Shown here: piece after piece, positions 1-64,000 of the stretch
Layout: every line of letters begins with the position of its first letter
Numbering within the stretch: the first letter of the stretch is position 1
Source of the DNA: Paraburkholderia sp. FT54
GTDB taxonomy: Bacteria > Pseudomonadota > Gammaproteobacteria > Burkholderiales > Burkholderiaceae
Assembly: GCF_031585635.1 (NCBI RefSeq)
Contig: NZ_CP134197.1
Span: forward strand, 806,001 to 870,000
Length of the DNA stretch: 64,000 bases
Direction of reading: 5' to 3'
The notes under the pieces: model-generated
Told to the model about the DNA's origin: nothing
The model's input: only the letters and a program-made list of their open reading frames with translations
Databases searched by the model: none
Position numbers and translations under genes: made by a program

Positions 1-1
1 C

Positions 2-1051
2 GCGGCGATTCCTCTGAGCCCGCCGGGCCACCCTCCGATGGCCATCCTGTCCTTGTACAGCGCATTTCCGGGAGGATATGCGGCAGCAGACCAGATGACT
101 TTTATCGCGCAGCTGCAAACCCTCCTCGGGTTCGCCATTGCTCGTATCGAGAATAGCGAAGGACATACCGTCACGGTGCCGCATGCGATCCGGCAGCATT
201 GGGCGGCGCTGCTCAGATCGGACGCGTTGCAAATGCACTACCAGCCGCTGCTGGATCTCAGGACCGGTCAGGTGACCAAAGTCGAGGCGCTGGCCCGCCT
301 GCGGGACGGCGATCGGCTGCTGATGCCTGGAGAGTTTTTTCCGGCGCTGTCCTCGGACGATTTCCTGGAGCTCTACGTCCGGGGACTCGGGCAAGCGCTG
401 GCCCAGAGAAATCGCTGGCTGCAAGGCGGCGTTGACTTGACCGTGTCCGTCAATCTGCCGCCCAGTGCGATGAGCGACATCCGCTATTTCGAAGCCACCC
501 GGCAGGCCTTGACAGAACACGGCTGCGCCCCGCACCTGCTGGTCCTGGAAATTCTGGAAACGGGTGCACTTCCGTCCGGTGTGGACGTGTCCCGCGAACT
601 GGCGAAATTCAAGGCGCTTGGCGTCAGCCTCGCCGAAGACGATCTAGGCTCAGGGCACAGTAGCCTGAACCGTTTGCGAAAGCTGCCATTCGACTGGGTC
701 AAGATTGACCGGGGTATCGTGAGCCACGTCGACCAGGACCCTTCCAATGTGCTGCATTTCATCTACCATCTGACCCGGCTCGGCCATTCGTTGGGCAAAT
801 CCGTGATCGTGGAGGGAGTCGAGGGCGCGGAGCTACTCGAAGCCATCGTGATTCTCGGCGCCGACGCCGCTCAGGGTTATGGGATCGCCCGTCCGATGCC
901 GGCGCAACAGATGATTGCGTGGCTAGGCAACCAGCGCGGTTTGCCAGATCCGCAAAATCCGAAAAGCCCCTTGGGGAAACTAGCGTTGCTGATGATCAGG
1001 GAAGAATGCCTGCATCCTTCTGTTCAAACCGCGTCCGCCAGCATCGACTGA
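2..1051 (+). CDS. EAL-domain cyclic-di-GMP phosphodiesterase, 5' end cut by window
   Basis: C-terminal part of a signalling protein whose EAL domain would hydrolyse cyclic di-GMP. The frame is open from base 2, so the true start is probably outside; an ATG at 38 is the first inside. The first ~50 residues look like the end of a sensory (GAF-like) domain. The EAL domain follows: the signature appears as VEALARL, then NLPPSAM, LEILETG, EDDLGSG (in place of DDFGTG) and VIVEGVEG, so the acidic metal-binding residues are largely kept. It ends at 1051 and overlaps the convergent SET gene by 28 bp. Catalytic activity is likely but the DDFGTG variant leaves some doubt. Confidence 0.85.
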   Translation, partial: AAIPLSPPGHPPMAILSLYSAFPGGYAAADQMTFIAQLQTLLGFAIARIENSEGHTVTVPHAIRQHWAALLRSDALQMHYQPLLDLRTGQVTKVEALARLRDGDRLLMPGEFFPALSSDDFLELYVRGLGQALAQRNRWLQGGVDLTVSVNLPPSAMSDIRYFEATRQALTEHGCAPHLLVLEILETGALPSGVDVSRELAKFKALGVSLAEDDLGSGHSSLNRLRKLPFDWVKIDRGIVSHVDQDPSNVLHFIYHLTRLGHSLGKSVIVEGVEGAELLEAIVILGADAAQGYGIARPMPAQQMIAWLGNQRGLPDPQNPKSPLGKLALLMIREECLHPSVQTASASID

Positions 1052-1464
1052 CGACACTCCGCGGCAGCACACCGGCACGCGTATTGGGCGCGGACCTCTT
1101 CATCTGAAGGTTCGTCAATGGCCAGCAGATACTCAATGAACAGTTCTTCGCCCGGCTCGATGGCGCGCAGTGTGTGAATGTAAATGCGATCACCGTCTTC
1201 GATGGTCTCGCAGTTAGGCGCGCACGCGTGATTCAGCCACCGCGCGCTGTTGCCGCCGCGGCTGCCATCAATGACGCGTCCGTCCGACAGGCCGAAGAGA
1301 AACGTATGTCCCGCGACGCCTTCCCGCCGATGCCGGCGAACGGCATCACGCCACGCCGTGATTTCGCCCTTGTACTCGAGCACACGGTCGCCCGCCGCGA
1401 GCGCGCGCATGGCGAACACGCCTTTTCCATGAACTGAAGACCGCCGAACGATCACGCGCCGCAT
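1024..1464 (-). CDS. SET-domain protein-lysine methyltransferase
   Basis: Small (146 aa) bacterial SET-domain protein that probably transfers a methyl group from S-adenosylmethionine to a protein lysine; the target is unknown. It starts RRVIVRRSSVHGKGVFA, typical for the N-SET strand, and carries NHACAPNCE (the NHSCxPN pseudoknot motif) and GEELFIEY (the GEELxxDY motif). A Cys cluster CRCAAAECR after the SET core resembles a post-SET zinc site. I chose the ATG at 1464 because AAAGGA precedes it at good spacing; the frame stays open further upstream but without family similarity. Convergent and overlapping with the EAL gene. Confidence 0.88.
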   Translation of the reverse strand: MRRVIVRRSSVHGKGVFAMRALAAGDRVLEYKGEITAWRDAVRRHRREGVAGHTFLFGLSDGRVIDGSRGGNSARWLNHACAPNCETIEDGDRIYIHTLRAIEPGEELFIEYLLAIDEPSDEEVRAQYACRCAAAECRQSMLADAV

Positions 1465-1982
1465 AGTGTTTCCTTTACCGAGGTAAGCGCCAGTATATGG
1501 GCGGCCAATTTTCGCATCCACTTCGACGTGAGGGGTGTGTCGTCCGCCTGAACCGTTCCGCCGCGCACGACGGCTTGAGCTAGCCTCAGGGATGTCCTGG
1601 ATGGCCTTGAACCGGCCCAATTTGCGCATCGTCATCGATCGCTATCCGTTCGGTCGCGGCCATCAAAGCCTCCCGTGCCGGACCGCCGGCGGCCGGCCAG
1701 CTCCCCCGCGAAAAAGCGGACATTTGAACTTGGCGGAGACCACGCCAAAAATTCGCCGCCACGATTATGTCAAATTGACACCAAAACAAACAGCGTTCCA
1801 GCCCTGCGACAGAGTCCTTCCCTCTCGCCGCTGGCCGACGCAAACCCGTAGTTTCCAACTAACGCCTTGCGCGATCGCCTTGCGGGACTACATTTAACAA
1901 GTATCCGCCCAGATCATGTGGCGTGGCACAGGCGGCGAATCGCGGAGCGTGTCTGCCGCGGCGACAAAAAAGGAGCGACCAA
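1465..1982. other. intergenic region, no gene seen
   Basis: 518 bp between the divergent SET and ferritin-like genes. Open frames here have no recognisable similarity. It must hold both promoters, but I could not pick out convincing -35/-10 boxes. Confidence 0.5.
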
Positions 1983-2456
1983 ATGGCAGAGATAGACAAG
2001 GAAGACGTCGTTGCGGTGCTGAACCGGATTCTCGAATCCGAGTTGGCCGGCGTCGTTCGATATACGCACTACTCGTTTCTTGTTTTCGGCTTCGGACGCA
2101 TTCCGATCAGGTCCTGGCTGCGCGAGCAGGCCGACGAATCGCTGTTGCACGCACAGCAGGTCGGCGAGTGGATCACCACATTGGGCGCTTATCCGTCGCT
2201 TGCGATCGGGCCCCTCCTCGACTCCCACACATTCGACATCGCGTCGATCCTCCGCGAATCGCTGCAAGCCGAGAACCTCGCGCTGGCGCTTTATCGCGAA
2301 CTGCTCGCGCTGGTCGAGGACCGCTCCGTTGCACTCGAAGAGTTCGCCCGTCAGATGATTCATGTCGAAGAGATGCACGCGGGCGAAGTCGACAAGATGC
2401 TGCGCCGCCCTGGAGAAATGACGACGTCGGCTGAACGCCAGACGGGTCAACCCTGA
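1983..2456 (+). CDS. ferritin-like / bacterioferritin-family protein
   Basis: 157-aa four-helix-bundle protein of the ferritin-like superfamily, probably binding a di-iron centre for iron storage or peroxide protection in the cytoplasm. Helix ligands are visible as ESELAGVVRYTHY (first Glu), EQADESLLHAQQ (ExxH), a Glu in the third helix (ESLQAENLALALYRE) and a second ExxH in HVEEMHAGEV. The ATG at 1983 is preceded by AAGGAG eight bases upstream, which fixes the start; a longer in-frame extension is unlikely. The protein is close in length to bacterioferritins, but no heme-ligand methionine was identified, so it may be a non-heme relative. Confidence 0.85.
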   Translation: MAEIDKEDVVAVLNRILESELAGVVRYTHYSFLVFGFGRIPIRSWLREQADESLLHAQQVGEWITTLGAYPSLAIGPLLDSHTFDIASILRESLQAENLALALYRELLALVEDRSVALEEFARQMIHVEEMHAGEVDKMLRRPGEMTTSAERQTGQP

Positions 2457-2478
2457 TCTAACGGACTATGGTGACATG

Positions 2479-2496
2479 CGCGTGGCGCGCCACGCG
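2479..2496. repeat. 18-bp perfect GC-rich palindrome between convergent genes
   Basis: CGCGTGGCGCGCCACGCG reads the same on both strands. It sits between the ends of the ferritin-like gene (2456) and the BKACE gene (2517). It may form a hairpin that helps termination of both transcripts, but no T-run follows on either strand. Confidence 0.5.
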
Positions 2497-2516
2497 TGGT
2501 GGCGCGCCGCGTCGGC

Positions 2517-3347
2517 CTATCTGGCCGGCAGACCCAGCATTTCACGCGCCTGGGCGGCGCTCGCCACCCGCCGGCCATATTCGTCACACAATGAGGCCAC
2601 CCGCGCAACCAGTTGCGCATTGCTCTTTGCCAGCGTGTCCTTGTCCCAGCGCACGTTGTCTTCCAGACCTGTGCGGCAGTGGCCGCCCATTTCGAGAGTC
2701 CAGTGATTGACCTCCAACTGATGCCGTCCGATACCGGCTGCGGTCCACGTTGCATCCGGCAAGTGCGCCGCGAGTTGTTTGACCTCGAACTCAAGAATCT
2801 CGCGACGCGCGGGCAGCGCGTTTTTTACACCCATCACGAACTGAACGTGCACAGGAGATGTCAGCAGCCCTTGTTGCACGAGGTCCACTGTGCTGTACAA
2901 CATCGCAAGATCAAAGATTTCGATTTCCGGTTTGACCTCGTAGTCGAGCATCATTTGCGCAAGCGCACGCACGAAGTCCGGCGGATTTTCGTAGACGGTA
3001 GTGGGAAAATTGACGGAGCCCGTCGCGAGCGACGCCATATCCGGGCGCAGATCGAGCATCGCGCCGCGTTGCTCGAATGAACGGCCACGACCACCTGTCG
3101 AAAACTGGATGATGATGTCAGGGCAGTGCTTCCGGATGCCCTCCTGGAGAGAGGCGAAACTCGACCGGTCAGAACTGGAGTTCTCCTGTTCGTCACGCAC
3201 GTGCAGATGCACGAGCGATGCTCCGGCTTCGTACGCTTCGTGCGTGCTTTCAATCTGCTCGGAGATCGTGATCGGCACAGCCGGGTTGTCCTTCTTGCGC
3301 GGAACTGAGCCAGTGATGGCAACGGAAATAATGCACGGTTCGCTCAT
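2517..3347 (-). CDS. BKACE-family beta-keto acid cleavage enzyme
   Basis: 276-aa member of the BKACE family (DUF849), TIM-barrel zinc enzymes that condense a beta-keto acid with acetyl-CoA and split it into acetoacetate and a CoA ester; 3-keto-5-aminohexanoate cleavage enzyme is the founding member. The zinc-binding HLHVRD (His47, His49) and the FSTGGRG phosphate-type loop are present, and the N-terminus (IISVAITGS) is typical. The ATG is preceded by GGAG. It is downstream of, and on the same strand as, the guanidine operon, but a 252-bp gap separates them, so co-transcription is uncertain. The natural substrate cannot be read from sequence alone. Confidence 0.9.
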   Translation of the reverse strand: MSEPCIISVAITGSVPRKKDNPAVPITISEQIESTHEAYEAGASLVHLHVRDEQENSSSDRSSFASLQEGIRKHCPDIIIQFSTGGRGRSFEQRGAMLDLRPDMASLATGSVNFPTTVYENPPDFVRALAQMMLDYEVKPEIEIFDLAMLYSTVDLVQQGLLTSPVHVQFVMGVKNALPARREILEFEVKQLAAHLPDATWTAAGIGRHQLEVNHWTLEMGGHCRTGLEDNVRWDKDTLAKSNAQLVARVASLCDEYGRRVASAAQAREMLGLPAR

Positions 3348-3599
3348 GGCTCACACTCCAGTTCAAGGTTTCCGTCCCGCCTATATGGCGGCCGATCATG
3401 ACCGCGTGGCCGGCGAAATGCCCGCACACCACGTGCTCCAAGTCTAGTTCAAATCCGCGCGATGGGGACCGCGTACCTTAGAACAGACGGAACGCGAGCA
3501 GCCGGTCGGCTCGCCCGCGCTACCACAACTCATCAGCGTGGGGCCCGTTGAGATGGCATTTGGACAGCAAGAGGTGGCGCACGAGGCCAACCGGAATAG

Positions 3600-6500
3600 T
3601 CAAATACGCTCGATAACCGCAACCCGTTGCCCCGCGCCCACCGGCGAGCCGGGCACCACGTGAATCTCGCCGACGATCCCTGCACACGGCGCGCACACGG
3701 AGATTTCCATTTTCATCGACTCGATAATGAGCAGCACGTCGCCCGCCGCGACTGTTTCGCCGGGCGCCACCCGCACCTGCCAAAGGCTGCCGGCGATCTC
3801 ACTGTCCACCGCCACTTCACCGTCCCGCAGCGGCGCCAGTTCCGCGTTCTCCGTGACGGGTGCCTCGAAACTTTCCTCCGCCGTCCCGGCTTCGCGCCAG
3901 CGCTCCCGCTCGGCCTGAAACGCGGCCTGCTGGCGCGCCCGAAACTGCTCGATGCCAGCGGATTCGCGCGTGAGAAACGCCTGATAGTCGGTAAGCGACA
4001 ACTCGGTCCCTTCAATCCTCAACGGGTAGCGCCCCAGGGGAAAGTTCGCCCGGATGCGCAGCAATTCGTCGGCGGGGACTTCGTAGAAGCGGATCTGGTC
4101 GAAGAAGCGCAACAGGTATGGCCGTCCTGAAAAATCCGCCACTTCGCGATAGCGGTTCCACATCTGCAACGTGCGCCCCACGAACTGATAACCGCCGGGC
4201 CCTTCCATCCCATACACGCATAGATAGGCTCCGCCGATCCCGACCGAGTTCTCCGCCGTCCAGGTGCGCGCGGGGTTGTATTTGGTCGTCACCAGCCGGT
4301 GACGCGGATCTAGCGGCGTGGCGACAGGCGCGCCGAGATACACGTCGCCGAGGCCCATCACGAGGTAGCTGGCATCGAAGACGATCTGCTTGACGGCATC
4401 GATCGAATCGAGGTCGTTGATGCGGCGGATGAACTCGAGATTGCTCGGACACCATGGCGCGTCCTTGCGCACCGTCGTCATGTATTTGTCGATGGCGAGA
4501 CGGCACGCGGGGTCGTCCCACGACAGCGGCAAATGAACGATGCGCGACGGCACGCGCAAATCCCGTTGCAGCAGCACATGCTGCCATGCGCGCTCGACAA
4601 TTCCGAGCAGTTGCGAGAGCGGCAGCCTTTCAGGCTGATAGTGAATCTGCAGCGAGCGGATACCGGGCGTCAGATCGATCACGCCAGGCAGCGCCATCGA
4701 TTCGAATGACTGCATCAGCGCATGGCTCCGGAACCGGAGTACCAGATCGAGTTCCGGCGGCCCGATTTCAAGCAGCAGATGCGTGTCGCCGGAAACACGC
4801 GCGACAAGCCGTTCGCGATCGGTGCCGGTATCGAGGACGATAGGCGACGTGAGTGCCACTTCCTTCGAGAGTGCCGGCTCCCCCTCGAATTCGAGCGTTT
4901 GCAATTCACGCAGACGCTGGCGGGCCGCCTTGCGCGCTTCATCGATCCGCACCGGCACGAAGCGCACCTTGTCGCCGGCCTTCAACTGGCCGATTTGCCA
5001 AAGATCCGCCTCGATGATCGTCACCGGACAAACGAAGCCGCCAAGGCTCGGACCATCGGGTCCAAGAATCACGGGCATGTCGCCAGTGAAATCGACTGCA
5101 CCGACCGCGTATGGGTTGTCGTGAATATTCGACGGATGCAGCCCCGCCTCGCCACCATCCTCGCGCGACCATTCCGGCTTCGGTCCAATCAGACGCACGC
5201 CGGTGCGGCTGGAGTTGAAATGGATTTCCCATTCGGTGTCGAAAAACTGCTCGATATAACGCGAGCTAAAGTACTCCGGCGCGCCGTGCGGACCATAGAT
5301 CACGCGCAGTGTGCGCACGGTTTCCAGCGCGGGAACGTTGGCGAGTACCCTACCCGCGTCTTCATCCAGCAGCGGCTGAAGATGCAGTACATCGCCCGCG
5401 CGCAGCGCTCGACCGCCGTGCCCGCCGAACTGGCCGAGCGTGAAGGTGCTGCGGCTGCCGAGATACACCGCGACGTCGAAGCCGCCGCGCACGCACAGGT
5501 ACGCACGCGCGCCGGCGCCGCGAATCGTGCCGAGCGCGAGCGTCGAACCGGCGGCGACCAACAGGGTCGTGTTCAACGGCTGTTCGACATCGTCAAGCAG
5601 CACGGGAAGATTCGCACCCGTCACGGCGACGACGGCGTCCGTGTTGAAGCGCAACGTCGGCCCACTCATCGTCACTTCGAGTGCGGCAGCGTCGGCATCG
5701 TTGCCGAGAAACCGGTTGCCGAGCCGCAGCGCACGGTCGTCCATGGGACCGGATGGAGGAATGCCGACCGCCCAATAACCGAGGCGGCCCGGATGGTCCT
5801 GCACGGTCGTCTGCATGCCGCCGCTGACGACTTCGACCGTGCTCGCCGAATACTTGAGCCCTTCAAGGCAGCGCGTCCACGGCTCACCCGACGCAAACGG
5901 ATGATCGTCGACGATCTGCCGCAGGTAGTCACGGTTCGTCTCCACGCCATAGATTCGTGTGTTCTTCAATGCGTCGGTGAGCAGGTGGCGCGCCGCCTCG
6001 CGCGTTGACGACCACGCAATCACCTTGGCAAGCATCGGATCGAAATAGGGCGGCACTTCGCAGCCCGCCTCGATCCACGTATCGATGCGCAGCGCTCGGC
6101 CGTCGGCGAGCGGAAACGCGACGTCGGTCAGCAAGCCCGGGCTCGGTTTGAAATCGCGGCCCGGGTCTTCGGCGTAGAGCCGTGCCTGAATCGCATGCCC
6201 CAGCGGCTCCAGACCTGCCGCGAGTTCGTGCAAGGGCGCGAGCGTACCCGCCGCCAGTTCGATCATCCAGCGCACCAGATCCACGCCCCAGACCTGCTCG
6301 GTCACGCCATGTTCGACCTGCAGACGCGTATTCACTTCGAGGAAATAAAACTGCTGCGCGGCGCTGTCGTAGACGAATTCCACCGTGCCGGCCGAGCGGT
6401 ACTCGACTGCTTTCGCGAGTTTCACCGCGGCGTCGCACAAGGCGGCCGCCATGCCTTGCGGCAGATTCGGCGCGGGCGTCTCTTCGAGCACCTTCTGGTT

Positions 6501-7199
6501 GCGCCGCTGCACCGAGCAGTCGCGTACGCCGAGGGCAATCGCATCGCCGAGACCGTCGCCGAAAACCTGCACTTCCAGATGCCGCGCCCGCTCGATGTAC
6601 TTTTCGAGGAACACGCCCGCATCGCTGAAGTTGTTCTGGCCGAGGCGCTTCACCACTTCGAAATGCGCGCTCAGTTCCCCGGCATTCCAGCACACCCGCA
6701 TGCCAATACCGCCGCCGCCCGCCGTGCTTTTCAGCATCACCGGGTAGCCGATCGACGCCGCCGCATCGAGGGCTGCGGGCAAATCGTCGAGCAAGCCCGT
6801 GCCTTCGAGCATCGGCACGCCCTCTTCCGCCGCGATTGCGCGAGCCGTGTGCTTCAGGCCAAAAGCTCGCAATTGTGCGGCCGTCGGTCCGATGAAAGCG
6901 ATGCCTGCTGCTTCGCACGCTTCGCCGAACGCCGCATTCTCCGACAGAAAACCGTAACCGGGATGGATTGCCTGCACGTTTTCGCGGCGGGCGATCGTGA
7001 GGATTTTTTCTGTGTCGAGGTAGGTGGCGGAGGCCGGCCCATCGCCGAGACTGTGCGCGATGGGCGCCTCGCTCACATGAAGGCTCGCACGATCCGCTTC
7101 CGCATAGACGGCGACACCTGTTACATCGAGTTCACGCAGCGTTCTGAGGATGCGGCACGCAATGGCGCCGCGATTGGCGATCAGGATTTTCTCGAACAT
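3600..7199 (-). CDS. guanidine carboxylase (urea carboxylase family)
   Basis: 1199-aa biotin-dependent carboxylase. Domains in order: biotin carboxylase with ATP-grasp (1-450, glycine loop around 161-166), carboxyltransferase halves of the KipA/KipI (AHS2/AHS1) type (about 455-750 and 775-1060), and a biotinyl domain with the biotin lysine K1163 in ESMKMEI. The family carboxylates urea or guanidine. The guanidine-I riboswitch, the two DUF1989 genes directly upstream and the transporter argue for guanidine, giving carboxyguanidine. The carboxyltransferase motif reads AVDFTGD with Asp703; I recall that an Asp rather than Asn near here separates guanidine from urea enzymes, but this needs an alignment. 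Last gene of the operon; no allophanate hydrolase is fused or adjacent. Confidence 0.92.
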   Translation of the reverse strand: MFEKILIANRGAIACRILRTLRELDVTGVAVYAEADRASLHVSEAPIAHSLGDGPASATYLDTEKILTIARRENVQAIHPGYGFLSENAAFGEACEAAGIAFIGPTAAQLRAFGLKHTARAIAAEEGVPMLEGTGLLDDLPAALDAAASIGYPVMLKSTAGGGGIGMRVCWNAGELSAHFEVVKRLGQNNFSDAGVFLEKYIERARHLEVQVFGDGLGDAIALGVRDCSVQRRNQKVLEETPAPNLPQGMAAALCDAAVKLAKAVEYRSAGTVEFVYDSAAQQFYFLEVNTRLQVEHGVTEQVWGVDLVRWMIELAAGTLAPLHELAAGLEPLGHAIQARLYAEDPGRDFKPSPGLLTDVAFPLADGRALRIDTWIEAGCEVPPYFDPMLAKVIAWSSTREAARHLLTDALKNTRIYGVETNRDYLRQIVDDHPFASGEPWTRCLEGLKYSASTVEVVSGGMQTTVQDHPGRLGYWAVGIPPSGPMDDRALRLGNRFLGNDADAAALEVTMSGPTLRFNTDAVVAVTGANLPVLLDDVEQPLNTTLLVAAGSTLALGTIRGAGARAYLCVRGGFDVAVYLGSRSTFTLGQFGGHGGRALRAGDVLHLQPLLDEDAGRVLANVPALETVRTLRVIYGPHGAPEYFSSRYIEQFFDTEWEIHFNSSRTGVRLIGPKPEWSREDGGEAGLHPSNIHDNPYAVGAVDFTGDMPVILGPDGPSLGGFVCPVTIIEADLWQIGQLKAGDKVRFVPVRIDEARKAARQRLRELQTLEFEGEPALSKEVALTSPIVLDTGTDRERLVARVSGDTHLLLEIGPPELDLVLRFRSHALMQSFESMALPGVIDLTPGIRSLQIHYQPERLPLSQLLGIVERAWQHVLLQRDLRVPSRIVHLPLSWDDPACRLAIDKYMTTVRKDAPWCPSNLEFIRRINDLDSIDAVKQIVFDASYLVMGLGDVYLGAPVATPLDPRHRLVTTKYNPARTWTAENSVGIGGAYLCVYGMEGPGGYQFVGRTLQMWNRYREVADFSGRPYLLRFFDQIRFYEVPADELLRIRANFPLGRYPLRIEGTELSLTDYQAFLTRESAGIEQFRARQQAAFQAERERWREAGTAEESFEAPVTENAELAPLRDGEVAVDSEIAGSLWQVRVAPGETVAAGDVLLIIESMKMEISVCAPCAGIVGEIHVVPGSPVGAGQRVAVIERI

Positions 7200-7374
7200 G
7201 AGAGGAGACTGGATTCATGGGCAGGCCGTCCCGCCACGTGGGAATTGCATGCCGCGGTCGTCCGCGGCAGAGGTCCGTGTCAGCGATATGCGTGAGTCAG
7301 TTGTTCGCGCGTGCGAGTGCAGCAACGTCCGGACCGAACCAGCATGACGAAATAAAGCCAGTTGCGGATACGCT

Positions 7375-8016
7375 TCAGTTCCATATCAGGAGCTCAGCGG
7401 GCGTCGGGTTATAGGCATTGCATGGATTGTTCAACTGCGGGCAATTGGAGATCAGCACGATCACATCCATTTGCGCGCGCAATTCGACATACTTGCCCGG
7501 CGCCGAGATGCCGTCTTCGAATGTAAGTCCGCCTTCGGACGTCACCGGCACGTTCATGAAGAAGTTGATGTTCGCGCCGATTTCCTGCTTCGACAGACGT
7601 CCGTCGTGCGCACAGGCGCGCAGGTAGTTGTCGCGGCAGCTGTGCATGTAGCGCTTTTCCAGCGCGTAGCGCACCGTGTTGCTCTCCTGCGCGCAAGCGC
7701 CGCCGAGCGTATCGTGGCGGCCGCAGGTGTCGGCGACGATCGTCAGCATCGGATTGCCAAGATTCGAATACAGCACGGTACCGGTCGTCAGATAGAGATT
7801 CTTCTGCCGACGCAGCGTGCGTTGCGGGTCAAAACGTTCACGCGGATCGGCGAGACTGAAGAACAGCGTATCGACCGCCTGATTGCCTTCCAGATCGAGA
7901 ATGCGCAGCGTCTGCCCCGTTTTCAGTTCATGAAGCCAGGGTTCACCGGCCGCGAGTGTCTCGCGAAAGACTGCGTGTTCTGGGCGTTTGTCACTGACTG
8001 TAAGCGTCGTTTTCAT
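7375..8016 (-). CDS. carboxyguanidine deiminase subunit (DUF1989, UAAP1-like)
   Basis: 213-aa DUF1989 protein of the type formerly called urea carboxylase-associated protein 1. Work on guanidine assimilation showed that such proteins form a heteromeric carboxyguanidine deiminase (CgdAB) that turns carboxyguanidine into allophanate and ammonia. Conserved features visible here are [24 protein letters not shown] and the C-terminal [16 protein letters not shown], the cysteines being likely metal ligands. It lies 15 bp after the sister DUF1989 gene and 175 bp before the carboxylase, so all three are probably one transcript. I did not assign cgdA or cgdB because I cannot fix which paralogue bears which name. 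Confidence 0.88.
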
Positions 8017-8031
8017 GATGTCGGGTTCCGC

Positions 8032-8736
8032 TCAGAGAAAGAAACGATCGGTGTTGATAAAACCGCGCACGTTTTCCTCACAGGCGGTTCGGCACAATTC
8101 GGCGACGTCGCGCTCCGCATGGCTCAACGCGAGCTTGACCGGCTTGGGCGCGTATTCCGGATGCGGATCGAGCGGATGCTGGATCGCGGTGAGCACGACG
8201 AGCGTATTCATCGGTGCATACAGGTCGACGTAGTCGCCCGCCTTCGAATTGCCAGGCACGAAATTCAAGGCGCCCGCGTCGGTGACGTCGACACGGCTGA
8301 AGAGATTGAGCGTCATCAGCAGATCGGAGATGCCCAGCCCCCACTTGCCCAATTCGACCAGCAGGTTGTCCGTACCGTTGCGATGGAACGCATTGCGCAG
8401 TTCCTGATAGCGGCCGGTCCCGTACCGTTCATGCACTTCTTCGGCATTCGATACGCCGCCGATGCTGTCGTGCCAGCCGCAGGTATCCGCGACGATTGCT
8501 GCGAGCACGCGGCCCATATCGGAATAAAGGCAGTGACCGGCCGTCAGTTTCGCGGTGTGCTGGCACTTCAGCGTATCGGGAAGATTGAGCCGTTCGCTCT
8601 TCTCGGCTGCATTGATCAACATAACGCTGACGTTCGCGCCGCCGCGCAGGTCGGTAATGCGCAACGATTGGCCGCGTTTGACGATCAACGATGCATGACC
8701 CCCTCCGGGGACGGTTTCTTCAAGTAGCAAATCCAT
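8032..8736 (-). CDS. carboxyguanidine deiminase subunit (DUF1989, UAAP2-like)
   Basis: 234-aa DUF1989 paralogue, longer than the neighbouring subunit, matching urea carboxylase-associated protein 2. It shares the family core (LRGGANVSVML, VADTCGWHDSIGG) but its C-terminal Pro motif reads IQHPLDPHPEYAPKPV, without the two cysteines of the sister subunit. This asymmetry fits an obligate heteromer in which one subunit holds the main metal site. It is 15 bp upstream of the UAAP1-like gene and 23 bp downstream of the ABC ATPase gene. Function assigned from the family and operon; the split of catalytic roles between the subunits is inference. Confidence 0.88.
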   Translation of the reverse strand: MDLLLEETVPGGGHASLIVKRGQSLRITDLRGGANVSVMLINAAEKSERLNLPDTLKCQHTAKLTAGHCLYSDMGRVLAAIVADTCGWHDSIGGVSNAEEVHERYGTGRYQELRNAFHRNGTDNLLVELGKWGLGISDLLMTLNLFSRVDVTDAGALNFVPGNSKAGDYVDLYAPMNTLVVLTAIQHPLDPHPEYAPKPVKLALSHAERDVAELCRTACEENVRGFINTDRFFL

Positions 8737-8759
8737 GTTGTCAAGATTCCCATTTAGGC

Positions 8760-9545
8760 TCAGACCGTTTCGACACGCGATGCGCCTTCCACCACGGCTC
8801 GGGCCAGATGGATGGACGACGCGGAGCCGCGGCTGTGGTCGAGCGGAATGTTGTAGGTAATGCGCGCGCCGTAGGCGCCGGGCGCTTGAGGATCGACACG
8901 AACCTTGTCGAATACCAGCACGCGGCTGCCCAGGGTGAAGCCTTCCTTCAGGTCATGCGTGACCATGAAGATCGTCAGCTTCGATTCGCGCCAGAGGCCC
9001 AGCAGCAAGTCGTGCATGTCCTTGCGAATACCGGGATCGAGTGCACCGAATGGCTCATCGAGCAACAACACGCGCGGCTTCGCCATCAGCGCCTGGGCAA
9101 TCGCGAGACGCTGTTGCATGCCGCCCGACAGTTGCTGCGGATACTTATCCAGCGCCGCGCCGAGGCCCACGCGTTCCAGCATCGCCGCGGCTTCGTCGCG
9201 CGCCGCACGCCGCCGTGCACCGAACAGCCGGCCCGTGAACTTCGCGCGCGGCAATTCGAGTCCCAGCATCACATTGCGGACCACACTTAGATGGTCGAAC
9301 ACCGAATAGCGCTGAAATACCACGCCGCGATGCTCATCGGGTTCAGCCGGCAACGGTTCGCCTTCGAGCAGAATCTCGCCGCGCGTCGCGCGCTCCTGGC
9401 CGAGCAACAGCCGCAGGAATGTGGACTTGCCGCAGCCCGAAGCGCCGACCATCGAACAGAACTCGCCTTCTTCGATGCGCAGGTTCAATCGTTCGAGCAC
9501 GACCTGTTCGCCGTATTCCTTCCAGACGTTACGAACTTCGATCAT
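8760..9545 (-). CDS. guanidine-operon ABC transporter, ATP-binding protein
   Basis: 261-aa ATPase of the nitrate/sulfonate/taurine (SsuB/TauB-like) class. Walker A GASGCGKST, signature LSGGMQQRL and Walker B VLLLDEPFGALDP are intact. The start at 9545 (MIEVRNVWKEYG) overlaps the permease stop in an ATGA junction, which implies translational coupling; the frame extends further upstream but only inside the permease gene. With the permease and binding protein it would import the riboswitch ligand, guanidine, across the inner membrane. Such genes are often labelled as urea or nitrate transporters, which the riboswitch contradicts here. Confidence 0.9.
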   Translation of the reverse strand: MIEVRNVWKEYGEQVVLERLNLRIEEGEFCSMVGASGCGKSTFLRLLLGQERATRGEILLEGEPLPAEPDEHRGVVFQRYSVFDHLSVVRNVMLGLELPRAKFTGRLFGARRRAARDEAAAMLERVGLGAALDKYPQQLSGGMQQRLAIAQALMAKPRVLLLDEPFGALDPGIRKDMHDLLLGLWRESKLTIFMVTHDLKEGFTLGSRVLVFDKVRVDPQAPGAYGARITYNIPLDHSRGSASSIHLARAVVEGASRVETV

Positions 9546-10369
9546 CGGGCGCCTCCGCCGTACCAGGGGAACGACCATTGCGTCAGGCGGCGCAGCAGCT
9601 CGTCGGTGAGCCACGCGAGCAGCGTGATCCACGCGACGTAAGGCAGGATCACGTCCATCGCCAGGTAGCGACGCATCAGAAAGATGCGGTAGCCGAGACC
9701 GTCCGTCGAAGCGATCGCTTCCGCGGCGATCAGAAACAGCCATGCCGCGCCGAGCGAGAGACGCATGGCCACCAGCAAGCGCGGCAGCAATTGCGGCAGC
9801 ACGAGACGCAGAATCAAGGTCCAACTGGTTGCACCGAGCGTCTGCGCCTTGACCCACAGCTCGATCGGGATCTCGTGAGCCCGCGCGTGCAGATCGCGAA
9901 TAATCATCGGCGTAATGCCGACCACGATCAGCACCACCTTCGACAACTCGTCGAGCCCGAACACGATGAACAGGATGGGCAGCACCGCGAGCGGCGGGAT
10001 CATCGAAATCACCGTGATGAATGGTGAAAACGTTGCGCTCACCAGCGGAAACGAGCCAGTCGCGATGGCCGCGACCAGCGCAATCACGGCACTCACGACG
10101 AGGCCGGTGCCGAGCCGTCGCAAGCTCGATATCGTGTCGGTCCACAGCAGATACTCGCCGGTGCGCTTGTCCTCGTTGAAAGCGACTTCCTTGATGGCCT
10201 CACTCATTTGCGTCGCGCTCGGCAGCAGCTTGTCATCGGGATTGAGCTTAAGCCGCATCGACGACCCGGTGAAATAGACCGCCATCAGTACGATGAACGG
10301 CAGCAACAGCAGCATCAGACCGCCGCTTCGGCTGGGATGTCGATTGATGAGTCGCATGTGCCTGCCCAT
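9542..10369 (-). CDS. guanidine-operon ABC transporter, permease
   Basis: 275-aa inner-membrane permease with about six hydrophobic segments and the cytoplasmic EAA-type loop (ELWVKAQTLGATSWTLILR) that docks on the ATPase. It resembles SsuC/TauC permeases. The first ATG is at 10369; a second at 10357 (MRLINRHPSR) has a GGCAGG just upstream and could be the real start. It begins about 20 bp after the stop of the binding-protein gene and overlaps the ATPase gene by 4 bp. Substrate assignment rests on the riboswitch and the downstream enzymes. Confidence 0.88.
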   Translation of the reverse strand: MGRHMRLINRHPSRSGGLMLLLLPFIVLMAVYFTGSSMRLKLNPDDKLLPSATQMSEAIKEVAFNEDKRTGEYLLWTDTISSLRRLGTGLVVSAVIALVAAIATGSFPLVSATFSPFITVISMIPPLAVLPILFIVFGLDELSKVVLIVVGITPMIIRDLHARAHEIPIELWVKAQTLGATSWTLILRLVLPQLLPRLLVAMRLSLGAAWLFLIAAEAIASTDGLGYRIFLMRRYLAMDVILPYVAWITLLAWLTDELLRRLTQWSFPWYGGGAR

Positions 10370-10389
10370 TGAAATGCGTGTTGTCTGGC

Positions 10390-11460
10390 TCAGAGCTTGC
10401 CGGCGGCTGCCATTTCGACGTAAGTCGGATCGAAGCGCAGCTTGACGTTGTTCCTGTCGCCGATCACGACGCCCTTGTCGAACACCATGCCAACTACATC
10501 CGCGCTCCTGGCACCCTGCCCGAGCAGACCATGATCGAACGAGAACTTCGCGACGCGCGTCATGATCTTCGGCATGTCGGGGCTGGTGACGAAATCGAGC
10601 GCAGCCTTCGGTGTGTAAAACAGCGCGGTGGTCGACAGTTGACCCTTGAAGCCCGCGAGATCGGTGCCCGACGCCTTCGCCATCGCGGTGAGCGCGCTGG
10701 TACTGGCGGCGTTATTGGCTCGCATCAATGCGACCATCTCGAACCATGCGCCCGTCAGCGCCTTACCGAGCGCCGGGTTGTCTTTCAACGTCTTCGTGTT
10801 GACGATCATCATGTCCATGATTTCGCCTGGGATCTTGCTGGAGTCGAAGACTTCGGTGACGTTCGTCTGTGCCTTGAGGTCGGCGAGCATCGGGTTCCAC
10901 GTCACCGCATTGTGGACGGCGGGCGTCGCGAACGCGCCGGAGATATCGGCGTCGGAGGTGTTCACCACTTTGAGGTCGCGCTCGCTCATATGCGCGCTCT
11001 CGAGCGCGCGTGCGAGCAGATAGTGCGATACCGAGAACTGGACCAGATTGATCTGCTGGCCCTTCAGGTCGGCAATCTGTTTGCCCTTGCCCTTGATGAG
11101 CACGCCATCGTTGCCGTTCGAATAGTCGCTGACGATCAGCGCCGTCGAATCCACGCCCCCCGAGGCCGGGATGGTCAGCGCGTCCATGTTGGTCATCGCG
11201 CAACCGTCGAACTTACCAGCGGTGTATTGATTGATGGATTCGACGTAGTCGTTCAGTTGCACGACATCGACGTTGATGCCGTATTTCTTGGCCCATTTGG
11301 AAACGATGCCCTGGGTTTTCGCTTGGCCCCACGGCATCCAGCCAGCGTAGATGGTCCAGCACACCTTGAAGTCGGTGCGTCCGGCGGCGAACGAGGTGGT
11401 TGAGGCGAAGGCGGCGAGAGAGACGGCGGCGATGCCGAGAAAGCGAGCGAGCTTGCGCAT
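10390..11460 (-). CDS. guanidine-operon ABC transporter, periplasmic binding protein
   Basis: 356-aa solute-binding protein of the SsuA/TauA/NMT1 class, first gene of the guanidine operon. A typical signal peptide (MRKLARFLGIAAVSLAAFA...) ends near residue 26, giving a mature start around AAGRTDFKV. Aromatic residues near the N-terminus (CWTIYAGWMPWGQAK) could line the ligand site. The ATG at 11460 follows GAGG; the frame is open upstream into the riboswitch but that part is not coding. The riboswitch ends about 58 bp before the start codon. The ligand is likely guanidine rather than the urea often named in such annotations. Confidence 0.9.
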   Translation of the reverse strand: MRKLARFLGIAAVSLAAFASTTSFAAGRTDFKVCWTIYAGWMPWGQAKTQGIVSKWAKKYGINVDVVQLNDYVESINQYTAGKFDGCAMTNMDALTIPASGGVDSTALIVSDYSNGNDGVLIKGKGKQIADLKGQQINLVQFSVSHYLLARALESAHMSERDLKVVNTSDADISGAFATPAVHNAVTWNPMLADLKAQTNVTEVFDSSKIPGEIMDMMIVNTKTLKDNPALGKALTGAWFEMVALMRANNAASTSALTAMAKASGTDLAGFKGQLSTTALFYTPKAALDFVTSPDMPKIMTRVAKFSFDHGLLGQGARSADVVGMVFDKGVVIGDRNNVKLRFDPTYVEMAAAGKL

Positions 11461-11517
11461 GAGGTTGACCTCGAAAGGGACGGTTAGCGACGGCAGGGAG
11501 CAGCGCAAACATCGCGT

Positions 11518-11610
11518 TCTCTCCCGGGCTTTTATCCCGCCGTGTAACCTCGCCTGAGGTCGACAGCTCTCGGACCAGCGCCTGCGTGAAGCAGGCCGGA
11601 ACCCTAGCCG
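11518..11610 (-). ncRNA. guanidine-I (ykkC) riboswitch
   Basis: The leader on the minus strand carries the hallmark conserved blocks of the guanidine-I aptamer in the right order: CTAGGGTTCCG (11597-11607), CTGGTCCGAGAGCTG in the middle, ACACGGCGGGATAAAAG and CCCGGGAGA (to about 11520). These match the class known as ykkC-yxkD, which binds guanidinium and turns on efflux or degradation genes. It lies directly before the transporter gene. The expression platform was not resolved; about 58 nt separate the aptamer from the ATG, so control of ribosome access or of early termination is possible. Confidence 0.95.
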
Positions 11611-11669
11611 TCCATTTCCAGATTGTGTGCTAAACCGGATGCTGCGCCGGCTCCTTGCACTTCTTCTTA

Positions 11670-11685
11670 AGCGATAAGTGTGCCA
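11670..11685 (-). promoter_or_regulatory. sigma-54 (-24/-12) promoter candidate for the guanidine operon
   Basis: On the minus strand TGGCACACTTATCGCT agrees with the sigma-54 consensus TGGCACGN4TTGCW except at two positions, and both the GG (-24) and GC (-12) are correctly spaced. It lies about 60 bp upstream of the riboswitch aptamer, so a transcript starting about 12 bp after the GC would include the whole aptamer. This fits nitrogen-limitation control of a nitrogen-scavenging operon. Confidence 0.65.
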
Positions 11686-11725
11686 AATAAAAATCACCGC
11701 ATTCCGGCGCGGCACAGCGCGTTTC

Positions 11726-11742
11726 TGCGCCGCTTTGGTGAC
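11726..11742. promoter_or_regulatory. NtrC-type enhancer candidate
   Basis: TGCGCCGCTTTGGTGAC resembles the NtrC site TGCACC-N4-TGGTGCA (5 of 6 in the left half, 5 of 7 in the right). It is upstream of the sigma-54-like promoter, centred roughly 75 bp from the predicted start, closer than most NtrC sites. Inference only. Confidence 0.4.
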
Positions 11743-11947
11743 GCCGCGCACCCGGGCATGCAGACCGGGCACCTTATGCGTGCATGGCGGTTCGGTTTGC
11801 CTGCTGCCAGCGCTACCAGGCCGACGTGATCGACGAACGGTTGTTCGGTCGGCCGACCAACAACGGATAAGGCATGACGAAAATCATTCACGAACTGAAG
11901 CCGCGTGTACGATATAAGCGGTTGACCATGAGTTTTCAGGAGGCGAC

Positions 11948-12139
11948 ATGAATACGAACGCGGTGTGCCCGCTGCACGGACCAACCACCATAATCCGCAC
12001 GAATTCATACGGGTTTCCGGTCTACGCTTGCTGCTGCAACGACGTGACCTCCGTGACGCCCCCGGATGCGTGCACGAGGGCGCCGACGCAACGCGGACGC
12101 GACCCACAGCCTGAACAACCGAAGACGAGGAAAGAATGA
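11948..12139 (+). CDS. small Cys-containing protein of unknown function
   Basis: 63-aa open frame with a near-perfect ribosome site (AGGAGG six bases before the ATG). The N-terminal half has CPLHGP and a run of three cysteines (YACCCND), while the C-terminal 25 residues are polar and Pro/Arg-rich. A Cys-Pro-x-His start with paired cysteines could bind zinc, but I recognise no family. It stands alone between the guanidine promoter region and the glycosyltransferase. The strong ribosome site is the main argument that it is real. Confidence 0.5.
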   Translation: MNTNAVCPLHGPTTIIRTNSYGFPVYACCCNDVTSVTPPDACTRAPTQRGRDPQPEQPKTRKE

Positions 12140-12318
12140 CACTGACGATCAAGCCTGCTGTCCTGGTGGCAACGGCAGTCTGCAATATGTGGCCCGGTTG
12201 CGGCGCGCGGTCGGACACATTCTTTTCCCGGTATTGTGACGGTCAACGGCTTGACCTTTTTATTGCGGGAAAATGAGCGTCGATATTAGTAGTTCTTTGT
12301 AGCTATGTAAGGGCGGCG

Positions 12319-13431
12319 ATGACACAGACCACAAGATCAACGCCGGCCACGGGGAAATGGATGAAGAAAATCTGCCTGAGCATGATTGTGAAGAACGAGG
12401 CGCCAGTCATTGAGAGATGTCTCGCAAGCGTCAAGCCATGGATCGATCATTGGGCAATCGTCGACACAGGCTCCTCAGACGGTACGCAAGACATCATTCG
12501 GCACTGTATGGCGGGCATTCCGGGGACATTGCATGAGCGAGTCTGGCGAGACTTCGCGCACAACCGCAATGAAGCGCTGATACTCGCCAAACCGCACGGC
12601 GACTATCTATTCTTCATCGACGCGGACGAAACGCTGCAGATGGATGCAGGCTTCGCATGGCCGCCGCTCGAAGCGGACGGCTACCAGGTCCGCTGCCAGC
12701 TCGACGAATGGCAATATCTGCGCAATGCACTTGTCGCGGCGCATCAACCCTGGCGCTGGGAAGGCGTCTTGCACGAGTACCTGACGCAGGCGCCGCCTCA
12801 TGCCTGGCAGGCTCTGCCAGGCGCGACGATTGTCGTGTCTCGCGACGGCGCGCGTGCTCGTGACACCAACACCTATCTGCGCGACATCGAAGTGCTGGAA
12901 AGAGCGGTACGCAACGAACCTGATAACCCCCGCTATCGGTTTTACCTTGCTCAAAGCTACCGGGATGCCGGTCGGTTGGAGGATAGCATTCGCGTGTACC
13001 GCGAACGGTGTGAGATGGCAGGATGGGATGAAGAGCGCTGGTTCGCGCTCTTCCAGATCGCATCTCTCACCGAACTCAGCGGGGCTAATCCAGACGAAGT
13101 GCGCGAAGCGTATCTCGCGGCTTATCAGGCCCGTCCGCATCGCGCTGAGCCACTCAGCCGACTCGCGGCGTATCACCGGCTGCGCGGTGAGTTCGCGTTG
13201 GCGCATCTGTTCGCACAACAGGCGGCTGCGATCGCGCGTCCCGCGGACACGCTGTTCGTCGACGAATCGGTCTATGCCTGGCGGGCTCTGGACGAGCTCG
13301 TGGTGAGCGCGTATTACGTCGGCGCTATCGAGCAGGGGCGGGTCGCGCTGCAGCGGCTCCTGCGCGAACAGAAATTCCCGCAGGAGCATCGTCAACGCAT
13401 CGAGGGGAACCGACAATATTTCGGGCTGTAG
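12319..13431 (+). CDS. family 2 glycosyltransferase with C-terminal TPR-like repeats
   Basis: 370-aa protein. Residues 15-150 are a GT-A fold of family 2: ICLSMIVKNEAPVIERCL at the start, VDTGSSDGTQDI for nucleotide-sugar binding, and FIDADE with the DxD motif at 101-103. The rest is alpha-helical with repeated patterns (RYRFYLAQSYRDAGRLEDSI) typical of tetratricopeptide repeats. Such proteins often modify peptides or cell-surface molecules; acceptor and sugar are unknown. The start at 12319 follows AAGGGCGGCG; a second ATG at 12361 (MKKICLS) is possible. No signal peptide or membrane segment, so cytoplasmic. Confidence 0.85.
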   Translation: MTQTTRSTPATGKWMKKICLSMIVKNEAPVIERCLASVKPWIDHWAIVDTGSSDGTQDIIRHCMAGIPGTLHERVWRDFAHNRNEALILAKPHGDYLFFIDADETLQMDAGFAWPPLEADGYQVRCQLDEWQYLRNALVAAHQPWRWEGVLHEYLTQAPPHAWQALPGATIVVSRDGARARDTNTYLRDIEVLERAVRNEPDNPRYRFYLAQSYRDAGRLEDSIRVYRERCEMAGWDEERWFALFQIASLTELSGANPDEVREAYLAAYQARPHRAEPLSRLAAYHRLRGEFALAHLFAQQAAAIARPADTLFVDESVYAWRALDELVVSAYYVGAIEQGRVALQRLLREQKFPQEHRQRIEGNRQYFGL

Positions 13432-13482
13432 GGACTACCTTGCCGGGCGGCCCCTGTCTCGATGACGCCAAACTAAGCTGCT

Positions 13483-14856
13483 TCAGCTACGCGAAGGAAA
13501 AATACCTTGCGTGCAGATCATGTAGGTCAGGCCATTCGGCGTGACTGACGCCAGGTTGGGCAATGCAAAGGTTGTTACACCGTCTCCACCGAAGGCGGTT
13601 CCCAACAAGCTGAAGAGTGCTGTGTTCTGCGAGATGCTCATCAACTGCCCGTTGGCGGGCACCCCCACGCCGACGCCGGCCGCCGTCAGCCAGACGGTAC
13701 CCAGTGTGCAGGTCTCGCCCGTGCCCGGGGCAGCGTTGCCCGGATTACCCAATCCCGAAACCGAACCCGTTGCGCCCGTGGCGCCTTGAGCGCCCTGAGC
13801 GCCCTGAGCGCCCTGTGCTCCCGTGGCACCGGTAGCGCCCGTGGCTCCGGTCGGGCCGGTCGCGCCGGTTGGACCTGTTGTCCCCGTTGCTCCCGTTACG
13901 CCCTGGACGCCCTGCGCGCCAGTCGCGCCCGTCGGCCCCGTGGCGCCCACCGCACCAGTCGCACCGGCCGGCCCCGTGGCGCCCACCGCACCGGTGGCAC
14001 CGGCCGGCCCCGCGGCGCCCGTCGCGCCGTTGGAACCCGCCGCACCAGTGGCGCCCGTTGCACCAGTTGCGCCAGTCGCTCCGGCCGCACCCGTCGCGCC
14101 ATCTACTCCCGACGCGCCGTTCGCGCCCGCTGTGCCGGTCGCGCCTGTCGCACCCGTCGCTCCTGCGGCTCCTGTCGCCCCCGTTGCTCCCGTTGCCCCC
14201 GTCGCGCCGGTGGCTCCAGCCGGCCCAACATTGCCGCTCACGAGTTGCTGGGTAATCGTCGTCAGCGTGCTGTTGGTGGCAGCGAGTCTTGCGCTCAGCA
14301 ATTCCAGTCCGTCGTCGTATGCGTTGCCGGAAACAGGCTGAAACTGTTGGTTCATCAGATTGATTGCATCGACATTCACACCGAGGTTAGTCAGCAATTG
14401 CCCGGTTTGCGCAACCGCGGCCGCAAGCCGATTGCTGACCGCACTCGCCGACGCCGCGGAGAAGCCATTGAAGAACGCTTCCGTGTCGGAATTCGCCGCT
14501 GCGCTTGCCGTGACGAGTTCGGTGAACGGCGTCACGTTGATCGTTCCAGGCGAGGCAGCATAGGAATGCAGGACCAATCCCGACGAAGCCGATACGCGAA
14601 CCACACACGGCAACGTTAATCCCGCAGTTGAAACCGACCACGAACCGTCGGCTGCGGTCTGGGTTGAAGCGTGTCCGGCAACGCAATTCAACGACACCTG
14701 ACCGTTGACAATGGGCGCGCCGGTCGCCGCGGTACCTTTTATCGACGCCGGCACAATGCCTTGACTGGTTGCCGCGGAATCTGAACCGCCGCAGCCACTG
14801 AACAATGTCGACACCGCGATCGAAAGCAAAATTGCCGTACTTTTTTTCCCCTGCAT
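13483..14856 (-). CDS. collagen-like repeat lipoprotein with tail-collar-like C-terminus
   Basis: 457-aa predicted lipoprotein: the signal peptide ends in the lipobox FSGC with the lipidated Cys22. Residues 35-110 look like a carboxypeptidase-regulatory/Ig-like fold, 110-205 are Ala-rich helix, 211-364 are about 51 uninterrupted Gly-X-Y triplets, mostly GAT, GPT and GAQ, and 375-457 ([22 protein letters not shown], split by few residues, then ALPNLASV) resemble the phage tail-collar/Mdp domain. It probably forms a trimeric collagen-like stalk on the cell surface with a collar tip, like the Burkholderia collagen-like (Bucl) proteins. Start supported by AAAGGA. Confidence 0.88.
13765..14226 (-). 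repeat. collagen-type Gly-X-Y coding repeat
   Basis: About 460 bp of 9-bp-scale tandem variation encoding Gly-X-Y triplets inside the collagen-like lipoprotein. It gives long false open frames on both strands and is a likely place for copy-number change by slippage. Confidence 0.9.
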
Positions 14857-15357
14857 TTTTATTCCTTTGATTCGATATATGCCGCTCTTTTATCTGAAAC
14901 CCGGTGCTCTCCTGGATTCACAAAAATCCTCAGGCGCTCTGCGTCGCCCGGGCGAAGGCCGATATTGGCCCCTGGGGACTTCAGGTTTCGATGCGTGGTC
15001 AGGCGGTCAAAGTGAGCGGATGCCTCCGACCAGACGCGGAACCGAGCATTGTTATTAGCCATTCCTTACCCAAACTTTCGGTTCGCCGGGGCGAGGATAA
15101 TCGTATTCCTCCGCTAATTCAACGGAAAAATCACGCCCTATAAAAACCATTGGAACGGTGAACCCACGTGGCATTAAAACATCGTTGCGGACTCAACAAA
15201 GGTTTGAAAATGGACTCTGATGCAAAGCCGGGCATTTGTGAGATTTCGCCCGGCTTTCGACGAAAGTGTGGCCGCAATGTTTATTCAAATTGAAAGACAT
15301 CGACCGGTTTCGACCACTCGCGTCACGCGGATAGCAACCGGGCTGTCCACACCATCG
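14857..15357. other. intergenic region with one hairpin
   Basis: 501 bp between the start of the collagen-like gene and the end of the diguanylate cyclase gene. Apart from the hairpin at 15224-15257 I see no coding or regulatory signal. Confidence 0.5.
15224..15257. terminator. terminator-like hairpin
   Basis: AAAGCCGGGC and GCCCGGCTTT form a perfect 10-bp stem with a 14-nt loop. It is about 100 bp beyond the stop of the diguanylate cyclase gene; the A/T ends of the stem supply a short U-tract in either direction. Confidence 0.55.
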
Positions 15358-16533
15358 TCAGGCAACCTCGGGGCGCGAGGCAGGCTGCGCCAATACGAGC
15401 CGATTGCCACCGAGCGACTTCGCGTTGTATAACGCCGCGTCGGCAGCTGCCAGCAGGTCGGCAAGCGTGGGCGCTTCGGCTCCGAACTGTGCGAGCCCAA
15501 CGCTGACCGTTGCTTGTATCGCGACGCCATCAATCCGGTGAGGAATCGTCTCAGCGAAACGTTTGGCGACGATCTCGCCCACTTCTTTGGCGCGAAGGCT
15601 GTCATGGTCGGGAAGCAGCGCAGCGAACTCTTCTCCGCCGATGCGCGCGAGAATCGCATGAGGACCCACCACGCTCCGGGCAATGTCGCTAAATGCTTTC
15701 AGTACCTCGTCGCCTGTCTTATGACCGTATCGATCATTGATTGCCTTGAAAAGATCGAGATCGAATGCAAGGAGAGAAATCGGCCGGCATGGTTCTGCGT
15801 CGCGGATCACGCGTGCGCCCTCTTCAAAAAACCATCTGCGATTGCCAAGACGGGTCAGGTAATCCGTTTGGGAGTCTCGCAGAAGCTCGCCATGGGTCTC
15901 CTCGCGGATCAACCTCAGCAGGGTCATCGGCAGGACAACCGAATACAGAACTCCTTCGTACATCGTAATGTTGCTAGCGACCGACACCACGTCCTGCCCG
16001 TACCGTGCCGCCAAAAACGGCAGGATGCACGCTCTGGCAGCGTACAGGAGCGTATGGATGCCCGTCACCCACATCGCGATGCGCCGCGATTGCATCGATT
16101 TCATGCTGTCGCATCGCAGCAGTTCGAAAGACGTCACGCCGCTAGCCAACGCGATTGGAATCGCACTCGCGTAGTACCACACCAGATTCTCCCAGCGCGC
16201 GCCGGCCACGGCCCATGTGAGCGCCAGCAGGATGAGCATCGCAATAGAGCTGTTACGGTATTTCCGGCCGCTCAAGGACGCGACGCCTTGCAGGACCAAT
16301 AGATAGCCAGTGACGATAACGAGGTTGCTCAAGGCCGAGCCAGTCGCACCGGGCAGTTCGTGGCGAACTGTTACCGCCGCACATCCGATGGCAAGCGTTG
16401 CGTACCCCGCTGCCAGTATTTTCAATTCCTTGCTGCGCCTGGGATGTGTTCGATGTTCCCAGAGCGTCATGCCGGAACTGGCGAAAAGCGTCCCGACAAT
16501 GAGGAAATAAAGGGTGAGAAGATCGACGTGCAT
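15358..16533 (-). CDS. membrane-bound GGDEF diguanylate cyclase
   Basis: 391-aa protein with about six to seven hydrophobic segments in the first 210 residues, followed by a GGDEF domain (about 220-380) that makes cyclic di-GMP from GTP. The active loop is RIGGEEF (GGEEF about residues 299-303) and the preceding DLDLFKAINDRYGHKTGDE holds the metal and nucleotide residues. The inhibitory RxxD site five residues before GGEEF is absent, so product feedback may be missing. I preferred the ATG at 16533 (MHVDLLTLYF) to an upstream TTG at 16593; neither has a clear ribosome site. The N-terminal membrane sensor is not one I can name. Confidence 0.88.
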   Translation of the reverse strand: MHVDLLTLYFLIVGTLFASSGMTLWEHRTHPRRSKELKILAAGYATLAIGCAAVTVRHELPGATGSALSNLVIVTGYLLVLQGVASLSGRKYRNSSIAMLILLALTWAVAGARWENLVWYYASAIPIALASGVTSFELLRCDSMKSMQSRRIAMWVTGIHTLLYAARACILPFLAARYGQDVVSVASNITMYEGVLYSVVLPMTLLRLIREETHGELLRDSQTDYLTRLGNRRWFFEEGARVIRDAEPCRPISLLAFDLDLFKAINDRYGHKTGDEVLKAFSDIARSVVGPHAILARIGGEEFAALLPDHDSLRAKEVGEIVAKRFAETIPHRIDGVAIQATVSVGLAQFGAEAPTLADLLAAADAALYNAKSLGGNRLVLAQPASRPEVA

Positions 16534-17214
16534 CGCTGAGGAGAGAATCCTACGCCGGTGTATCGCGGCGGCAATTCTACGCAAAAAATTCAATAGTAGG
16601 ATGATAGTCGAGGTATGGCCCTGGATGCGCTCGGAGGACGCTCATCTTTAAGCATGTCTGCGTTACCGCCACATTAGACCTTTGTCGAACGAGCACGTGA
16701 ACTGTCCGGTCGCGACAACAGATATCGTCTTCAGAAAGATTGCTGTAATTGTCGAAAACGCAAATCGACGAAGGAGAGAAAAAGCCAATACCGCGACACA
16801 GCCCATGTAACGGCAAAAATGGACAAAACTTTAGAGCCTTCAAATAAGGTATCAAATGGCCGTGGTCGGTCGGGATCTCTCAGGCGTGGGTTTATCCGTC
16901 GATTGTCAACAATCTGAGACTCCACGTCGAAGGACCGAAACAGGTCGGTCACTATAAATCGACGCAATCCGGCAAGGGGGCGGCCATTCCGTACCGGTCA
17001 CTTCCGCGGTTGAAGTGATGTCCGGGCGACCGAAAACCTCAAATTATTCGAGGTACCCGACTGGCATATCCGGGAGTTGAACGAAGCGCGCATCCGCTGG
17101 GCAAATGGGTCCATCTGTACGAACTCGTACGGAAGACAGCACAATTTTCCGTCAAGGTTCCTACGCTGAGCATGAACGCGCGTTCGCCATCGAAACCAGG
17201 CCAGGAGGACTTCA
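16534..17214. other. intergenic region with possible decayed coding sequence
   Basis: 681 bp with no intact gene. Between about 16860 and 17190 plus-strand frames read in a protein-like way but contain stops and frame changes (for example LKLFEVPDWHIREL at about 17037-17080, and VNNLRLHVEGPKQVGHYKS near 16905 in another frame). I do not recognise a family. Confidence 0.3.
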
Positions 17215-17994
17215 ATGACCGCATTGAGCGACGGGTTACCGCCCGACGGATTCGCGCCGGTGAGCGCAGAGAGCGCCCAGGCACTGGCCGAATCAATGGA
17301 CGATTCCGGCGTAGGGATCCTGCGCTATACCGTGCCGGATGCGATTCTCGTGCAGCTACGCAGTTTCGTCGCAGATCAGATCGAGCGGCACGGCGGTCAA
17401 TATTTCGACTTTCAAGGCAAGGCGTGGATCGCCGATACCTGCCTCAATCGGCTATTCGAGGACGCGGGCTTGCACGCGCTATTACGATGTCTTTACGAAC
17501 GGAAGATGCGCACATCGCCGCCCAGCGACCGGATTTTCCCGGTCCTGCGCGTGCTGACTGGCACGCACGGACTGCGTCACGCGCTCAACTTTCACTACGA
17601 CTCGTACGTCGTCACCGTACTGTTGCCGATTCTGATCCCCAATGGCCCGGATGAACCGCCGGGCCATCTGGTCATGTTCCCGAATTTGCGCAATGCCAGG
17701 CGCTTTGCGGTCGTCAACATCCTCGAAAAACTGCTGGTAGAGAAACTGCTGAAACGGATGTGGCGATCGCCGCGCGTGCAGCAATGGCTTTCGGCGAAAA
17801 TCGTGCCGCTCACGCCGGGCAATGTCTACTTCTTCTGGGGCATGCGTTCGCTTCATGCGAATCAGGCCTGTCTGCCGTCCAGCGTTCGCAGTACCGTACT
17901 GCTCCATTTCGGCGATCCGCACGAGGGCAATGTGTTCAAAAGTCTCTCCCATCGATTGCACGCCATGCGACTGCGGCGCATGGCGCGAGACTAG
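17215..17994 (+). CDS. putative Fe(II)/2-oxoglutarate-type oxygenase
   Basis: 259-aa protein with a plausible facial triad of the cupin-fold non-heme iron oxygenases: His127 and Asp129 in NFHYDSYVV, His214 in MRSLHANQ, and Arg225 (SSVRSTVLLHFGDPH) as 2-oxoglutarate binder. The spacing and the late sequence GNVYFFWG fit the phytanoyl-CoA/2OG-Fe(II) class. Substrate unknown. The ATG at 17215 follows AGGAGG with ideal spacing. It stands alone, with no partner enzyme next to it. Assignment to the family is by motif pattern only. Confidence 0.65.
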   Translation: MTALSDGLPPDGFAPVSAESAQALAESMDDSGVGILRYTVPDAILVQLRSFVADQIERHGGQYFDFQGKAWIADTCLNRLFEDAGLHALLRCLYERKMRTSPPSDRIFPVLRVLTGTHGLRHALNFHYDSYVVTVLLPILIPNGPDEPPGHLVMFPNLRNARRFAVVNILEKLLVEKLLKRMWRSPRVQQWLSAKIVPLTPGNVYFFWGMRSLHANQACLPSSVRSTVLLHFGDPHEGNVFKSLSHRLHAMRLRRMARD

Positions 17995-18103
17995 ACTTTC
18001 GCAAGAGGGCAGGCGAGCCGAGTCGCAGTCAACGTCGAAGACCAGTATGACGATGACGACGAGTTCCCTTGTTCCAGCCCGGCCAGGGCCTGGTCTGCTG
18101 CAC

Positions 18104-19072
18104 CTAGTCCCCGACTTTCAGAAGAACTTTTCCGCCTCGCTCCTGATGGGAGATTGCGGCGCCGATTTCCTCGAGCCGATATGTTGCGGCCACTGGAATT
18201 GCAACTTCGCCTGCGGCCACCATCTTCGACGCCTCCAGGATGGCGCCAGGAATCTGTCCGGCAAAGTCCGGATTGCCCAAAGAAAAGCCACGAATGGTGA
18301 GGTCATTGAAGATGACGTCGAAAGGGCTTACTGCAATGGCCGAAAAGCTCGGGGCAGCGTACGACACTAGTGTGCCTCGAGGGCCCAGCAGCTTCGCCAG
18401 TCGGCCAGCCGCCTCGCCGCTGACAGCATCCAGTGCAAGCTGCACGCGTTTTCCGCCCAGCGCCGCGGTCATTTTCGCCGGCGCGTCTTCATCGTCGAGC
18501 AAGACCAGTTCGCATCCCGCTTCTCGCGCGGTATTCATAGCCTCGGCGCGGCGCACCAGTCCGAGCGTCTTGACACCTCTTCGTTTGGCGAAGCCGACTA
18601 TCCAGCGCGCTATGGCCGAGTTCGCCGCGTTGATTGCAATCCAATCGTCCGCCTGAAGGTGCACGTATGTCTCGAGCAGCAGATGCGCGGTAGGCGGATT
18701 GATATTCAGCATCGCCAACTGATGAGGGTCGGCATCGGCGGGAAGCACGACTATGCCGTCCACGTCGACGACCATTCGCTCGCGCCAGGTAAAGCTGCCC
18801 ATCGGGAGCGTCACGCGATCGCCGACTTTGACGTTGCCAACTCCGGCACCCACCTCCAGCACGCGCCCCGCACCCTCGTTGCCGATCACGGACGGCAACT
18901 CCGGATGCAGCGGATACAAGCCCCGCGCGACGAGAATATCGCTGAAGTTGATCGGGGCATAGTCGACCGCGACCATCACCTGGCCCGCGCCCGGACTGGC
19001 GGGTTCGGGCAACTCACGGAATTCAAGTCCCGTTGCAGGGTCGCCATATGCGGTGAGCACAATACCTTTCAT
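18104..19072 (-). CDS. zinc-less MDR alcohol dehydrogenase / quinone reductase-like
   Basis: 322-aa medium-chain dehydrogenase/reductase, likely NADPH-dependent. The N-terminal GroES-like part (GAGQVMVAVDYAPINFSDILVARG, in the usual place) and a Rossmann fold with SAIARWIVGFAKRRG followed by LGLVRRAEAM are clear. It lacks the Cys/His ligands of zinc alcohol dehydrogenases, so it is closer to quinone oxidoreductases and enoyl reductases. First of several oxidoreductases in this stretch, all leftward except the TetR gene. Substrate not predictable. Confidence 0.88.
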   Translation of the reverse strand: MKGIVLTAYGDPATGLEFRELPEPASPGAGQVMVAVDYAPINFSDILVARGLYPLHPELPSVIGNEGAGRVLEVGAGVGNVKVGDRVTLPMGSFTWRERMVVDVDGIVVLPADADPHQLAMLNINPPTAHLLLETYVHLQADDWIAINAANSAIARWIVGFAKRRGVKTLGLVRRAEAMNTAREAGCELVLLDDEDAPAKMTAALGGKRVQLALDAVSGEAAGRLAKLLGPRGTLVSYAAPSFSAIAVSPFDVIFNDLTIRGFSLGNPDFAGQIPGAILEASKMVAAGEVAIPVAATYRLEEIGAAISHQERGGKVLLKVGD

Positions 19073-19109
19073 GATGAAACTCCTCTTCGATGGATACCTA
19101 AGTAAACAT

Positions 19110-19260
19110 GGCGTACGGGTATGCCTTATCGAGCACCGTGTTGCGGAATGTCGTGTATTGCCACTGCATGCCGGCGCTCCGCCAGTTGTGGATGCGCGAC
19201 AAACTCATGTTCAGCATCTTCAGCGAACAAGGCGGCGGCGTCCTTCGTAGCGAGTCCATT
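19110..19260 (-). pseudogene. possible SnoaL-like (NTF2-fold) remnant
   Basis: Downstream of the SDR gene the minus strand reads LVNGLATKDAAALFAEDAEHE, the typical opening helix of SnoaL/NTF2-like proteins, but without a start and with a stop after about 45 residues. It looks like a leftover of a small enzyme gene lost by deletion. Weak evidence. Confidence 0.25.
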
Positions 19261-19265
19261 GACGA

Positions 19266-19997
19266 TCAGATCTGCGCTCTGCCCCCGTCCACGAAGAGTT
19301 CGATGCCCGTGACGAAACTTGAGTCATCCGAAGCGAGAAACAGGGCAGCTTTGGCAACTTCGTCGGCTTCCCCCATGCGTCCCATCGGGATGGTGGATAA
19401 AATTCTCGCCATAGCGTCTGGAGGCTGCTGACCGATAACCGGGGTATCAATCGGCCCCGGGCTAAGGACGTTCGAGCGGATGCGACGATCCTTCAACTCC
19501 ACAGTCCATCCTCTTACGAAATTGCGGATGGCGGCCTTGGTCGCGCCGTATACCCAAAAGGCAGGCGTCCCTTTTGCGCTCGCAACGGAGCCCGTGAGAA
19601 TGATCGATCCACCATTGTTCAGGAGCGGCAGAGCTTTTTGGACGGTGAAAAGCACGCCCTTCACGTTGGTGTTGAACAGTTTGTCGAAATGCGCTTCAGT
19701 AATGTTGCCCAAGGCAGCGAACTCAGCGATGCCAGCGTTGGCAAAGACGATGTCGATTCTTCGCCCTGTGGCGTTGACGTTCTCATAGAGACGATCAAGA
19801 TCATCCAGATTGGCGACGTCTCCCTGAATGCCAGTCACGTTGCCCCCGATGGCCCTTACGGCTTCGTCGAGTTCCTTCTGACGACGGCCAGTGATAAAGA
19901 CGTAGGCGCCCTCGGCGACGAAGAGCTTTGCGGCGGCGAGGCCTATCCCCGACGAGCCGCCGGTGATGACGGCCACCTTTCCCTGCAACTTATCCAT
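19266..19997 (-). CDS. SDR-family oxidoreductase
   Basis: 243-aa classical short-chain dehydrogenase. TGGSSGIGLA binds the NAD(P) phosphate, NAG (FANAGIAEF) is present, and the catalytic Ser-Tyr-Lys are in ILTGSVAS and VYGATKAAI. Arg-rich TGRRQKELDE after beta2 favours NADP. The start at 19997 (MDKLQGKVAV) has GGAG upstream; the open frame extends further but without similarity. Likely quinone or aldehyde/ketone reduction as part of the oxidoreductase cluster. Confidence 0.9.
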   Translation of the reverse strand: MDKLQGKVAVITGGSSGIGLAAAKLFVAEGAYVFITGRRQKELDEAVRAIGGNVTGIQGDVANLDDLDRLYENVNATGRRIDIVFANAGIAEFAALGNITEAHFDKLFNTNVKGVLFTVQKALPLLNNGGSIILTGSVASAKGTPAFWVYGATKAAIRNFVRGWTVELKDRRIRSNVLSPGPIDTPVIGQQPPDAMARILSTIPMGRMGEADEVAKAALFLASDDSSFVTGIELFVDGGRAQI

Positions 19998-20161
19998 AGC
20001 GACTACTCCGTTGATTGCCAATTCCGTTTGGCAGCGCCTCCGAGCTGGCGGTCGGCTGCCAAAAATAGCCGAGCTCCCATGCGCGGCTGCATTCGAGGCT
20101 GGTTTGCGCGTACCAACCAACGCCGGCCAGTCAGTCGATCATCTCCGTGGCCGTCCGGCGG

Positions 20162-21017
20162 CTAGACCTCGAACCGGAACGCCGCCCCGTCGCGCTTCAC
20201 ATGTCCAGCTGTCGGCGCGGCATAGTGAGTGCCGATGACCAGGATCGGCTGGTCGGCCCATTCGGCGAACATCTTCGCGCGGGTGGTCGCCGCGGCCTGG
20301 ACGTCGCTGTCGAGGCTCGTGGCCCAAGCGGGGTGCGCCATCTGGCAAGGATGGTGAGCAATGTCGCCGGTGATCACCGCGCTGCCCTTCCGATTCGATC
20401 ACCACGCTGACATGGCCGGGCGTGTGGCCAGGGGTTGGCCTCAGGCAGATCTCAGGCGAGACGCGGTGGTCCATCTCCACCAGTTCGGCCAGGCCGGCGT
20501 CGAAGATCGGCCGTACGCTGTCTCCCATGATCGCCCGCTGCTCCTCGTCGCCCTCGTTGCTCCAATACTCGAATTCGCGCTTGCCAATCAGGTAGCGTGC
20601 CTTGGGGAAGGTCGGGACCCACTTGCCATGCATCAACATGGTGTTCCAGCCCACGTGGTCTACATGCAGGTGAGTGCAGACCACGGCGTCGACACTGTCG
20701 CGGCTCCATCCCGCATCCGCCAGGTGTTGCAGGAACGGCGTCGCGAGCGGGTTTCCGCCCACCAGATTGCGCGGCTTGTCGTTGCCGATGCACGTGTCGA
20801 CTACCAGCCTCAGCCCCGGCGCCTCAACGAGTAGCGCATGGGCGGATACGTTGAGCGAACCATCCTCGTTGACGAAGTGCGGATAAAGCCAGGGGCTGGC
20901 CTTCAGCGCCTCCGGCGTCGCGTCTCGCAGGAAGAAACCCTCCGGGTCGTGCGGGAAGGAAAACAGCATCTCGACCACGCATGTGATCTTCACCGAGCCC
21001 ACCTGCCAATTCAACAT
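20162..21017 (-). pseudogene. MBL-fold metallo-hydrolase with a frameshift
   Basis: Metallo-beta-lactamase-fold hydrolase related to AttM/AHL-lactonase-like and arylsulfatase-like enzymes. The first 210 residues carry HLHVDH and the third ligand GHTPGH. After VVIESEG the frame is lost: one extra base in the GGG/CCC run at 20385-20387 moves the rest (TGDIAHHPCQ, IGTHYAAPTAGH) into another frame, which then ends in-phase at 20162. Removing one base would restore a normal ~286-residue enzyme with the full zinc-ligand set. Either a recent pseudogene or a sequence error. Confidence 0.8.
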
Positions 21018-21152
21018 AACGACCTCCTCGTGGTTGCATCGCGTCGAGGAAATCTCGTCCGCTCATCGCCTGACCTGCTTCGGCCAAGGCACAGGGATCG
21101 CACCAATGGAACAGGCGCGCGTGGGGCTGTGAATATCCGCCGGTCAGGTCGG

Positions 21153-22121
21153 TCACATCGTCAAAACGACTTTGCCGAACGGCCGATCCTCTATCAGGTG
21201 ACGCAGGGCTTCGCGTGCTTCGGCAAGGGGGTAGATGCTCTCGACGATCGGCTTGACTGATCCGCTTACGATCAACGGGATGATGTGCTGCCACGCAGTG
21301 GCGATCGCGACCGGCGACTGGGCGAACAGGGAAAAACCAGCCATCCGCGCACGCTTCCAGATCAGGTCCGTGACATCGATGGTGGTTCTGCGGCCGGCGG
21401 AGTAGCCCAACGTGATCAGGACACCGTCGCGACCCAGGCTGCTCAACGCCTCACTCGTCACAGCGCTGCCGATGCTCTCGATGACGATATCGACGCCCTT
21501 GCCGGCCGTTATCCGGCGAACGCCATCGGCGAGACCTTCCGCGCTGAGGTCAATCACGTCCTCGAAGCCAAGTTCGCGCGCCCTCGCGGCTTTCGCGGCG
21601 CTGCCAGCTGTAGAGATCACCTTGCCGGCGCCTTGCGCCCGCGCGAGCTGATACGTCGCGTTGCCGACCGACCCGCCGATTCCCGGTGCCAGCACGGTCA
21701 TGCCCGGCTTGAAGCCGGCGTCGGTGAGGCTGATCTGTGCTGTCAGATAGGCAACCGGAATGCTGGCCGCGACGATGTCCCCGATCGCGTCGGGCGACGC
21801 CAGATGTTCCGGCTTCACCAGCAGCCATTCCTGCCAGGTTCCATTCTCACCGACGCCGTAAGGTCCGGTGAACATCACGCGGCTTCCCACCGCGAGCCCG
21901 GAATCGCCGGCGTCCTCGATGACACCGACGCCCTCATTGCCGAGCACCAGCGGCGCCGTGGCTCGAGGATGCCCACCCGACAGGACCGTATGTTCGAGCG
22001 GCGTGACGCCGGCGGCCGTCACGCGAACCAGTACCCGGTCCTTCGCCGTTTGCGGCTTGAGTAATTCGATCTGCCGCAACCCGTCATAACCCGAAAAGGC
22101 TTCCGCTTCGATCACACGCAT
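21153..22121 (-). CDS. NADPH:quinone reductase-like oxidoreductase
   Basis: 322-aa MDR protein without zinc ligands. N-terminal GroES-like half (RVLVRVTAAGVTPLEHTVLSGG), then the nucleotide-binding GIGGSVGNATYQLARAQGAG. Such enzymes reduce quinones or alpha,beta-unsaturated carbonyls with NADPH. I chose the ATG at 22121 (MRVIEAEAFSG) because AAAGGA precedes it. It is transcribed divergently from the TetR gene with a 57-bp operator-like region between them, so it is almost certainly the regulator's target. Confidence 0.9.
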   Translation of the reverse strand: MRVIEAEAFSGYDGLRQIELLKPQTAKDRVLVRVTAAGVTPLEHTVLSGGHPRATAPLVLGNEGVGVIEDAGDSGLAVGSRVMFTGPYGVGENGTWQEWLLVKPEHLASPDAIGDIVAASIPVAYLTAQISLTDAGFKPGMTVLAPGIGGSVGNATYQLARAQGAGKVISTAGSAAKAARARELGFEDVIDLSAEGLADGVRRITAGKGVDIVIESIGSAVTSEALSSLGRDGVLITLGYSAGRRTTIDVTDLIWKRARMAGFSLFAQSPVAIATAWQHIIPLIVSGSVKPIVESIYPLAEAREALRHLIEDRPFGKVVLTM

Positions 22122-22134
22122 TGGTATATCCTTT

Positions 22135-22191
22135 AAAGTAACAGACCTGTACTTAACTTTCATACTAGGTACTGATCTGTTACTTTGTCAA
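22135..22191. promoter_or_regulatory. TetR operator region, copy 1
   Basis: Inverted repeat between divergent oxidoreductase and tetR genes: AAAGTAACAGACCTGTAC on the left, GTACTGATCTGTTACTTTG on the right. A second copy of the same length and end sequences lies at 24507-24563. Promoters of both genes probably overlap it. Confidence 0.7.
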
Positions 22192-22223
22192 CCAGAAAAT
22201 TCGATTCAAAGGAGTTTGCGGAT

Positions 22224-22817
22224 ATGAAGGCAGGAGCCCGACCCCGGCGGGGAGCCCCGCCAAAGGGCGAAATGAGTGCGCGCGAGCGCATCCTCGCGAC
22301 GGCTAGCGACCTGTTCTACCGCGAGGGCATTCGTGCCATCGGCGTCGACACGGTCGTTGAGCGATCCGGGGTGTCGAAGACGAGCCTCTATCGCGTATTC
22401 GACTCCAAGGACGCTTTGATCTCTGCTTTCGCCGCCGAGAAGGATCGGTTGTTCTGGGCCTGGTGGGATGACGTTGAAAAGAAGCACGCCGCGGACCCGC
22501 GCGCTTTGCTGGACGCGTTGCTATCTGGAATCGCGAAGCGGGTTGCGCACCCCGCTTTTCGTGGCTGCCCCTTTCTTAACCTGGTGGCGGAGTTTCCCGA
22601 CGACACCCATCCTGGCCGGGTTATCGCCCGAGACAACAAGGACGAAATGCGCGCGAGGCTCGCCACGATCGTTGCCAGGCTGGGCGCTAGTGATCCCAAC
22701 CGTACCGCGTCGCAGATTGCGCTGCTGATCAACGGCGCATATGTCACTGGACTGATAGCGGACTCGGGTGATCTGAGAGGCGACCTCATTGATGCCGCCA
22801 CGAAATTGTTGGCCTAA
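22224..22817 (+). CDS. TetR-family transcriptional repressor
   Basis: 197-aa regulator. N-terminal helix-turn-helix: SARERILATASDLFYREGIRA then VVERSGVSKTSLYRVFDSKDAL; the C-terminal ligand domain is all-helical. I took the ATG at 22224, preceded by AAAGGAG, instead of an upstream TTG at 22185 that would lie inside the operator. Divergent from the quinone reductase gene, and the operator-like inverted repeat between them is repeated 2.4 kb away before the MaoC gene, so it likely controls both flanking transcripts and itself. Ligand probably an electrophile or quinone, by analogy. Confidence 0.9.
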   Translation: MKAGARPRRGAPPKGEMSARERILATASDLFYREGIRAIGVDTVVERSGVSKTSLYRVFDSKDALISAFAAEKDRLFWAWWDDVEKKHAADPRALLDALLSGIAKRVAHPAFRGCPFLNLVAEFPDDTHPGRVIARDNKDEMRARLATIVARLGASDPNRTASQIALLINGAYVTGLIADSGDLRGDLIDAATKLLA

Positions 22818-22839
22818 TCGAACGCGATCACGAACGCGA

Positions 22840-23718
22840 TCAATTGCCGGAATCGGTTCTTGCCTCGAGTGCGTGGACGACGGCTGCGATGTCGGACTGT
22901 CCGTGCCCCAGCGCCAGCGTCTCACCGAATAGCGCATAGCAGACATCCAATAGCGGCGACGCGACCCCGGCTTCCCTCGCCGCTTCCGCAATCAATCGGT
23001 TGACTTCCAGCACATTGGTGATCGCCCCCTGGACATCGAAGTCACGCGTCACCAGTTTGAGAATTTTCGCGCGTGAGATGTCGCTCGCCATCTGACCGGC
23101 GTCCACGATGACGCGGAACTGCTGCATGTCCAGACTATGCCGCTCGGCAAAATGGGCCGCTTCCGCAAGGCCGGTGACGGTGGTCATCAGAAACAGGTTC
23201 ACCGCGAGCTTCATGAGAAGCCCACTCGGAACCGGGCCGCACACAATCGCCTGATGGCACATTGGCTCGAGCAGACGGCGGATGCTTTCTACGGCCGCGT
23301 CTTCGCCCGCCAGCATCGCCACGAGCTGGCCCGCCTCGGCGGGCTTGCGCGAGCCCGAAACGGGCGCTTCCACGTAGCTGCCGCCGGCGTTGCGAATGTC
23401 GGCTTCGAGTCCGCGAGAGTAGTCGGGCGAAGTCGTGCCCATGTGGACGATCGTGTGGTGCGCAACGTTCGCGCTGAACTGCGATGTGCCACGGCCGAGA
23501 ACGGCGTCGACTGCGTCGCCATCGACCAGCATCATGAATACCACGCGGGTCCGTTTAAATATCTCGGCAGGATTTGTCGCGACGGTTGCGCCCGCCGCTC
23601 GCAAGGGGTCACTCCTGTCAGCGGAACGGTTCCACACAATGAGTTGTGTACCCGCACGGGCCAGATTGAGCGCCATGGGCTGTCCCATGACACCTAAGCC
23701 GATGAAGCCGATGTCCAT
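22840..23718 (-). CDS. 3-hydroxyisobutyrate dehydrogenase-family NAD(P) oxidoreductase
   Basis: 292-aa beta-hydroxyacid dehydrogenase. [16 protein letters not shown] is the dinucleotide-binding signature, [15 protein letters not shown] the substrate loop, and the catalytic Lys lies in [13 protein letters not shown]. The C-terminal helical domain is complete. The ATG at 23718 follows GGAGGT with ideal spacing. Members reduce or oxidise 3-hydroxy acids, tartronate semialdehyde and succinic semialdehyde-like compounds. Convergent with tetR, in the same direction as the MaoC gene upstream, and likely transcribed with it from operator copy 2. Confidence 0.9.
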
Positions 23719-23916
23719 TGTCACCTCCATCCCAACGCGGTTGGCGCTTGAGGCCACACGGTCGGATACGTTGCCGCCAATACAAGGAACTGGTTTCGAA
23801 TGCGGAGCGTGCGGATAGGAAGGCAGTACATGATCGACTTTTCCTGCGTGACCTCCGCAATTTCCATCATGAGCATTCTTCTCCCGCAGTCCCGCTTTGC
23901 GGTGTCAACACGAAGG

Positions 23917-24372
23917 TTATTGACGGCGCGGCACGACCATGTTCACGACGTGCACCAGCACGGCCTCGTCGTTCTGGTTCAGCGTAGTCGTTCGGAGCTT
24001 GATCACACCCTGCTCCGGACGGGACTTTGACGGCCGCACCTCAATCACCTCGCACTCGACGCGCAACACATCACCGGGACGCACTGGCCGAGGCCAGCGG
24101 CACTCGTCGAGCCCAGCGCCGACGAAGCCGCCAGCCGGCTTGAGTTCGGTCTCAATCATCAACCGCATCGTCACGGCGGCGGTGTGCCAGCCGCTGGCAG
24201 CCAGTCCACCGAAAATCGAGCGACGCGCCGCCGACTCATCGAGGTGAAAGGGCTGTGGATCGAACTCGGCAGCGAACGCAAGGACCCGCTCCTTGTCGAT
24301 GCGCAGCCGCCCTGAGCCGAACATCTGCCCGACTGAGAAATCTTCCAGATAGCGCTCGTTCAACTGATTCAT
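23917..24372 (-). CDS. MaoC-family (R)-enoyl hydratase-like dehydratase
   Basis: 151-aa single hot-dog-fold protein. The hydratase-2 active-site Asp and His are in AEFDPQPFHLDE, followed by FGGLAASGWHTAA. Acts on enoyl-CoA or related acyl thioesters. It is separated by about 135 bp from operator copy 2; that interval contains the relic of another gene start (see 24382-24493). The following gene is the hydroxyacid dehydrogenase, 198 bp on. Confidence 0.88.
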   Translation of the reverse strand: MNQLNERYLEDFSVGQMFGSGRLRIDKERVLAFAAEFDPQPFHLDESAARRSIFGGLAASGWHTAAVTMRLMIETELKPAGGFVGAGLDECRWPRPVRPGDVLRVECEVIEVRPSKSRPEQGVIKLRTTTLNQNDEAVLVHVVNMVVPRRQ

Positions 24373-24381
24373 GATTCGGTC

Positions 24382-24493
24382 CCAGCCTTATGCAATGGTT
24401 TCGCGCACGAGCCCAATGTCTTCCCCGCACCGCTTTCGACATTGATGATGTCTTGGGACAGCCTGAGAAAGTCTCTGTCTCGATCGCCCGCAT
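24382..24493 (-). pseudogene. truncated oxidoreductase start fused to an unrelated gene end
   Basis: Just downstream of operator copy 2 the minus strand begins MRAIETETFSG, closely matching the start MRVIEAEAFSG of the quinone reductase downstream of operator copy 1. Similarity stops after 11 codons. The sequence then reads GEDIGLVRETIA before a stop in another frame, which looks like the C-terminus of a different gene. I read this as an internal deletion that removed the body of a paralogous oxidoreductase. Confidence 0.5.
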
Positions 24494-24506
24494 GGTTGCT
24501 CATCGC

Positions 24507-24563
24507 AAAGTAACTAACCTGTAACTAATTTTTATAGTACGGACAGGTCTGTTACTTTGTCAA
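24507..24563. promoter_or_regulatory. TetR operator region, copy 2
   Basis: AAAGTAACTAACCTGTAAC on the left and GGACAGGTCTGTTACTTTG on the right, 57 bp end to end, the same length as copy 1 at 22135-22191 and identical over the last 15 bases (CTGTTACTTTGTCAA). It precedes the leftward MaoC-dehydrogenase pair. Confidence 0.7.
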
Positions 24564-25144
24564 GCGAGAAATCGGGAACAGAAGCGGTTCACTGACCGGT
24601 TGACGCTGGACTTCGAAACCATCGCCAAGTCAGGCGGTCAACAATCGGGACCACAATTTCACCAGCGCAAAGTTGAAGCGGCGCATAGAAGATATCGAGT
24701 CAGGCATCAATCGCTATCTCGTGCGGCGCTCGCGACCGCCGATTCGATCTGCGCATCGGACACCGGTGCAGGCGGGTCTTGCAATATGTTATTTCGATGT
24801 CCCGAGCGATCTGAATCGCTCAGATCCGTATCGCGGGACTGGTTTAGCTTGATAGTAAAGCGGCGACTGCTCCGGCCGAAGTCCCACAAGCTATCACAGC
24901 AATCCCCGCCCCGATAACGACCTTCAGATTTCCAACAACCGGCCGTTATTCCAAATGACGTTGAGTCAACGCGTACTCCGCGAGTTCTCAACAAAAGACA
25001 CTAGACCAAAATGAATCGTCGTCTCGGCGCTGGCAGCGATGCTTCGGATCGCGCAGGATGAGTTCGAGCGCATGCATTCTTTCGTGGGACGTCGTCGAAC
25101 GTTTGGCCTCGCGACCAGAATAATCAACCAGGAGTAAGCCAATC
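24564..25144. other. intergenic region, no gene seen
   Basis: 581 bp between operator copy 2 and the lipoprotein gene. Frames are short and unlike any family I know; AGGAG just before 25145 is the ribosome site of the next gene. Confidence 0.5.
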
Positions 25145-25789
25145 ATGCTGTTGGGTCGAATCGCCATCTATAGCGTCGCTGTGTCCATACTCGCCGGATG
25201 CGCGGTGGGCAGAGGAACTGTCGACGTCGCCGCGCCTCAAGGCGCAAACCCTGCGACGGGGAAGTACGTGCGCATTGATTCCGTCCAGGACAAACGCACT
25301 TTTACCGTCGCGCCCCCTAGCGCCGACATGGCGTCACTGGATCCTGATGAAGATTCCAGCGATGCGTCGAAAACTCGCGCGATCGGTCGGAAGAGAAACG
25401 GTTACGGCAAGGCACTCGGCGATGTGGTGCTTCCTGAAGGCAAGACGGTCTCCGGCCTCGTTGAAAGCGCGCTGGCTACTGGCTTTCAGCAGGCGGGTTA
25501 CATCATTGTGAAGCAAGGCGATCCCAACTTTGCCACCGCCGCTCCGGTGACTGCACAAGTAATCGATTTTTGGGCCTGGTTCCAGCCCGGCTTCTGGTCC
25601 GTTACAACCAACCATAAATCAGAACTGCATGTGTCCGGCGATGTCGGCGCTCTTCATGGTGCTCAGACCATCAAGACTCGCGTTAGCGAATCCAAGCAGG
25701 TCGTGGCTTCCGGCGACTGGCGGGAGATTGTGGAAAAAGGCCTGTCAGCGATTACCCTGCAGACAAAGGATCTGGTAAGCGGCAAGTAA
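25145..25789 (+). CDS. predicted outer-membrane lipoprotein of unknown function
   Basis: 214-aa protein with a lipoprotein signal (lipobox LAGC, Cys19) and thus likely anchored to the outer membrane. After the signal the chain is beta-rich: KYVRIDSVQDKRTF and GLVESALATGFQQAGYI resemble YajG-like lipoproteins, where a parsimonious fold binds an adjacent partner. AGGAG precedes the start. It stands alone and its role is unknown; the resemblance to YajG is from pattern only. Confidence 0.8.
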   Translation: MLLGRIAIYSVAVSILAGCAVGRGTVDVAAPQGANPATGKYVRIDSVQDKRTFTVAPPSADMASLDPDEDSSDASKTRAIGRKRNGYGKALGDVVLPEGKTVSGLVESALATGFQQAGYIIVKQGDPNFATAAPVTAQVIDFWAWFQPGFWSVTTNHKSELHVSGDVGALHGAQTIKTRVSESKQVVASGDWREIVEKGLSAITLQTKDLVSGK

Positions 25790-25922
25790 CTCCCTCCAGT
25801 AGCGAATTACGCGGCTCGTCGTGAAGATACATAGGGCGGCGATTTTTACTTCGATACTTCCGGGGAAATTACGCTCGACATTGACGCATGAATTCCAACT
25901 GGAATTCACGCCCCAGCGTCTC

Positions 25923-26666
25923 TCATTCACGTAACAGCAATGCGGCCAGGCCACCTGATAGCCCTGCATTGGGCTTTGCCGGCAACTTCGCGAAACTGCC
26001 AGCCTGCGCGCGCGCCGTGGCGAGCCGGGTCAACGCTTGCGCCTGGCATACTCCGCTCGATACGCCATCGATCACCGGCACCGGCAGCTGGTCCGCCACG
26101 CTGCGCGCCAATCCCGCTAGCGGCGCGCCGGCGAGAATCAGCACGTCGGCGCCATCTTCCTCCACCGCGCGATGACTCAGTTCGACCAGGTGCGCGCCAT
26201 GATCTTCCTGAACCGTACCGGGATCGCGAAGCGGCCGGTCGAGATGACGGATGCCCGCCAGCCGGCCGAGCATGCCGTAACGGTCCACGCATTCGCGATA
26301 CCAGGCCGTGATGCGTCGCGAAATCGCAATGATGCCGATCCGCTGACCGAGTTGGGCGGCGGTCATCAACGCCGCTTCGGTCATGCCGACAACCGGCACG
26401 TCGAGCACTTCACGCAACTCGAGCAGGCCGGGATCGCCGAACGCCGCCACCAGCAGCGCGTCGTATTCGCCCTTGCGCTCGCCGGCAATGTTCGCCACCG
26501 CGTGCGCGCCCAGCAGCGCCTCGAAACGGGTTTCAATGTAGGCGACGCCGCTCGCCGCCGTCGCCATTTCGATCTGTGTATCGGCTAAAGCGACACGACG
26601 CGCTTCAGCTTCAATCAGATCGGTGACGCTCGACGAGATGTTCGGGTTGACGATCAGTAGTTTCAT
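25923..26666 (-). CDS. Asp/Glu/hydantoin racemase-family protein lacking both catalytic cysteines
   Basis: 247-aa protein with the two-domain fold of Asp/Glu and hydantoin racemases (VNPNISSSVTDLI at the N-terminus, AAFGDPGLLELRE, IGIIAISRR). Hydantoin and allantoin racemases use one Cys in each half, in motifs like ACFGDPG and LGCAGM. Here those places read AAFGDPG (Ala75) and LAGAPL (Gly180), so neither base is present. It may have another chemistry or be a binding protein. It follows the GntR gene by 62 bp on the same strand and belongs to the divergent catabolic island. Confidence 0.85.
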   Translation of the reverse strand: MKLLIVNPNISSSVTDLIEAEARRVALADTQIEMATAASGVAYIETRFEALLGAHAVANIAGERKGEYDALLVAAFGDPGLLELREVLDVPVVGMTEAALMTAAQLGQRIGIIAISRRITAWYRECVDRYGMLGRLAGIRHLDRPLRDPGTVQEDHGAHLVELSHRAVEEDGADVLILAGAPLAGLARSVADQLPVPVIDGVSSGVCQAQALTRLATARAQAGSFAKLPAKPNAGLSGGLAALLLRE

Positions 26667-26728
26667 TCACGGTTCCGATCAGGTGCGATGGCGCAATTGC
26701 CATGTTTAAAAGCGAGGCCGATACGCGT

Positions 26729-27457
26729 TCATCCGAAGATGGCGTTCAGATCGACCTCAGTGTCTTCAGGCAACGACAGATCAAGCGTCGCCTCGATGTG
26801 ATCGAGGTGTCCGACCGCCGCCGCGATCGCCGCCTCCAGTTCGCCCTTCTCCATCAGCCCGACGATTTCCGTGTGCTCATGGTTCGGGCAGGCCGGCACG
26901 TTCGGCGAATCGAACAGCAAGATGATGAGGCAGGTCAGCGACGCGAGTTCGCGCATCAGTTTGGTGAGCGGCGGGCTTGCCACCATCTCGGCGATCAGCA
27001 GATGAAATTCACCTGAGAGGCGAATCACCGCGTGCTTGTCACCCTTCTCGCGCGCGGCGCGCTCCTTGGCGACGTGCGCATGGAGTCGCCGGAAATCTTC
27101 GGCGCTGCCGCGTTCGACCAGGCTGCGGACCAGCGCCGGCTCCAGAATGCGCCGCGCCTGGAAGATATGGCGCGCGTCCTGCACCGACGGGCTAGCGATG
27201 AACGCCCCGCGATTCGGGATAGTGGTAACGATGCCTTCGTGCGTGAGCCGCGCCAGCACCTTGCGGATTCGCGTGCGGTTCACCTTGAACACGGCGGCGA
27301 GCTTTTCCTCGACGAGTTTGGTGCCCGGAATGAGCCGGTGCTCCATCACGGCGGTCAGGATGCGCTCGTAGATCGTATCGGAGTTGTCTTCCGCATCCAG
27401 GATCTGGGCGGCCGGCCGCGCCTTACGCGGGCGGCGGGATTCTTTGTCGGTTAACAC
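26729..27457 (-). CDS. GntR-family (FCD) transcriptional regulator
   Basis: 242-aa regulator: winged helix near the N-terminus (IYERILTAVMEHRLIPGTKL, then LAAVFKVNRTRIRKVLARL) and an all-helical FCD ligand domain with potential metal-binding His residues (HAHVAKER, SGEFHLLIAEM). The start is a GTG at 27457 with GAGG nine bases upstream. Divergent from the ABC transporter operon, with two pairs of TTGTSACAA palindromes between, so it most likely controls the island and its own gene in response to the imported compound. Confidence 0.9.
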   Translation of the reverse strand: MLTDKESRRPRKARPAAQILDAEDNSDTIYERILTAVMEHRLIPGTKLVEEKLAAVFKVNRTRIRKVLARLTHEGIVTTIPNRGAFIASPSVQDARHIFQARRILEPALVRSLVERGSAEDFRRLHAHVAKERAAREKGDKHAVIRLSGEFHLLIAEMVASPPLTKLMRELASLTCLIILLFDSPNVPACPNHEHTEIVGLMEKGELEAAIAAAVGHLDHIEATLDLSLPEDTEVDLNAIFG

Positions 27458-27488
27458 GCTGGGTTTCCTCGGCTGACCAACGGGGCTT

Positions 27489-27518
27489 TTGTGTCAAAGC
27501 AATTATAGATTGTGACAA
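27489..27518. promoter_or_regulatory. GntR operator pair near gntR
   Basis: TTGTGTCAA at 27489-27497 (one mismatch) and TTGTGACAA at 27510-27518, 21 bp apart start to start. The second is a perfect odd-centred palindrome (TTGT-G-ACAA). Located 32-61 bp upstream of the gntR start. Confidence 0.6.
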
Positions 27519-27775
27519 AAATAATTGGAATTGCGCGAATTTGCACCATTGGCGCACATCGGCACCGCTCGCATATTTAAAAGGCACCCGAACGGTGCCG
27601 TGTGTGCGGGCGTAGCAGAACAGTGCCGCAAGCCGGCCGGCGGACGATACCGATTGCGCCCATTGTCTCGCAGTACCCACAGCGCCGACACACGCGGACT
27701 TGAGCTATGCACAAGGATACCGCTCAAAGTCGCGGGAGACGTCCTGACAATCTACTGGCACGTCTGTTGCTTTGT

Positions 27776-27805
27776 TTGTCACAAACGCAGTTCATTTTGT
27801 GACAA
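27776..27805. promoter_or_regulatory. GntR operator pair before the ABC operon
   Basis: TTGTCACAA at 27776-27784 and TTGTGACAA at 27797-27805, again exactly 21 bp apart, ending 16 bp before the start codon of the binding-protein gene. Binding here would block transcription or translation initiation of the operon. Confidence 0.65.
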
Positions 27806-27821
27806 TAACGGAGCTTCTCTG

Positions 27822-28862
27822 ATGCGATTTATCCGCCCGTCTCTCGCCGCCCTGAAGCGCGCCGCCCGCGTGCTGCTCGCGCCCCTCGTGGTTGCCGCCG
27901 CGCTCACGCCGACGCTCGGCCACGCCAAGGATGCCGATCCGATCAACCTCGGCTACGCCAAGTGCGCGCACTGCACGCCATTGTCGCTGACGCCGCAGTA
28001 CGCCACCGGCGTCAAACTCACGACGACCTCGTTCAACACGGCCAACGACGTGCTGACCGCGTTGCTCTCGAAGAGCATTGACGTCGCGCAGGTCACCTAT
28101 CTGCACTATGTCACGGCGCTCGACAAGGGCTTCAAGATGGTCGCCATCTCCGGCCAGATCAACGGCGGTTCGCAGGTGTTGATCGCCAACAACTTGCCGG
28201 TGCAGCCGGGCGACTGGGACGGCCTGAAGAAACTGATCATGCAATACAAGAAGGACGGCAAGCCGTTCCGCGTGGCGGCCTCGCGCGGCAACGCGCAGGA
28301 CATTCACATGCGCGGCGCGTTCCTCATGCACGGCATCGACATCAACAAGGATGTGCAGTTCGTCAACATTCCGAATCCGTCGGACCACGTCCAGGCATTG
28401 CGCCGCGGCGAAGTCGAGCTGATCACTTCGGTCGAGCCGTTTGCCACGCAGATCCGCGAGGTCAAGGCGGCCAAGTTCTTCGCGTTTCCGTATGACCAGG
28501 CGGCCGGCAAGCTGACCAACCTGATCGTCACGCGTCCGGATGTCATCGAGAGCAATCCGCAAGGCGTGCTGGAAACCGTGCGCTCGATCGTCAAGGTGGA
28601 CGACATGATGGCCGCCAACAAGCCGCTCTTCGTCGATACGATCCAGAAAGTGACGGGCCTCGACAAGAACATCGCCACCGGCGCGGTCGACAATCTCTAT
28701 CCGGACTACAAGATGTATCGCGCCTCCGCTGTATCGATCGCAAAAATGATGCACGACCTGAAGTACGTGAACTCGGATGTCAGCGATGCCGTGCAGAAGA
28801 ACCTCGACTACAGCTTCCTCGAGAAGGTGACCGGCAAACCCAAGACCGAACTCGGTTACTGA
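27822..28862 (+). CDS. ABC transporter periplasmic binding protein (NMT1/SsuA class)
   Basis: 346-aa solute-binding protein with a long signal peptide (about 35 residues, ending near GHAKDAD). The mature start INLGYAKCAHCTPLSL is unusual in having two cysteines close together. The fold matches NMT1/thiamine-pyrimidine and nitrate/taurine binding proteins (AQVTYLHYVTALDKGFKMVA). The ATG at 27822 fits the operator position; the frame is open upstream without similarity. First gene of the rightward operon; the ligand is likely a small N-heterocycle or its breakdown product, inferred from the hydantoinase and amidohydrolase downstream. Confidence 0.88.
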   Translation: MRFIRPSLAALKRAARVLLAPLVVAAALTPTLGHAKDADPINLGYAKCAHCTPLSLTPQYATGVKLTTTSFNTANDVLTALLSKSIDVAQVTYLHYVTALDKGFKMVAISGQINGGSQVLIANNLPVQPGDWDGLKKLIMQYKKDGKPFRVAASRGNAQDIHMRGAFLMHGIDINKDVQFVNIPNPSDHVQALRRGEVELITSVEPFATQIREVKAAKFFAFPYDQAAGKLTNLIVTRPDVIESNPQGVLETVRSIVKVDDMMAANKPLFVDTIQKVTGLDKNIATGAVDNLYPDYKMYRASAVSIAKMMHDLKYVNSDVSDAVQKNLDYSFLEKVTGKPKTELGY

Positions 28863-28875
28863 TCCGGACCGCGCC

Positions 28876-29697
28876 ATGTCAACCCTGTTTTCCTCGCGTT
28901 TCTACAAGCGGATCGAGCGCGGCATCGTGCCGGTGCTGCTGCTGGCCGGCTGGGAGGCGTTCTCCCGCTCCGGCATCTTGCCGGCCGCGCTGCTGCCGGC
29001 GCCGTCGCAGGTCGTGCTCGCCTGGGCCGACTGGATTTTCAGCACCGACGGCAACACACAGACCTACTCCGGCCACTGGCTCTTCGATATCGCGGCCAGT
29101 TCCGCGCGCGTGTTCGCGGGCTTTGGGATCGCCACGGTGCTGGGTGTCGCCATTGGCATGGCAATCGGCTGGTCCCGCTCGATCGAATCGCTGATCGAGC
29201 CGACACTGCAGACGTTGCGCCCCGTACCGCCCGTCTCGTGGATTCCGCTCGCGATCATCTGGTTCGGCATCGCCAACAAGCCGGCGATCTTTCTCGTCTT
29301 CATGGGGTCGTTCTTCCCGGTGCTGCTCAGCACGATTCACGGCGTGAAGACTTGCGACCGCAACCTGCTGCGCGCCGGCGCGATGACGGGCGGCACGTCG
29401 TCGATGTTGCTGCGTCACATCGTGTTTCCCGCTGCGTTGCCGAGCATCTTCTCGGGGCTGCGCATCGCGATCGGTTCCGCGTGGATGCTGACAGTGACGG
29501 CCGAGATGGTCGCGGTAAAGAGCGGCGTGGGCTACGTACTGTGGGATTCGTATTACTTCCTGCGCTACGACATCGTGATCGCGTCGATGGTGAGCATCGG
29601 TCTGCTCGGTTTCCTGAGCGACTACATGATCAAGCGCATCGCCGGGCGCATTCTGCGCTGGCAACGCGGTTCCACTCTGCAAGCAAGGGAAGGTTGA
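28876..29697 (+). CDS. ABC transporter permease of the catabolic island
   Basis: 273-aa inner-membrane permease with about six hydrophobic segments and a cytoplasmic docking loop (RNLLRAGAMTGGTSSMLLRH). Related to SsuC/TauC. It starts 13 bp after the binding-protein gene and ends 4 bp before the ATPase gene, so the transporter is one translational block. Confidence 0.9.
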   Translation: MSTLFSSRFYKRIERGIVPVLLLAGWEAFSRSGILPAALLPAPSQVVLAWADWIFSTDGNTQTYSGHWLFDIAASSARVFAGFGIATVLGVAIGMAIGWSRSIESLIEPTLQTLRPVPPVSWIPLAIIWFGIANKPAIFLVFMGSFFPVLLSTIHGVKTCDRNLLRAGAMTGGTSSMLLRHIVFPAALPSIFSGLRIAIGSAWMLTVTAEMVAVKSGVGYVLWDSYYFLRYDIVIASMVSIGLLGFLSDYMIKRIAGRILRWQRGSTLQAREG

Positions 29698-29701
29698 CAG
29701 C

Positions 29702-30472
29702 ATGGCCCTCATCACAATCGATAGCGTCTCGCGCACGTTCGAAGACACCAAGCGCAAACAGGTGGTCACCGCGCTCGACAACGTGAGCCTCAAGGTCGAG
29801 CGCAACGACTTTCTTTGTCTGCTTGGCCCGAGCGGCTGCGGCAAGTCCACGCTGCTGAACATGATCGCTGGTTTCGACAGTCCTTCGTCGGGCACGGTGA
29901 GCGTCGGTGGCTCGATCGTCACCGCGCCGGGCGCGGACCGCGGCGTGGTGTTCCAGCAGGCCAACCTGATGCCGTGGCTGCCGGTGTGGGAGAACGTCGC
30001 GTTTCATCTGAAGATGCGTAACGTCCCCAAACCGGAACGCCGCGAGCGGGCGCAGCGCTTCATCGAGATGGTCGGTCTCAGGGGTTTCGAAAATCACTTC
30101 CCGAGCGAGCTCTCCGGCGGTATGAACCAGCGCGTGGGCATTGCGCGCGCGCTGCTCATGAACCCGGAAGTGATTCTGATGGACGAGCCGTTCGGCGCGC
30201 TCGACGAGCAGACCAAGATGGACATGCATGCCGAGCTGATCCGCATCTGGCGCGAGAGTCGCAGCACGATCGTGTTCGTCACGCACGGCATCGACGAATC
30301 GCTTGCGCTCGGCACGCATGTCGCGGTGATGTCGGCGCGTCCGGGCCGCATTCGCGAACTGCTGCCGATCTCACTCGACCGGCCGCGCGACCCGACCAGC
30401 GCCGAATTCAACGACTACAAGCGCCATATCCTCTCGCTGCTGCGCCCGGAAGCGGTGATGGAGCCGGCCTGA
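29702..30472 (+). CDS. ABC transporter ATP-binding protein of the catabolic island
   Basis: 256-aa ATPase with Walker A GPSGCGKST, signature LSGGMNQRV and Walker B VILMDEPFGALDE, of the nitrate/sulfonate class. AAGGAAGG precedes the ATG. It ends one base before the next gene begins, which supports co-expression of transport and catabolism. Confidence 0.92.
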   Translation: MALITIDSVSRTFEDTKRKQVVTALDNVSLKVERNDFLCLLGPSGCGKSTLLNMIAGFDSPSSGTVSVGGSIVTAPGADRGVVFQQANLMPWLPVWENVAFHLKMRNVPKPERRERAQRFIEMVGLRGFENHFPSELSGGMNQRVGIARALLMNPEVILMDEPFGALDEQTKMDMHAELIRIWRESRSTIVFVTHGIDESLALGTHVAVMSARPGRIRELLPISLDRPRDPTSAEFNDYKRHILSLLRPEAVMEPA

Positions 30473-30473
30473 G

Positions 30474-31451
30474 ATGACCACGTTCATCACGGGCAGCAGC
30501 GGTTTCGTCGGTCTCGCGCTGGTCGAGCGCCTGCTCGCCGACGGCGAGACGGTCATCGGTTTCGACCGCAGCGCGCCGCGCGCGCAAGCGTTGCAGTCAT
30601 TTGCCGCGCTGCCAGGCCGTTTCGTTGCGCTGACCGGCGACGTGCGCGATGGCAACGCGTTGCGCGAGGCAATGCGCACGCATCGGCCATCGCGGCTCGT
30701 CACGCTGGCCGCGATCACCGCGGATGCGCGGCGCGAGCGGCAAATGCCTCAGACCATCTTCGAGGTAAACGTCGGCGGTGTGCTCGCCGCTATTGCCGCG
30801 GCCGCCGATGCGGGTGTCGAACGCATTCTGCACGGCAGTTCCGGCTCGGCGTACGGACTGAGCGGCCGCGCGCCGCACCGGCTCGTCGAAGACATCACGC
30901 CGCTACTGCCCGAAGGCCTCTACGGCATCTCCAAGCGCGCCGTCGAAGACGCCGCATCGCGTCTTTGCGCGTTGCACGGCGTGCCGCTCGTGATCGGACG
31001 GCTCGGCACGTGCTTCGGCCCGTGGGAAGCCGACTCGGGCGTGCGCGACACCTTGAGTGCGCCGCTGCAGGTGCTCTCGAAAGCGCGCCGGGGTGAAACC
31101 GCCGTGCTGCCACGCGCCGGCCGCCGCGACTGGCTCTACGTGCGCGATGCGGTCTCGGCGCTGCTCGCCCTGCTCGACGCGCCGCACTGGCCTCACTCCG
31201 TCTACAACCTCGGCGCGGGTTTCGAGTGGAGCGTCGCCGACCTGTGCGAACGGCTCGCGCTGCGCTATCCCGCGTTCACGTGGCGCATTGCGCAACATGA
31301 CGAGGCGCCGAATATCGATTACTTCGCCGATTACGACCGCGCGTCGATGGACAACACGCGGCTGGTCGCCGATACCGGCTTTGCGCCACGGTTCGATCTC
31401 GCCGCGGCGGAAGCCGATTTCCATCACTGGATAACCGCGCATGGCGCGTGA
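30474..31451 (+). CDS. NAD-dependent epimerase/dehydratase-family protein
   Basis: 325-aa extended SDR. GSSGFVGLALVERLL is the NAD-binding loop and LYGISKRAVEDA carries the YxxxK pair; the specificity half is C-terminal. Start codon follows the ATPase stop by one base. Members act on nucleotide sugars, but many relatives in catabolic operons work on uronates or other small molecules. Its presence inside an apparent N-heterocycle operon is unexpected and its substrate is unknown. Confidence 0.88.
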   Translation: MTTFITGSSGFVGLALVERLLADGETVIGFDRSAPRAQALQSFAALPGRFVALTGDVRDGNALREAMRTHRPSRLVTLAAITADARRERQMPQTIFEVNVGGVLAAIAAAADAGVERILHGSSGSAYGLSGRAPHRLVEDITPLLPEGLYGISKRAVEDAASRLCALHGVPLVIGRLGTCFGPWEADSGVRDTLSAPLQVLSKARRGETAVLPRAGRRDWLYVRDAVSALLALLDAPHWPHSVYNLGAGFEWSVADLCERLALRYPAFTWRIAQHDEAPNIDYFADYDRASMDNTRLVADTGFAPRFDLAAAEADFHHWITAHGA

Positions 31452-31481
31452 ACGCATGTCACGCGATCGTCGAACCACGTC

Positions 31482-32921
31482 ATGACCCTACCCTCACCCG
31501 ATTCGGCCGCAAGCCTGAACATGGCCGGCAACGTATGCATCGAAACTGGCGCCGCGCCGGTCTCGAACGGCCCGCTCGATCTGTTGATCGCGGACGCGAC
31601 GCTGATTTTCGCCGACGGCTCGGCGCGCGCGGCGCAACTCGGCATTCGTGGCGCGCACATCGCCTATATCGGCGACGCGCGGCCCGCAGCGACACGCACG
31701 CTATCGCTGCCGGGACGCGTTGTGACGCCGGGATTCGTCAACGCGCACTATCACGCGGGTCTGAACTTTGTGCGTGGCGTGGCGCCGGATTGCGGCTTCG
31801 CGCCGTCCTATACGCCGGGCTTGCCGCAAGCGTCGTGGCTCGACGCTGAAGAAGCCCTCGCGCTGTCGCGGCTCGGCGCGCTCGAAGCGTTGCGCGCCGG
31901 CTGCACGACGCTGGCGGACAGCTTCGTGCATGCCGAGGCGACCGTCGCGGGTATCGCGCAGACCGGCGTGCGGGTGTTCGCCAGCCAGCGGCTCGCGGAC
32001 GTGGATTTCGCCTCGGTGCTGGCTGGCGAACGGCGCTTTGACCGCGCCCGCGGCGAGCGCCAGCTGGAACGTGCCGACGCGTTCATCGCGCGCTGGGCCG
32101 GTCAGGCGAACGGCCGCATCCAGGCACACCTCACCGCGCATGCGCCGGACACCTGTTCAGTCGCGCTGCTCGAAGACATCGCCACGCTCGCCCGCCGTCA
32201 CGATCTGCCAATCAGCACGCACCTCGCGCAAAGCACGGATGAAGTCGACTGGGTCCGTCAGCAGCATGGGCGATCGCCGGTGCAATTGCTCGACGAAATC
32301 GGCCTGCTCGACGGCCGGCTGCTCGCAGGCCACTGCATTCATGTCGACGACGCCGACATCGCGCGTCTGGGCCGAAGCGGGGCACACGTGGTGCACATTC
32401 CGCTCGGCAACGCGATGTCCGGGCGTATCGCACCGACGCGGCGCCTGCTCGACGCCGGCGCGCCGCTGTGCCTCGCCACCGACACCATGCACGGCGACAT
32501 GATCGAAGTGATGCGCTGGGCGCTCGCGATGGGCCGTCTGCAAGCCGGCGCGGTGGGCAACGACTGGCAACCGTCCGACGTGTTCGCGATGGCCACGCGC
32601 CATGGCGCCGCCGCGCTCGGCTGGGGCGCGCGTCTCGGCACACTCGAGGTCGGCCGGATCGCCGATCTGGCAATCATCGATTTTCGCCAACCGCATCTCA
32701 CGCCGAGCATCGATCCGCTCGGCAATCTCGTGCACAACGCCACCGGCTCGGACGTGGAAAGTGTGATCGTCGACGGCCGGCTCGTGATCGAGCAAGGCCG
32801 CGCGCTCTGTGTCGACGAACACCAGATCCGCGCCGACGCTCAACGCGCCGTCGATGCCGTCTGGCGGCGCTGCCCGAGTCCGCTTCGTCCTTATCCCTCC
32901 GTTTCCACTATCCGTTCATGA
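31482..32921 (+). CDS. amidohydrolase of the TrzA/AtzA/cytosine-deaminase type
   Basis: 479-aa metal-dependent hydrolase. Metal ligands: HYH (His89, His91) in VNAHYHAGLNF, then THLAQSTDE, GHCIHVDD and the Asp of LATDTMHGD. This is the mononuclear pattern of deaminases and dechlorinases such as guanine deaminase, SsnA and the atrazine enzymes. Likely removes an amino (or other) group from a heterocycle before ring opening by the hydantoinase. It ends in an ATGA overlap with the next gene. Confidence 0.88.
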   Translation: MTLPSPDSAASLNMAGNVCIETGAAPVSNGPLDLLIADATLIFADGSARAAQLGIRGAHIAYIGDARPAATRTLSLPGRVVTPGFVNAHYHAGLNFVRGVAPDCGFAPSYTPGLPQASWLDAEEALALSRLGALEALRAGCTTLADSFVHAEATVAGIAQTGVRVFASQRLADVDFASVLAGERRFDRARGERQLERADAFIARWAGQANGRIQAHLTAHAPDTCSVALLEDIATLARRHDLPISTHLAQSTDEVDWVRQQHGRSPVQLLDEIGLLDGRLLAGHCIHVDDADIARLGRSGAHVVHIPLGNAMSGRIAPTRRLLDAGAPLCLATDTMHGDMIEVMRWALAMGRLQAGAVGNDWQPSDVFAMATRHGAAALGWGARLGTLEVGRIADLAIIDFRQPHLTPSIDPLGNLVHNATGSDVESVIVDGRLVIEQGRALCVDEHQIRADAQRAVDAVWRRCPSPLRPYPSVSTIRS

Positions 32922-33643
32922 GCCGACGCATCCGTCTGGGCATTCTGACGCCCTCATCCAATACTTCTCTCGAACCGCTGACGCAGGCGCTGATAGCCGG
33001 GCTGCCAGAAGTCAGCGTGCATTTCGCGCGTTTTTCCGTCACGCAGATCGCGCTCAGTCCCGACGCGCTCGGCCAGTTCCAGCGCGAACGCATTCTCGAT
33101 GCCGCGCGCCTGCTCGCCGATGCGCATGTCGACATGATTGGCTGGAGCGGCACGTCCGCCGGCTGGCTCGGCTTCGATCAGGACGAAGCGCTGTGCGCCG
33201 CGATCACGGAGACGACGGGCATTCCCGCCAGCACGTCGGTGCTCGCGCTCAATCGCGCGCTGGAGGCGTTCGGCATTCGCCGGCTCGGCCTCGTCTCGCC
33301 GTATCTCGCAGACGTGCAGCAGAAGATTGTCGCGAACTACGCCGCGCTCGGTATCGATGCGAGCCGCGAAAGCCATCTCGATCTTCAGGATAACTTCTCT
33401 TTTGCGCTGGTCGACGAAGCGACGCTCGACCGTCAAGTGGCCGACGTGGTGGCCCGCGGCGCGCAAGCGGTGACGACCTTCTGCACCAATCTTTACGCCG
33501 CGCACCGCGTTGCGCACTGGGAAGCGCGACACGGCGTGCCGGTGTTCGACACCGTCACCACCGTCGTATGGGACATGCTGCGCCGCTGCGGCGTCGATAC
33601 ACGCCGCATCGCCGGCTGGGGCCGGCTCGTTCAGGAAATTTGA
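32918..33643 (+). CDS. arylmalonate decarboxylase/maleate isomerase-like protein
   Basis: 241-aa member of the Asp/Glu racemase superfamily. Racemases and maleate isomerases use two cysteines; here the first site is Gly78 (IGWSGTSAGW) and the second Cys189 (TTFCTNLYAA). That Gly/Cys arrangement is the one known for arylmalonate decarboxylase (Gly74/Cys188), which decarboxylates disubstituted malonates without a cofactor. A decarboxylase acting on a malonate-like intermediate is therefore a reasonable guess. The start at 32918 overlaps the amidohydrolase stop (ATGA). Confidence 0.85.
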   Translation: MSRRIRLGILTPSSNTSLEPLTQALIAGLPEVSVHFARFSVTQIALSPDALGQFQRERILDAARLLADAHVDMIGWSGTSAGWLGFDQDEALCAAITETTGIPASTSVLALNRALEAFGIRRLGLVSPYLADVQQKIVANYAALGIDASRESHLDLQDNFSFALVDEATLDRQVADVVARGAQAVTTFCTNLYAAHRVAHWEARHGVPVFDTVTTVVWDMLRRCGVDTRRIAGWGRLVQEI

Positions 33644-33644
33644 C

Positions 33645-35084
33645 ATGCAAATCTTCGATACCGTCATTCGCAACGCCCGCGTGGTCACGGCCGCGGACAT
33701 CTTCACCAGCGACATCGGCATTCGCGATGGCCGCATCGTCGCGCTCGGCCTGCAGCTCGAAGCCGGCGCGCGCGAAATCGACGCGGCTGGACGGCACGTG
33801 ACGCCCGGCGGCGTCGACAGCCACGTTCACTTCGATCAGCCCACCGGCGACGGCTCGATCATGGCCGACGACTTTCTCTCCGGCACCACGTCCGCGGCCT
33901 GCGGCGGCACCACGACCGTGATTCCGTTCGCGTGCCAGCAGAAAGGCCACACGCTGCGCGAAGCGATCGACGACTACCATCGCCGCGCGAACAGGAAGCC
34001 CGTGATCGACTACGCGTTCCACCTGATCGTCACCGACCCGACGCCGGAGATTCTGCGCGACGAGTTGCCCGCGTTGATCGCCGAAGGCTACACGTCGTTC
34101 AAGATCTACATGACCTACGACGCGCTCAAGCTGAGCGATCGCGAAATGCTCGACACGCTCTCGGTCGCGCGCAGCGAGGGCGCGATGGTGATGATCCATG
34201 CGGAGAACGCAGACTGCATCGCGTGGCTGACCGAGCGGCTGCTCGCCGCCGGTCATACCGCGCCACGCTATCACGCGACGTCACGGCCCATGCTGGTGGA
34301 ACGCGAGGCGACGCATCGGGCGATCGCGTTCGCCGAACTGGTGGACGTGCCGATCCTGATCGTGCACGTGTCGGGCCGCGAGGCGGTCGAGCAGATCCGC
34401 TGGGCACAAAGCCATGGTCTCAAGGTGTACGGCGAAACCTGCCCGCAGTATCTCTTTCTGACCGCGGATTCGCTCGGCTGCGACGACAGCTTCGAAGGCG
34501 CGAAGTGCATCTGCAGCCCGCCGCCGCGCGACAAGGCCAACCAGCAGGTGATTTGGGACGGGCTTGAAAACGGCGCGTTCGAAGTGTTCTCGTCCGATCA
34601 CGCGCCGTTCCGCTACGATGGTCCGGATGGCAAGAAAGCGCATGGCGAAGCTGTCTCGTTCGACCAGATCGCCAACGGTATTCCCGGCGTGGAGACGCGC
34701 ATGGCTTTGCTGTGGTCCGAAGGCGTGCGCACCGGCCGCATCACGCCGCAAAGCTTCGTCGCGCTGACCTCGACCAACGCGGCGAAGCTCTACGGTCTCT
34801 ATCCGCGCAAGGGCAGCATTGCGATTGGCGCGGACGCCGACCTCGTCATCTGGGACGAGAGCCGCACTTTCCATGTGGAAAACGCGAAGCTGCATCACAA
34901 CGTCGATTACACGCCGTATGAGGGCATGCATCTGAGCGCGTGGCCCGCGTTGACGATGTCGCGCGGCGACGTGGTGTGGGACGGCGAAAAGCCGTGCGGC
35001 GATGCCGGACGCGGCGAATTCCTGCCGTGCGCACGGCCCGATCCGGCCAAGCCGCGCCGCCGGAAGACCGAACTGCCGCTGTAG
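33645..35084 (+). CDS. dihydropyrimidinase / D-hydantoinase
   Basis: 479-aa cyclic amidohydrolase that opens hydantoin or dihydropyrimidine rings. Binuclear zinc ligands are all visible: HVH in SHVHFDQP, the carbamylated Lys in SFKIYMTYD, His in MIHAENAD and IVHVSGREA, and Asp in FSSDHAPF. The ATG at 33645 directly follows the preceding stop; the frame is open upstream inside the decarboxylase-like gene. No N-carbamoyl amidohydrolase follows it, so the carbamoylated product must be handled by an enzyme elsewhere. Last gene of the island. Confidence 0.93.
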   Translation: MQIFDTVIRNARVVTAADIFTSDIGIRDGRIVALGLQLEAGAREIDAAGRHVTPGGVDSHVHFDQPTGDGSIMADDFLSGTTSAACGGTTTVIPFACQQKGHTLREAIDDYHRRANRKPVIDYAFHLIVTDPTPEILRDELPALIAEGYTSFKIYMTYDALKLSDREMLDTLSVARSEGAMVMIHAENADCIAWLTERLLAAGHTAPRYHATSRPMLVEREATHRAIAFAELVDVPILIVHVSGREAVEQIRWAQSHGLKVYGETCPQYLFLTADSLGCDDSFEGAKCICSPPPRDKANQQVIWDGLENGAFEVFSSDHAPFRYDGPDGKKAHGEAVSFDQIANGIPGVETRMALLWSEGVRTGRITPQSFVALTSTNAAKLYGLYPRKGSIAIGADADLVIWDESRTFHVENAKLHHNVDYTPYEGMHLSAWPALTMSRGDVVWDGEKPCGDAGRGEFLPCARPDPAKPRRRKTELPL

Positions 35085-35101
35085 TTTCGTTGAGAGCGTG
35101 T

Positions 35102-35141
35102 GAGGGTTCCGGTGCGAACCGGATGAGCCGGCACTACCCTC
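35102..35141 (+). other. compact RNA-like fold after the hydantoinase gene
   Basis: GAGGGT (35102-35107) pairs with ACCCTC (35136-35141) and encloses a hairpin UCCGG-UGCGAA-CCGGA plus a GCCGGC palindrome. A short T-run follows. It could be the operon terminator or part of a leader for the MOSC gene. The GGTGCGAA loop recalls part of a cobalamin riboswitch, but the rest of that aptamer is absent. Confidence 0.35.
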
Positions 35142-35287
35142 GGATTTTGACGAGCGTGGACCCGCAATGAGTCATCTGAAAGACATCGACCGGTTGTTCA
35201 ATGACCGCCACTTTGACTATGATGCCATCGTCTTGTGTCTGCGGCATGCCATTGTCACCACGCCAAATCGTTGAAGGTCACTCGATC

Positions 35288-35830
35288 ATGGACGGAAAAG
35301 TCATTGCGGTTCACGTCAATGCCTCCCACACGTTTTCCAAACAATCCGTTTGGCAGATCATGTTGCTGAAAGGGTTGGGTGTTGAAGGCGATGCCCACTG
35401 TGGCGCCACGGTTAAACACCGCTCGCGTGTCGCACGAGATCCCTCGCAACCCAATCTGCGCCAGGTGCATCTCATGCACGGTGAATTATTCGACGAGTTA
35501 TTGGAAAAGGCTTTTAGCGTCGTACCCGGTGATCTCGGCGAAAACATCACGACGCGCGGGCTTGATCTTCTCTCGTTGCCCGTGGGTACAGAATTACATA
35601 TCGGCGAGCATTCGGTCGTCACGCTCACTGGCCTGAGAAACCCGTGCGCGCAAATAGATCAGTTCCAGGCAGGTCTCCTGTCAGCCGTTCTTGGTCGTTC
35701 GCCGGAAGGAAAGCTCTTGCGAAAGGCCGGCGTGATGGGTGTCGTGACCACGGCGGGACCGGTCAGCCCTGGCGACGGCATCACCGTCAAGATGCCGCCA
35801 CCGCCATATCGAGACCTTGAAATGGTGTAG
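35288..35830 (+). CDS. MOSC-domain protein
   Basis: 180-aa stand-alone MOSC protein of the YiiM type. The family handles sulfur from Moco-linked or cysteine-derived persulfides. The conserved Cys is in LTGLRNPCAQID and the strand GDLGENITTRGLDLLSLPVG is typical. I chose the ATG at 35288 (MDGKVIAVHV), with GAAGGT upstream; the open frame before it is not conserved. It is 200 bp from the hydantoinase and probably independent. A sulfurtransferase remnant lies just downstream on the other strand. Confidence 0.88.
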   Translation: MDGKVIAVHVNASHTFSKQSVWQIMLLKGLGVEGDAHCGATVKHRSRVARDPSQPNLRQVHLMHGELFDELLEKAFSVVPGDLGENITTRGLDLLSLPVGTELHIGEHSVVTLTGLRNPCAQIDQFQAGLLSAVLGRSPEGKLLRKAGVMGVVTTAGPVSPGDGITVKMPPPPYRDLEMV

Positions 35831-36010
35831 CTGGTTTCCAGACCTCTTGCGCCAGGTTTATGCGTACAGCCGACTGCTCAAGGCCACCGTCGAGCACAGC
35901 CACCTGTGCGTGTCCAAACGCACGCAGCACCCACCACATGCGCGCGGCCCAGATACCATCATGATCCAGCTGGGCCAGCGCGCCAACAGTGACATCCGCC
36001 CTGTCCCTTC
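35831..36010 (-). pseudogene. sulfurtransferase (rhodanese) fragment
   Basis: The minus strand reads GIWAARMWWVLRAFGHA followed by VAVLDGG, unmistakable for the first half of thiosulfate/3-mercaptopyruvate sulfurtransferases, where it follows the strand VVVYD. Only about 60 residues remain and the active-site Cys loop is missing, so the gene is dead. It marks a deletion or insertion border between the MOSC gene and hipBA. Confidence 0.7.
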
Positions 36011-36059
36011 TCAAGGTGTAAACCTGACTTGATCAGCGCGCATCCGACAAGGTAATTTA

Positions 36060-36167
36060 ACAGTATATTTGCTGTATTTGTCATTTACAGCCTATTTCTT
36101 GTATTGGGCAAAAACAGCATATATACTGTTTTCGTCATTTACAGGCTGATTACTGTTTTTTACGACT
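36060..36167. promoter_or_regulatory. hipBA operator array, four sites spaced 27 bp
   Basis: Four copies of ACAG-N8-CTGT begin at 36060, 36087, 36114 and 36141, exactly 27 bp apart. Sites 1, 3 and 4 have both arms intact; site 2 has TTGT on the right. Sites 1 and 3 are nearly the same palindrome in opposite reading. The array ends 14 bp before the hipB GTG start, so HipB/HipBA binding would repress its own promoter, as in the four-operator E. coli hipBA system. Confidence 0.8.
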
Positions 36168-36181
36168 AGCCGAGGTCGCCC

Positions 36182-36634
36182 GTGGACTACCCCGTTAAAA
36201 CCCCTCTCCAGTTGCGGCCGCTTCTCGTCGGCTTCCGCAAGGCCGCCGGCCTCACGCAGGCCCAGATGGCGAGCCGTTTGGGCGTCACCCAGCAGACCTA
36301 CGCCCAGCTCGAGGCAAAGCCCGAATCCGCGAGCATGGATCGGCTATTCCATATTTTGAAGGTGCTCAAGGTCGATATCGTTCTGGCCCAGGCGTCGGGC
36401 TCGGCGAATCTCGAAGACCGCCAGCCCGGGCGCCCGCGGACGGTGGAATCGCCGGTCGCGGTGAAGCAGAGCGTGGTAAAAAAGCGCGCGACGACCACGG
36501 CAGCGAAGACGGCGAGCGCCCGGAAGGCTGCCGCTAAACCGACGCGTGGTAGCGGGCAAGACTCGCCGAAACCGGTCGCACGCAAGCGAGCGGCGCCAAC
36601 GGCCGCTGCCCCCAGAAAGCGGGAGGACTGGTAA
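36182..36634 (+). CDS. hipB: HipB-like antitoxin with basic C-terminal tail
   Basis: 150-aa antitoxin and autorepressor of the type II HipBA system. The Xre helix-turn-helix is clear at 14-60 (LVGFRKAAGLTQAQMASRLG, then TQQTYAQLE). E. coli HipB is about 88 residues; here a 60-residue Lys/Ala/Pro/Arg-rich tail (about 90-148, with KKRAT, SARKAAAKPTR, KPVARKRAAP) is added, resembling histone H1-like proteins. GTG start at 36182. Ends 2 bp before hipA. The tail may bind DNA nonspecifically. Confidence 0.88.
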   Translation: MDYPVKTPLQLRPLLVGFRKAAGLTQAQMASRLGVTQQTYAQLEAKPESASMDRLFHILKVLKVDIVLAQASGSANLEDRQPGRPRTVESPVAVKQSVVKKRATTTAAKTASARKAAAKPTRGSGQDSPKPVARKRAAPTAAAPRKREDW

Positions 36635-36636
36635 CA

Positions 36637-37968
36637 ATGGCCCGCCGCGCACACGCCAAAAGCCTGACCCTCTGGATGAACGGGTTGCCCGTAGGCACTT
36701 GGGAGACCACGCGCGACGGGGAGAAACTCACCTACTTCGAAGATTGGACAGCAGACGAACAGGGACGTCCCCTGTCGCTCTCGCTGCCTTTTACGGCCGG
36801 CAATCAGCCCTATCGGGGCAAGGTAGTCTCGGACTATTTCGACAACCTGTTGCCAGACAGCAAGGCTATCCGCGAACGCATCGCGGGGCGCTACAAAACT
36901 GGCGGCACGTCGCCTTTCGAGTTGCTGGCCAAGCTGGGCCGGGACTGCGTAGGCGCTATCCAAATGCTGCCTCCGGACGAAACCCCGGTGGATCTTGAGC
37001 GGATCAGCGGGCGTCCCCTCAATGAGGCGGAAATCGCGCGGCTGCTGCGGGAAATAACGGCCCCGCCTGTGCTGGGCCAGCATGAGCCCATCGACGACCT
37101 ACGCCTGTCCATCGCAGGCGCGCAGGAAAAGACCGCGCTTCTGCGGCACGACGACCAGTGGGCCATCCCGGAAGGCAGCACTCCGACCACGCATATCCTG
37201 AAGCTACCGCTTGGGCTGGTCGGAAACATGCGCGCCGACATGCGCACGTCGGTAGAGAACGAATGGCTGTGCTCAAAAATCGTCGCCGCGTATGGCTTAC
37301 CCATCGCCAATTGCGACATGGCAACCTTCGAGGACCAGAAAGTGCTCGTCGTCGAGCGATTCGATCGCAGGTACGCGAGCGACGGTTCATGGATCCTGCG
37401 GCTGCCCCAGGAGGACATGTGCCAGGCCACCGGGACGCCCGCGACGGCCAAATATGAGTCAGATGGTGGACCTGGAATCCAGAAGGTCATGGAAGTCCTG
37501 GCCGGTTCAGAGCGGGCCACCATCGATCAGCGCGATTTCTTCATGACGCAGATCGTGTTCTGGATGCTCGCAGCCACCGACGGCCACGCGAAGAATTTCA
37601 GCATCGCACACCTGAAGTCCAATCGCTATGAGGCCACTCCGATCTATGACGTTCTCTCCGCACACCCAATCATTGGAAACGGAGCGAACCTGTTTCCTGC
37701 GCGTCGGGTAAAACTGGCAATGGCGGTACGTGGCAAGAACGCTCATTACCTGATCAACGATATCCGGCATCGCCACTGGATTGCGCAGGGGCAACGAGTC
37801 ACGCTGGCCCCTGCGGACGTCGAAGAGATGATCACTACTCTGGTTGATATGACGGAGGGTGCTATCGCAGAGGTAGAGGCGCTGTTGCCGGCCACATTTC
37901 CGAAGGACGTGTCAGACAAGATCTTTAACGGCCTGCGGCAGCAAAGCGCGAAGCTCGCCGCTCAGTAG
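36637..37968 (+). CDS. hipA: HipA-like Ser/Thr kinase toxin
   Basis: 443-aa HipA kinase, close to the usual ~440. In E. coli, HipA phosphorylates glutamyl-tRNA synthetase and induces persistence. SIAGAQEKTALL matches the P-loop region with the autophosphorylated Ser (here Ser158), and DGHAKNFSI holds the catalytic Asp315 and metal-binding Asn320. YDVLSAHP follows in the C-lobe. All key residues are kept, so the toxin looks active. Two-gene operon with hipB under the 27-bp operator array. Confidence 0.92.
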   Translation: MARRAHAKSLTLWMNGLPVGTWETTRDGEKLTYFEDWTADEQGRPLSLSLPFTAGNQPYRGKVVSDYFDNLLPDSKAIRERIAGRYKTGGTSPFELLAKLGRDCVGAIQMLPPDETPVDLERISGRPLNEAEIARLLREITAPPVLGQHEPIDDLRLSIAGAQEKTALLRHDDQWAIPEGSTPTTHILKLPLGLVGNMRADMRTSVENEWLCSKIVAAYGLPIANCDMATFEDQKVLVVERFDRRYASDGSWILRLPQEDMCQATGTPATAKYESDGGPGIQKVMEVLAGSERATIDQRDFFMTQIVFWMLAATDGHAKNFSIAHLKSNRYEATPIYDVLSAHPIIGNGANLFPARRVKLAMAVRGKNAHYLINDIRHRHWIAQGQRVTLAPADVEEMITTLVDMTEGAIAEVEALLPATFPKDVSDKIFNGLRQQSAKLAAQ

Positions 37969-38857
37969 ACCGATTGAAGGACAGGTTCGTCGACCAGCAT
38001 CCCAATACCGCTTCGCTCCGTCCAGAGGAAATATCTTCGACTTGCCATCGATCATCCTTGCTCGACGGCCGCGACGCATCCCACGAAGTCCCGCCAGAAT
38101 GACACCCCGTGCGTCAAGCGTCACAAGCGCAAGGGTCCAGGTCGCCGCGAGCCGTAAAGTTGCCGCCTCCGAGCCGCGTTGATGGCATTTTTATGCGTCG
38201 AACCGGATTTCTTTTCGGCGCCTTGATGCCGCTTTTGTTGAAATGAAAGCATGCAAACGATATCGAAGGGCAATGACATGTTACGTTTGCAGAACCGGGT
38301 CGTTCATCATGAAAGCGCGCCGCGTGGTCTTTCTCTTTGTCGAGCGCTGCATGGCCGGCGGCAAGCTGGCGGAAGTCCTCGAGCCGCTGAGCAATGCCGA
38401 ATGTCTGCACTCCATCGCCACGGTGCCTCGCGCCTGCAGCAGAAACAAGCGATGCCGAGCGCGTTGAAATCGACCTATGCAATCCTTGACGACGCGCACA
38501 TCCCCTATCACTGGACACGCGTATCCGGCCCGGTGACAGAGCCGATCGCGGCGCGCGCCGCTGCGAAACACCCGGATGTTGCGATAGTGGACCCACTCCG
38601 ACGGAAATGCGACACCGGTCGTTTGCGCGGCTGGAGCGTTGGTGCTCCGTTTCGCCTTCGTTGAACATCGGACACCGCTCGCGGCCGGGCAGAATTGGTG
38701 CTCGACTCGCCGCCACCCGCAGCGCATCTGATCGCGTTCCATCCGAGCAGGGCTTTTGCATCGCGGAACTCAGCCGTCTTCCGCGAAGGCGTCATGACAG
38801 CGCGATCACGGCCCAGCGAGCGCTTTTATCCTTATAGTTGACAAGTAAAGGAAATCA
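37969..38857. other. intergenic region with possible decayed regulator
   Basis: 889 bp with no intact gene between hipA and the betaine-type binding protein. Plus-strand fragments in different frames (for example KHPDVAIVDPLRR near 38565 and FIMKARRVVFLFVERCM near 38305) look like remains of a LysR-like ligand domain, but stops and frame changes break them. Low certainty. Confidence 0.35.
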
Positions 38858-39736
38858 ATGAAGAAGGATTTCAAAAAACTGTTGTTGTGCAGTGCTTTGG
38901 GCGCCGCGATGATTGTGACGATGAGTACAGCCGTCACTGCAACAGCGGACACCAAACCATCAATCAAGATTGGCTATGTCGAAGGCTGGGACGACAGCGT
39001 CGCAACGTCGAATGTGGCCGCACGCATCATAGAGAAGCGACTGGGCTATCCGGTTCAACTCGTGCCAGTGGCAGCAGGGGTCATGTGGCAGGGCGTCGCG
39101 CGGGGCGATCTCGATGCGACGCTGTCAGCGTGGCTGCCGGCGACACATGGCGCTTACTGGGACCAGTTCAAAGCGAAGGTGACCGACGTCGGCACCAATT
39201 TCGAGGATGCGAAGATCGGTTTGGTCGTGCCGGCCAGCGTGCCTGAGAACAGCGTTGCCGATCTCGAAGCGCACAAAGCGGATTTCAATGGTCGGATCGT
39301 GGGGATTGATGCAGGTGCGGGCGTGATGAAGAAAGCCGACGACGCCATCAAGGCATATAACCTCAGTCTGACGTTGATGCCGAGCTCGGGCAGCACGATG
39401 ACGGCGGAACTCGCTCGGCAGATGAATGCGGGCAAGCCGGTTGTTGTGACTGGCTGGGCGCCGCACTGGATGTTTGCCAGGTGGAAGCTCAAATTTCTGG
39501 ACGATCCCAAGAAGGTATTTGGCGGCGCCGAGCATGTTGATAACGTGATCAATCCGCAGCTCGAGACGAAGGCCGCGCCCGTGGTTGCATTCCTTAAGAA
39601 ATTCCAGTGGAAACCCGGTGAGATCGATAGCGTGATGCTGGCGACCGAGAACGGCAGCAAGCCTACGGCCGCGGCCGATGCGTGGATCGCGGCGCACGCG
39701 GATCGCGTGGATGGCTGGGTCGCCGGGACGAAATGA
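38858..39736 (+). CDS. glycine betaine/choline-type ABC binding protein
   Basis: 292-aa periplasmic binding protein of the OpuAC/ProX family with a signal peptide (cleavage near residue 30, ATADTK). Tryptophans that could form the aromatic box for a quaternary ammonium are at 44, 77, 92, 101, 200, 204 and 209 (for example GWDDS, VTGWAPHW). AAAGGAAATCAATG gives the start. With the ATPase and permease downstream it would import glycine betaine, proline betaine or a related osmoprotectant or nitrogen source. No catabolic gene is attached, so an osmotic role is likeliest. Confidence 0.9.
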   Translation: MKKDFKKLLLCSALGAAMIVTMSTAVTATADTKPSIKIGYVEGWDDSVATSNVAARIIEKRLGYPVQLVPVAAGVMWQGVARGDLDATLSAWLPATHGAYWDQFKAKVTDVGTNFEDAKIGLVVPASVPENSVADLEAHKADFNGRIVGIDAGAGVMKKADDAIKAYNLSLTLMPSSGSTMTAELARQMNAGKPVVVTGWAPHWMFARWKLKFLDDPKKVFGGAEHVDNVINPQLETKAAPVVAFLKKFQWKPGEIDSVMLATENGSKPTAAADAWIAAHADRVDGWVAGTK

Positions 39737-40043
39737 CGCTTTCTGGTTTCGCAGTTCCCATCTGATGTCGGCGGCGAGACCCACCTGCTCCTTTTACGCG
39801 TTTCTCGCCTTCGCGCTGACAGGGGTAGACGTACGTCCTGTTCCAATCACAGTGGTTTGATCCAAAGATCCCGTTTGATCAATCGCTTGTGCTGTCACCA
39901 ATTGCGCGAAAGCCGCCGAACTGCCGAGCCTTGCTGAAGGCCGTTCTGCGCGCGACTACCGCCCTCTTTTGCACGGCAAGTACGAAAAGCCACGGAGGCA
40001 ACAATGTGCAGGCCGGCGCCTGCACCACAAGGACATGAATTCA
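39737..40043. other. gap between binding-protein and ATPase genes
   Basis: 307 bp without a supported gene. A separate promoter for proV-proW may lie here, or the transcript may run through; I see no clear terminator. Confidence 0.4.
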
Positions 40044-41213
40044 ATGGATTCCCCAAAAATCGTGGTCGAAGGCCTCTGCAAGGTTTTCGGAAACAATCCC
40101 GCCGCAGCGGTGGACTTGCTCGCTCGCGGCGCAACCAAGGACGAAATTTTTGCGAAGACCGGCCAGATCGTCGGCGTTCACAACGTGTCGTTCGACGTTC
40201 AGAAGGGCGAGATCTTCGTATTGATGGGCTTGTCCGGTTCCGGCAAATCCACGTTGATCCGTCTGATCAACCGGCTCGTCGAGCCGACAGCGGGCAAGGT
40301 CATCATCGACGGCCGCGACATCGCCGCCCTGCGCCGCTCCGAACTCACGTCGCTGCGGCGCACCGACATGAGCATGGTGTTCCAGTCATTCGCATTGATG
40401 CCGCAGCGCACGGTGCTGTCAAATGCCGCATTCGGCCTCGAGGTGGGCGGCATGAGCCGCAAGCAGCGCGAAAAGCGTGCGCTTGACATGCTCGAGCAGG
40501 TGGGGCTCGCCGCGTTCGCGCACAAGCTGCCAGCGGAACTGTCGGGCGGCATGCAGCAGCGCGTCGGCCTCGCGCGCGCGCTGGCGGTCAATCCTTCGCT
40601 GATGATCATGGATGAGGCGTTCTCCGCACTCGATCCGCTCAAGCGCAAGGAAATGCAGAACGTCTTGCTCGAACTGCAGAGGAATCAGCGGCGCACGATC
40701 ATGTTCGTGTCGCACGATCTCGAAGAGGCCCTGCGCATCGGCAACCGCATCGCGATCATGGAAGGCGGTTGCGTCGTGCAAATCGGCACGCCTCAGGAGA
40801 TCATCAGCAACCCGGCGGACGACTACGTGCGCGCGTTCTTCGAAGGCATCGACACGAGCCGCTATCTGACCGCGGCCGATCTGATGCAGACCAACGGCGT
40901 GCCGCTCCTGCGTAACCTGGATGCGTCGACGGTCGCGGCGACACTCAACGGCAGCGCCGACTACGCATTCGTGCTCGACGCCGAGCGGCGAATTCGCGGC
41001 TTCGTGACGCGCGACGCGATCGGCAACGCGTCGCCGTCGCTTCGCAAGATCGAATGCATTTCCCGCGGCACGCCGCTCGACCAGCTGGTGCCGCGCGTGT
41101 GCGCGAACGCGACCGCGCTGCCCGTGGTCGACGATGAAGACCGCTACTGCGGATCGGTCGACCGGGCCATCGTTCTAAAGGTACTTACGCGCAATCGAGG
41201 TTCCCATGTCTGA
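40044..41213 (+). CDS. proV: glycine betaine/proline ABC ATPase with CBS domains
   Basis: 389-aa ATPase of the ProV/OpuAA family. Walker A GLSGSGKST, the long family-specific insert before it (FGNNPAAAVDLLARGATKDEI spread over residues 14-34), signature LSGGMQQRV and Walker B LMIMDEAFSALDP are present. Two CBS-like modules (about 275-385) usually sense ionic strength. I took the ATG at 40044 (MDSPKIVVEG), about 10 bases after AAGGA; another ATG at 40035 is possible. Overlaps the permease gene by 8 bp. A 307-bp gap lies upstream of it. Confidence 0.9.
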   Translation: MDSPKIVVEGLCKVFGNNPAAAVDLLARGATKDEIFAKTGQIVGVHNVSFDVQKGEIFVLMGLSGSGKSTLIRLINRLVEPTAGKVIIDGRDIAALRRSELTSLRRTDMSMVFQSFALMPQRTVLSNAAFGLEVGGMSRKQREKRALDMLEQVGLAAFAHKLPAELSGGMQQRVGLARALAVNPSLMIMDEAFSALDPLKRKEMQNVLLELQRNQRRTIMFVSHDLEEALRIGNRIAIMEGGCVVQIGTPQEIISNPADDYVRAFFEGIDTSRYLTAADLMQTNGVPLLRNLDASTVAATLNGSADYAFVLDAERRIRGFVTRDAIGNASPSLRKIECISRGTPLDQLVPRVCANATALPVVDDEDRYCGSVDRAIVLKVLTRNRGSHV

Positions 41214-42108
41214 GATCATTCCGCTTGGCCGTTGGGTCGATCGATCGGTTCACTATCTGCTCGATCACGACGCCGCCGCGTTCGATTCGATCGGCAAGGT
41301 CATCGAGAGCTTTGCCGCGCTTGTCGAGCACAGCCTGCAGGCTTTTCCCATGTGGACGCTGATGGCGTTTTTCATCGGTATCGGTTTCTGGCGGGTCGGC
41401 TGGCGGTTCGCGATTTTTGCCGCGCTGTCGCTATGGCTGATCTACGCAACCGGCTTCTGGGACCAGACGGTCGTGACGCTGGGTCTCACGTTGTCGTCGA
41501 CGTTGATCAGCCTGCTGTTCGGCATCCCGCTCGGCATCTGGACCGCCAGGAGCGAGAAAGTCGCAATGGTCGTGCGGCCCATTCTCGACGTGATGCAGAC
41601 GATGCCGGCGTTCGTGTACCTGATCCCGGCCGCGATGCTGTTCGGCCTTGGCCGTGTGCCGGGCATCCTGTCCACGGTGATCTTCGCCATGCCGCCCGCC
41701 GTGCGCCTGACGAGCCTCGGCATCCGCCATGTGAATCGCGAGATCGTCGAAGCGGGCCAGGCATTTGGCTGCACGACGTGGCAACTGCTTTACAAGGTGC
41801 AGTGTCCCAACGCGCTGCCGTCGATCATGCAGGGCGTGAACCAGACGATCATGCTGGCGCTGTCGATGGTAATTATCGCGTCGATGGTCGGCGCAGGTGG
41901 TCTCGGCAACGACGTGCTCGCGAGCATCCAGCGTCTGGATATCGGCCTCGGCTTCGAAAGCGGCTTGTCGGTGGTGCTGCTGGCGATCATTCTGGACCGT
42001 ATTACCGAGAGCTTCGGCCGCTCCCCCGGCGCGGCAAGCGCGCGACCCTTCGCAGGCCTGCGCAGTGTGATGCGCATACGACGGGAGCGACAGGTCGCAC
42101 AGGGTTGA
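41206..42108 (+). CDS. proW: glycine betaine/proline ABC permease
   Basis: 300-aa inner-membrane permease of the ProW/OpuAB family with about seven hydrophobic segments. Typical family features are PAFVYLIPAAMLFGLG (two short segments of it) and the cytoplasmic EAGQAFGCTTWQLLYKVQ docking loop. Start overlaps the proV end by 8 bp. The C-terminal tail is Arg-rich and soluble. Completes the betaine-type importer. Confidence 0.92.
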   Translation: MSEIIPLGRWVDRSVHYLLDHDAAAFDSIGKVIESFAALVEHSLQAFPMWTLMAFFIGIGFWRVGWRFAIFAALSLWLIYATGFWDQTVVTLGLTLSSTLISLLFGIPLGIWTARSEKVAMVVRPILDVMQTMPAFVYLIPAAMLFGLGRVPGILSTVIFAMPPAVRLTSLGIRHVNREIVEAGQAFGCTTWQLLYKVQCPNALPSIMQGVNQTIMLALSMVIIASMVGAGGLGNDVLASIQRLDIGLGFESGLSVVLLAIILDRITESFGRSPGAASARPFAGLRSVMRIRRERQVAQG

Positions 42109-42400
42109 ACAGCTAGCGAGCCGCACAGGTATCGCTCGAGTTGAAATCGTTCGGAACGACGCCTCGGACACCACCGCGAGGTCACAACATAAACATGTAA
42201 TAACGGTGTCCAACACGGCTTGCTACCATCGTTCGATCCAGCAGCAATTTTCAATTTGTGAGCCGGCTGTTGGACCGACTGGAGAAGAAGCGCAAGACGA
42301 GATCGGGCCGCACGCTGCCTGACAGGTAGAGCGCATCAGCTGCGTCGGAAGCGGCCGTTATTCGACGGAAGAAACCCCGTTGCACACTGAAGCCCGCCGA

Positions 42401-43216
42401 TTACGCCGCATCCGCGTCGGCGATATGCCGCACGATCATCGCGTTGACACTGTCGGCGTGCGTGAGCGGCCCCATGTGTCCCGCACCCTCGACGATCGCA
42501 AGACGCGCCGCGGGCAGCAGCATCGGCAGGCGGTCGGCGATCGCGCGCGTCGGCACGGGCGCGTGCTGGCCGCGCATGATCAGCGCCGGGACACGCAGGC
42601 CCGTGTACGCGCTTGCGGGCGTACGTTCGTCGAGCAGCGCGCGAAAGTCGAGCGGCGCCTTCGGCGCCCAACGCGTGAGCGCTGCCTGCACCGCTGGCCG
42701 CAGCGCTTCCCATGCGCCCCGGCCGCCCCAGTAGTCGACGAATGAAGCCGCCGCGCCCCGATAGTCGCCACAGCTCACGCCATCGGCGGTGCGCTTCGAG
42801 ATCGCGATGATTTCCGCGAGCGCGTGCGCACCGTGCGCGCCCATTGCCTTCAGCAGATGAAACGCCGAGGGCTCGTAGAGCGTCAGGCTCGCAATGCGCT
42901 CCGGCCGTTCGACGGCCGCGCGCAACGCCACGCCGCCGCCATACGAATGACCGACGAGATGCACCTTGCCGCACGAGGCGTCGATGATGCCGATGGTCCT
43001 CGCCGCCTCGTCGGCTAGCGTGAACGCGCGCTCGCCGCTCCACGGGCCCGTGCTATCGCAGCCGTAGTGCTCGGGCGCGACGAACGCGTGGCGCGGGCTA
43101 AGCGCCTCGCCGAGCTTGCGCCATTGCGCCGCTCCTGAACCGGAGCAATGCAGCGCGATCACCGACGTTGCGGATGCGAAGGCTTGCGATGCGAGAGTGC
43201 TATTCATGTCGTTCAT
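42401..43216 (-). CDS. alpha/beta hydrolase
   Basis: 271-aa cytoplasmic serine hydrolase. The nucleophile elbow is GHSYGGG, the oxyanion region LHCSGSGAAQW, and the catalytic His is in EGAGHMGPLTH. Related to esterases and haloperoxidase-like enzymes; substrate unknown. I prefer the ATG at 43216 over a GTG at 43264. Another ATG lies at 43207. Confidence 0.88.
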   Translation of the reverse strand: MNDMNSTLASQAFASATSVIALHCSGSGAAQWRKLGEALSPRHAFVAPEHYGCDSTGPWSGERAFTLADEAARTIGIIDASCGKVHLVGHSYGGGVALRAAVERPERIASLTLYEPSAFHLLKAMGAHGAHALAEIIAISKRTADGVSCGDYRGAAASFVDYWGGRGAWEALRPAVQAALTRWAPKAPLDFRALLDERTPASAYTGLRVPALIMRGQHAPVPTRAIADRLPMLLPAARLAIVEGAGHMGPLTHADSVNAMIVRHIADADAA

Positions 43217-43359
43217 GAAACTCAGGAGTTGGGCACACCGGTGCCGGACGGCGGAAGTCTCCACTATCGGCGCGGTGCGGGCAGCTGGCTATGATCGGGA
43301 CGCCGGCGTGCATGATCCGGCGTCCAGACTGTGCAGTAGAGGGCGCGTGGGTTTGTCGC

Positions 43360-43497
43360 TCAGCCGTCAATGTCCATCGCATGCATGCGGCGTTCGAGTT
43401 CGCCCATGTCGACGGCAGACGCGAGGTACGCGTCTCGACGGCTGTGTTCAGCGCGCTCGAGTGCCTTTCTCAGCAGCAGGAAAAGATAGATGAACAT
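43360..43497 (-). CDS. DUF3563-family small protein
   Basis: 45-aa protein starting MFIYLFLLLRKALERAE and continuing with RRDAYLASAVDMGELERRM, which matches the DUF3563 family of short proteins common in Burkholderia. GGAGG precedes the ATG with ideal spacing. A short hydrophobic N-terminus and a charged helix follow; function unknown. Confidence 0.8.
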   Translation of the reverse strand: MFIYLFLLLRKALERAEHSRRDAYLASAVDMGELERRMHAMDIDG

Positions 43498-43915
43498 GAT
43501 GTCCTCCAGACGGTGACCTGATCGATTGCGTATCGTCACGAACGGGCCCGATACGTAGGTTCCAGGCGTGCATCCTGTGCGGGGCATCCGGGTTTGATGG
43601 ATGGGCGAGTCGTGCTACGGCTGGACGCTGTGTAGTGCAGAGTCCGTGCCACGTTGCAAGAAGCCTTGTCTGGCGGGAGTTTCAGCGGTCTTTGAGGGAC
43701 GCGGATCCGACGATGTGTCGCCGCGTGGCCGACGAATATTCGAGTGAAAGTTGGGTCGCGACTAACACGTATTCAGTACGTGTCGCGCTGGATGAGCGCC
43801 ACGTTTCGGAAAAGGGGTACTCAGGTGGAGTGACAGCCCTCGGCAACTATCGGCCCCACGCGGGACCTGGGCCACTATTGCAGATGACCTGACCCGCGTG
43901 TGTTCATGCCGATAG
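43498..43915. other. intergenic region, no gene seen
   Basis: 418 bp between the DUF3563 gene and the end of the chemoreceptor-like gene. No recognisable frame or regulatory element. Confidence 0.5.
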
Positions 43916-44971
43916 TTACGTTGTTTGCTCCGGCTGTTGCTCGATAACGCCGAACCAGCCCATACCGCGATAGGTTTCATAGCCGGGTGTCAGCGCATAT
44001 CCGACAAGCGATCCTCCTGCCGTCCGGTAAGTTCCGAAATCAGCAGCGTTCCGTGGCAGGTCGAAGCGCACACTCTCGTGCTCCGCTGTTGCGCAAGAGG
44101 CGATCACTCGACCGCTTGCGTCGACGATCATGCAGCGCGTGCGCTCCCGCTCTCCATTGGTCAAGCGGACGCTATTGACGACGGTCGAGGCCTGCTTGGC
44201 CCAATCGAAGAACACGGCCAGAACGCCGACGACCTTTCCGTCACTCGCACCGTCCTGCCGGATCGCCGTCGCATAGGTGGCAACCTGCGCGCCGTTCAAT
44301 CCCGCGGCTCTGTCGACGTTGGCGGTTGCGTACTCATCGCCGGACCGCGTAGCGAGCGCCGCAGCGAACCAGTCATGCTGGGCTGCGTTCACTGTGTCGA
44401 CGACTGGGAACAGCGAGGGTCTTCCATTCGCAACGACGCGCCCCTCGATATCCAGTACCCAGATGTCGAGGTAGACGGTATAGCTATCCAAGATGACCGA
44501 CAGCCGCTTCGCCGCATGAGCGGCAGCCGCCGCCGATCCAGTCGTCATGCAATCGACAACCGCTGCGTCGGTTGCCCACCAACGCACATCACATGACCGT
44601 TCGTAAAGATTGCGATCGATCACGTCGATCATGTTCAACGCAAGATCGGTCAGACGGCGGCCCTGTTGTCGCTCGAGTTCCGTCACCATACGTTCGCTGA
44701 TGCTGGCCAATTCCTTACCGAGTTCGCCGGTGAGTTGCCCGATCCGGCCGGACACGTTCTTGACCTGGTTTGCGACGACCGCAAAGCCACGGCCGGCTTC
44801 TCCAGCACGAGCAGCTTCGATTAACGCGTTGATGGCAAGATAGGTCGCCTCGCGATTGATCAGGTCGATATCAGCGATCTTATCTCTGGATATCTTGCGC
44901 ACTTCGCGGGTCAACTCGGCGATAACTGCCCCGTCGGACGATTGACGAGGCTTTGCCTGCTCTATGGACAT
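43916..44971 (-). CDS. soluble chemoreceptor-like protein with inverted domain order
   Basis: 351-aa protein with no membrane segment. The N-terminal 95 residues hold the conserved tip of methyl-accepting chemotaxis proteins (INALIEAARAGEAGRGFAVVA, residues about 47-66 and on), normally found at the C-terminus. Residues about 110-345 form a Cache/PAS-like sensor (DIWVLDIEGRVVANGRPS, MIVDASGRVIASC), normally periplasmic and N-terminal. The signalling hairpin is much shorter than usual. It probably senses an intracellular ligand and touches chemotaxis arrays or another partner. Confidence 0.85.
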   Translation of the reverse strand: MSIEQAKPRQSSDGAVIAELTREVRKISRDKIADIDLINREATYLAINALIEAARAGEAGRGFAVVANQVKNVSGRIGQLTGELGKELASISERMVTELERQQGRRLTDLALNMIDVIDRNLYERSCDVRWWATDAAVVDCMTTGSAAAAAHAAKRLSVILDSYTVYLDIWVLDIEGRVVANGRPSLFPVVDTVNAAQHDWFAAALATRSGDEYATANVDRAAGLNGAQVATYATAIRQDGASDGKVVGVLAVFFDWAKQASTVVNSVRLTNGERERTRCMIVDASGRVIASCATAEHESVRFDLPRNAADFGTYRTAGGSLVGYALTPGYETYRGMGWFGVIEQQPEQTT

Positions 44972-45183
44972 TTTCGTATCTCTCAGTTGCGTGCGGAGTG
45001 GGAGCCCTCGCTCCCCGCCGACTCGAATAATTAATCGGCATTAACGGCACGCTGTTAGAGATACTTGAGGAAAAAACGACCGATATATCGGCGCTTCAAT
45101 GCGCCATTTTTGTGCGCACCGACGCTGTGCATTTGTTGTTGCCGATTGCAGCCGTCGCATCGAACTTCACAACGGGTGCGTGC

Positions 45184-45570
45184 CTAGTGAGGCCGTAGTC
45201 CGGCACGATGCGCCGCCACCTGGATGGCGTACACGGCGGAAGCAGTGACCACACCCGTTATCAACACACCGAGCAGTCCAAGTGAAATCGCGACGATCCG
45301 ACCAGACGCGGTGGTCGGTACCACGTCGCCATAGCCGATGGTCAGCGCCGTGACCGCGCAAAAGTAGAAGGTTTGACCAGGCGATGATGGCGTGCGCGTG
45401 GCTACATCGACAGCCCCGCCAACGTAGTACATGGCGACCGACAAAATGAAGAAAAGTATCCCCAGCATCACCAGAATGGCGCGCAGGTGCCAGAGGATCT
45501 TGGCAAACTCGGCAATTGCCTCTTGCGGCTGGATTCGGGCGCTCACAGCCTCTTTGGCGGCATCATTCAT
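45184..45570 (-). CDS. two-TM potassium channel
   Basis: 128-aa ion-channel protein of the KcsA-like pore type: membrane helix about 31-50, pore loop with the selectivity filter TIGYGD (77-82), second helix about 92-115. No regulatory domain is attached. The ATG at 45570 has GAGG upstream. It would form a tetrameric K+ channel in the inner membrane. Confidence 0.9.
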   Translation of the reverse strand: MNDAAKEAVSARIQPQEAIAEFAKILWHLRAILVMLGILFFILSVAMYYVGGAVDVATRTPSSPGQTFYFCAVTALTIGYGDVVPTTASGRIVAISLGLLGVLITGVVTASAVYAIQVAAHRAGLRPH

Positions 45571-45784
45571 GTCATGAACCTCACGGATTTTCAGGCTTCT
45601 CTTTTACGAAGCCTGAAATCGATACTACTTCAGGATCGTGAATAATCGTCCAAACCGTGTATGGCAAGGTGCCCGTGAACCGAAGACGCTGGATCAATAC
45701 GTCGGCAACATCCATCCCGGCGTACGGGCGATGTGCCGACGTAATGATCCAGCGCGTGTCCACGCTGAACAGACACTGCGTCCG

Positions 45785-46918
45785 TTAGAAGCGCGTACGC
45801 AAGCCTACCGTCGCCGCCACCTGGTTGCCTGTTGAAGCTTGCGCCAGGCCGTTGATAAACGCGCCCTCGAACGCAGAGCCAGCGGCTCCGTATGCATGCT
45901 GGTAGACACCCTCGACATAGACATCGGTGCGTTTGCTGAACGAGTAGTCTGCCATCAGTGTCACTTGATGCCACTTCGGGTCCGCCGAACCCGTGGTTCC
46001 GGCAAAGGCGCCTTGAGTGAACGTGTAAGCACCGGCGAGAGAAATCGAAGGTGTCAGCGTATAGTGCACGTTGGCTTCGTAGTTGTCGAAATGCAGGCTG
46101 TCGAACGACTGCGCGATCACGGAGTTCGCACCCGGCTGCGTATTGTCGAACAGCGTGTGCGTCCACAGCAAGCCGATAGTCGCCGGACCAATCGTGTAGT
46201 TGCCGCCGACCCCCATCACGCGCTGGCGCGCGGCGGGGAAATTGACGAAGTCATTGTTCGACACTGCCCCGGTACCCGAAAGCGAACCGTTATTCAGTTG
46301 AAGGTAAGCCGCCGCAAGACTGATCGGACCGTTGTTGTACGTCACACCGAAACTGTAGGCGCGATTGTCCGCAAAGCCACCAGCCGCATTACTGAAACCG
46401 TACAGCGCCTCTGCCTGCAGCCCCCGATAAGTCGGACTCGCGTACTTGACCGAGTTGTTGATATAGAACGAGTCGTCTACGTTGTCGTTGTCGAACGGAT
46501 GTGCAGCCAGGTTGTTTCCGTCGCCGTTGTTCGCCAATGCGACCGGCCCCAGAACATCGACTACCGAGTCGTATTGCCGGCCGAAAGTCAGCGTTCCATA
46601 TTGGTCACTCTGCAGACCGACAAAAGCCTGACGGCCGAACATCGTACCCGAGTACGTGGTCTTGCCGTTCTGTATATTGAAGCCGTTCTCCAAACGGAAG
46701 ATCGCGTGCAGACCGCCACCTAGATCTTCACTCCCCCGCAGACCCCATACTTCGTTCGACAGCATGCTGCTTTGTTCCTGCCACGCGCTGCTGCCACCCT
46801 GGTTATTCGTGTAGACGATACCTGTATCGATCAATCCATAAAGGGTGACGCTGCTTTGCGCATGAGCCGCCGCCGCAAAGACTGACAAAGCTGCTGCGCC
46901 GATAATCTTCTTCTTCAC
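45785..46918 (-). CDS. Gram-negative trimeric porin
   Basis: 377-aa outer-membrane porin of the beta-proteobacterial type. The signal peptide KKKIIGAAALSVFAAAAHAQ is followed by SSVTLYGLIDTGI, the standard first strand; the loop-3 region and the terminal strand GLRTRF with the final Phe are present. The start is a GTG at 46918 with GGAG ten bases upstream; no good ATG fits. Diffusion channel for small solutes, specificity unknown. Confidence 0.92.
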   Translation of the reverse strand: MKKKIIGAAALSVFAAAAHAQSSVTLYGLIDTGIVYTNNQGGSSAWQEQSSMLSNEVWGLRGSEDLGGGLHAIFRLENGFNIQNGKTTYSGTMFGRQAFVGLQSDQYGTLTFGRQYDSVVDVLGPVALANNGDGNNLAAHPFDNDNVDDSFYINNSVKYASPTYRGLQAEALYGFSNAAGGFADNRAYSFGVTYNNGPISLAAAYLQLNNGSLSGTGAVSNNDFVNFPAARQRVMGVGGNYTIGPATIGLLWTHTLFDNTQPGANSVIAQSFDSLHFDNYEANVHYTLTPSISLAGAYTFTQGAFAGTTGSADPKWHQVTLMADYSFSKRTDVYVEGVYQHAYGAAGSAFEGAFINGLAQASTGNQVAATVGLRTRF

Positions 46919-47103
46919 TTGTTTTACACTCCAGGCAATGCCCCAAGAAGGAATCATGATGTGTGCATGATCCCGGCTCAACAAAAATCCGGATAACGCG
47001 CCGTTCATGCAACGAGGGTTCAACGAGAGCCCCCGGCACCAAAGGTGTGGCTGGCCCGTGAATGTGATCCACTTTCCACCCGCGTATCCGCAGCTTGAAG
47101 ATT

Positions 47104-47320
47104 CTATGGGGATTGCCATTGCGGTTCACCGAAAGACTTTGCTCCTTCTTGCAAAGATTTCATAAACGACGCAGCGAGGGCGCTCAGCTTGCCGTTGCCG
47201 GGACGGCTTGAGTCGGGCGTCCCGACGTCCACTCCCGGCCCACGCAAGTCCGGCAAGTCATGGACATGCTTTGGGTTGCCCTTGCGCACCATGAACAGGA
47301 TTTGCCGACTGGTACGGCCG
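47104..47320 (-). pseudogene. fragment of a molybdate/sulfate-type binding protein
   Basis: Minus strand reads ILFMVRKGNPKHVHDLPDL then GPGVDVGTPDSSRPGNG, the typical centre of ModA/Sbp-like substrate-binding proteins. The surrounding gene is missing. It is a relic between the porin and the His-rich lipoprotein. Confidence 0.5.
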
Positions 47321-47359
47321 CGAGTGATTCGACTCGATCGCTATTGACCAGGCCATCCG

Positions 47360-47839
47360 CTAACGGTGCCCTCCGCCGCCTCCGTGAAAACCGCCACCTC
47401 CATGGAAATTGCCACCTCCATGAAAGCCACCATGAAAGCCGCCGTGCGGTCCGAAGCGGCCATGATGGAAATGATGAAAACGATCGACGAAGACGAACGA
47501 CGCACCGAAGCCGAACGCCACAGGCGGCCCATAAAACCACGGGTCGTAATAGGGATAATATGCATACACGGGCGGCGGATAAACGTCGCCCATCTCGACG
47601 TCCGTGCCCTGCTGCTGGATCCGCCAGGTGCCGTCGGGCTGCTTGCATGCAAGCCCTGATATGTTCTGTGTAGTGCCATCGACATCCGCCGTGCCGTTGA
47701 CCATACGGCACGTGGGCGACACAGTCGATGTAGTCGCCGTCCCGTCCAGCGGAACAGCTGGGGCGAGTTGCGACGCCACCGGCGTCGTGCATGCGACACA
47801 ACCGCAAAGCAGCATTGCGACCCCAATGAATTTACGCAT
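47360..47839 (-). CDS. His/Gly-rich predicted lipoprotein
   Basis: 159-aa protein. Signal peptide with Cys residues near the end (LLCGCVACTTP), so likely lipidated. The middle (GLACKQPDGTWRIQ) resembles surface-antigen-type lipoproteins, and a Tyr/Pro-rich segment (YPPPVYAYYPYYDPW) leads to a tail of about 40 residues made of His, Gly and Phe (FHGGFHGGG type). The tail could bind Ni, Zn or Cu in the periplasm. GAGGACGG precedes the ATG. Confidence 0.78.
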   Translation of the reverse strand: MRKFIGVAMLLCGCVACTTPVASQLAPAVPLDGTATTSTVSPTCRMVNGTADVDGTTQNISGLACKQPDGTWRIQQQGTDVEMGDVYPPPVYAYYPYYDPWFYGPPVAFGFGASFVFVDRFHHFHHGRFGPHGGFHGGFHGGGNFHGGGGFHGGGGGHR

Positions 47840-48119
47840 GATTCCGTCCTCTTCGACGGTCCGGTGCCACGACGCGGACCGCCGCGCCGACACCGTGAAG
47901 ACCCCGTCGGTTCGCCTCGCAGAGCGCATTTGCCGGAGCATGTGAATGTACACGCCGACGCGGATCTGCTGAATGTAAAACGCGCCGCCGGCTGACGCTA
48001 TTCCGCTTGCCGGCCCCCAGTGCGGCATGGGTTTGTTACGTCGTGTTTCCTGCAAAAACTCGACGGCTAACCACATCAGGCGCTGACCGGTTCGCGGCAT
48101 CGGCAAAAACGTGACCTCG

Positions 48120-50432
48120 CTAGAACGACGTCCCGATCTGAAACTGAAACTTCTGGTACTGATCGCCAGTGTGTTTGACGACCGGGAAGCCGAGGCTGAG
48201 CTTCAGCGGTCCGATCGGCGAGATCCATGCAAGGCCCAGGCCGTAGCCGTAGCGCAAGCCGTTCGCGCCGATGCTGTTGCCTTCGGAACCCCATACATTG
48301 CCGCCGTCAAGGAACGTGAAGACACGCAGCGTCCGGTCGTATCCAGTGCCCGGCAACGGGAACGTCACCTCGACGTTGCCGACAACCATCTTCGAACCGC
48401 CTATAGGGTCGCCCGTCGTCGCGTCGCGCGGACCCAGTGAGCCAGTTTGATAACCACGCACCGAACCGATACCGCCCGCGTAGTAGTTCTTGAAGATCGG
48501 ATACGGGTTGCCGATGCCATTGCCGTAGCCACCCTGGAAGTTCAGTCCGAGGACGAATCCGCGTGCGAACGAGTAGTAGTACTGTGCCTGCAGGTCCGTC
48601 TTGTAGTACTGCGTGCCGCCGATCGGTGTGCCGTATTCGGCATTCGCCTGCGTGTAGTAGCCGCGGCTCGGCACGAGCACGCTGTCACGGTCGTCTCGCG
48701 ACCAGCCAATCGTGATCGGCACGTTGTTCGACACACGGCCGAACTCTTTGACGTAGTCGATATAGCTTTGCGGCGTCGTAGCGTCGACGTCGAGCCGGTT
48801 TTGTTCGATACCCAGACCGAAATACACCATGTCGGATTCCGAGAACGGAACCCCGAACTTCAGATCGGCACCCATCGTAATGATTCGAAAGCTCGAGTCG
48901 TTCGTGCTCGAGAATGTGAGCGGCTCGCTGGTTCGGTAATACACGTCGGTAATGCGCTTGATGCCGTCGACCGTGAAGTACGGGTCAACCTGAGTGACGG
49001 TCAGCGTGCGGTACGTCGATGACGTATTGACGTTGAGCGCAAGGCTCGTCCCTGAGCCGAACACGTTGTCTTGCGACACACCCGCTGAAATGATCGGCCC
49101 TTCGCCCGAGCCATAACCCAGGCCCAGCGTGATCGCGCCGGTCGGCTTCTCGGTCACCTTGACGTTCACATCGACCTGGTCCGGTGTGCCTTCCACCGGC
49201 ACCGTGGTCACGTCGACATCCGTGAAGTAGCCGAGACGGTTGATCCGGTCTTTCGACAGCGCGAGGCGGTTCGAATCGAACCACGAGCTTTCGATCTGGC
49301 GCATTTCGCGGCGCACCACTTCGTCACGGGTGCGCGTGTTGCCGATCACGTTGATGCGGCGCACGTAGACGCGGTGGCTCGGGTCTACTTGCAGCGTCAG
49401 GTCGACCGTATGGTGTTCCTGATCGATCTGCGGCTGCGCGTTGACGGTGGCGAACGCATAGCCGTATTCGCCGAGCTTGTCGACGATGGCCTTGGTGGAG
49501 GCTTGCAGCTTTTCAGCCGAGAAGCGCTCGCCCGGCTTGATCTTGATGAGCTTGGCCAGCTCCGGCTCGCGGTCGAGCAGATTGCCCGCCAGCTTGATGC
49601 TTTTGATCGTGTACGGTTCGCCTTCGTGCAGCGTCACCGTCAGGTACATGTCCTTTTTATCGGGCGTGAGCGACACCTGGGTCGACTCAATGTTGAATTC
49701 GAGGTAGCCCCGATTCAGGTAATACGAGCGGACGTTTTCGAGGTCGCCGGTGAGCTTGTCTTTCGAGTACAGATCGTTCTTCGTGTACCACGAGAACCAG
49801 TTCGGCGTGGACAACTGCATTTCGTCGTGCAGCGTACTTTCGCTGAACACCTTGTTGCCGATGAAGTTGATCTCGCGGATCTTCGCGCTCGGACCTTCGA
49901 CAACCGAGAACAGTAGACCCACACGGTTGCGGTCGATCGGCGTGACCGTCGTCGTGACTTCAGCGGCGTAGTAGCCACGGGTCAGGTACTGGCGCTTCAG
50001 TTCCTGTTCGGATTTGTCGACGAGCGCCTTGTCGTAATAGCGACCCAATGACAGGCCGACGGCGTTCAGCGCCTTGGTCAGATTGTCCTTATCAAACTCG
50101 TGAATGCCCGAAAAATCGATCGTGCCGATCGCGGGGCGCTCGATCAACTGCACGATCACGGAATCTCCTTCCGTGGCGATCTTGACGTCGTTGAAGAAGC
50201 CCGTCGCGTACAACGTGCGGATCGCTTCCGAGGCCTTGTCGTCGCTAAAGGTATCGCCTTGCTTGATCGGCAGGTACGAGAACACAGTACCGGGTTCGAC
50301 GCGTTGCAAGCCTTCGAGCCGGATATCGCGAACCACAAACGGCTCTGCGGAGTTCGCGGAGACGGCCGTCACTCCCAAACCAGCGAGGGCCAATACCTTG
50401 GTACAACGGGAAAACAGAATCTTTGCGTTCAT
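48120..50432 (-). CDS. bamA: BamA-family outer membrane assembly factor, probable second copy
   Basis: 770-aa Omp85 protein with signal peptide, about five POTRA domains (VVRDIRLEGLQRVEPGTVFS starts the first) and a C-terminal 16-stranded barrel with VRGYQTGSLGPRD for the VRGF-type lock. It folds and inserts outer-membrane proteins. The canonical bamA lies in an rseP-bamA-skp-lpxD cluster; here it stands alone beside unrelated genes, so it is likely an additional paralogue. Start at 50432 lacks a clear ribosome site. Confidence 0.92.
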   Translation of the reverse strand: MNAKILFSRCTKVLALAGLGVTAVSANSAEPFVVRDIRLEGLQRVEPGTVFSYLPIKQGDTFSDDKASEAIRTLYATGFFNDVKIATEGDSVIVQLIERPAIGTIDFSGIHEFDKDNLTKALNAVGLSLGRYYDKALVDKSEQELKRQYLTRGYYAAEVTTTVTPIDRNRVGLLFSVVEGPSAKIREINFIGNKVFSESTLHDEMQLSTPNWFSWYTKNDLYSKDKLTGDLENVRSYYLNRGYLEFNIESTQVSLTPDKKDMYLTVTLHEGEPYTIKSIKLAGNLLDREPELAKLIKIKPGERFSAEKLQASTKAIVDKLGEYGYAFATVNAQPQIDQEHHTVDLTLQVDPSHRVYVRRINVIGNTRTRDEVVRREMRQIESSWFDSNRLALSKDRINRLGYFTDVDVTTVPVEGTPDQVDVNVKVTEKPTGAITLGLGYGSGEGPIISAGVSQDNVFGSGTSLALNVNTSSTYRTLTVTQVDPYFTVDGIKRITDVYYRTSEPLTFSSTNDSSFRIITMGADLKFGVPFSESDMVYFGLGIEQNRLDVDATTPQSYIDYVKEFGRVSNNVPITIGWSRDDRDSVLVPSRGYYTQANAEYGTPIGGTQYYKTDLQAQYYYSFARGFVLGLNFQGGYGNGIGNPYPIFKNYYAGGIGSVRGYQTGSLGPRDATTGDPIGGSKMVVGNVEVTFPLPGTGYDRTLRVFTFLDGGNVWGSEGNSIGANGLRYGYGLGLAWISPIGPLKLSLGFPVVKHTGDQYQKFQFQIGTSF

Positions 50433-50523
50433 ACAGGACACGAGAGAAAAAGTCGGCTCAAACCACAATCGACTTTTTACGAATAGATAACCCGCTACGT
50501 GCGGATGAGAAGGGACTCGTGCC

Positions 50524-50919
50524 TTATTGCAGCCTGAACCCGGAGACGTCCGACCTCGCCAATCCGGTGGCTAGCGCGAGAACCTCCGTCATGTGCGCAG
50601 CCTGGGAGCGATGCAACTGAAAGGACAATTCCGCTCCTCCGGGCAAGCGGAACGTAAAGATCAGATAAGGTGCGCCGCCCGCATCCTTGCCTAGCGTCCA
50701 TGCTTCGCAAGGCATCGCGAACTTCACGTTTTTCTTCTTGTGGCGGATGCGCTCCGACGAGCCGATGGCATTCGAAAGCGCCGCAAGCAGTTCGTGCATG
50801 GCCGAACAATGCAAGTCGATGCGGTCGGTCCCATTACAATTCAACGTCAGATACTGACCGTCTTCGGTCAGTTCGAAACCACGGAACGAATCGATCGCGA
50901 ACGCGCGCGGTGATGACAT
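50524..50919 (-). CDS. conserved hypothetical protein
   Basis: 131-aa soluble protein. It starts MSSPRAFAIDSFRGFELTED with AAAGGAG upstream. A regular alternation of strands and helices is seen (QYLTLNCNGTDRIDLH, APYLIFTFRLPGG), but I recognise no family. It lies just upstream of the BamA gene on the same strand, 90 bp apart. Confidence 0.7.
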   Translation of the reverse strand: MSSPRAFAIDSFRGFELTEDGQYLTLNCNGTDRIDLHCSAMHELLAALSNAIGSSERIRHKKKNVKFAMPCEAWTLGKDAGGAPYLIFTFRLPGGAELSFQLHRSQAAHMTEVLALATGLARSDVSGFRLQ

Positions 50920-51791
50920 GAGGGCACTCCTTTGAGCCAGATATCGAGCGTAGTACGACTTCGCTCGCGTGGCGTTACATACGGATTACCGACCGTTTCT
51001 TCCGAATCAGTAAGCTTCTAAAACTGTTTCTATTTGATGGGAGGTAACGTTTCTTTCTGGATAAAGAAGATCGACGGCTTTGACCATTCATGTATGCAGC
51101 CTGTCTGCTTATGGTCAGGTCTCGTTCAGCCAGTTGCGGGGAGAACGGAAGAAGGGGCGGCGCCCGCGCCGGCACCGCCGCTTCCATCGGAATTCGGCGT
51201 CGCGCCGGCAGCAGCGCGCCACGGGCTCGCCAGAGGCGCCTCTCTCGGGTCTCGTGGACGTCCGCAACTGGTGGGGATATTTGGCATAGCGGCCAGGCAC
51301 TGGAACTTATTCCATCTGCCTGAGCGCAATACCTGATCTCATCAACGTCATGCCGCCTGCGGCGCATCGCCATGGCGCGCGGCGGCCGCATGCAGGCGTC
51401 TTTCAGCCAGACAGTCAGGATTCGCGATGCAATCGTGAATCAGCTGCCGAATGTGCAGGACCTGATGCGCGAACAGCTTGACGGCGCTTGTCGCGCAGCC
51501 CTGGATGTGCTGAATGACACGGGCGACACACCGAGGTAGCCTGATCGTTCCATGGCGACGTGCAAGGCAATGCCGGCGAAAAAGGCGGTCACTAGAGCAC
51601 GACACTCCGTCGGTGCAACGACGCATACCGGCATCGTAGATGTGTCGCGTGGCCGTGCTCGATTAAAAAATTGTTTGGAATAAACCGATCGAAGCCGGGT
51701 TTACGTTTGAGTCATGTGTACAAACATGTCCCCGCCTCACGGCCAGGTCGTGAGATTGAGCACGTCGCTCATCGATCTATTTGGATTCCAT
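50920..51791. other. long gene-poor region
   Basis: 872 bp without a supported gene. Short frames exist, including one on the plus strand at about 51371-51538 (starting MARGGRMQASFSQTVRIRDA), but none has a clear family or ribosome site. It may hold remains of lost genes. Confidence 0.4.
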
Positions 51792-52607
51792 ATGAAATCT
51801 CTCTCCATCGCAAAGCTGGTCGTGCTCGCTGCACTGTCCGCACCCATTTTCTTTAATGAAGTTTCCGCGCAGACCACGCAGCCGGTGCACGCAGATAATG
51901 TCGTTCTGGTGCACGGAGCCTGGGCGGACGGCTCGAGTTGGAACGGTGTTGTAGAGCGTTTGCAGGCAGCCGGAATGCATGTCACCGCGGTTCAGAACCC
52001 GCTCTCGTCGCTCGCGGACTCGGAGGCGGCCACGCGTCGCGCGCTTGCCTTGCAGGATGGTCCGACAGTGCTGGTCGGACACTCCTGGGCAGGTACCGTT
52101 ATCAGCGATGTCGGCACGGAGTCGAAAGTGTCGGCGCTCGTGTATGTAGCTGCGCGCGCGCCTGGCGCGGGCGAGGATTTTGTCGCGCTCTCGGCGAAGT
52201 TTCCCACGATGCCGGTTCGCGCAGGTGTACAAAATCACGAAGGCCAAACAACCATTTCGGAGCGTGCCTTCCTCGACTATTTTGCAAACGGCGTCACGCC
52301 TGACAAAGCGAAAGCGTTGTATTCCGAACAATGGCCGACAGCTGCTTCCTTGTTCGGCGAGCGGACCACCGCGGCGGCTTGGCATGACAAGCCGACATTT
52401 TATGCGGTGTCCAAGGACGACCAGACGATTTCACCGGACCTGGAGCGCTTTCTGGCTGCGCGCATGAAGGCGAAGACGGTGGAACTGGATGCCGGTCATC
52501 TATCGCTCGTGTCTCATCCGCAAGAAGTCGCGAACCTGATTCTGGAGGCTGCGGGTCACAAGGCGGGCGCTACCGCGATGGCCGCATCCGCTTCGGACGG
52601 GAATTGA
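51792..52607 (+). CDS. secreted alpha/beta hydrolase
   Basis: 271-aa periplasmic esterase-like enzyme with a signal peptide (MKSLSIAKLVVLAALSA..., cleavage near SAQTTQ). VLVHGAWADGSSW forms the oxyanion region, GHSWAGT the nucleophile elbow, and DAGHLSLVSHP the catalytic His. This is the EstC/salicylate-esterase-like group (AB_hydrolase_6). The start at 51792 is chosen for the signal peptide. Confidence 0.9.
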   Translation: MKSLSIAKLVVLAALSAPIFFNEVSAQTTQPVHADNVVLVHGAWADGSSWNGVVERLQAAGMHVTAVQNPLSSLADSEAATRRALALQDGPTVLVGHSWAGTVISDVGTESKVSALVYVAARAPGAGEDFVALSAKFPTMPVRAGVQNHEGQTTISERAFLDYFANGVTPDKAKALYSEQWPTAASLFGERTTAAAWHDKPTFYAVSKDDQTISPDLERFLAARMKAKTVELDAGHLSLVSHPQEVANLILEAAGHKAGATAMAASASDGN

Positions 52608-52824
52608 TTTGACAGTGACTTGCATTGTCTGGCCAGTTGGGAATCTGTGTGGGCTTGCATGCAGGAGCGCATCGCGCAGGAAAAGGTAGCGGACAACCCG
52701 TATCGCAACTTCTTCGCGGTCAACGCGAATGATGTGAAGGCGCGTTGAGGGGAGGCGCGCCGCAACATTGAAGCGCTCCCGGTGTTAGGGCGCGCCGCAA
52801 GCTGAACAGTACGCGGCGCGCTCC

Positions 52825-52971
52825 ATGCTCATCAAGGCCGGCCTTGTCATCCATCAGCCGTATTCATTCGAAAGCACCAAGGTGTTCTTTACAGCCTTTT
52901 TACTTGCCCGCGAGTTTGACGCGCGCCTAGAATCTCGAGAACGTCAATCAAAGGAGTGGCGCCTTGCGTGA
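52825..52971 (+). CDS. possible small protein A
   Basis: 48-aa open frame, MLIKAGLVIHQPYSFEST followed by KVFFTAFLLAREFDARLE. No strong ribosome site. Its stop overlaps the GTG of the next small frame (GTGA), which would allow coupling. No known family; may be spurious or a remnant. Confidence 0.25.
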   Translation: MLIKAGLVIHQPYSFESTKVFFTAFLLAREFDARLESRERQSKEWRLA

Positions 52972-53099
52972 TCGATGTCGTCGATTTTCGGGCAGTTTCG
53001 CTGTCTGACCTGCAGGACGTCGCGCGCTTCTTGATCAGCCGCCGTCTTGCCAGCCGGCAGACGGTGCGCGTCGTACCTGATTTCCCCATGCACATTTGA
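52968..53099 (+). CDS. possible small protein B
   Basis: 43-aa frame beginning with GTG, 11 bases after AAAGGAG. Residues IDVVDFRAVSLSDLQDVARF and onward have normal composition. No known family. Confidence 0.3.
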   Translation: MIDVVDFRAVSLSDLQDVARFLISRRLASRQTVRVVPDFPMHI

Positions 53100-53281
53100 T
53101 AGCCCTTACGAATGCAGCTTTTGCGCGCATTCGCGTGTCGCCGTGTCGCGACCGACAAGTCGCAGCTGCGCTCATTCGCGCCATTTGGAGTAATGGACGC
53201 GAGTCCGACGCTTCATTACCAGGCAGTTCCGAAGCGATGCCGCGGCAATTAGACCGTACGATAAACGGCTCAGTATCGAAT

Positions 53282-53722
53282 ATGACCAACAGCAAAATCG
53301 TTCAACTACTTCATGTACAGGACGACAACCGTGTTTTCGTGGATATGGCCGACGACGAAAGCAACCCATGCCTGTCGTGTGGAGCGTGTTGCCAGCACTT
53401 CCGTGTGTCGATGTATATGGGTGAAATGGCGAGTTCACCTGGCGGCACGGTCCCGGATGAACTCGTCTCTACCGTCAATCCAGTCATTGTCTGCATGAAG
53501 GGAACGGAGGCCGGCCACGGACGCTGCATCGCCCTGCGCGGGATAGTCGGCAAGCCTGGCATCCGCTGCGAAATTTACCCGCTGCGGCCGTCGCCATGTC
53601 GCGAATATCGAGTGTGGCTCGAGGACGGAACACCCAATCCTGCTTGTCAGCGACTGCGAAAGCATATCGGACTACTGCCGCTGAAGCCCCGGTCTGATGT
53701 GCCAGGTGTCGCGCAGAGGTAA
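53282..53722 (+). CDS. YkgJ-family cysteine-cluster protein
   Basis: 146-aa protein with the CLSCGACC motif near the N-terminus, then further cysteines (IRCEIYPLRPSPCREY, PACQRL) that together form a zinc- or iron-sulfur-binding cluster. Function of the family is unknown. The start at 53282 (MTNSKIVQ) is a guess; another ATG lies at 53237 and neither has a good ribosome site. Confidence 0.85.
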   Translation: MTNSKIVQLLHVQDDNRVFVDMADDESNPCLSCGACCQHFRVSMYMGEMASSPGGTVPDELVSTVNPVIVCMKGTEAGHGRCIALRGIVGKPGIRCEIYPLRPSPCREYRVWLEDGTPNPACQRLRKHIGLLPLKPRSDVPGVAQR

Positions 53723-53910
53723 GTGGCGGGACATGGCGTGCTGTTTCTCTACGAGAGTCAACGGGCCATTTTTGCCCGCCAGCGGCGAAGCACGACGTGT
53801 AGTGCTCGCGTTGCCGCGAGAGGTAGTACGATATTCCCGTCCTTTCTCCTCACGCCTCGCGTGATGCGTCGTTCCGCGCTGGCGTGAGCATTCCAGACCC
53901 AGGAGGACCT

Positions 53911-54510
53911 ATGCGTGTACTCATAGTCGGCGCAACCGGACTGCTCGGCAAAGAGGTCGTTCGCCTGCTTTCGCCCGAACACCAGCTCATCGGCGCCAGC
54001 CGTACAGGCTCAGACCTGTTCGTCGACCTCGCGGACAAGGCATCCATCGTGTCCATGTATCAGCAACTCGGAACCGTGGATGCCGTGATTTGCGCCGCAG
54101 GCTCGGCGAAATTCGCGCCACTCGAATCGCTGACCGATGAAGATCTTTCGTTCAGTCTGGCCAACAAACTGATGGGTCAGATCAATCTCGTCCGATGCTC
54201 CTTCGGCCATGTTACGCGAGGTGGCTCCCTCACACTGACCAGCGGCATCCTGGCCCAGTATCCGATGAAAGGCAGCCCCGCCGTGAGTGTCGTGAACGCC
54301 GGGGTCGAGGCGTTCGGCAGATCGGCTGCACTCGAACTGCAGGGCAAGGCACGGGTCAATGTCGTCAGCCCTGGCTGGGTTTCCGAAACACTTGCCGCGA
54401 TGGGCCAGGCCCGCTCTGCCGGCGTTCCCGCCGAGGCCGTGGCCCACGCGTACAGGCAGAGTCTGGTCGAGGACATCACGGGCCAGGTCATTCAGGTCGT
54501 GAAGTGGTAA
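53911..54510 (+). CDS. Lin1944-type SDR without the Tyr/Lys catalytic pair
   Basis: 199-aa short-chain dehydrogenase-like protein with VGATGLLGKEV binding the nucleotide. Where classical SDRs have YxxxK, the sequence reads VSVVN, so the catalytic Tyr and Lys are replaced by Val and Asn. That is the hallmark of the Lin1944-like subgroup, whose function is unknown. AGGAGG precedes the ATG at 53911. Confidence 0.85.
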   Translation: MRVLIVGATGLLGKEVVRLLSPEHQLIGASRTGSDLFVDLADKASIVSMYQQLGTVDAVICAAGSAKFAPLESLTDEDLSFSLANKLMGQINLVRCSFGHVTRGGSLTLTSGILAQYPMKGSPAVSVVNAGVEAFGRSAALELQGKARVNVVSPGWVSETLAAMGQARSAGVPAEAVAHAYRQSLVEDITGQVIQVVKW

Positions 54511-54528
54511 GCGAGCGGACCCGGCATG

Positions 54529-55035
54529 TCATAAACGAATGATGTCAGTGAGCGGCGGGCGGATCGACCATCGCGCGCCTGCCGCGTGGCCGGTACGGTA
54601 AGCCGCGCTGGAGCGCAGATCGATCAGGTGCAGGGCATGGGCGCCATGCAGTTCGCGCAGCCCGTTGGCGTCGATGAAAACGGCATCGAGCGCCAGGTTT
54701 CGGCTGTCGCCCGATGCAGGGCGCCGCAAGGCCGCAGCATCTCGAGAAGCAACCAGCGCGGTTTCGATCCCCATCTGCGTGAGCCAGCTCGCGATAACCG
54801 GCGCGCGTACCTTGTCATGGTCGACCAGCAACACGCGCGCGCGGCGCGCGCCGATGGCCTGATCCGTCGCCTGCAGCAGTTGACCGCCTGGCGCATGGAC
54901 TGCGGCGGGCGCGCCGTCGCGGGTGAATTCAGCGGCACTGCGCACATCGAGCAAGATTTTTGTCGGGTGGGCGATTTTTCGCAGACCGTTAGTTGCGTGT
55001 TTGGCACTGGTCGACGCGAACGGAGGGACACGCAA
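54529..55035 (-). pseudogene. fragment of a multi-domain rhodanese protein
   Basis: 168 residues containing ILLDVRSAAEFTRDGAPAA, APGGQLLQATDQ and LHLIDLRSSAAYRTGHAAG, which match the middle of ~530-residue proteins made of four rhodanese domains. Both ends are missing and no catalytic Cys loop is seen. Lies next to the broken cupin gene; such rhodanese genes often accompany sulfur-amino-acid catabolism. Confidence 0.65.
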
Positions 55036-55066
55036 CGGTCAGTTGCAGGGTTGATCGGTACGCGGT

Positions 55067-55443
55067 CTACAACAGTCTGGGTGTACCGACCCAGACGACG
55101 ACCGACTCGATGGGAGCGGTATTTGCCCAGCTATGCGGCAGCGTCGATTCGTAATGCGCGCTATCTCCCGCGCGCAACTCAAATGTCTTGCCGTCCGGCG
55201 TCAGCGACACCTGACCGGCGATCGCATACACAAACTCCTCACCAGCATGCGTTGTCACTTCGTAACGCTCTTGCTCCGGCGGCATCTCACAAGAATGACC
55301 TCAAGATGACGGCCTCCGGTCACGTTGGTGAGTCTGGCAAACAGGTTCGCCGAGTCCCTGGGCAGGATGTCAATCAGCGGCGATTCTGATCCATTGTTAT
55401 TGCGAGGTTTGACCGTGCGTCGCACTTTGCGACGATTTTTCAT
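55067..55443 (-). pseudogene. frameshifted cupin-domain regulator remnant
   Basis: The C-terminal cupin of an Xre-cupin regulator: PLIDILPRDSANLFARLTN in one frame, then MPPEQERYEV, THAGEEFVYAIAGQ and WANTAPIESVVVWVGTP in another. A one-base loss near 55285 breaks the frame, and the helix-turn-helix that should precede is missing. Dead or truncated gene. Confidence 0.65.
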
Positions 55444-55556
55444 CGCGGCCCCCTGGGTGATCAGCATCGCCGGAAACTGCTGCCTGGCTGATAGCGACGC
55501 CCCAAGCGGACTAATGGTAGTCTCGCAGGCGACTATCCCAAGCCGAGCCGGAGCAC

Positions 55557-56507
55557 ATGAATAGACAGTGGACCACAGCCGATATTGCGCCGCAGATCGG
55601 CAAGCGAGTTCTCATCACAGGAGCGAACAGCGGGATCGGCTACCATGCCGCGTTGACTCTGGCGCGCAAAGGGGCGCAGGTCGTTCTGGCATGCCGCGAT
55701 CAACAGCGCGGAGAAGAGGCCCTATCCCGTCTGAACGCCGCCGCACCCGACGCTCGCGCCGAACTGGCGATTCTCGATCTCGCCTCCCTCGACTCCGTAC
55801 ACCAGTTCGCGCGGCGGGAGCTCGTCGAGCAGCGCCCCATTCACATTCTGGTCAACAACGCTGGCGTCATGGCGCCGCCAAAACGGCTCGAGACAGTCGA
55901 CGGCTTCGAACTGCAGTTTGGCACCAACGTACTCGGTCATTTCGCATTGACTGCGCTTCTGATGCCCGCTCTCGAACTGGCTGCGGCCGGATCGCCCGAC
56001 CGACCACGGATCGTCACGATCGCTTCCATCGCGCACAAGCGAGGACAAATCGATTTCGATGATCTCCAATCCAGAAAGACGTATTCGCCGATGCGGTCCT
56101 ATCGGCAGTCGAAGCTCGCGGATCTGATATTCGCGTTCGAGCTCGACCGGCGTTTGCGCGCTGCGAATTCCCGCCTGATGTCGGTTGCCGCTCACCCCGG
56201 CGTCGCAAACACCAATCTGTTTCGAGGTGGGGATCGCTCCGCGATTTCAGGAGTTGCCCGCGACGTCCTCAGTCATTTCATCGGCGCCGTACTGAACACC
56301 GATTTCGCAGGCGCGCTGCCGACCCTTTACGCGGCTACTTCGCGTGACGTCCGCGACGGTGGCTACTACGGTCCACAAGGCCTTCTGGAGGCACGCGGAA
56401 GCAGGATTGGCGAGGCCAGCGTCGCCGGCCAGGCGAAGGACGCTTCGACTGCCGGCCATTTGTGGCAGGTGTGCGAAGAGCTCGCTCAGGTGCGCTTGCG
56501 CCCGTAG
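55557..56507 (+). CDS. SDR oxidoreductase, retinol-dehydrogenase type
   Basis: 316-aa SDR: TGANSGIGYHAAL for NADP binding, VNNAGVMAPP, catalytic Ser in TIASIAHKRG and YRQSKLADL with Tyr and Lys. This subgroup often acts on hydrophobic alcohols and aldehydes. Free-standing gene downstream of decayed sequence. Confidence 0.9.
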   Translation: MNRQWTTADIAPQIGKRVLITGANSGIGYHAALTLARKGAQVVLACRDQQRGEEALSRLNAAAPDARAELAILDLASLDSVHQFARRELVEQRPIHILVNNAGVMAPPKRLETVDGFELQFGTNVLGHFALTALLMPALELAAAGSPDRPRIVTIASIAHKRGQIDFDDLQSRKTYSPMRSYRQSKLADLIFAFELDRRLRAANSRLMSVAAHPGVANTNLFRGGDRSAISGVARDVLSHFIGAVLNTDFAGALPTLYAATSRDVRDGGYYGPQGLLEARGSRIGEASVAGQAKDASTAGHLWQVCEELAQVRLRP

Positions 56508-56721
56508 CGCTGTCCGGCACTGGATGAAAAAATCAGGCGACCTCGAACACGTCGACAAAACCGCTGGTCATGCTGCCTATACCCCCGTATAGGCAAGTTA
56601 CGCTAACGCGGCATCGGCATAACCCCCCGTAGAGTAGATTTGCGCTCCGGCAGAACCTACCCTTCTCTCATTCCGACAGAATCCGCGAGCACGCCAGCCC
56701 GCGGTGCGGCAGGAGAACCGA

Positions 56722-57144
56722 ATGACTCTCGAATTTTTAAGCCATCAAGTCATTTTCGACCAGGCGGTCCAGCATCTTTTCCGGCAGCGCGAAGCAGCGC
56801 TCCTGCCGCGCGGCGGCGGCGCATATCGCGGTTACGGCGGCGGCTGTCCGGTCGGCAACCTGATCAAGCCACGCGACTACTTGACGGCGATGGAAGGGGT
56901 TCCCATTCACTACGTCAGCAAGCAAAGGCACGAAGTGCCCGCCTATATGGACGTGGGTGTCGCCGCGCTGAAAAGAGCGCTACTGCGTTCGAAGATCAAC
57001 GTATACGACCCGCAGACGGTCAACCTGCTGAGCTGCCTGCAAAACGTGCATGACGTCTTCGGTGTCTGGGAATGGGGCGACAGGCTGCAATCGATCGCGC
57101 GTCAATTCGGCCTCAACGCCGACCTTCTGACGAACGCTGCGTAA
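56722..57144 (+). CDS. conserved hypothetical protein
   Basis: 140-aa cytoplasmic protein. AGGAG precedes the ATG. It has a Gly-rich stretch (PRGGGAYRGYGGGCPVG) and an acidic/aromatic C-terminal half (VHDVFGVWEWGDRLQ). I recognise no family. Neighbouring tautomerase may be unrelated. Confidence 0.65.
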   Translation: MTLEFLSHQVIFDQAVQHLFRQREAALLPRGGGAYRGYGGGCPVGNLIKPRDYLTAMEGVPIHYVSKQRHEVPAYMDVGVAALKRALLRSKINVYDPQTVNLLSCLQNVHDVFGVWEWGDRLQSIARQFGLNADLLTNAA

Positions 57145-57245
57145 GGCAGCGTAAGGCGGCCTAATGCGGGCCGGGCTCAAGCGCGCGTCGTGCGGTGCCG
57201 CTATGATTGCAGCTGCAGTTCCATGCCAACCCGCAGGAGTACGTT

Positions 57246-57443
57246 ATGCCGGAAGTCGTTGTTTACGCAGTAGCAGGCCGCTCAGCCGAGCAGAAGAAAG
57301 CGCTGATGACGGGGATTACCAAAGTGGTGGTGGACAGCCTCGGCGTCGCCGCCGAACAGGTTGTCGTGCAGATCGTGGAGTCTGCCCCAGACTCCAAGTC
57401 AAGAGGCGGCATTCCGTTCAGCGAGCGCCAGCACACCTCTTGA
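57246..57443 (+). CDS. 4-oxalocrotonate tautomerase-family protein
   Basis: 65-aa tautomerase. After Met removal the N-terminal Pro1 (MPEVVVYA) is the catalytic base, and Arg11 (AGRSAEQ) is conserved. AGGAG precedes the ATG. Such enzymes shift double bonds in enol/keto acids from aromatic degradation. No aromatic pathway lies nearby. Confidence 0.88.
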   Translation: MPEVVVYAVAGRSAEQKKALMTGITKVVVDSLGVAAEQVVVQIVESAPDSKSRGGIPFSERQHTS

Positions 57444-57525
57444 ACCCACATGAATCCGCATGCCGGCCGACCGGCATGCGGTTGCGCCGCGGCCGACCGG
57501 CCGCGGACGCAATCCACCGGCGCGC

Positions 57526-58461
<936 letters not shown>

Positions 58462-58477
58462 AGCGCCGACCCTCGAG

Positions 58478-59332
58478 TCAACGGGGCTGCTTGATGAACG
58501 CCTGGAATGCCCCAGCATAGTCCGGATGCCAGCGCGACAACGCGGGCCTGTTCTCGACGATATCGCCCGCCGCCCACAGAATGCGCAATTCGTCGAGCGA
58601 ACGCGGCACGTCGTTGTCGGGGCACAGTATGTAGAAGTCGCCGGCGTCGAGACGCTCGAACATGAAATCGACGGTCTGCTCCGGCGTCCATGCGGCGGCG
58701 GGCTTTTCCACGCGGCCGTTGCGAGTCAGTTCCGTGAACACGAAGCCAGGAATCAGCAGATGAGCGCTAATCTGGCAGTCGGCGGTGTTGCGCAGTTCAT
58801 GCTGCAGCGCTTCGGTGAATGCTTTCAGACCGGCCTTGGCCACGTTGTATGCGGGGTCGCCCGGCGGCGTGGTAATGCCTTGCTTGGAACCGGTGTTGAT
58901 CACGAGCCCCGGACGACCGCGCTTGATCATGTCCGGCACGAAGACCTGCGTACCATGGATCACACCCCACAGATTGACACCCAGCACGCGCTCCCAGTTC
59001 CCGGTTGGACCGAACATCCCGCTGCCGGGCTGAATGCCGGCATTGTTCATCAGCAAGTCCGCTCCGCCAAAGCGTTCGACGACGGTCGCGTGCAGGCGGC
59101 GAACATCGTCGGCGACGCTGACGTCGGTCTCAACCGCGAAGACGTCTTGCGTACCGTTTGCGGCCAGCGCGGCGACTTCCTCCACGGCCCGCGCGACGCG
59201 GTCGGCGCCGAGATCAGCAATGCAGACACGCAGCCCAAGCTGCGCAAAGCGTTTGGCAGCAGCCAGGCCGATGCCGGCGGCGCCGCCGGTGATGACGGCG
59301 ACGGCGCCCGGAGTCAGGGCAGAATGAGTCAT
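58478..59332 (-). CDS. SDR oxidoreductase, upstream of the lactonase
   Basis: 284-aa classical SDR. ITGGAAGIGLAAAKRF binds NAD(P), LLMNNAGIQPG, NTGSKQG with Ser, and YNVAKAGLK with catalytic Tyr and Lys. AAGGAG precedes the ATG. Likely dehydrogenates a sugar or alcohol that feeds the lactonase. A LysR gene lies upstream on the same strand. Confidence 0.9.
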   Translation of the reverse strand: MTHSALTPGAVAVITGGAAGIGLAAAKRFAQLGLRVCIADLGADRVARAVEEVAALAANGTQDVFAVETDVSVADDVRRLHATVVERFGGADLLMNNAGIQPGSGMFGPTGNWERVLGVNLWGVIHGTQVFVPDMIKRGRPGLVINTGSKQGITTPPGDPAYNVAKAGLKAFTEALQHELRNTADCQISAHLLIPGFVFTELTRNGRVEKPAAAWTPEQTVDFMFERLDAGDFYILCPDNDVPRSLDELRILWAAGDIVENRPALSRWHPDYAGAFQAFIKQPR

Positions 59333-59506
59333 CAGAATTCTCCTTGGTGCCGGAATCGCGGCGCCGACAAGCGACTACGATCCCGAGCCGTTGAAACAGT
59401 GAGGCGGCGATCCTAGCATGAACTTTTTTTCGCGTGACGCACGGGACTCGCATTGGGGAGCGTCGCGAAGCATGGCGCAGTACCGCCGCGCGGAGCCAGT
59501 CGAGCG

Positions 59507-60418
59507 TCAGGTCGCCACCGCGGGCAACTTGAGCAAGTCGAGAAAAGCACGGGCGACAGGTATGAGCGGTTCTCCCGCGCTGCCCTTAAAAACCGCCGCG
59601 AGTTCCCAGCAGGGCTCCTCGGCTTCGCGCAGCCGCGCCGTTGCGACCGGCGCGCCGCGCGTGCCCCCTCGCGCGGCGGCCACGGATTCGGGCACCATGC
59701 TGATCGCAAGCCCATGTGCGGCCAGTTCAAGCAACATCGGCATGTCGTTGACCTCGAAGCTGGTGCGACGCTGCAGACTTGCCGCCGCAAAGCATCGATC
59801 GACGAGCCGCCGCACGCTCCACTCCGGGCGCAGGTCGGCGAATGTTTCGTCGACGAGATCGGCCAGCGCCAGCCCGCTGGCGCCCGCAAGTCGATGATGC
59901 CTCGCGCAGACGACCACCATTCCTTCGCATGCGAACATGTGCGATCCGAGATCGTCGAGCGACGTATCCGGTGGTTGTGTGAACGCGAGATCGAGGCGAC
60001 CTTCCCCTACCTCGTCGATCAACGCACGCGAGCCGTCCAGTGTCAATTCGATGTCGATCCCGCCGAACGCGGCCCGAAACTGCCCCAGAGAAGCGGGCAG
60101 GTCGAGGAAAGGCGCGAGTCCGTGAATCGCACCGATACTCAGCCGACCGCGTGAGAGACCGTGAACCTGCGTGACAGCATGTCGCGCGTCGCGCGCCGCA
60201 GCCAGTACCCGCTGCGCTTCTGCGAACAGCACTTCGCCGGCGGGCGTCAAGGCGACTCGCCTGGTGCTGCGATTGAACAATGGTCCGCCCAGGTCTTCTT
60301 CCAGCGAGCGGATCGATGCGGACAATCCGGACTGCACGAGGTTCAGGCGCCGCGCCGCGCGCGTGAAATGCCGCTCTTCCGCGACCGCCACGAAATGTTC
60401 CAGCTGCTTCAGATCCAC
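59507..60418 (-). CDS. LysR-type transcriptional regulator
   Basis: 303-aa regulator with the N-terminal helix-turn-helix (MDLKQLEHFVAVAEERHF, then LVQSGLSASIRSLEEDLGG) and a periplasmic-binding-type effector domain. It is divergent from the aldo/keto reductase and points to the SDR-lactonase pair behind it. A perfect 9-bp inverted repeat lies in the divergent promoter region. Confidence 0.92.
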   Translation of the reverse strand: MDLKQLEHFVAVAEERHFTRAARRLNLVQSGLSASIRSLEEDLGGPLFNRSTRRVALTPAGEVLFAEAQRVLAAARDARHAVTQVHGLSRGRLSIGAIHGLAPFLDLPASLGQFRAAFGGIDIELTLDGSRALIDEVGEGRLDLAFTQPPDTSLDDLGSHMFACEGMVVVCARHHRLAGASGLALADLVDETFADLRPEWSVRRLVDRCFAAASLQRRTSFEVNDMPMLLELAAHGLAISMVPESVAAARGGTRGAPVATARLREAEEPCWELAAVFKGSAGEPLIPVARAFLDLLKLPAVAT

Positions 60419-60464
60419 GTTGACACTCTTTCTTGCAGAGACGATTAATCACGGAAACCGCACA

Positions 60465-60501
60465 ATTGAATCATATCTTTCTATTGGAATGGTGATTCAA
60501 T
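60465..60501. promoter_or_regulatory. inverted repeat in LysR/aldo-keto reductase intergenic region
   Basis: ATTGAATCA at 60465-60473 and TGATTCAAT at 60493-60501 are perfect inverted copies 19 bp apart. Likely binding site of the LysR protein, which would then control both directions. Confidence 0.55.
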
Positions 60502-60620
60502 CTCCGTTATCGTCGAATGTCTGAAGACGTGAAAGAGCGCCAGGCGCGAAATGCGGGCGTAATGGAAATCACGGCCGCACGCCGGTTGTCAATCCTCGCA
60601 ACATACATGGAGATCGCATC

Positions 60621-61676
60621 ATGGACTACCGTCAACTTGGCCGTTCGGGCCTGAAGGTGTCGACCATCACGCTAGGCACGATGACGATGGGCGGCAAAGG
60701 CAAATTCGCCAGCGTCGGCGAGGTTGGCCTCGACGAGGCGCGCCGGCAGATCGACATGTGCATCGATGCGGGCGTCAACCTGATCGATACCGCTGATGTC
60801 TATTCGAACGGTGCGTCGGAGGAAATCGTCGGTCAGGCGCTCGGCGGAAAGCGCAAAGGTGGCGTGCTGATCGCGACGAAAGCCCGCTTTCCCATGGGTG
60901 ACGGCCCGAACGACCGGGGTCTGTCGCGGCATCATTTGATAGAAGCCTGCGAGGCGAGCCTGCGCCGTCTCAAGACGGATGTGATCGATCTCTACCAGGT
61001 GCACGAATGGGACGGACTCACGCCGCTCGAAGAAACACTTGAAGCGCTCGACCTGCTCGTACGGCACGGCAAGGTCCGCTATGTCGGCTGCTCGAACTAT
61101 TCAGGCTGGCACCTTATGAAGGCGTTGCATGTGAGCGAACGCGATCGTGTGCCGCGCTTCGTGAGCCAACAGATCCATTACACGCTCGAAGCACGCGAAG
61201 CGGAATACGAACTCGCGCCGATTGCGCTCGATCAAGGCCTGGGCATTCTCGTCTGGAGCCCGCTCGCAGGCGGCCTCCTGTCAGGTAAGCACCGTCGCGA
61301 CGCGACGCCCGAGGGTACGCGTCAGCTCGCCGGCTGGACGGAGCCGCCAATCCGCGACGCCGAACGACTGTGGTCGATTGTCGACACGCTTGTTGAAATC
61401 GCTGGCGAGCTGAATGTCTCGGCCGCTCAGGTCGCGCTCGCATGGACGCTCGGGCGCGCCGCGGTCACCTCGGTCATCATTGGCGGACGCAACGAGAAGC
61501 AGCTGCTCGACAACCTCGGCGCGGCGAATCTCCGGCTGAGCGCCGAACAGCGCGAGCGGCTCGACAAGGTGAGCGCGCCGCCCCTGCTCTACCCGTACTG
61601 GCATCAGGCGCGGACCGCGCACGATCGTCTTTCGCCTGCGGACCTGTCGCTGCTGGAGCCCCATCTCAACGCGTAG
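60621..61676 (+). CDS. aldo/keto reductase
   Basis: 351-aa NADPH-dependent reductase of the (beta/alpha)8 fold. The catalytic tetrad is visible: Asp and Tyr in IDTADVYSNG, Lys in IATKARFPM, His in YQVHEWDG. GGAG precedes the ATG. Divergent from the LysR gene. Likely part of a sugar catabolic set with the Gfo/Idh/MocA dehydrogenase and MFS transporter downstream. Confidence 0.92.
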   Translation: MDYRQLGRSGLKVSTITLGTMTMGGKGKFASVGEVGLDEARRQIDMCIDAGVNLIDTADVYSNGASEEIVGQALGGKRKGGVLIATKARFPMGDGPNDRGLSRHHLIEACEASLRRLKTDVIDLYQVHEWDGLTPLEETLEALDLLVRHGKVRYVGCSNYSGWHLMKALHVSERDRVPRFVSQQIHYTLEAREAEYELAPIALDQGLGILVWSPLAGGLLSGKHRRDATPEGTRQLAGWTEPPIRDAERLWSIVDTLVEIAGELNVSAAQVALAWTLGRAAVTSVIIGGRNEKQLLDNLGAANLRLSAEQRERLDKVSAPPLLYPYWHQARTAHDRLSPADLSLLEPHLNA

Positions 61677-61965
61677 ATTGTGACGCGGCCGGCACCGGCT
61701 TCCGGCCGCTCTGAAAGATCGTCCGTCATTCGCGGATGTCGATCTCGCGCGGATCGCGGTCGTGCCATCGCGAAGCCGACTTGTGCTTGCAGCCACGACA
61801 CTCGACCGTGGCGCGCCGTCCTGGGGCCGCCGCGCCATCGAGCCGACGGATGTCCCCTTCACGCGTGGCATCACGCAGTCCACCACCGACATGGTGCGCT
61901 GCCACCCGACCGGTGGCAGCCGCGCTTCACTCACATTAAAACTAACCACGTAACACCGAATCACC

Positions 61966-63045
61966 ATGAAAAAACTCAGGACGGCCATCATCGGTTGCGG
62001 AAAGGTCGGTCATTTCCATGCCCGGGCGCTCGCGAAACTCGAGAATTCGGACTTCGTCGCGGTGTGCAGCACCTCTCTCGACCGGGCAAAGGCCTTCGCC
62101 CAACAATACGGCGTGCATGCGTACGATAGCGTCGAAGAGATGGTGGAGACCGCGCAGGTCGACGTCGTATGCATCTGCACTCCGCATCCTCAGCACGCTT
62201 CCGTTGCGATCGCCGCCTTGAGAAGCGGCTGTCACGTTCTCATCGAGAAGCCCCTCGCTTCGTCGCTCGAAGACTGCGATGCGATCCTCTCATGCGCGGA
62301 AGAACACCAGCGTACGGTCGGCGTCGTGTGCCAACGGCGCTTTTATCCGTCCGCGATGCGCATCAAGCAGGCCATCGATGCCGGCAAGATCGGCCGCCCA
62401 GTGATCGGCAACGTCGTCATGCTCGGATGGCGCGACCGCCAGTACTACGAGAGCGATCCCTGGCGTGGCTCGTGGGCTGGCGAAGGAGGCGGCGTGCTCG
62501 TGAACCAGGCGCCTCATCAGCTCGATCTGCTCCTCTGGTATCTGGGGGATATCGATGAAGTCTACGGAGTATGGAAGAACGTCAACCACGACTACATCGA
62601 GGTTGAAGACACCGCAGCGGCCATCGTCAAGTTCAAAAGCGGCGCGATTGCCAACATTCTGGTCAGCAACGCACAGAATCCTGCCTTGTACGGCAAGGTC
62701 CATATTCACGGCGACAACGGTGCGTCGGTCGGCGTGCAGACGGACGGGGGCGCGATGTTCATCGCCGGTGTGTCGACCATCACCGAACCGCCTTACAACG
62801 ATATCTGGACGATCAAGAACGAAGAAGGGATGCTTGCCGAGTGGAAAAACGCGGATGCGGAGACTTTCAATTCCGAGGATTCCCTGTACTTCTATCACGA
62901 GCGACAAATAGATGATTTCCTGACTGCCGTTCTCAACGACACGAAGCCTTTGATCGACGGCCTGGACGGCCGCAAGACCGTAGAACTGTTCACAGCCATC
63001 TATCGCAGCACGCAAAGCAATGCGGTTGTAAAACTCCCACTCTAA
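61966..63045 (+). CDS. Gfo/Idh/MocA-family dehydrogenase
   Basis: 359-aa NAD(P)-dependent sugar or inositol-type dehydrogenase. GCGKVGHFHARAL binds the cofactor, EKPLA carries the conserved Lys, and GGVLVNQAPHQLDLL includes the active-site His. About 290 bp after the aldo/keto reductase and 81 bp before the MFS gene, same strand. Substrate unknown. Confidence 0.92.
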   Translation: MKKLRTAIIGCGKVGHFHARALAKLENSDFVAVCSTSLDRAKAFAQQYGVHAYDSVEEMVETAQVDVVCICTPHPQHASVAIAALRSGCHVLIEKPLASSLEDCDAILSCAEEHQRTVGVVCQRRFYPSAMRIKQAIDAGKIGRPVIGNVVMLGWRDRQYYESDPWRGSWAGEGGGVLVNQAPHQLDLLLWYLGDIDEVYGVWKNVNHDYIEVEDTAAAIVKFKSGAIANILVSNAQNPALYGKVHIHGDNGASVGVQTDGGAMFIAGVSTITEPPYNDIWTIKNEEGMLAEWKNADAETFNSEDSLYFYHERQIDDFLTAVLNDTKPLIDGLDGRKTVELFTAIYRSTQSNAVVKLPL

Positions 63046-63126
63046 GCAAAAAAACGAATCGCCGGAGTGCCATGCGGGCAACGCATGTTTGAGCGAGCCT
63101 CCGGCCAGCTTCTTGAATGCGAAATC

Positions 63127-64000
63127 ATGAAAACAACAAGAACCCGATATTTCATCGTCTTTTTACTGTTTGTAGTCACGGCCATCAACTACATGGATCG
63201 TGCGAATCTCTCGATCGCAGGCAGCAGGATCCAGGGGGAATTCGGCCTTTCGCCGACCCAGCTCGGCCTGCTCTTTTCGATGTTCACATGGACTTATGCG
63301 GCCGCCCAACTTCCTGTCGGGTATCTCCTTGATCGAATCGGATCGAGGGTGCTATACGGCAGTGCCATAGTCATCTGGAGCACCTGCACCTTCGCGATGG
63401 GCTTTGCTTCACATCATCTCTTCGCGACCCTGGGCGCCTCGTTTGCGGTGCTGCTGGTCTGCCGCGCCCTGATTGGCCTCGCTGAAGCGCCGTCGTATCT
63501 CTCGAATACGAAGATCGTCGCCAACTGGTTTCCGAAGAACGAACGCGCACGGGCGACCGCGACGTATATCAGTTCGCAATACATCGGTCTCGCCTTGTTC
63601 ACGCCTGTCCTGACTTTTCTGACGAGCCGTTACGGCTGGCAAGCGGTGTTCTATGCAACGGGCGGAGTGGGGATCGTCTTTGGAGTGTACTGGCTGATCG
63701 TTTATCGCGACCCGAAAGACAGCAGGAAAACCGGTCAGGCCGAACTCGACCTTATCAAGGCCGGCGGTGGCTACGGATCTCAGGATCAGGCCGCCGTCAG
63801 CACCGTGGTCGAGAGAGACGACATCCTGTACTTCCTCAAGAACAAAACTGTCTGGGGCCTGTTCATCACGCAGTTCGCCTACAACTCGACGCTGATCTTC
63901 TTCATGACATGGTTCATCGTCTACCTGGAAAAGGCATTGAATCTCACGCTGTCCAAAGCGGGACTCGGCGCATCCATTCCCTATCTCATGGCGATGGTCG
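63127..64000 (+). CDS. MFS transporter (ACS family), 3' end cut by window
   Basis: N-terminal 291 residues of a major facilitator transporter of the anion:cation symporter (hexuronate/galactonate/glucarate) family. It begins MKTTRTRYFIVFLLFVVTAINYMDRANLSIA, with the family NYMDR motif, split here by others; later GYLLDRIGSR and a linker before 7th helix (YFLKNKTVWGLF) are typical. The gene continues beyond base 64000. With the Gfo/Idh/MocA and aldo/keto enzymes it suggests uptake of a sugar acid. Confidence 0.9.
   Translation, partial: MKTTRTRYFIVFLLFVVTAINYMDRANLSIAGSRIQGEFGLSPTQLGLLFSMFTWTYAAAQLPVGYLLDRIGSRVLYGSAIVIWSTCTFAMGFASHHLFATLGASFAVLLVCRALIGLAEAPSYLSNTKIVANWFPKNERARATATYISSQYIGLALFTPVLTFLTSRYGWQAVFYATGGVGIVFGVYWLIVYRDPKDSRKTGQAELDLIKAGGGYGSQDQAAVSTVVERDDILYFLKNKTVWGLFITQFAYNSTLIFFMTWFIVYLEKALNLTLSKAGLGASIPYLMAMV

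Follow-up and report, generated by a model that had tools for sequence, protein, structure and literature searches.

The gene cluster on the minus strand of the window, the whole 64-kb stretch of Paraburkholderia sp. FT54 DNA analysed here, is very probably an operon for the import and assimilation of guanidine, judging from its sequence, with dual guanidine-sensing RNAs, a lost atzF gene of its own and allophanate being passed to an unlinked AtzF. NCBIfam and profile searches of the window give the gene order as substrate-binding protein (SBP), permease, ATPase, UAAP1, UAAP2 and carboxylase, and guanidine assimilation is the likely function of the whole. Guanidine bound at the guanidine-I aptamer would turn on the transcript for the ABC importer and the carboxyguanidine deiminase CgdAB, and guanidine bound at the internal guanidine-II aptamer would increase expression of the carboxylase. 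The carboxylase would then convert guanidine, with ATP and biotin, to carboxyguanidine, from which CgdAB would generate allophanate and ammonia. The allophanate would pass to the AtzF of a biuret/triuret-type cluster on another contig, presumably expressed during guanidine use, while the operonic atzF present in most relatives would have been lost here. Losses of this kind seem to have occurred repeatedly within the genus, the operonic gene being dispensable in the presence of a second atzF.

The guanidine-I aptamer (RF00442; 11519..11618, minus strand) was detected by cmscan at 93.7 bits, against a gathering threshold of 63, with a match covering positions 1-107 of the 107 in the model (E 1.1e-15), and this was the single match found in the 8.6-Mb genome. 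The covariance search suggested in the initial annotation thus gave a positive result, and the arrangement described there, in which a guanidine-I riboswitch is followed by ABC importer genes, a pair of DUF1989 genes and a carboxylase gene encoding Asp703, is confirmed. Within the span assigned to the operon, 3600..11610, the genes are as described, although the aptamer begins at 11618, just beyond the end of that span. A GGGAG...CTCCC hairpin (11496..11525, minus strand; -13.0 kcal/mol in the window), which has the 3' end of the aptamer in common with it, was found by folding and is a candidate expression platform without a U-run; of 30 listed sequences from relatives, most have a similar hairpin. 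A transcriptional ON switch of this class would act through an intrinsic terminator; the hairpin follows the aptamer, and no terminator-like site with a T-run was detected on the minus strand between the aptamer and the SBP start. A short frame behind the aptamer, starting at 11512, was considered as a conserved leader peptide and rejected: its ATG is missing in some relatives (L182, L183, L194 and L202), and the surrounding hairpin is kept in L182, L194 and L202.

A guanidine-II aptamer (RF01068; 7269-7221, minus strand), consisting of two ACGR-loop hairpins with the loops ACGA and ACGG, lies inside the operon between cgdB, the second DUF1989 gene, and the carboxylase (cmscan 42 bits, gathering threshold 32; 40.0 bits with a model from which the window's sequence was left out). 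This element was missed in the initial annotation, which placed the operon under a guanidine-I riboswitch; that riboswitch is present, but represents only half of the control, because guanidine-II precedes the carboxylase. In each of the 53 close-relative places (the window and 52 others) the aptamer precedes the carboxylase, as identified by covariance search, which was used instead of a motif scan that missed leaders with long P1 stems. Among 35 distinct rows, 96.9% of cells pair and P1 contains three pairs changed on both sides, P2 being invariant; both figures exclude a stray match, L187:6163 (18.4 bits), which had supplied three of the six doubly changed pairs in an earlier count, whereas the slid controls (37-53%) were run with it included. 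The genome holds another guanidine-II riboswitch ahead of an SMR (Gdx-like) gene.

A CgdAB-type pair of DUF1989 proteins is present, both members above cut-off: UAAP1, the predicted carboxyguanidine deiminase subunit encoded by cgdA (8032..8736, minus strand; TIGR03425, 328.9 bits, cut-off 205.95; PF09347), and UAAP2, that encoded by cgdB (7375..8016, minus strand; TIGR03424, 333.1 bits, cut-off 284.7). The adjacent gene (3600..7199, minus strand; TIGR02712, 1815.6 bits, cut-off 1303.85), annotated as a urea carboxylase, is predicted to encode a guanidine carboxylase with BC, CT and BCCP domains identified by Pfam. Residue 703 is exactly the D specified in the initial annotation, and alignment places D703 opposite Asn1330 of Kluyveromyces lactis urea amidolyase (5i8i), such that the discriminating position of the CT site has the guanidine-type Asp in place of Asn. 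The same residue is found in 80 of the 80 named related loci examined, the best 80 of 548.

The importer comprises a binding protein of TIGR03427 with an NMT1/SsuA/TauA-like fold (10390..11460, minus strand; 547 bits, cut-off 333.9), a TauC/SsuC-like permease scoring under the cut-offs of those families in the profile search (9542..10369, minus strand) and an ATP-binding protein, also identified by profile search, with its start taken from the frame (8760..9545, minus strand). The SBP scores above the cut-off for the SBP family of these operons, and the transporter is a putative guanidine importer. An AlphaFold2 model of the SBP (pLDDT 89.8) has SsuA and TauA as its nearest folds, which does not decide the ligand, and fold searches returned mainly sulfonate, taurine, nitrate/bicarbonate and thiamin-related proteins, with none listed with guanidine. 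The view that the importer is less well characterised than the enzymes is fair, since the solved structures closest to it, whether in sequence or in fold, are remote binders of the sulfonate/taurine type.

The NCBIfam labels 'urea carboxylase' and, for the SBP, 'putative urea ABC transporter substrate-binding protein' would suit an operon that imports and degrades urea, or another ureido compound, as annotated. This is very improbable. Two guanidine riboswitch classes control the one operon and the discriminating site holds Asp rather than Asn, features on which the choice of guanidine over urea in the initial annotation is well supported. To our knowledge, urea carboxylation needs no carboxyguanidine deiminase, yet the operon contains genes for one. 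Urea names of this type are also described as known misannotations in PMC12186494, where the masking of guanidine metabolism by urea annotation has already been published.

The operon had been called complete, a description that does not hold for its final step. The allophanate hydrolase gene atzF follows the carboxylase in most relatives but is absent from the operon here, with neither a match nor a remnant in the 64-kb window. At the junction where most relatives have the gene (3348..3599), also lacking any atzF remnant, homology to the seven relatives compared ends at about the carboxylase stop codon. The position of atzF is instead occupied by a BKACE gene (2517..3347, minus strand; PF05853), probably outside the guanidine pathway; it was rejected as a substitute for the last step, being a beta-keto acid cleavage enzyme that does not adjoin the operon in the relatives mapped. 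The one AtzF above the family cut-off in the genome (782.3 bits) is encoded on another contig (C2:1523887-1525581), in a 4.7-kb locus with no riboswitch match. Its gene is flanked by those for BiuH (411.7 bits, cut-off 370), a TrtA-like hydrolase and a BMP-type ABC system. The pathway probably borrows its final enzyme from this biuret-degrading cluster.

Across the relatives, eight of the 53 places have lost the operonic atzF or have it in interrupted or truncated form, with at least seven changes of state on the tree. Another, non-adjacent atzF is present in all eight genomes with a lost or broken operonic copy but in only 10 of the 45 others (Fisher 4.9e-5). The association holds when the two truncated copies are counted as kept (6/6 against 12/47; Fisher 8.1e-4) or when only absent genes are considered (4/4 against 14/49; Fisher 0.010). 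A sign test applied to independent pairs gave only a borderline result (median p 0.031, range 0.031-0.125). The truncated copies, in G306 and G252, still score 578.0 and 579.4, above the family cut-off of 511.05, and may be active. L198/G272, where the tblastn match of atzF is in two pieces, was entered as kept because the profile match is full length, and G378, with a split carboxylase match, was excluded; where carboxylase identity is around 60% or lower, the coverage is seven places. The named loci overlap with the genome set and do not form an independent sample.

The disappearance of atzF from the window without a remnant could alternatively indicate that the operon is decaying and no longer supports guanidine assimilation, at best removing guanidine with the release of one ammonia and allophanate. 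This is unlikely, as the remaining reading frames are uninterrupted, both riboswitches pass their thresholds, the genome retains an AtzF above the family cut-off, and each of the eight places with an absent, interrupted or truncated operonic copy is in a genome with another atzF. Under the preferred reading, in which allophanate is passed to an unlinked AtzF, the repeated loss of the operonic gene where another exists means that the operon by itself does not reveal whether the pathway is complete, and the use of guanidine, biuret and triuret may meet at one enzyme.

Guanidine-II riboswitches have been proposed to control translation through unmasking a Shine-Dalgarno (SD) sequence. The leader between P2 and the carboxylase ATG (7200..7220, minus strand) is pyrimidine-rich, with no SD and an in-frame TGA upstream of the ATG, and none of 53 carboxylase leaders has an SD tetramer at -18..-4 (median anti-SD duplex +0.4 kcal/mol). 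SDs are usual before three other genes of the operon (SBP, 50/50; cgdA, 41/45; cgdB, 33/37) and are present in the order's other guanidine-II leaders, which precede SMR and further genes (n=21, median -6.9 kcal/mol; in this set the start of L003, and possibly that of L028, is wrongly assigned). Folding of six carboxylase leaders revealed no consistent alternative helix hiding the start codon, and the median opening energy around the carboxylase ATG, 7.4 kcal/mol, is only a little below the 8.6-11.3 kcal/mol of the other genes, with overlapping ranges. The missing SD lowers the claim on the guanidine-II mechanism, not that on the aptamer.

It is doubtful that the ordinary mechanism nevertheless operates, with the purine-rich 5' arm of P2 as the SD-like sequence: the -45..-20 stretch does pair with the anti-SD (median -6.5 kcal/mol in 53 leaders), because it contains this arm, but the arm forms part of a GC-rich hairpin, over 20 nt before the ATG, and in 46 of the 53 leaders the last 60 nt contain no other in-frame start, the remaining seven possibly having one. 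Genes without an SD inside operons are often translationally coupled, and the carboxylase is of this type, so its translation might depend on that of cgdB, making an SD of its own unnecessary; this is less likely still, as 175 nt containing two stable hairpins separate the cgdB stop (7375) from the carboxylase ATG (7199). A further possibility, short of an even chance, is that guanidine-II controls the guanidine carboxylase of Paraburkholderia-type bacteria without an SD. Its expression platform would then differ from that proposed for the class, the two hairpins, docked immediately ahead of the 30S footprint, gating SD-independent initiation at a pyrimidine-rich start; in these operons the last enzyme would also be repeatedly handed to the AtzF of biuret degradation, with allophanate as the shared hub. 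In the usual picture, the ligand frees a hidden SD; a whole species group without one in the regulated gene makes this directly testable.

The layout of guanidine-I with an internal guanidine-II is already published for enterobacteria and Vreelandella. In Vreelandella boliviensis, guanidine binds both RNAs and induces an operon of the same type (PMC12508155); there, as here, guanidine-I is in front, guanidine-II is between cgdB and gca, and the genes include an ABC importer, cgdA, cgdB and gca. By contrast, in the same account mgdH, mgdL and atzF follow gca, none of which do so here, and an SD is assumed before gca, such as is absent before the present carboxylase. Similarly, the Raoultella, Erwinia and Klebsiella operons, as reviewed in PMC12186494, have the importer and deiminase genes with guanidine-I and the carboxylase with guanidine-II, but place allophanate hydrolase and carboxylase together under guanidine-II, whereas the hydrolase is unlinked in this genome. 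The guanidine-II of E. coli sugE likewise consists of two ACGR-loop hairpins and a linker (PMC9094411), although SDs are present in the order's guanidine-II leaders of SMR and further genes, unlike the carboxylase leader. As in the TrtA/BiuH/AtzF pathway for triuret and biuret, the unlinked atzF adjoins BiuH and a protein closest to TrtA (6xix) among solved structures; the accessible text of PMC7948467 draws no link from that pathway to guanidine, which AtzF would here serve as well.

A covariance search placed a guanidine-I aptamer at 11618-11519 on the minus strand (93.7 bits, against a gathering threshold of 63), confirming the initial annotation's reading of such a riboswitch ahead of importer, DUF1989 and carboxylase genes; downstream on the same strand are genes for an SBP, a permease, an ATPase, UAAP1 (cgdA), UAAP2 (cgdB) and a carboxylase of 1199 residues. 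This is the only guanidine-I match in the genome (8.6 Mb, five contigs). There is a second riboswitch within the operon, a guanidine-II aptamer located between the UAAP2 and carboxylase genes (7269-7221, minus strand; 42 bits, gathering threshold 32). One more guanidine-II aptamer in the genome (G000:C1:2904468-2904509) precedes the gene for a Gdx-like SMR exporter, such that guanidine import and export would share one RNA class. The Asp proposed at carboxylase residue 703 was also found, aligned opposite Asn1330 of the K. lactis urea amidolyase, and occupies the equivalent position at 80/80 named related loci (the best 80 of 548); guanidine carboxylases have been described as carrying Asp, and urea carboxylases Asn, at the discriminating site (PMC12186494). 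The nearest named carboxylases, in the best six of the matches listed, are from Paraburkholderia, Trinickia and Caballeronia (87-92% identity). Elsewhere in the window, a 203-residue protein (1024-1635, minus strand) contains a SET domain (PF00856), a histone-methyltransferase-type domain in a bacterium, and a 457-residue protein (13483-14856, minus strand) combines collagen-like repeats with a phage tail collar domain.

A guanidine-II covariance model built from 28 order-level matches, with the window's carboxylase leader excluded, independently recovered that leader at 40.0 bits. With this model, the aptamer was found before the carboxylase at all 28 named loci taken as Burkholderiaceae (L041-L065, L074, L075 and L108; weakest 25.6 bits, at L061) and at 52/52 places, besides the window, encoding a window-group carboxylase (weakest 25.7 bits, at L152), but before none of seven more distant carboxylases. 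The window group comprises proteins scoring 2191.6 bits or more against that of the window, listed at 53 places in 52 genomes from 144 genus genomes searched. Over 35 distinct rows, with a stray match removed, 96.9% of pair cells contained standard pairs, three pairs of hairpin P1 being changed on both sides and P2 being invariant; with the stray match included, 97.0% were paired and six pairs doubly changed, against 37-53% of cells paired in slid controls, although these counts lean towards the guanidine-II structure because the alignment was fitted to it.

With L077, L079, L089 and L102 excluded for want of an unambiguous start, 77 of 81 loci remained; a guanidine-I motif up to 8 kb upstream accompanied guanidine-II before the carboxylase at 48 of these, while guanidine-II occurred alone at eight, guanidine-I alone at 17 and neither at four; guanidine-I may go unseen at some of these, as the flanks of some loci are short. 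Other arrangements were observed. Operons of Bradyrhizobium and other alphaproteobacteria (L115, L116, L117, L119 and L120) have guanidine-II approximately 1.5 kb upstream of the carboxylase (~8438-8495), near deiminase gene starts rather than directly before the carboxylase. In two hybrid operons (L185 and L196), cgdA is closely preceded by a guanidine-I motif and a window-group carboxylase by guanidine-II, and a different permease gene lies downstream of atzF. L085, from a possibly misnamed MAG recorded as Pedobacter, has three guanidine-II matches: one close to cgdA, one ahead of the carboxylase and a third on the other strand.

The last GGGAG of the guanidine-I aptamer is able to pair with a CTCCC 20 nt further on. 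This type of hairpin is kept in most of 30 relatives' sequences, one of which (L049) represents the wrong place, and is lacking in L066; no T-run follows it in the window.

Shine-Dalgarno (SD) tetramers were detected at -18 to -4 in 0/53 carboxylase leaders; among the other operon genes they preceded 50/50 SBP, 41/45 cgdA and 33/37 cgdB genes, genes whose aligned start showed no clear ATG being left out (3, 8 and 16 of 53, respectively). Median anti-SD duplex energy was +0.4 for the carboxylase (-4 or below in 1/53), and -6.6, -5.3 and -5.8 for SBP, cgdA and cgdB. Among named loci, the tetramer preceded 0/29 guanidine-II-associated carboxylases of Burkholderiaceae, including the window, and 9/27 of others, some of which therefore do have an SD; the latter proportion differs from the 16/21 for carboxylases without guanidine-II (Fisher p = 0.004, uncorrected for kinship). 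In an order set of 30 of the 43 order-level guanidine-II matches, SDs were present in the leaders of SMR or other genes (median -6.9, n = 21) and were weaker before carboxylases (median -3.8, n = 9). Guanidine-II has been proposed to act through SD unmasking (PMC12508155, PMC9094411). Initiation at the window-group carboxylases would thus either be SD-independent or use an unusual SD; a genuinely different expression platform before the carboxylase is possible, if on balance doubtful.

The operon had been annotated as complete, which it is not: atzF, encoding allophanate hydrolase, is absent, the best match of a relative's gene in the 64-kb window having an E value of 1.8, and similarity to seven relatives does not extend beyond roughly the stop codon of the carboxylase. 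At 44/53 places a single long, unbroken atzF match lies downstream of the carboxylase, and L198, with a two-piece match and a full-length profile match, was scored as kept. Operonic atzF is missing at four places (the window genome G000, G374, G285 and G305), which differ in downstream sequence, split over two frames at two (G254 and G380-C1), and truncated at two (G306 and G252), both still above the family cut-off. Where the genome is a draft, an interruption might reflect misassembly. A family search of sets of 20 and 32 genomes found AtzF in 52/52, and a non-adjacent AtzF, on another contig or 30 kb (G374) or 75 kb (G273) away, in 17/52, including all eight with an absent, interrupted or truncated operonic copy; in G380, a second operon additionally carries an intact atzF. 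By place, a non-adjacent AtzF accompanies 8/8 lost or broken copies and 10/45 others (Fisher p = 4.9e-5; 8.1e-4 with the two truncated copies scored as kept, 0.010 for absent copies only). The carboxylase gene tree contains at least seven changes, and independent pairs on it averaged 5.6 to 0, for which the sign test gave a median p of 0.031 and values up to 0.125.

A BMP-type binding protein is found beside 9/9 non-adjacent AtzFs of the 20-genome set, these nine being the ones among the 17 whose neighbours were examined. In the window strain, the unlinked locus on contig C2 encodes AtzF, a BMP-type SBP, two permease-like frames, BiuH (NF050097, 411.7 bits, cut-off 370), an ATPase and a hydrolase nearest to 6xix/6xj4, structures of the triuret hydrolase TrtA (PMC7948467); no RNA family exceeded threshold in the 4.7-kb AtzF locus. 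We infer that this AtzF serves guanidine.

Searches found no title on AtzF shared between guanidine and biuret use, no literature on guanidine-II with the carboxylase in Burkholderia and, by title and with the main papers partly covered, no report on guanidine riboswitches of Paraburkholderia-type bacteria; absence from print is not claimed for any of these. The dual guanidine-I and guanidine-II layout itself has been published for enterobacteria (PMC12186494) and for V. boliviensis (PMC12508155).
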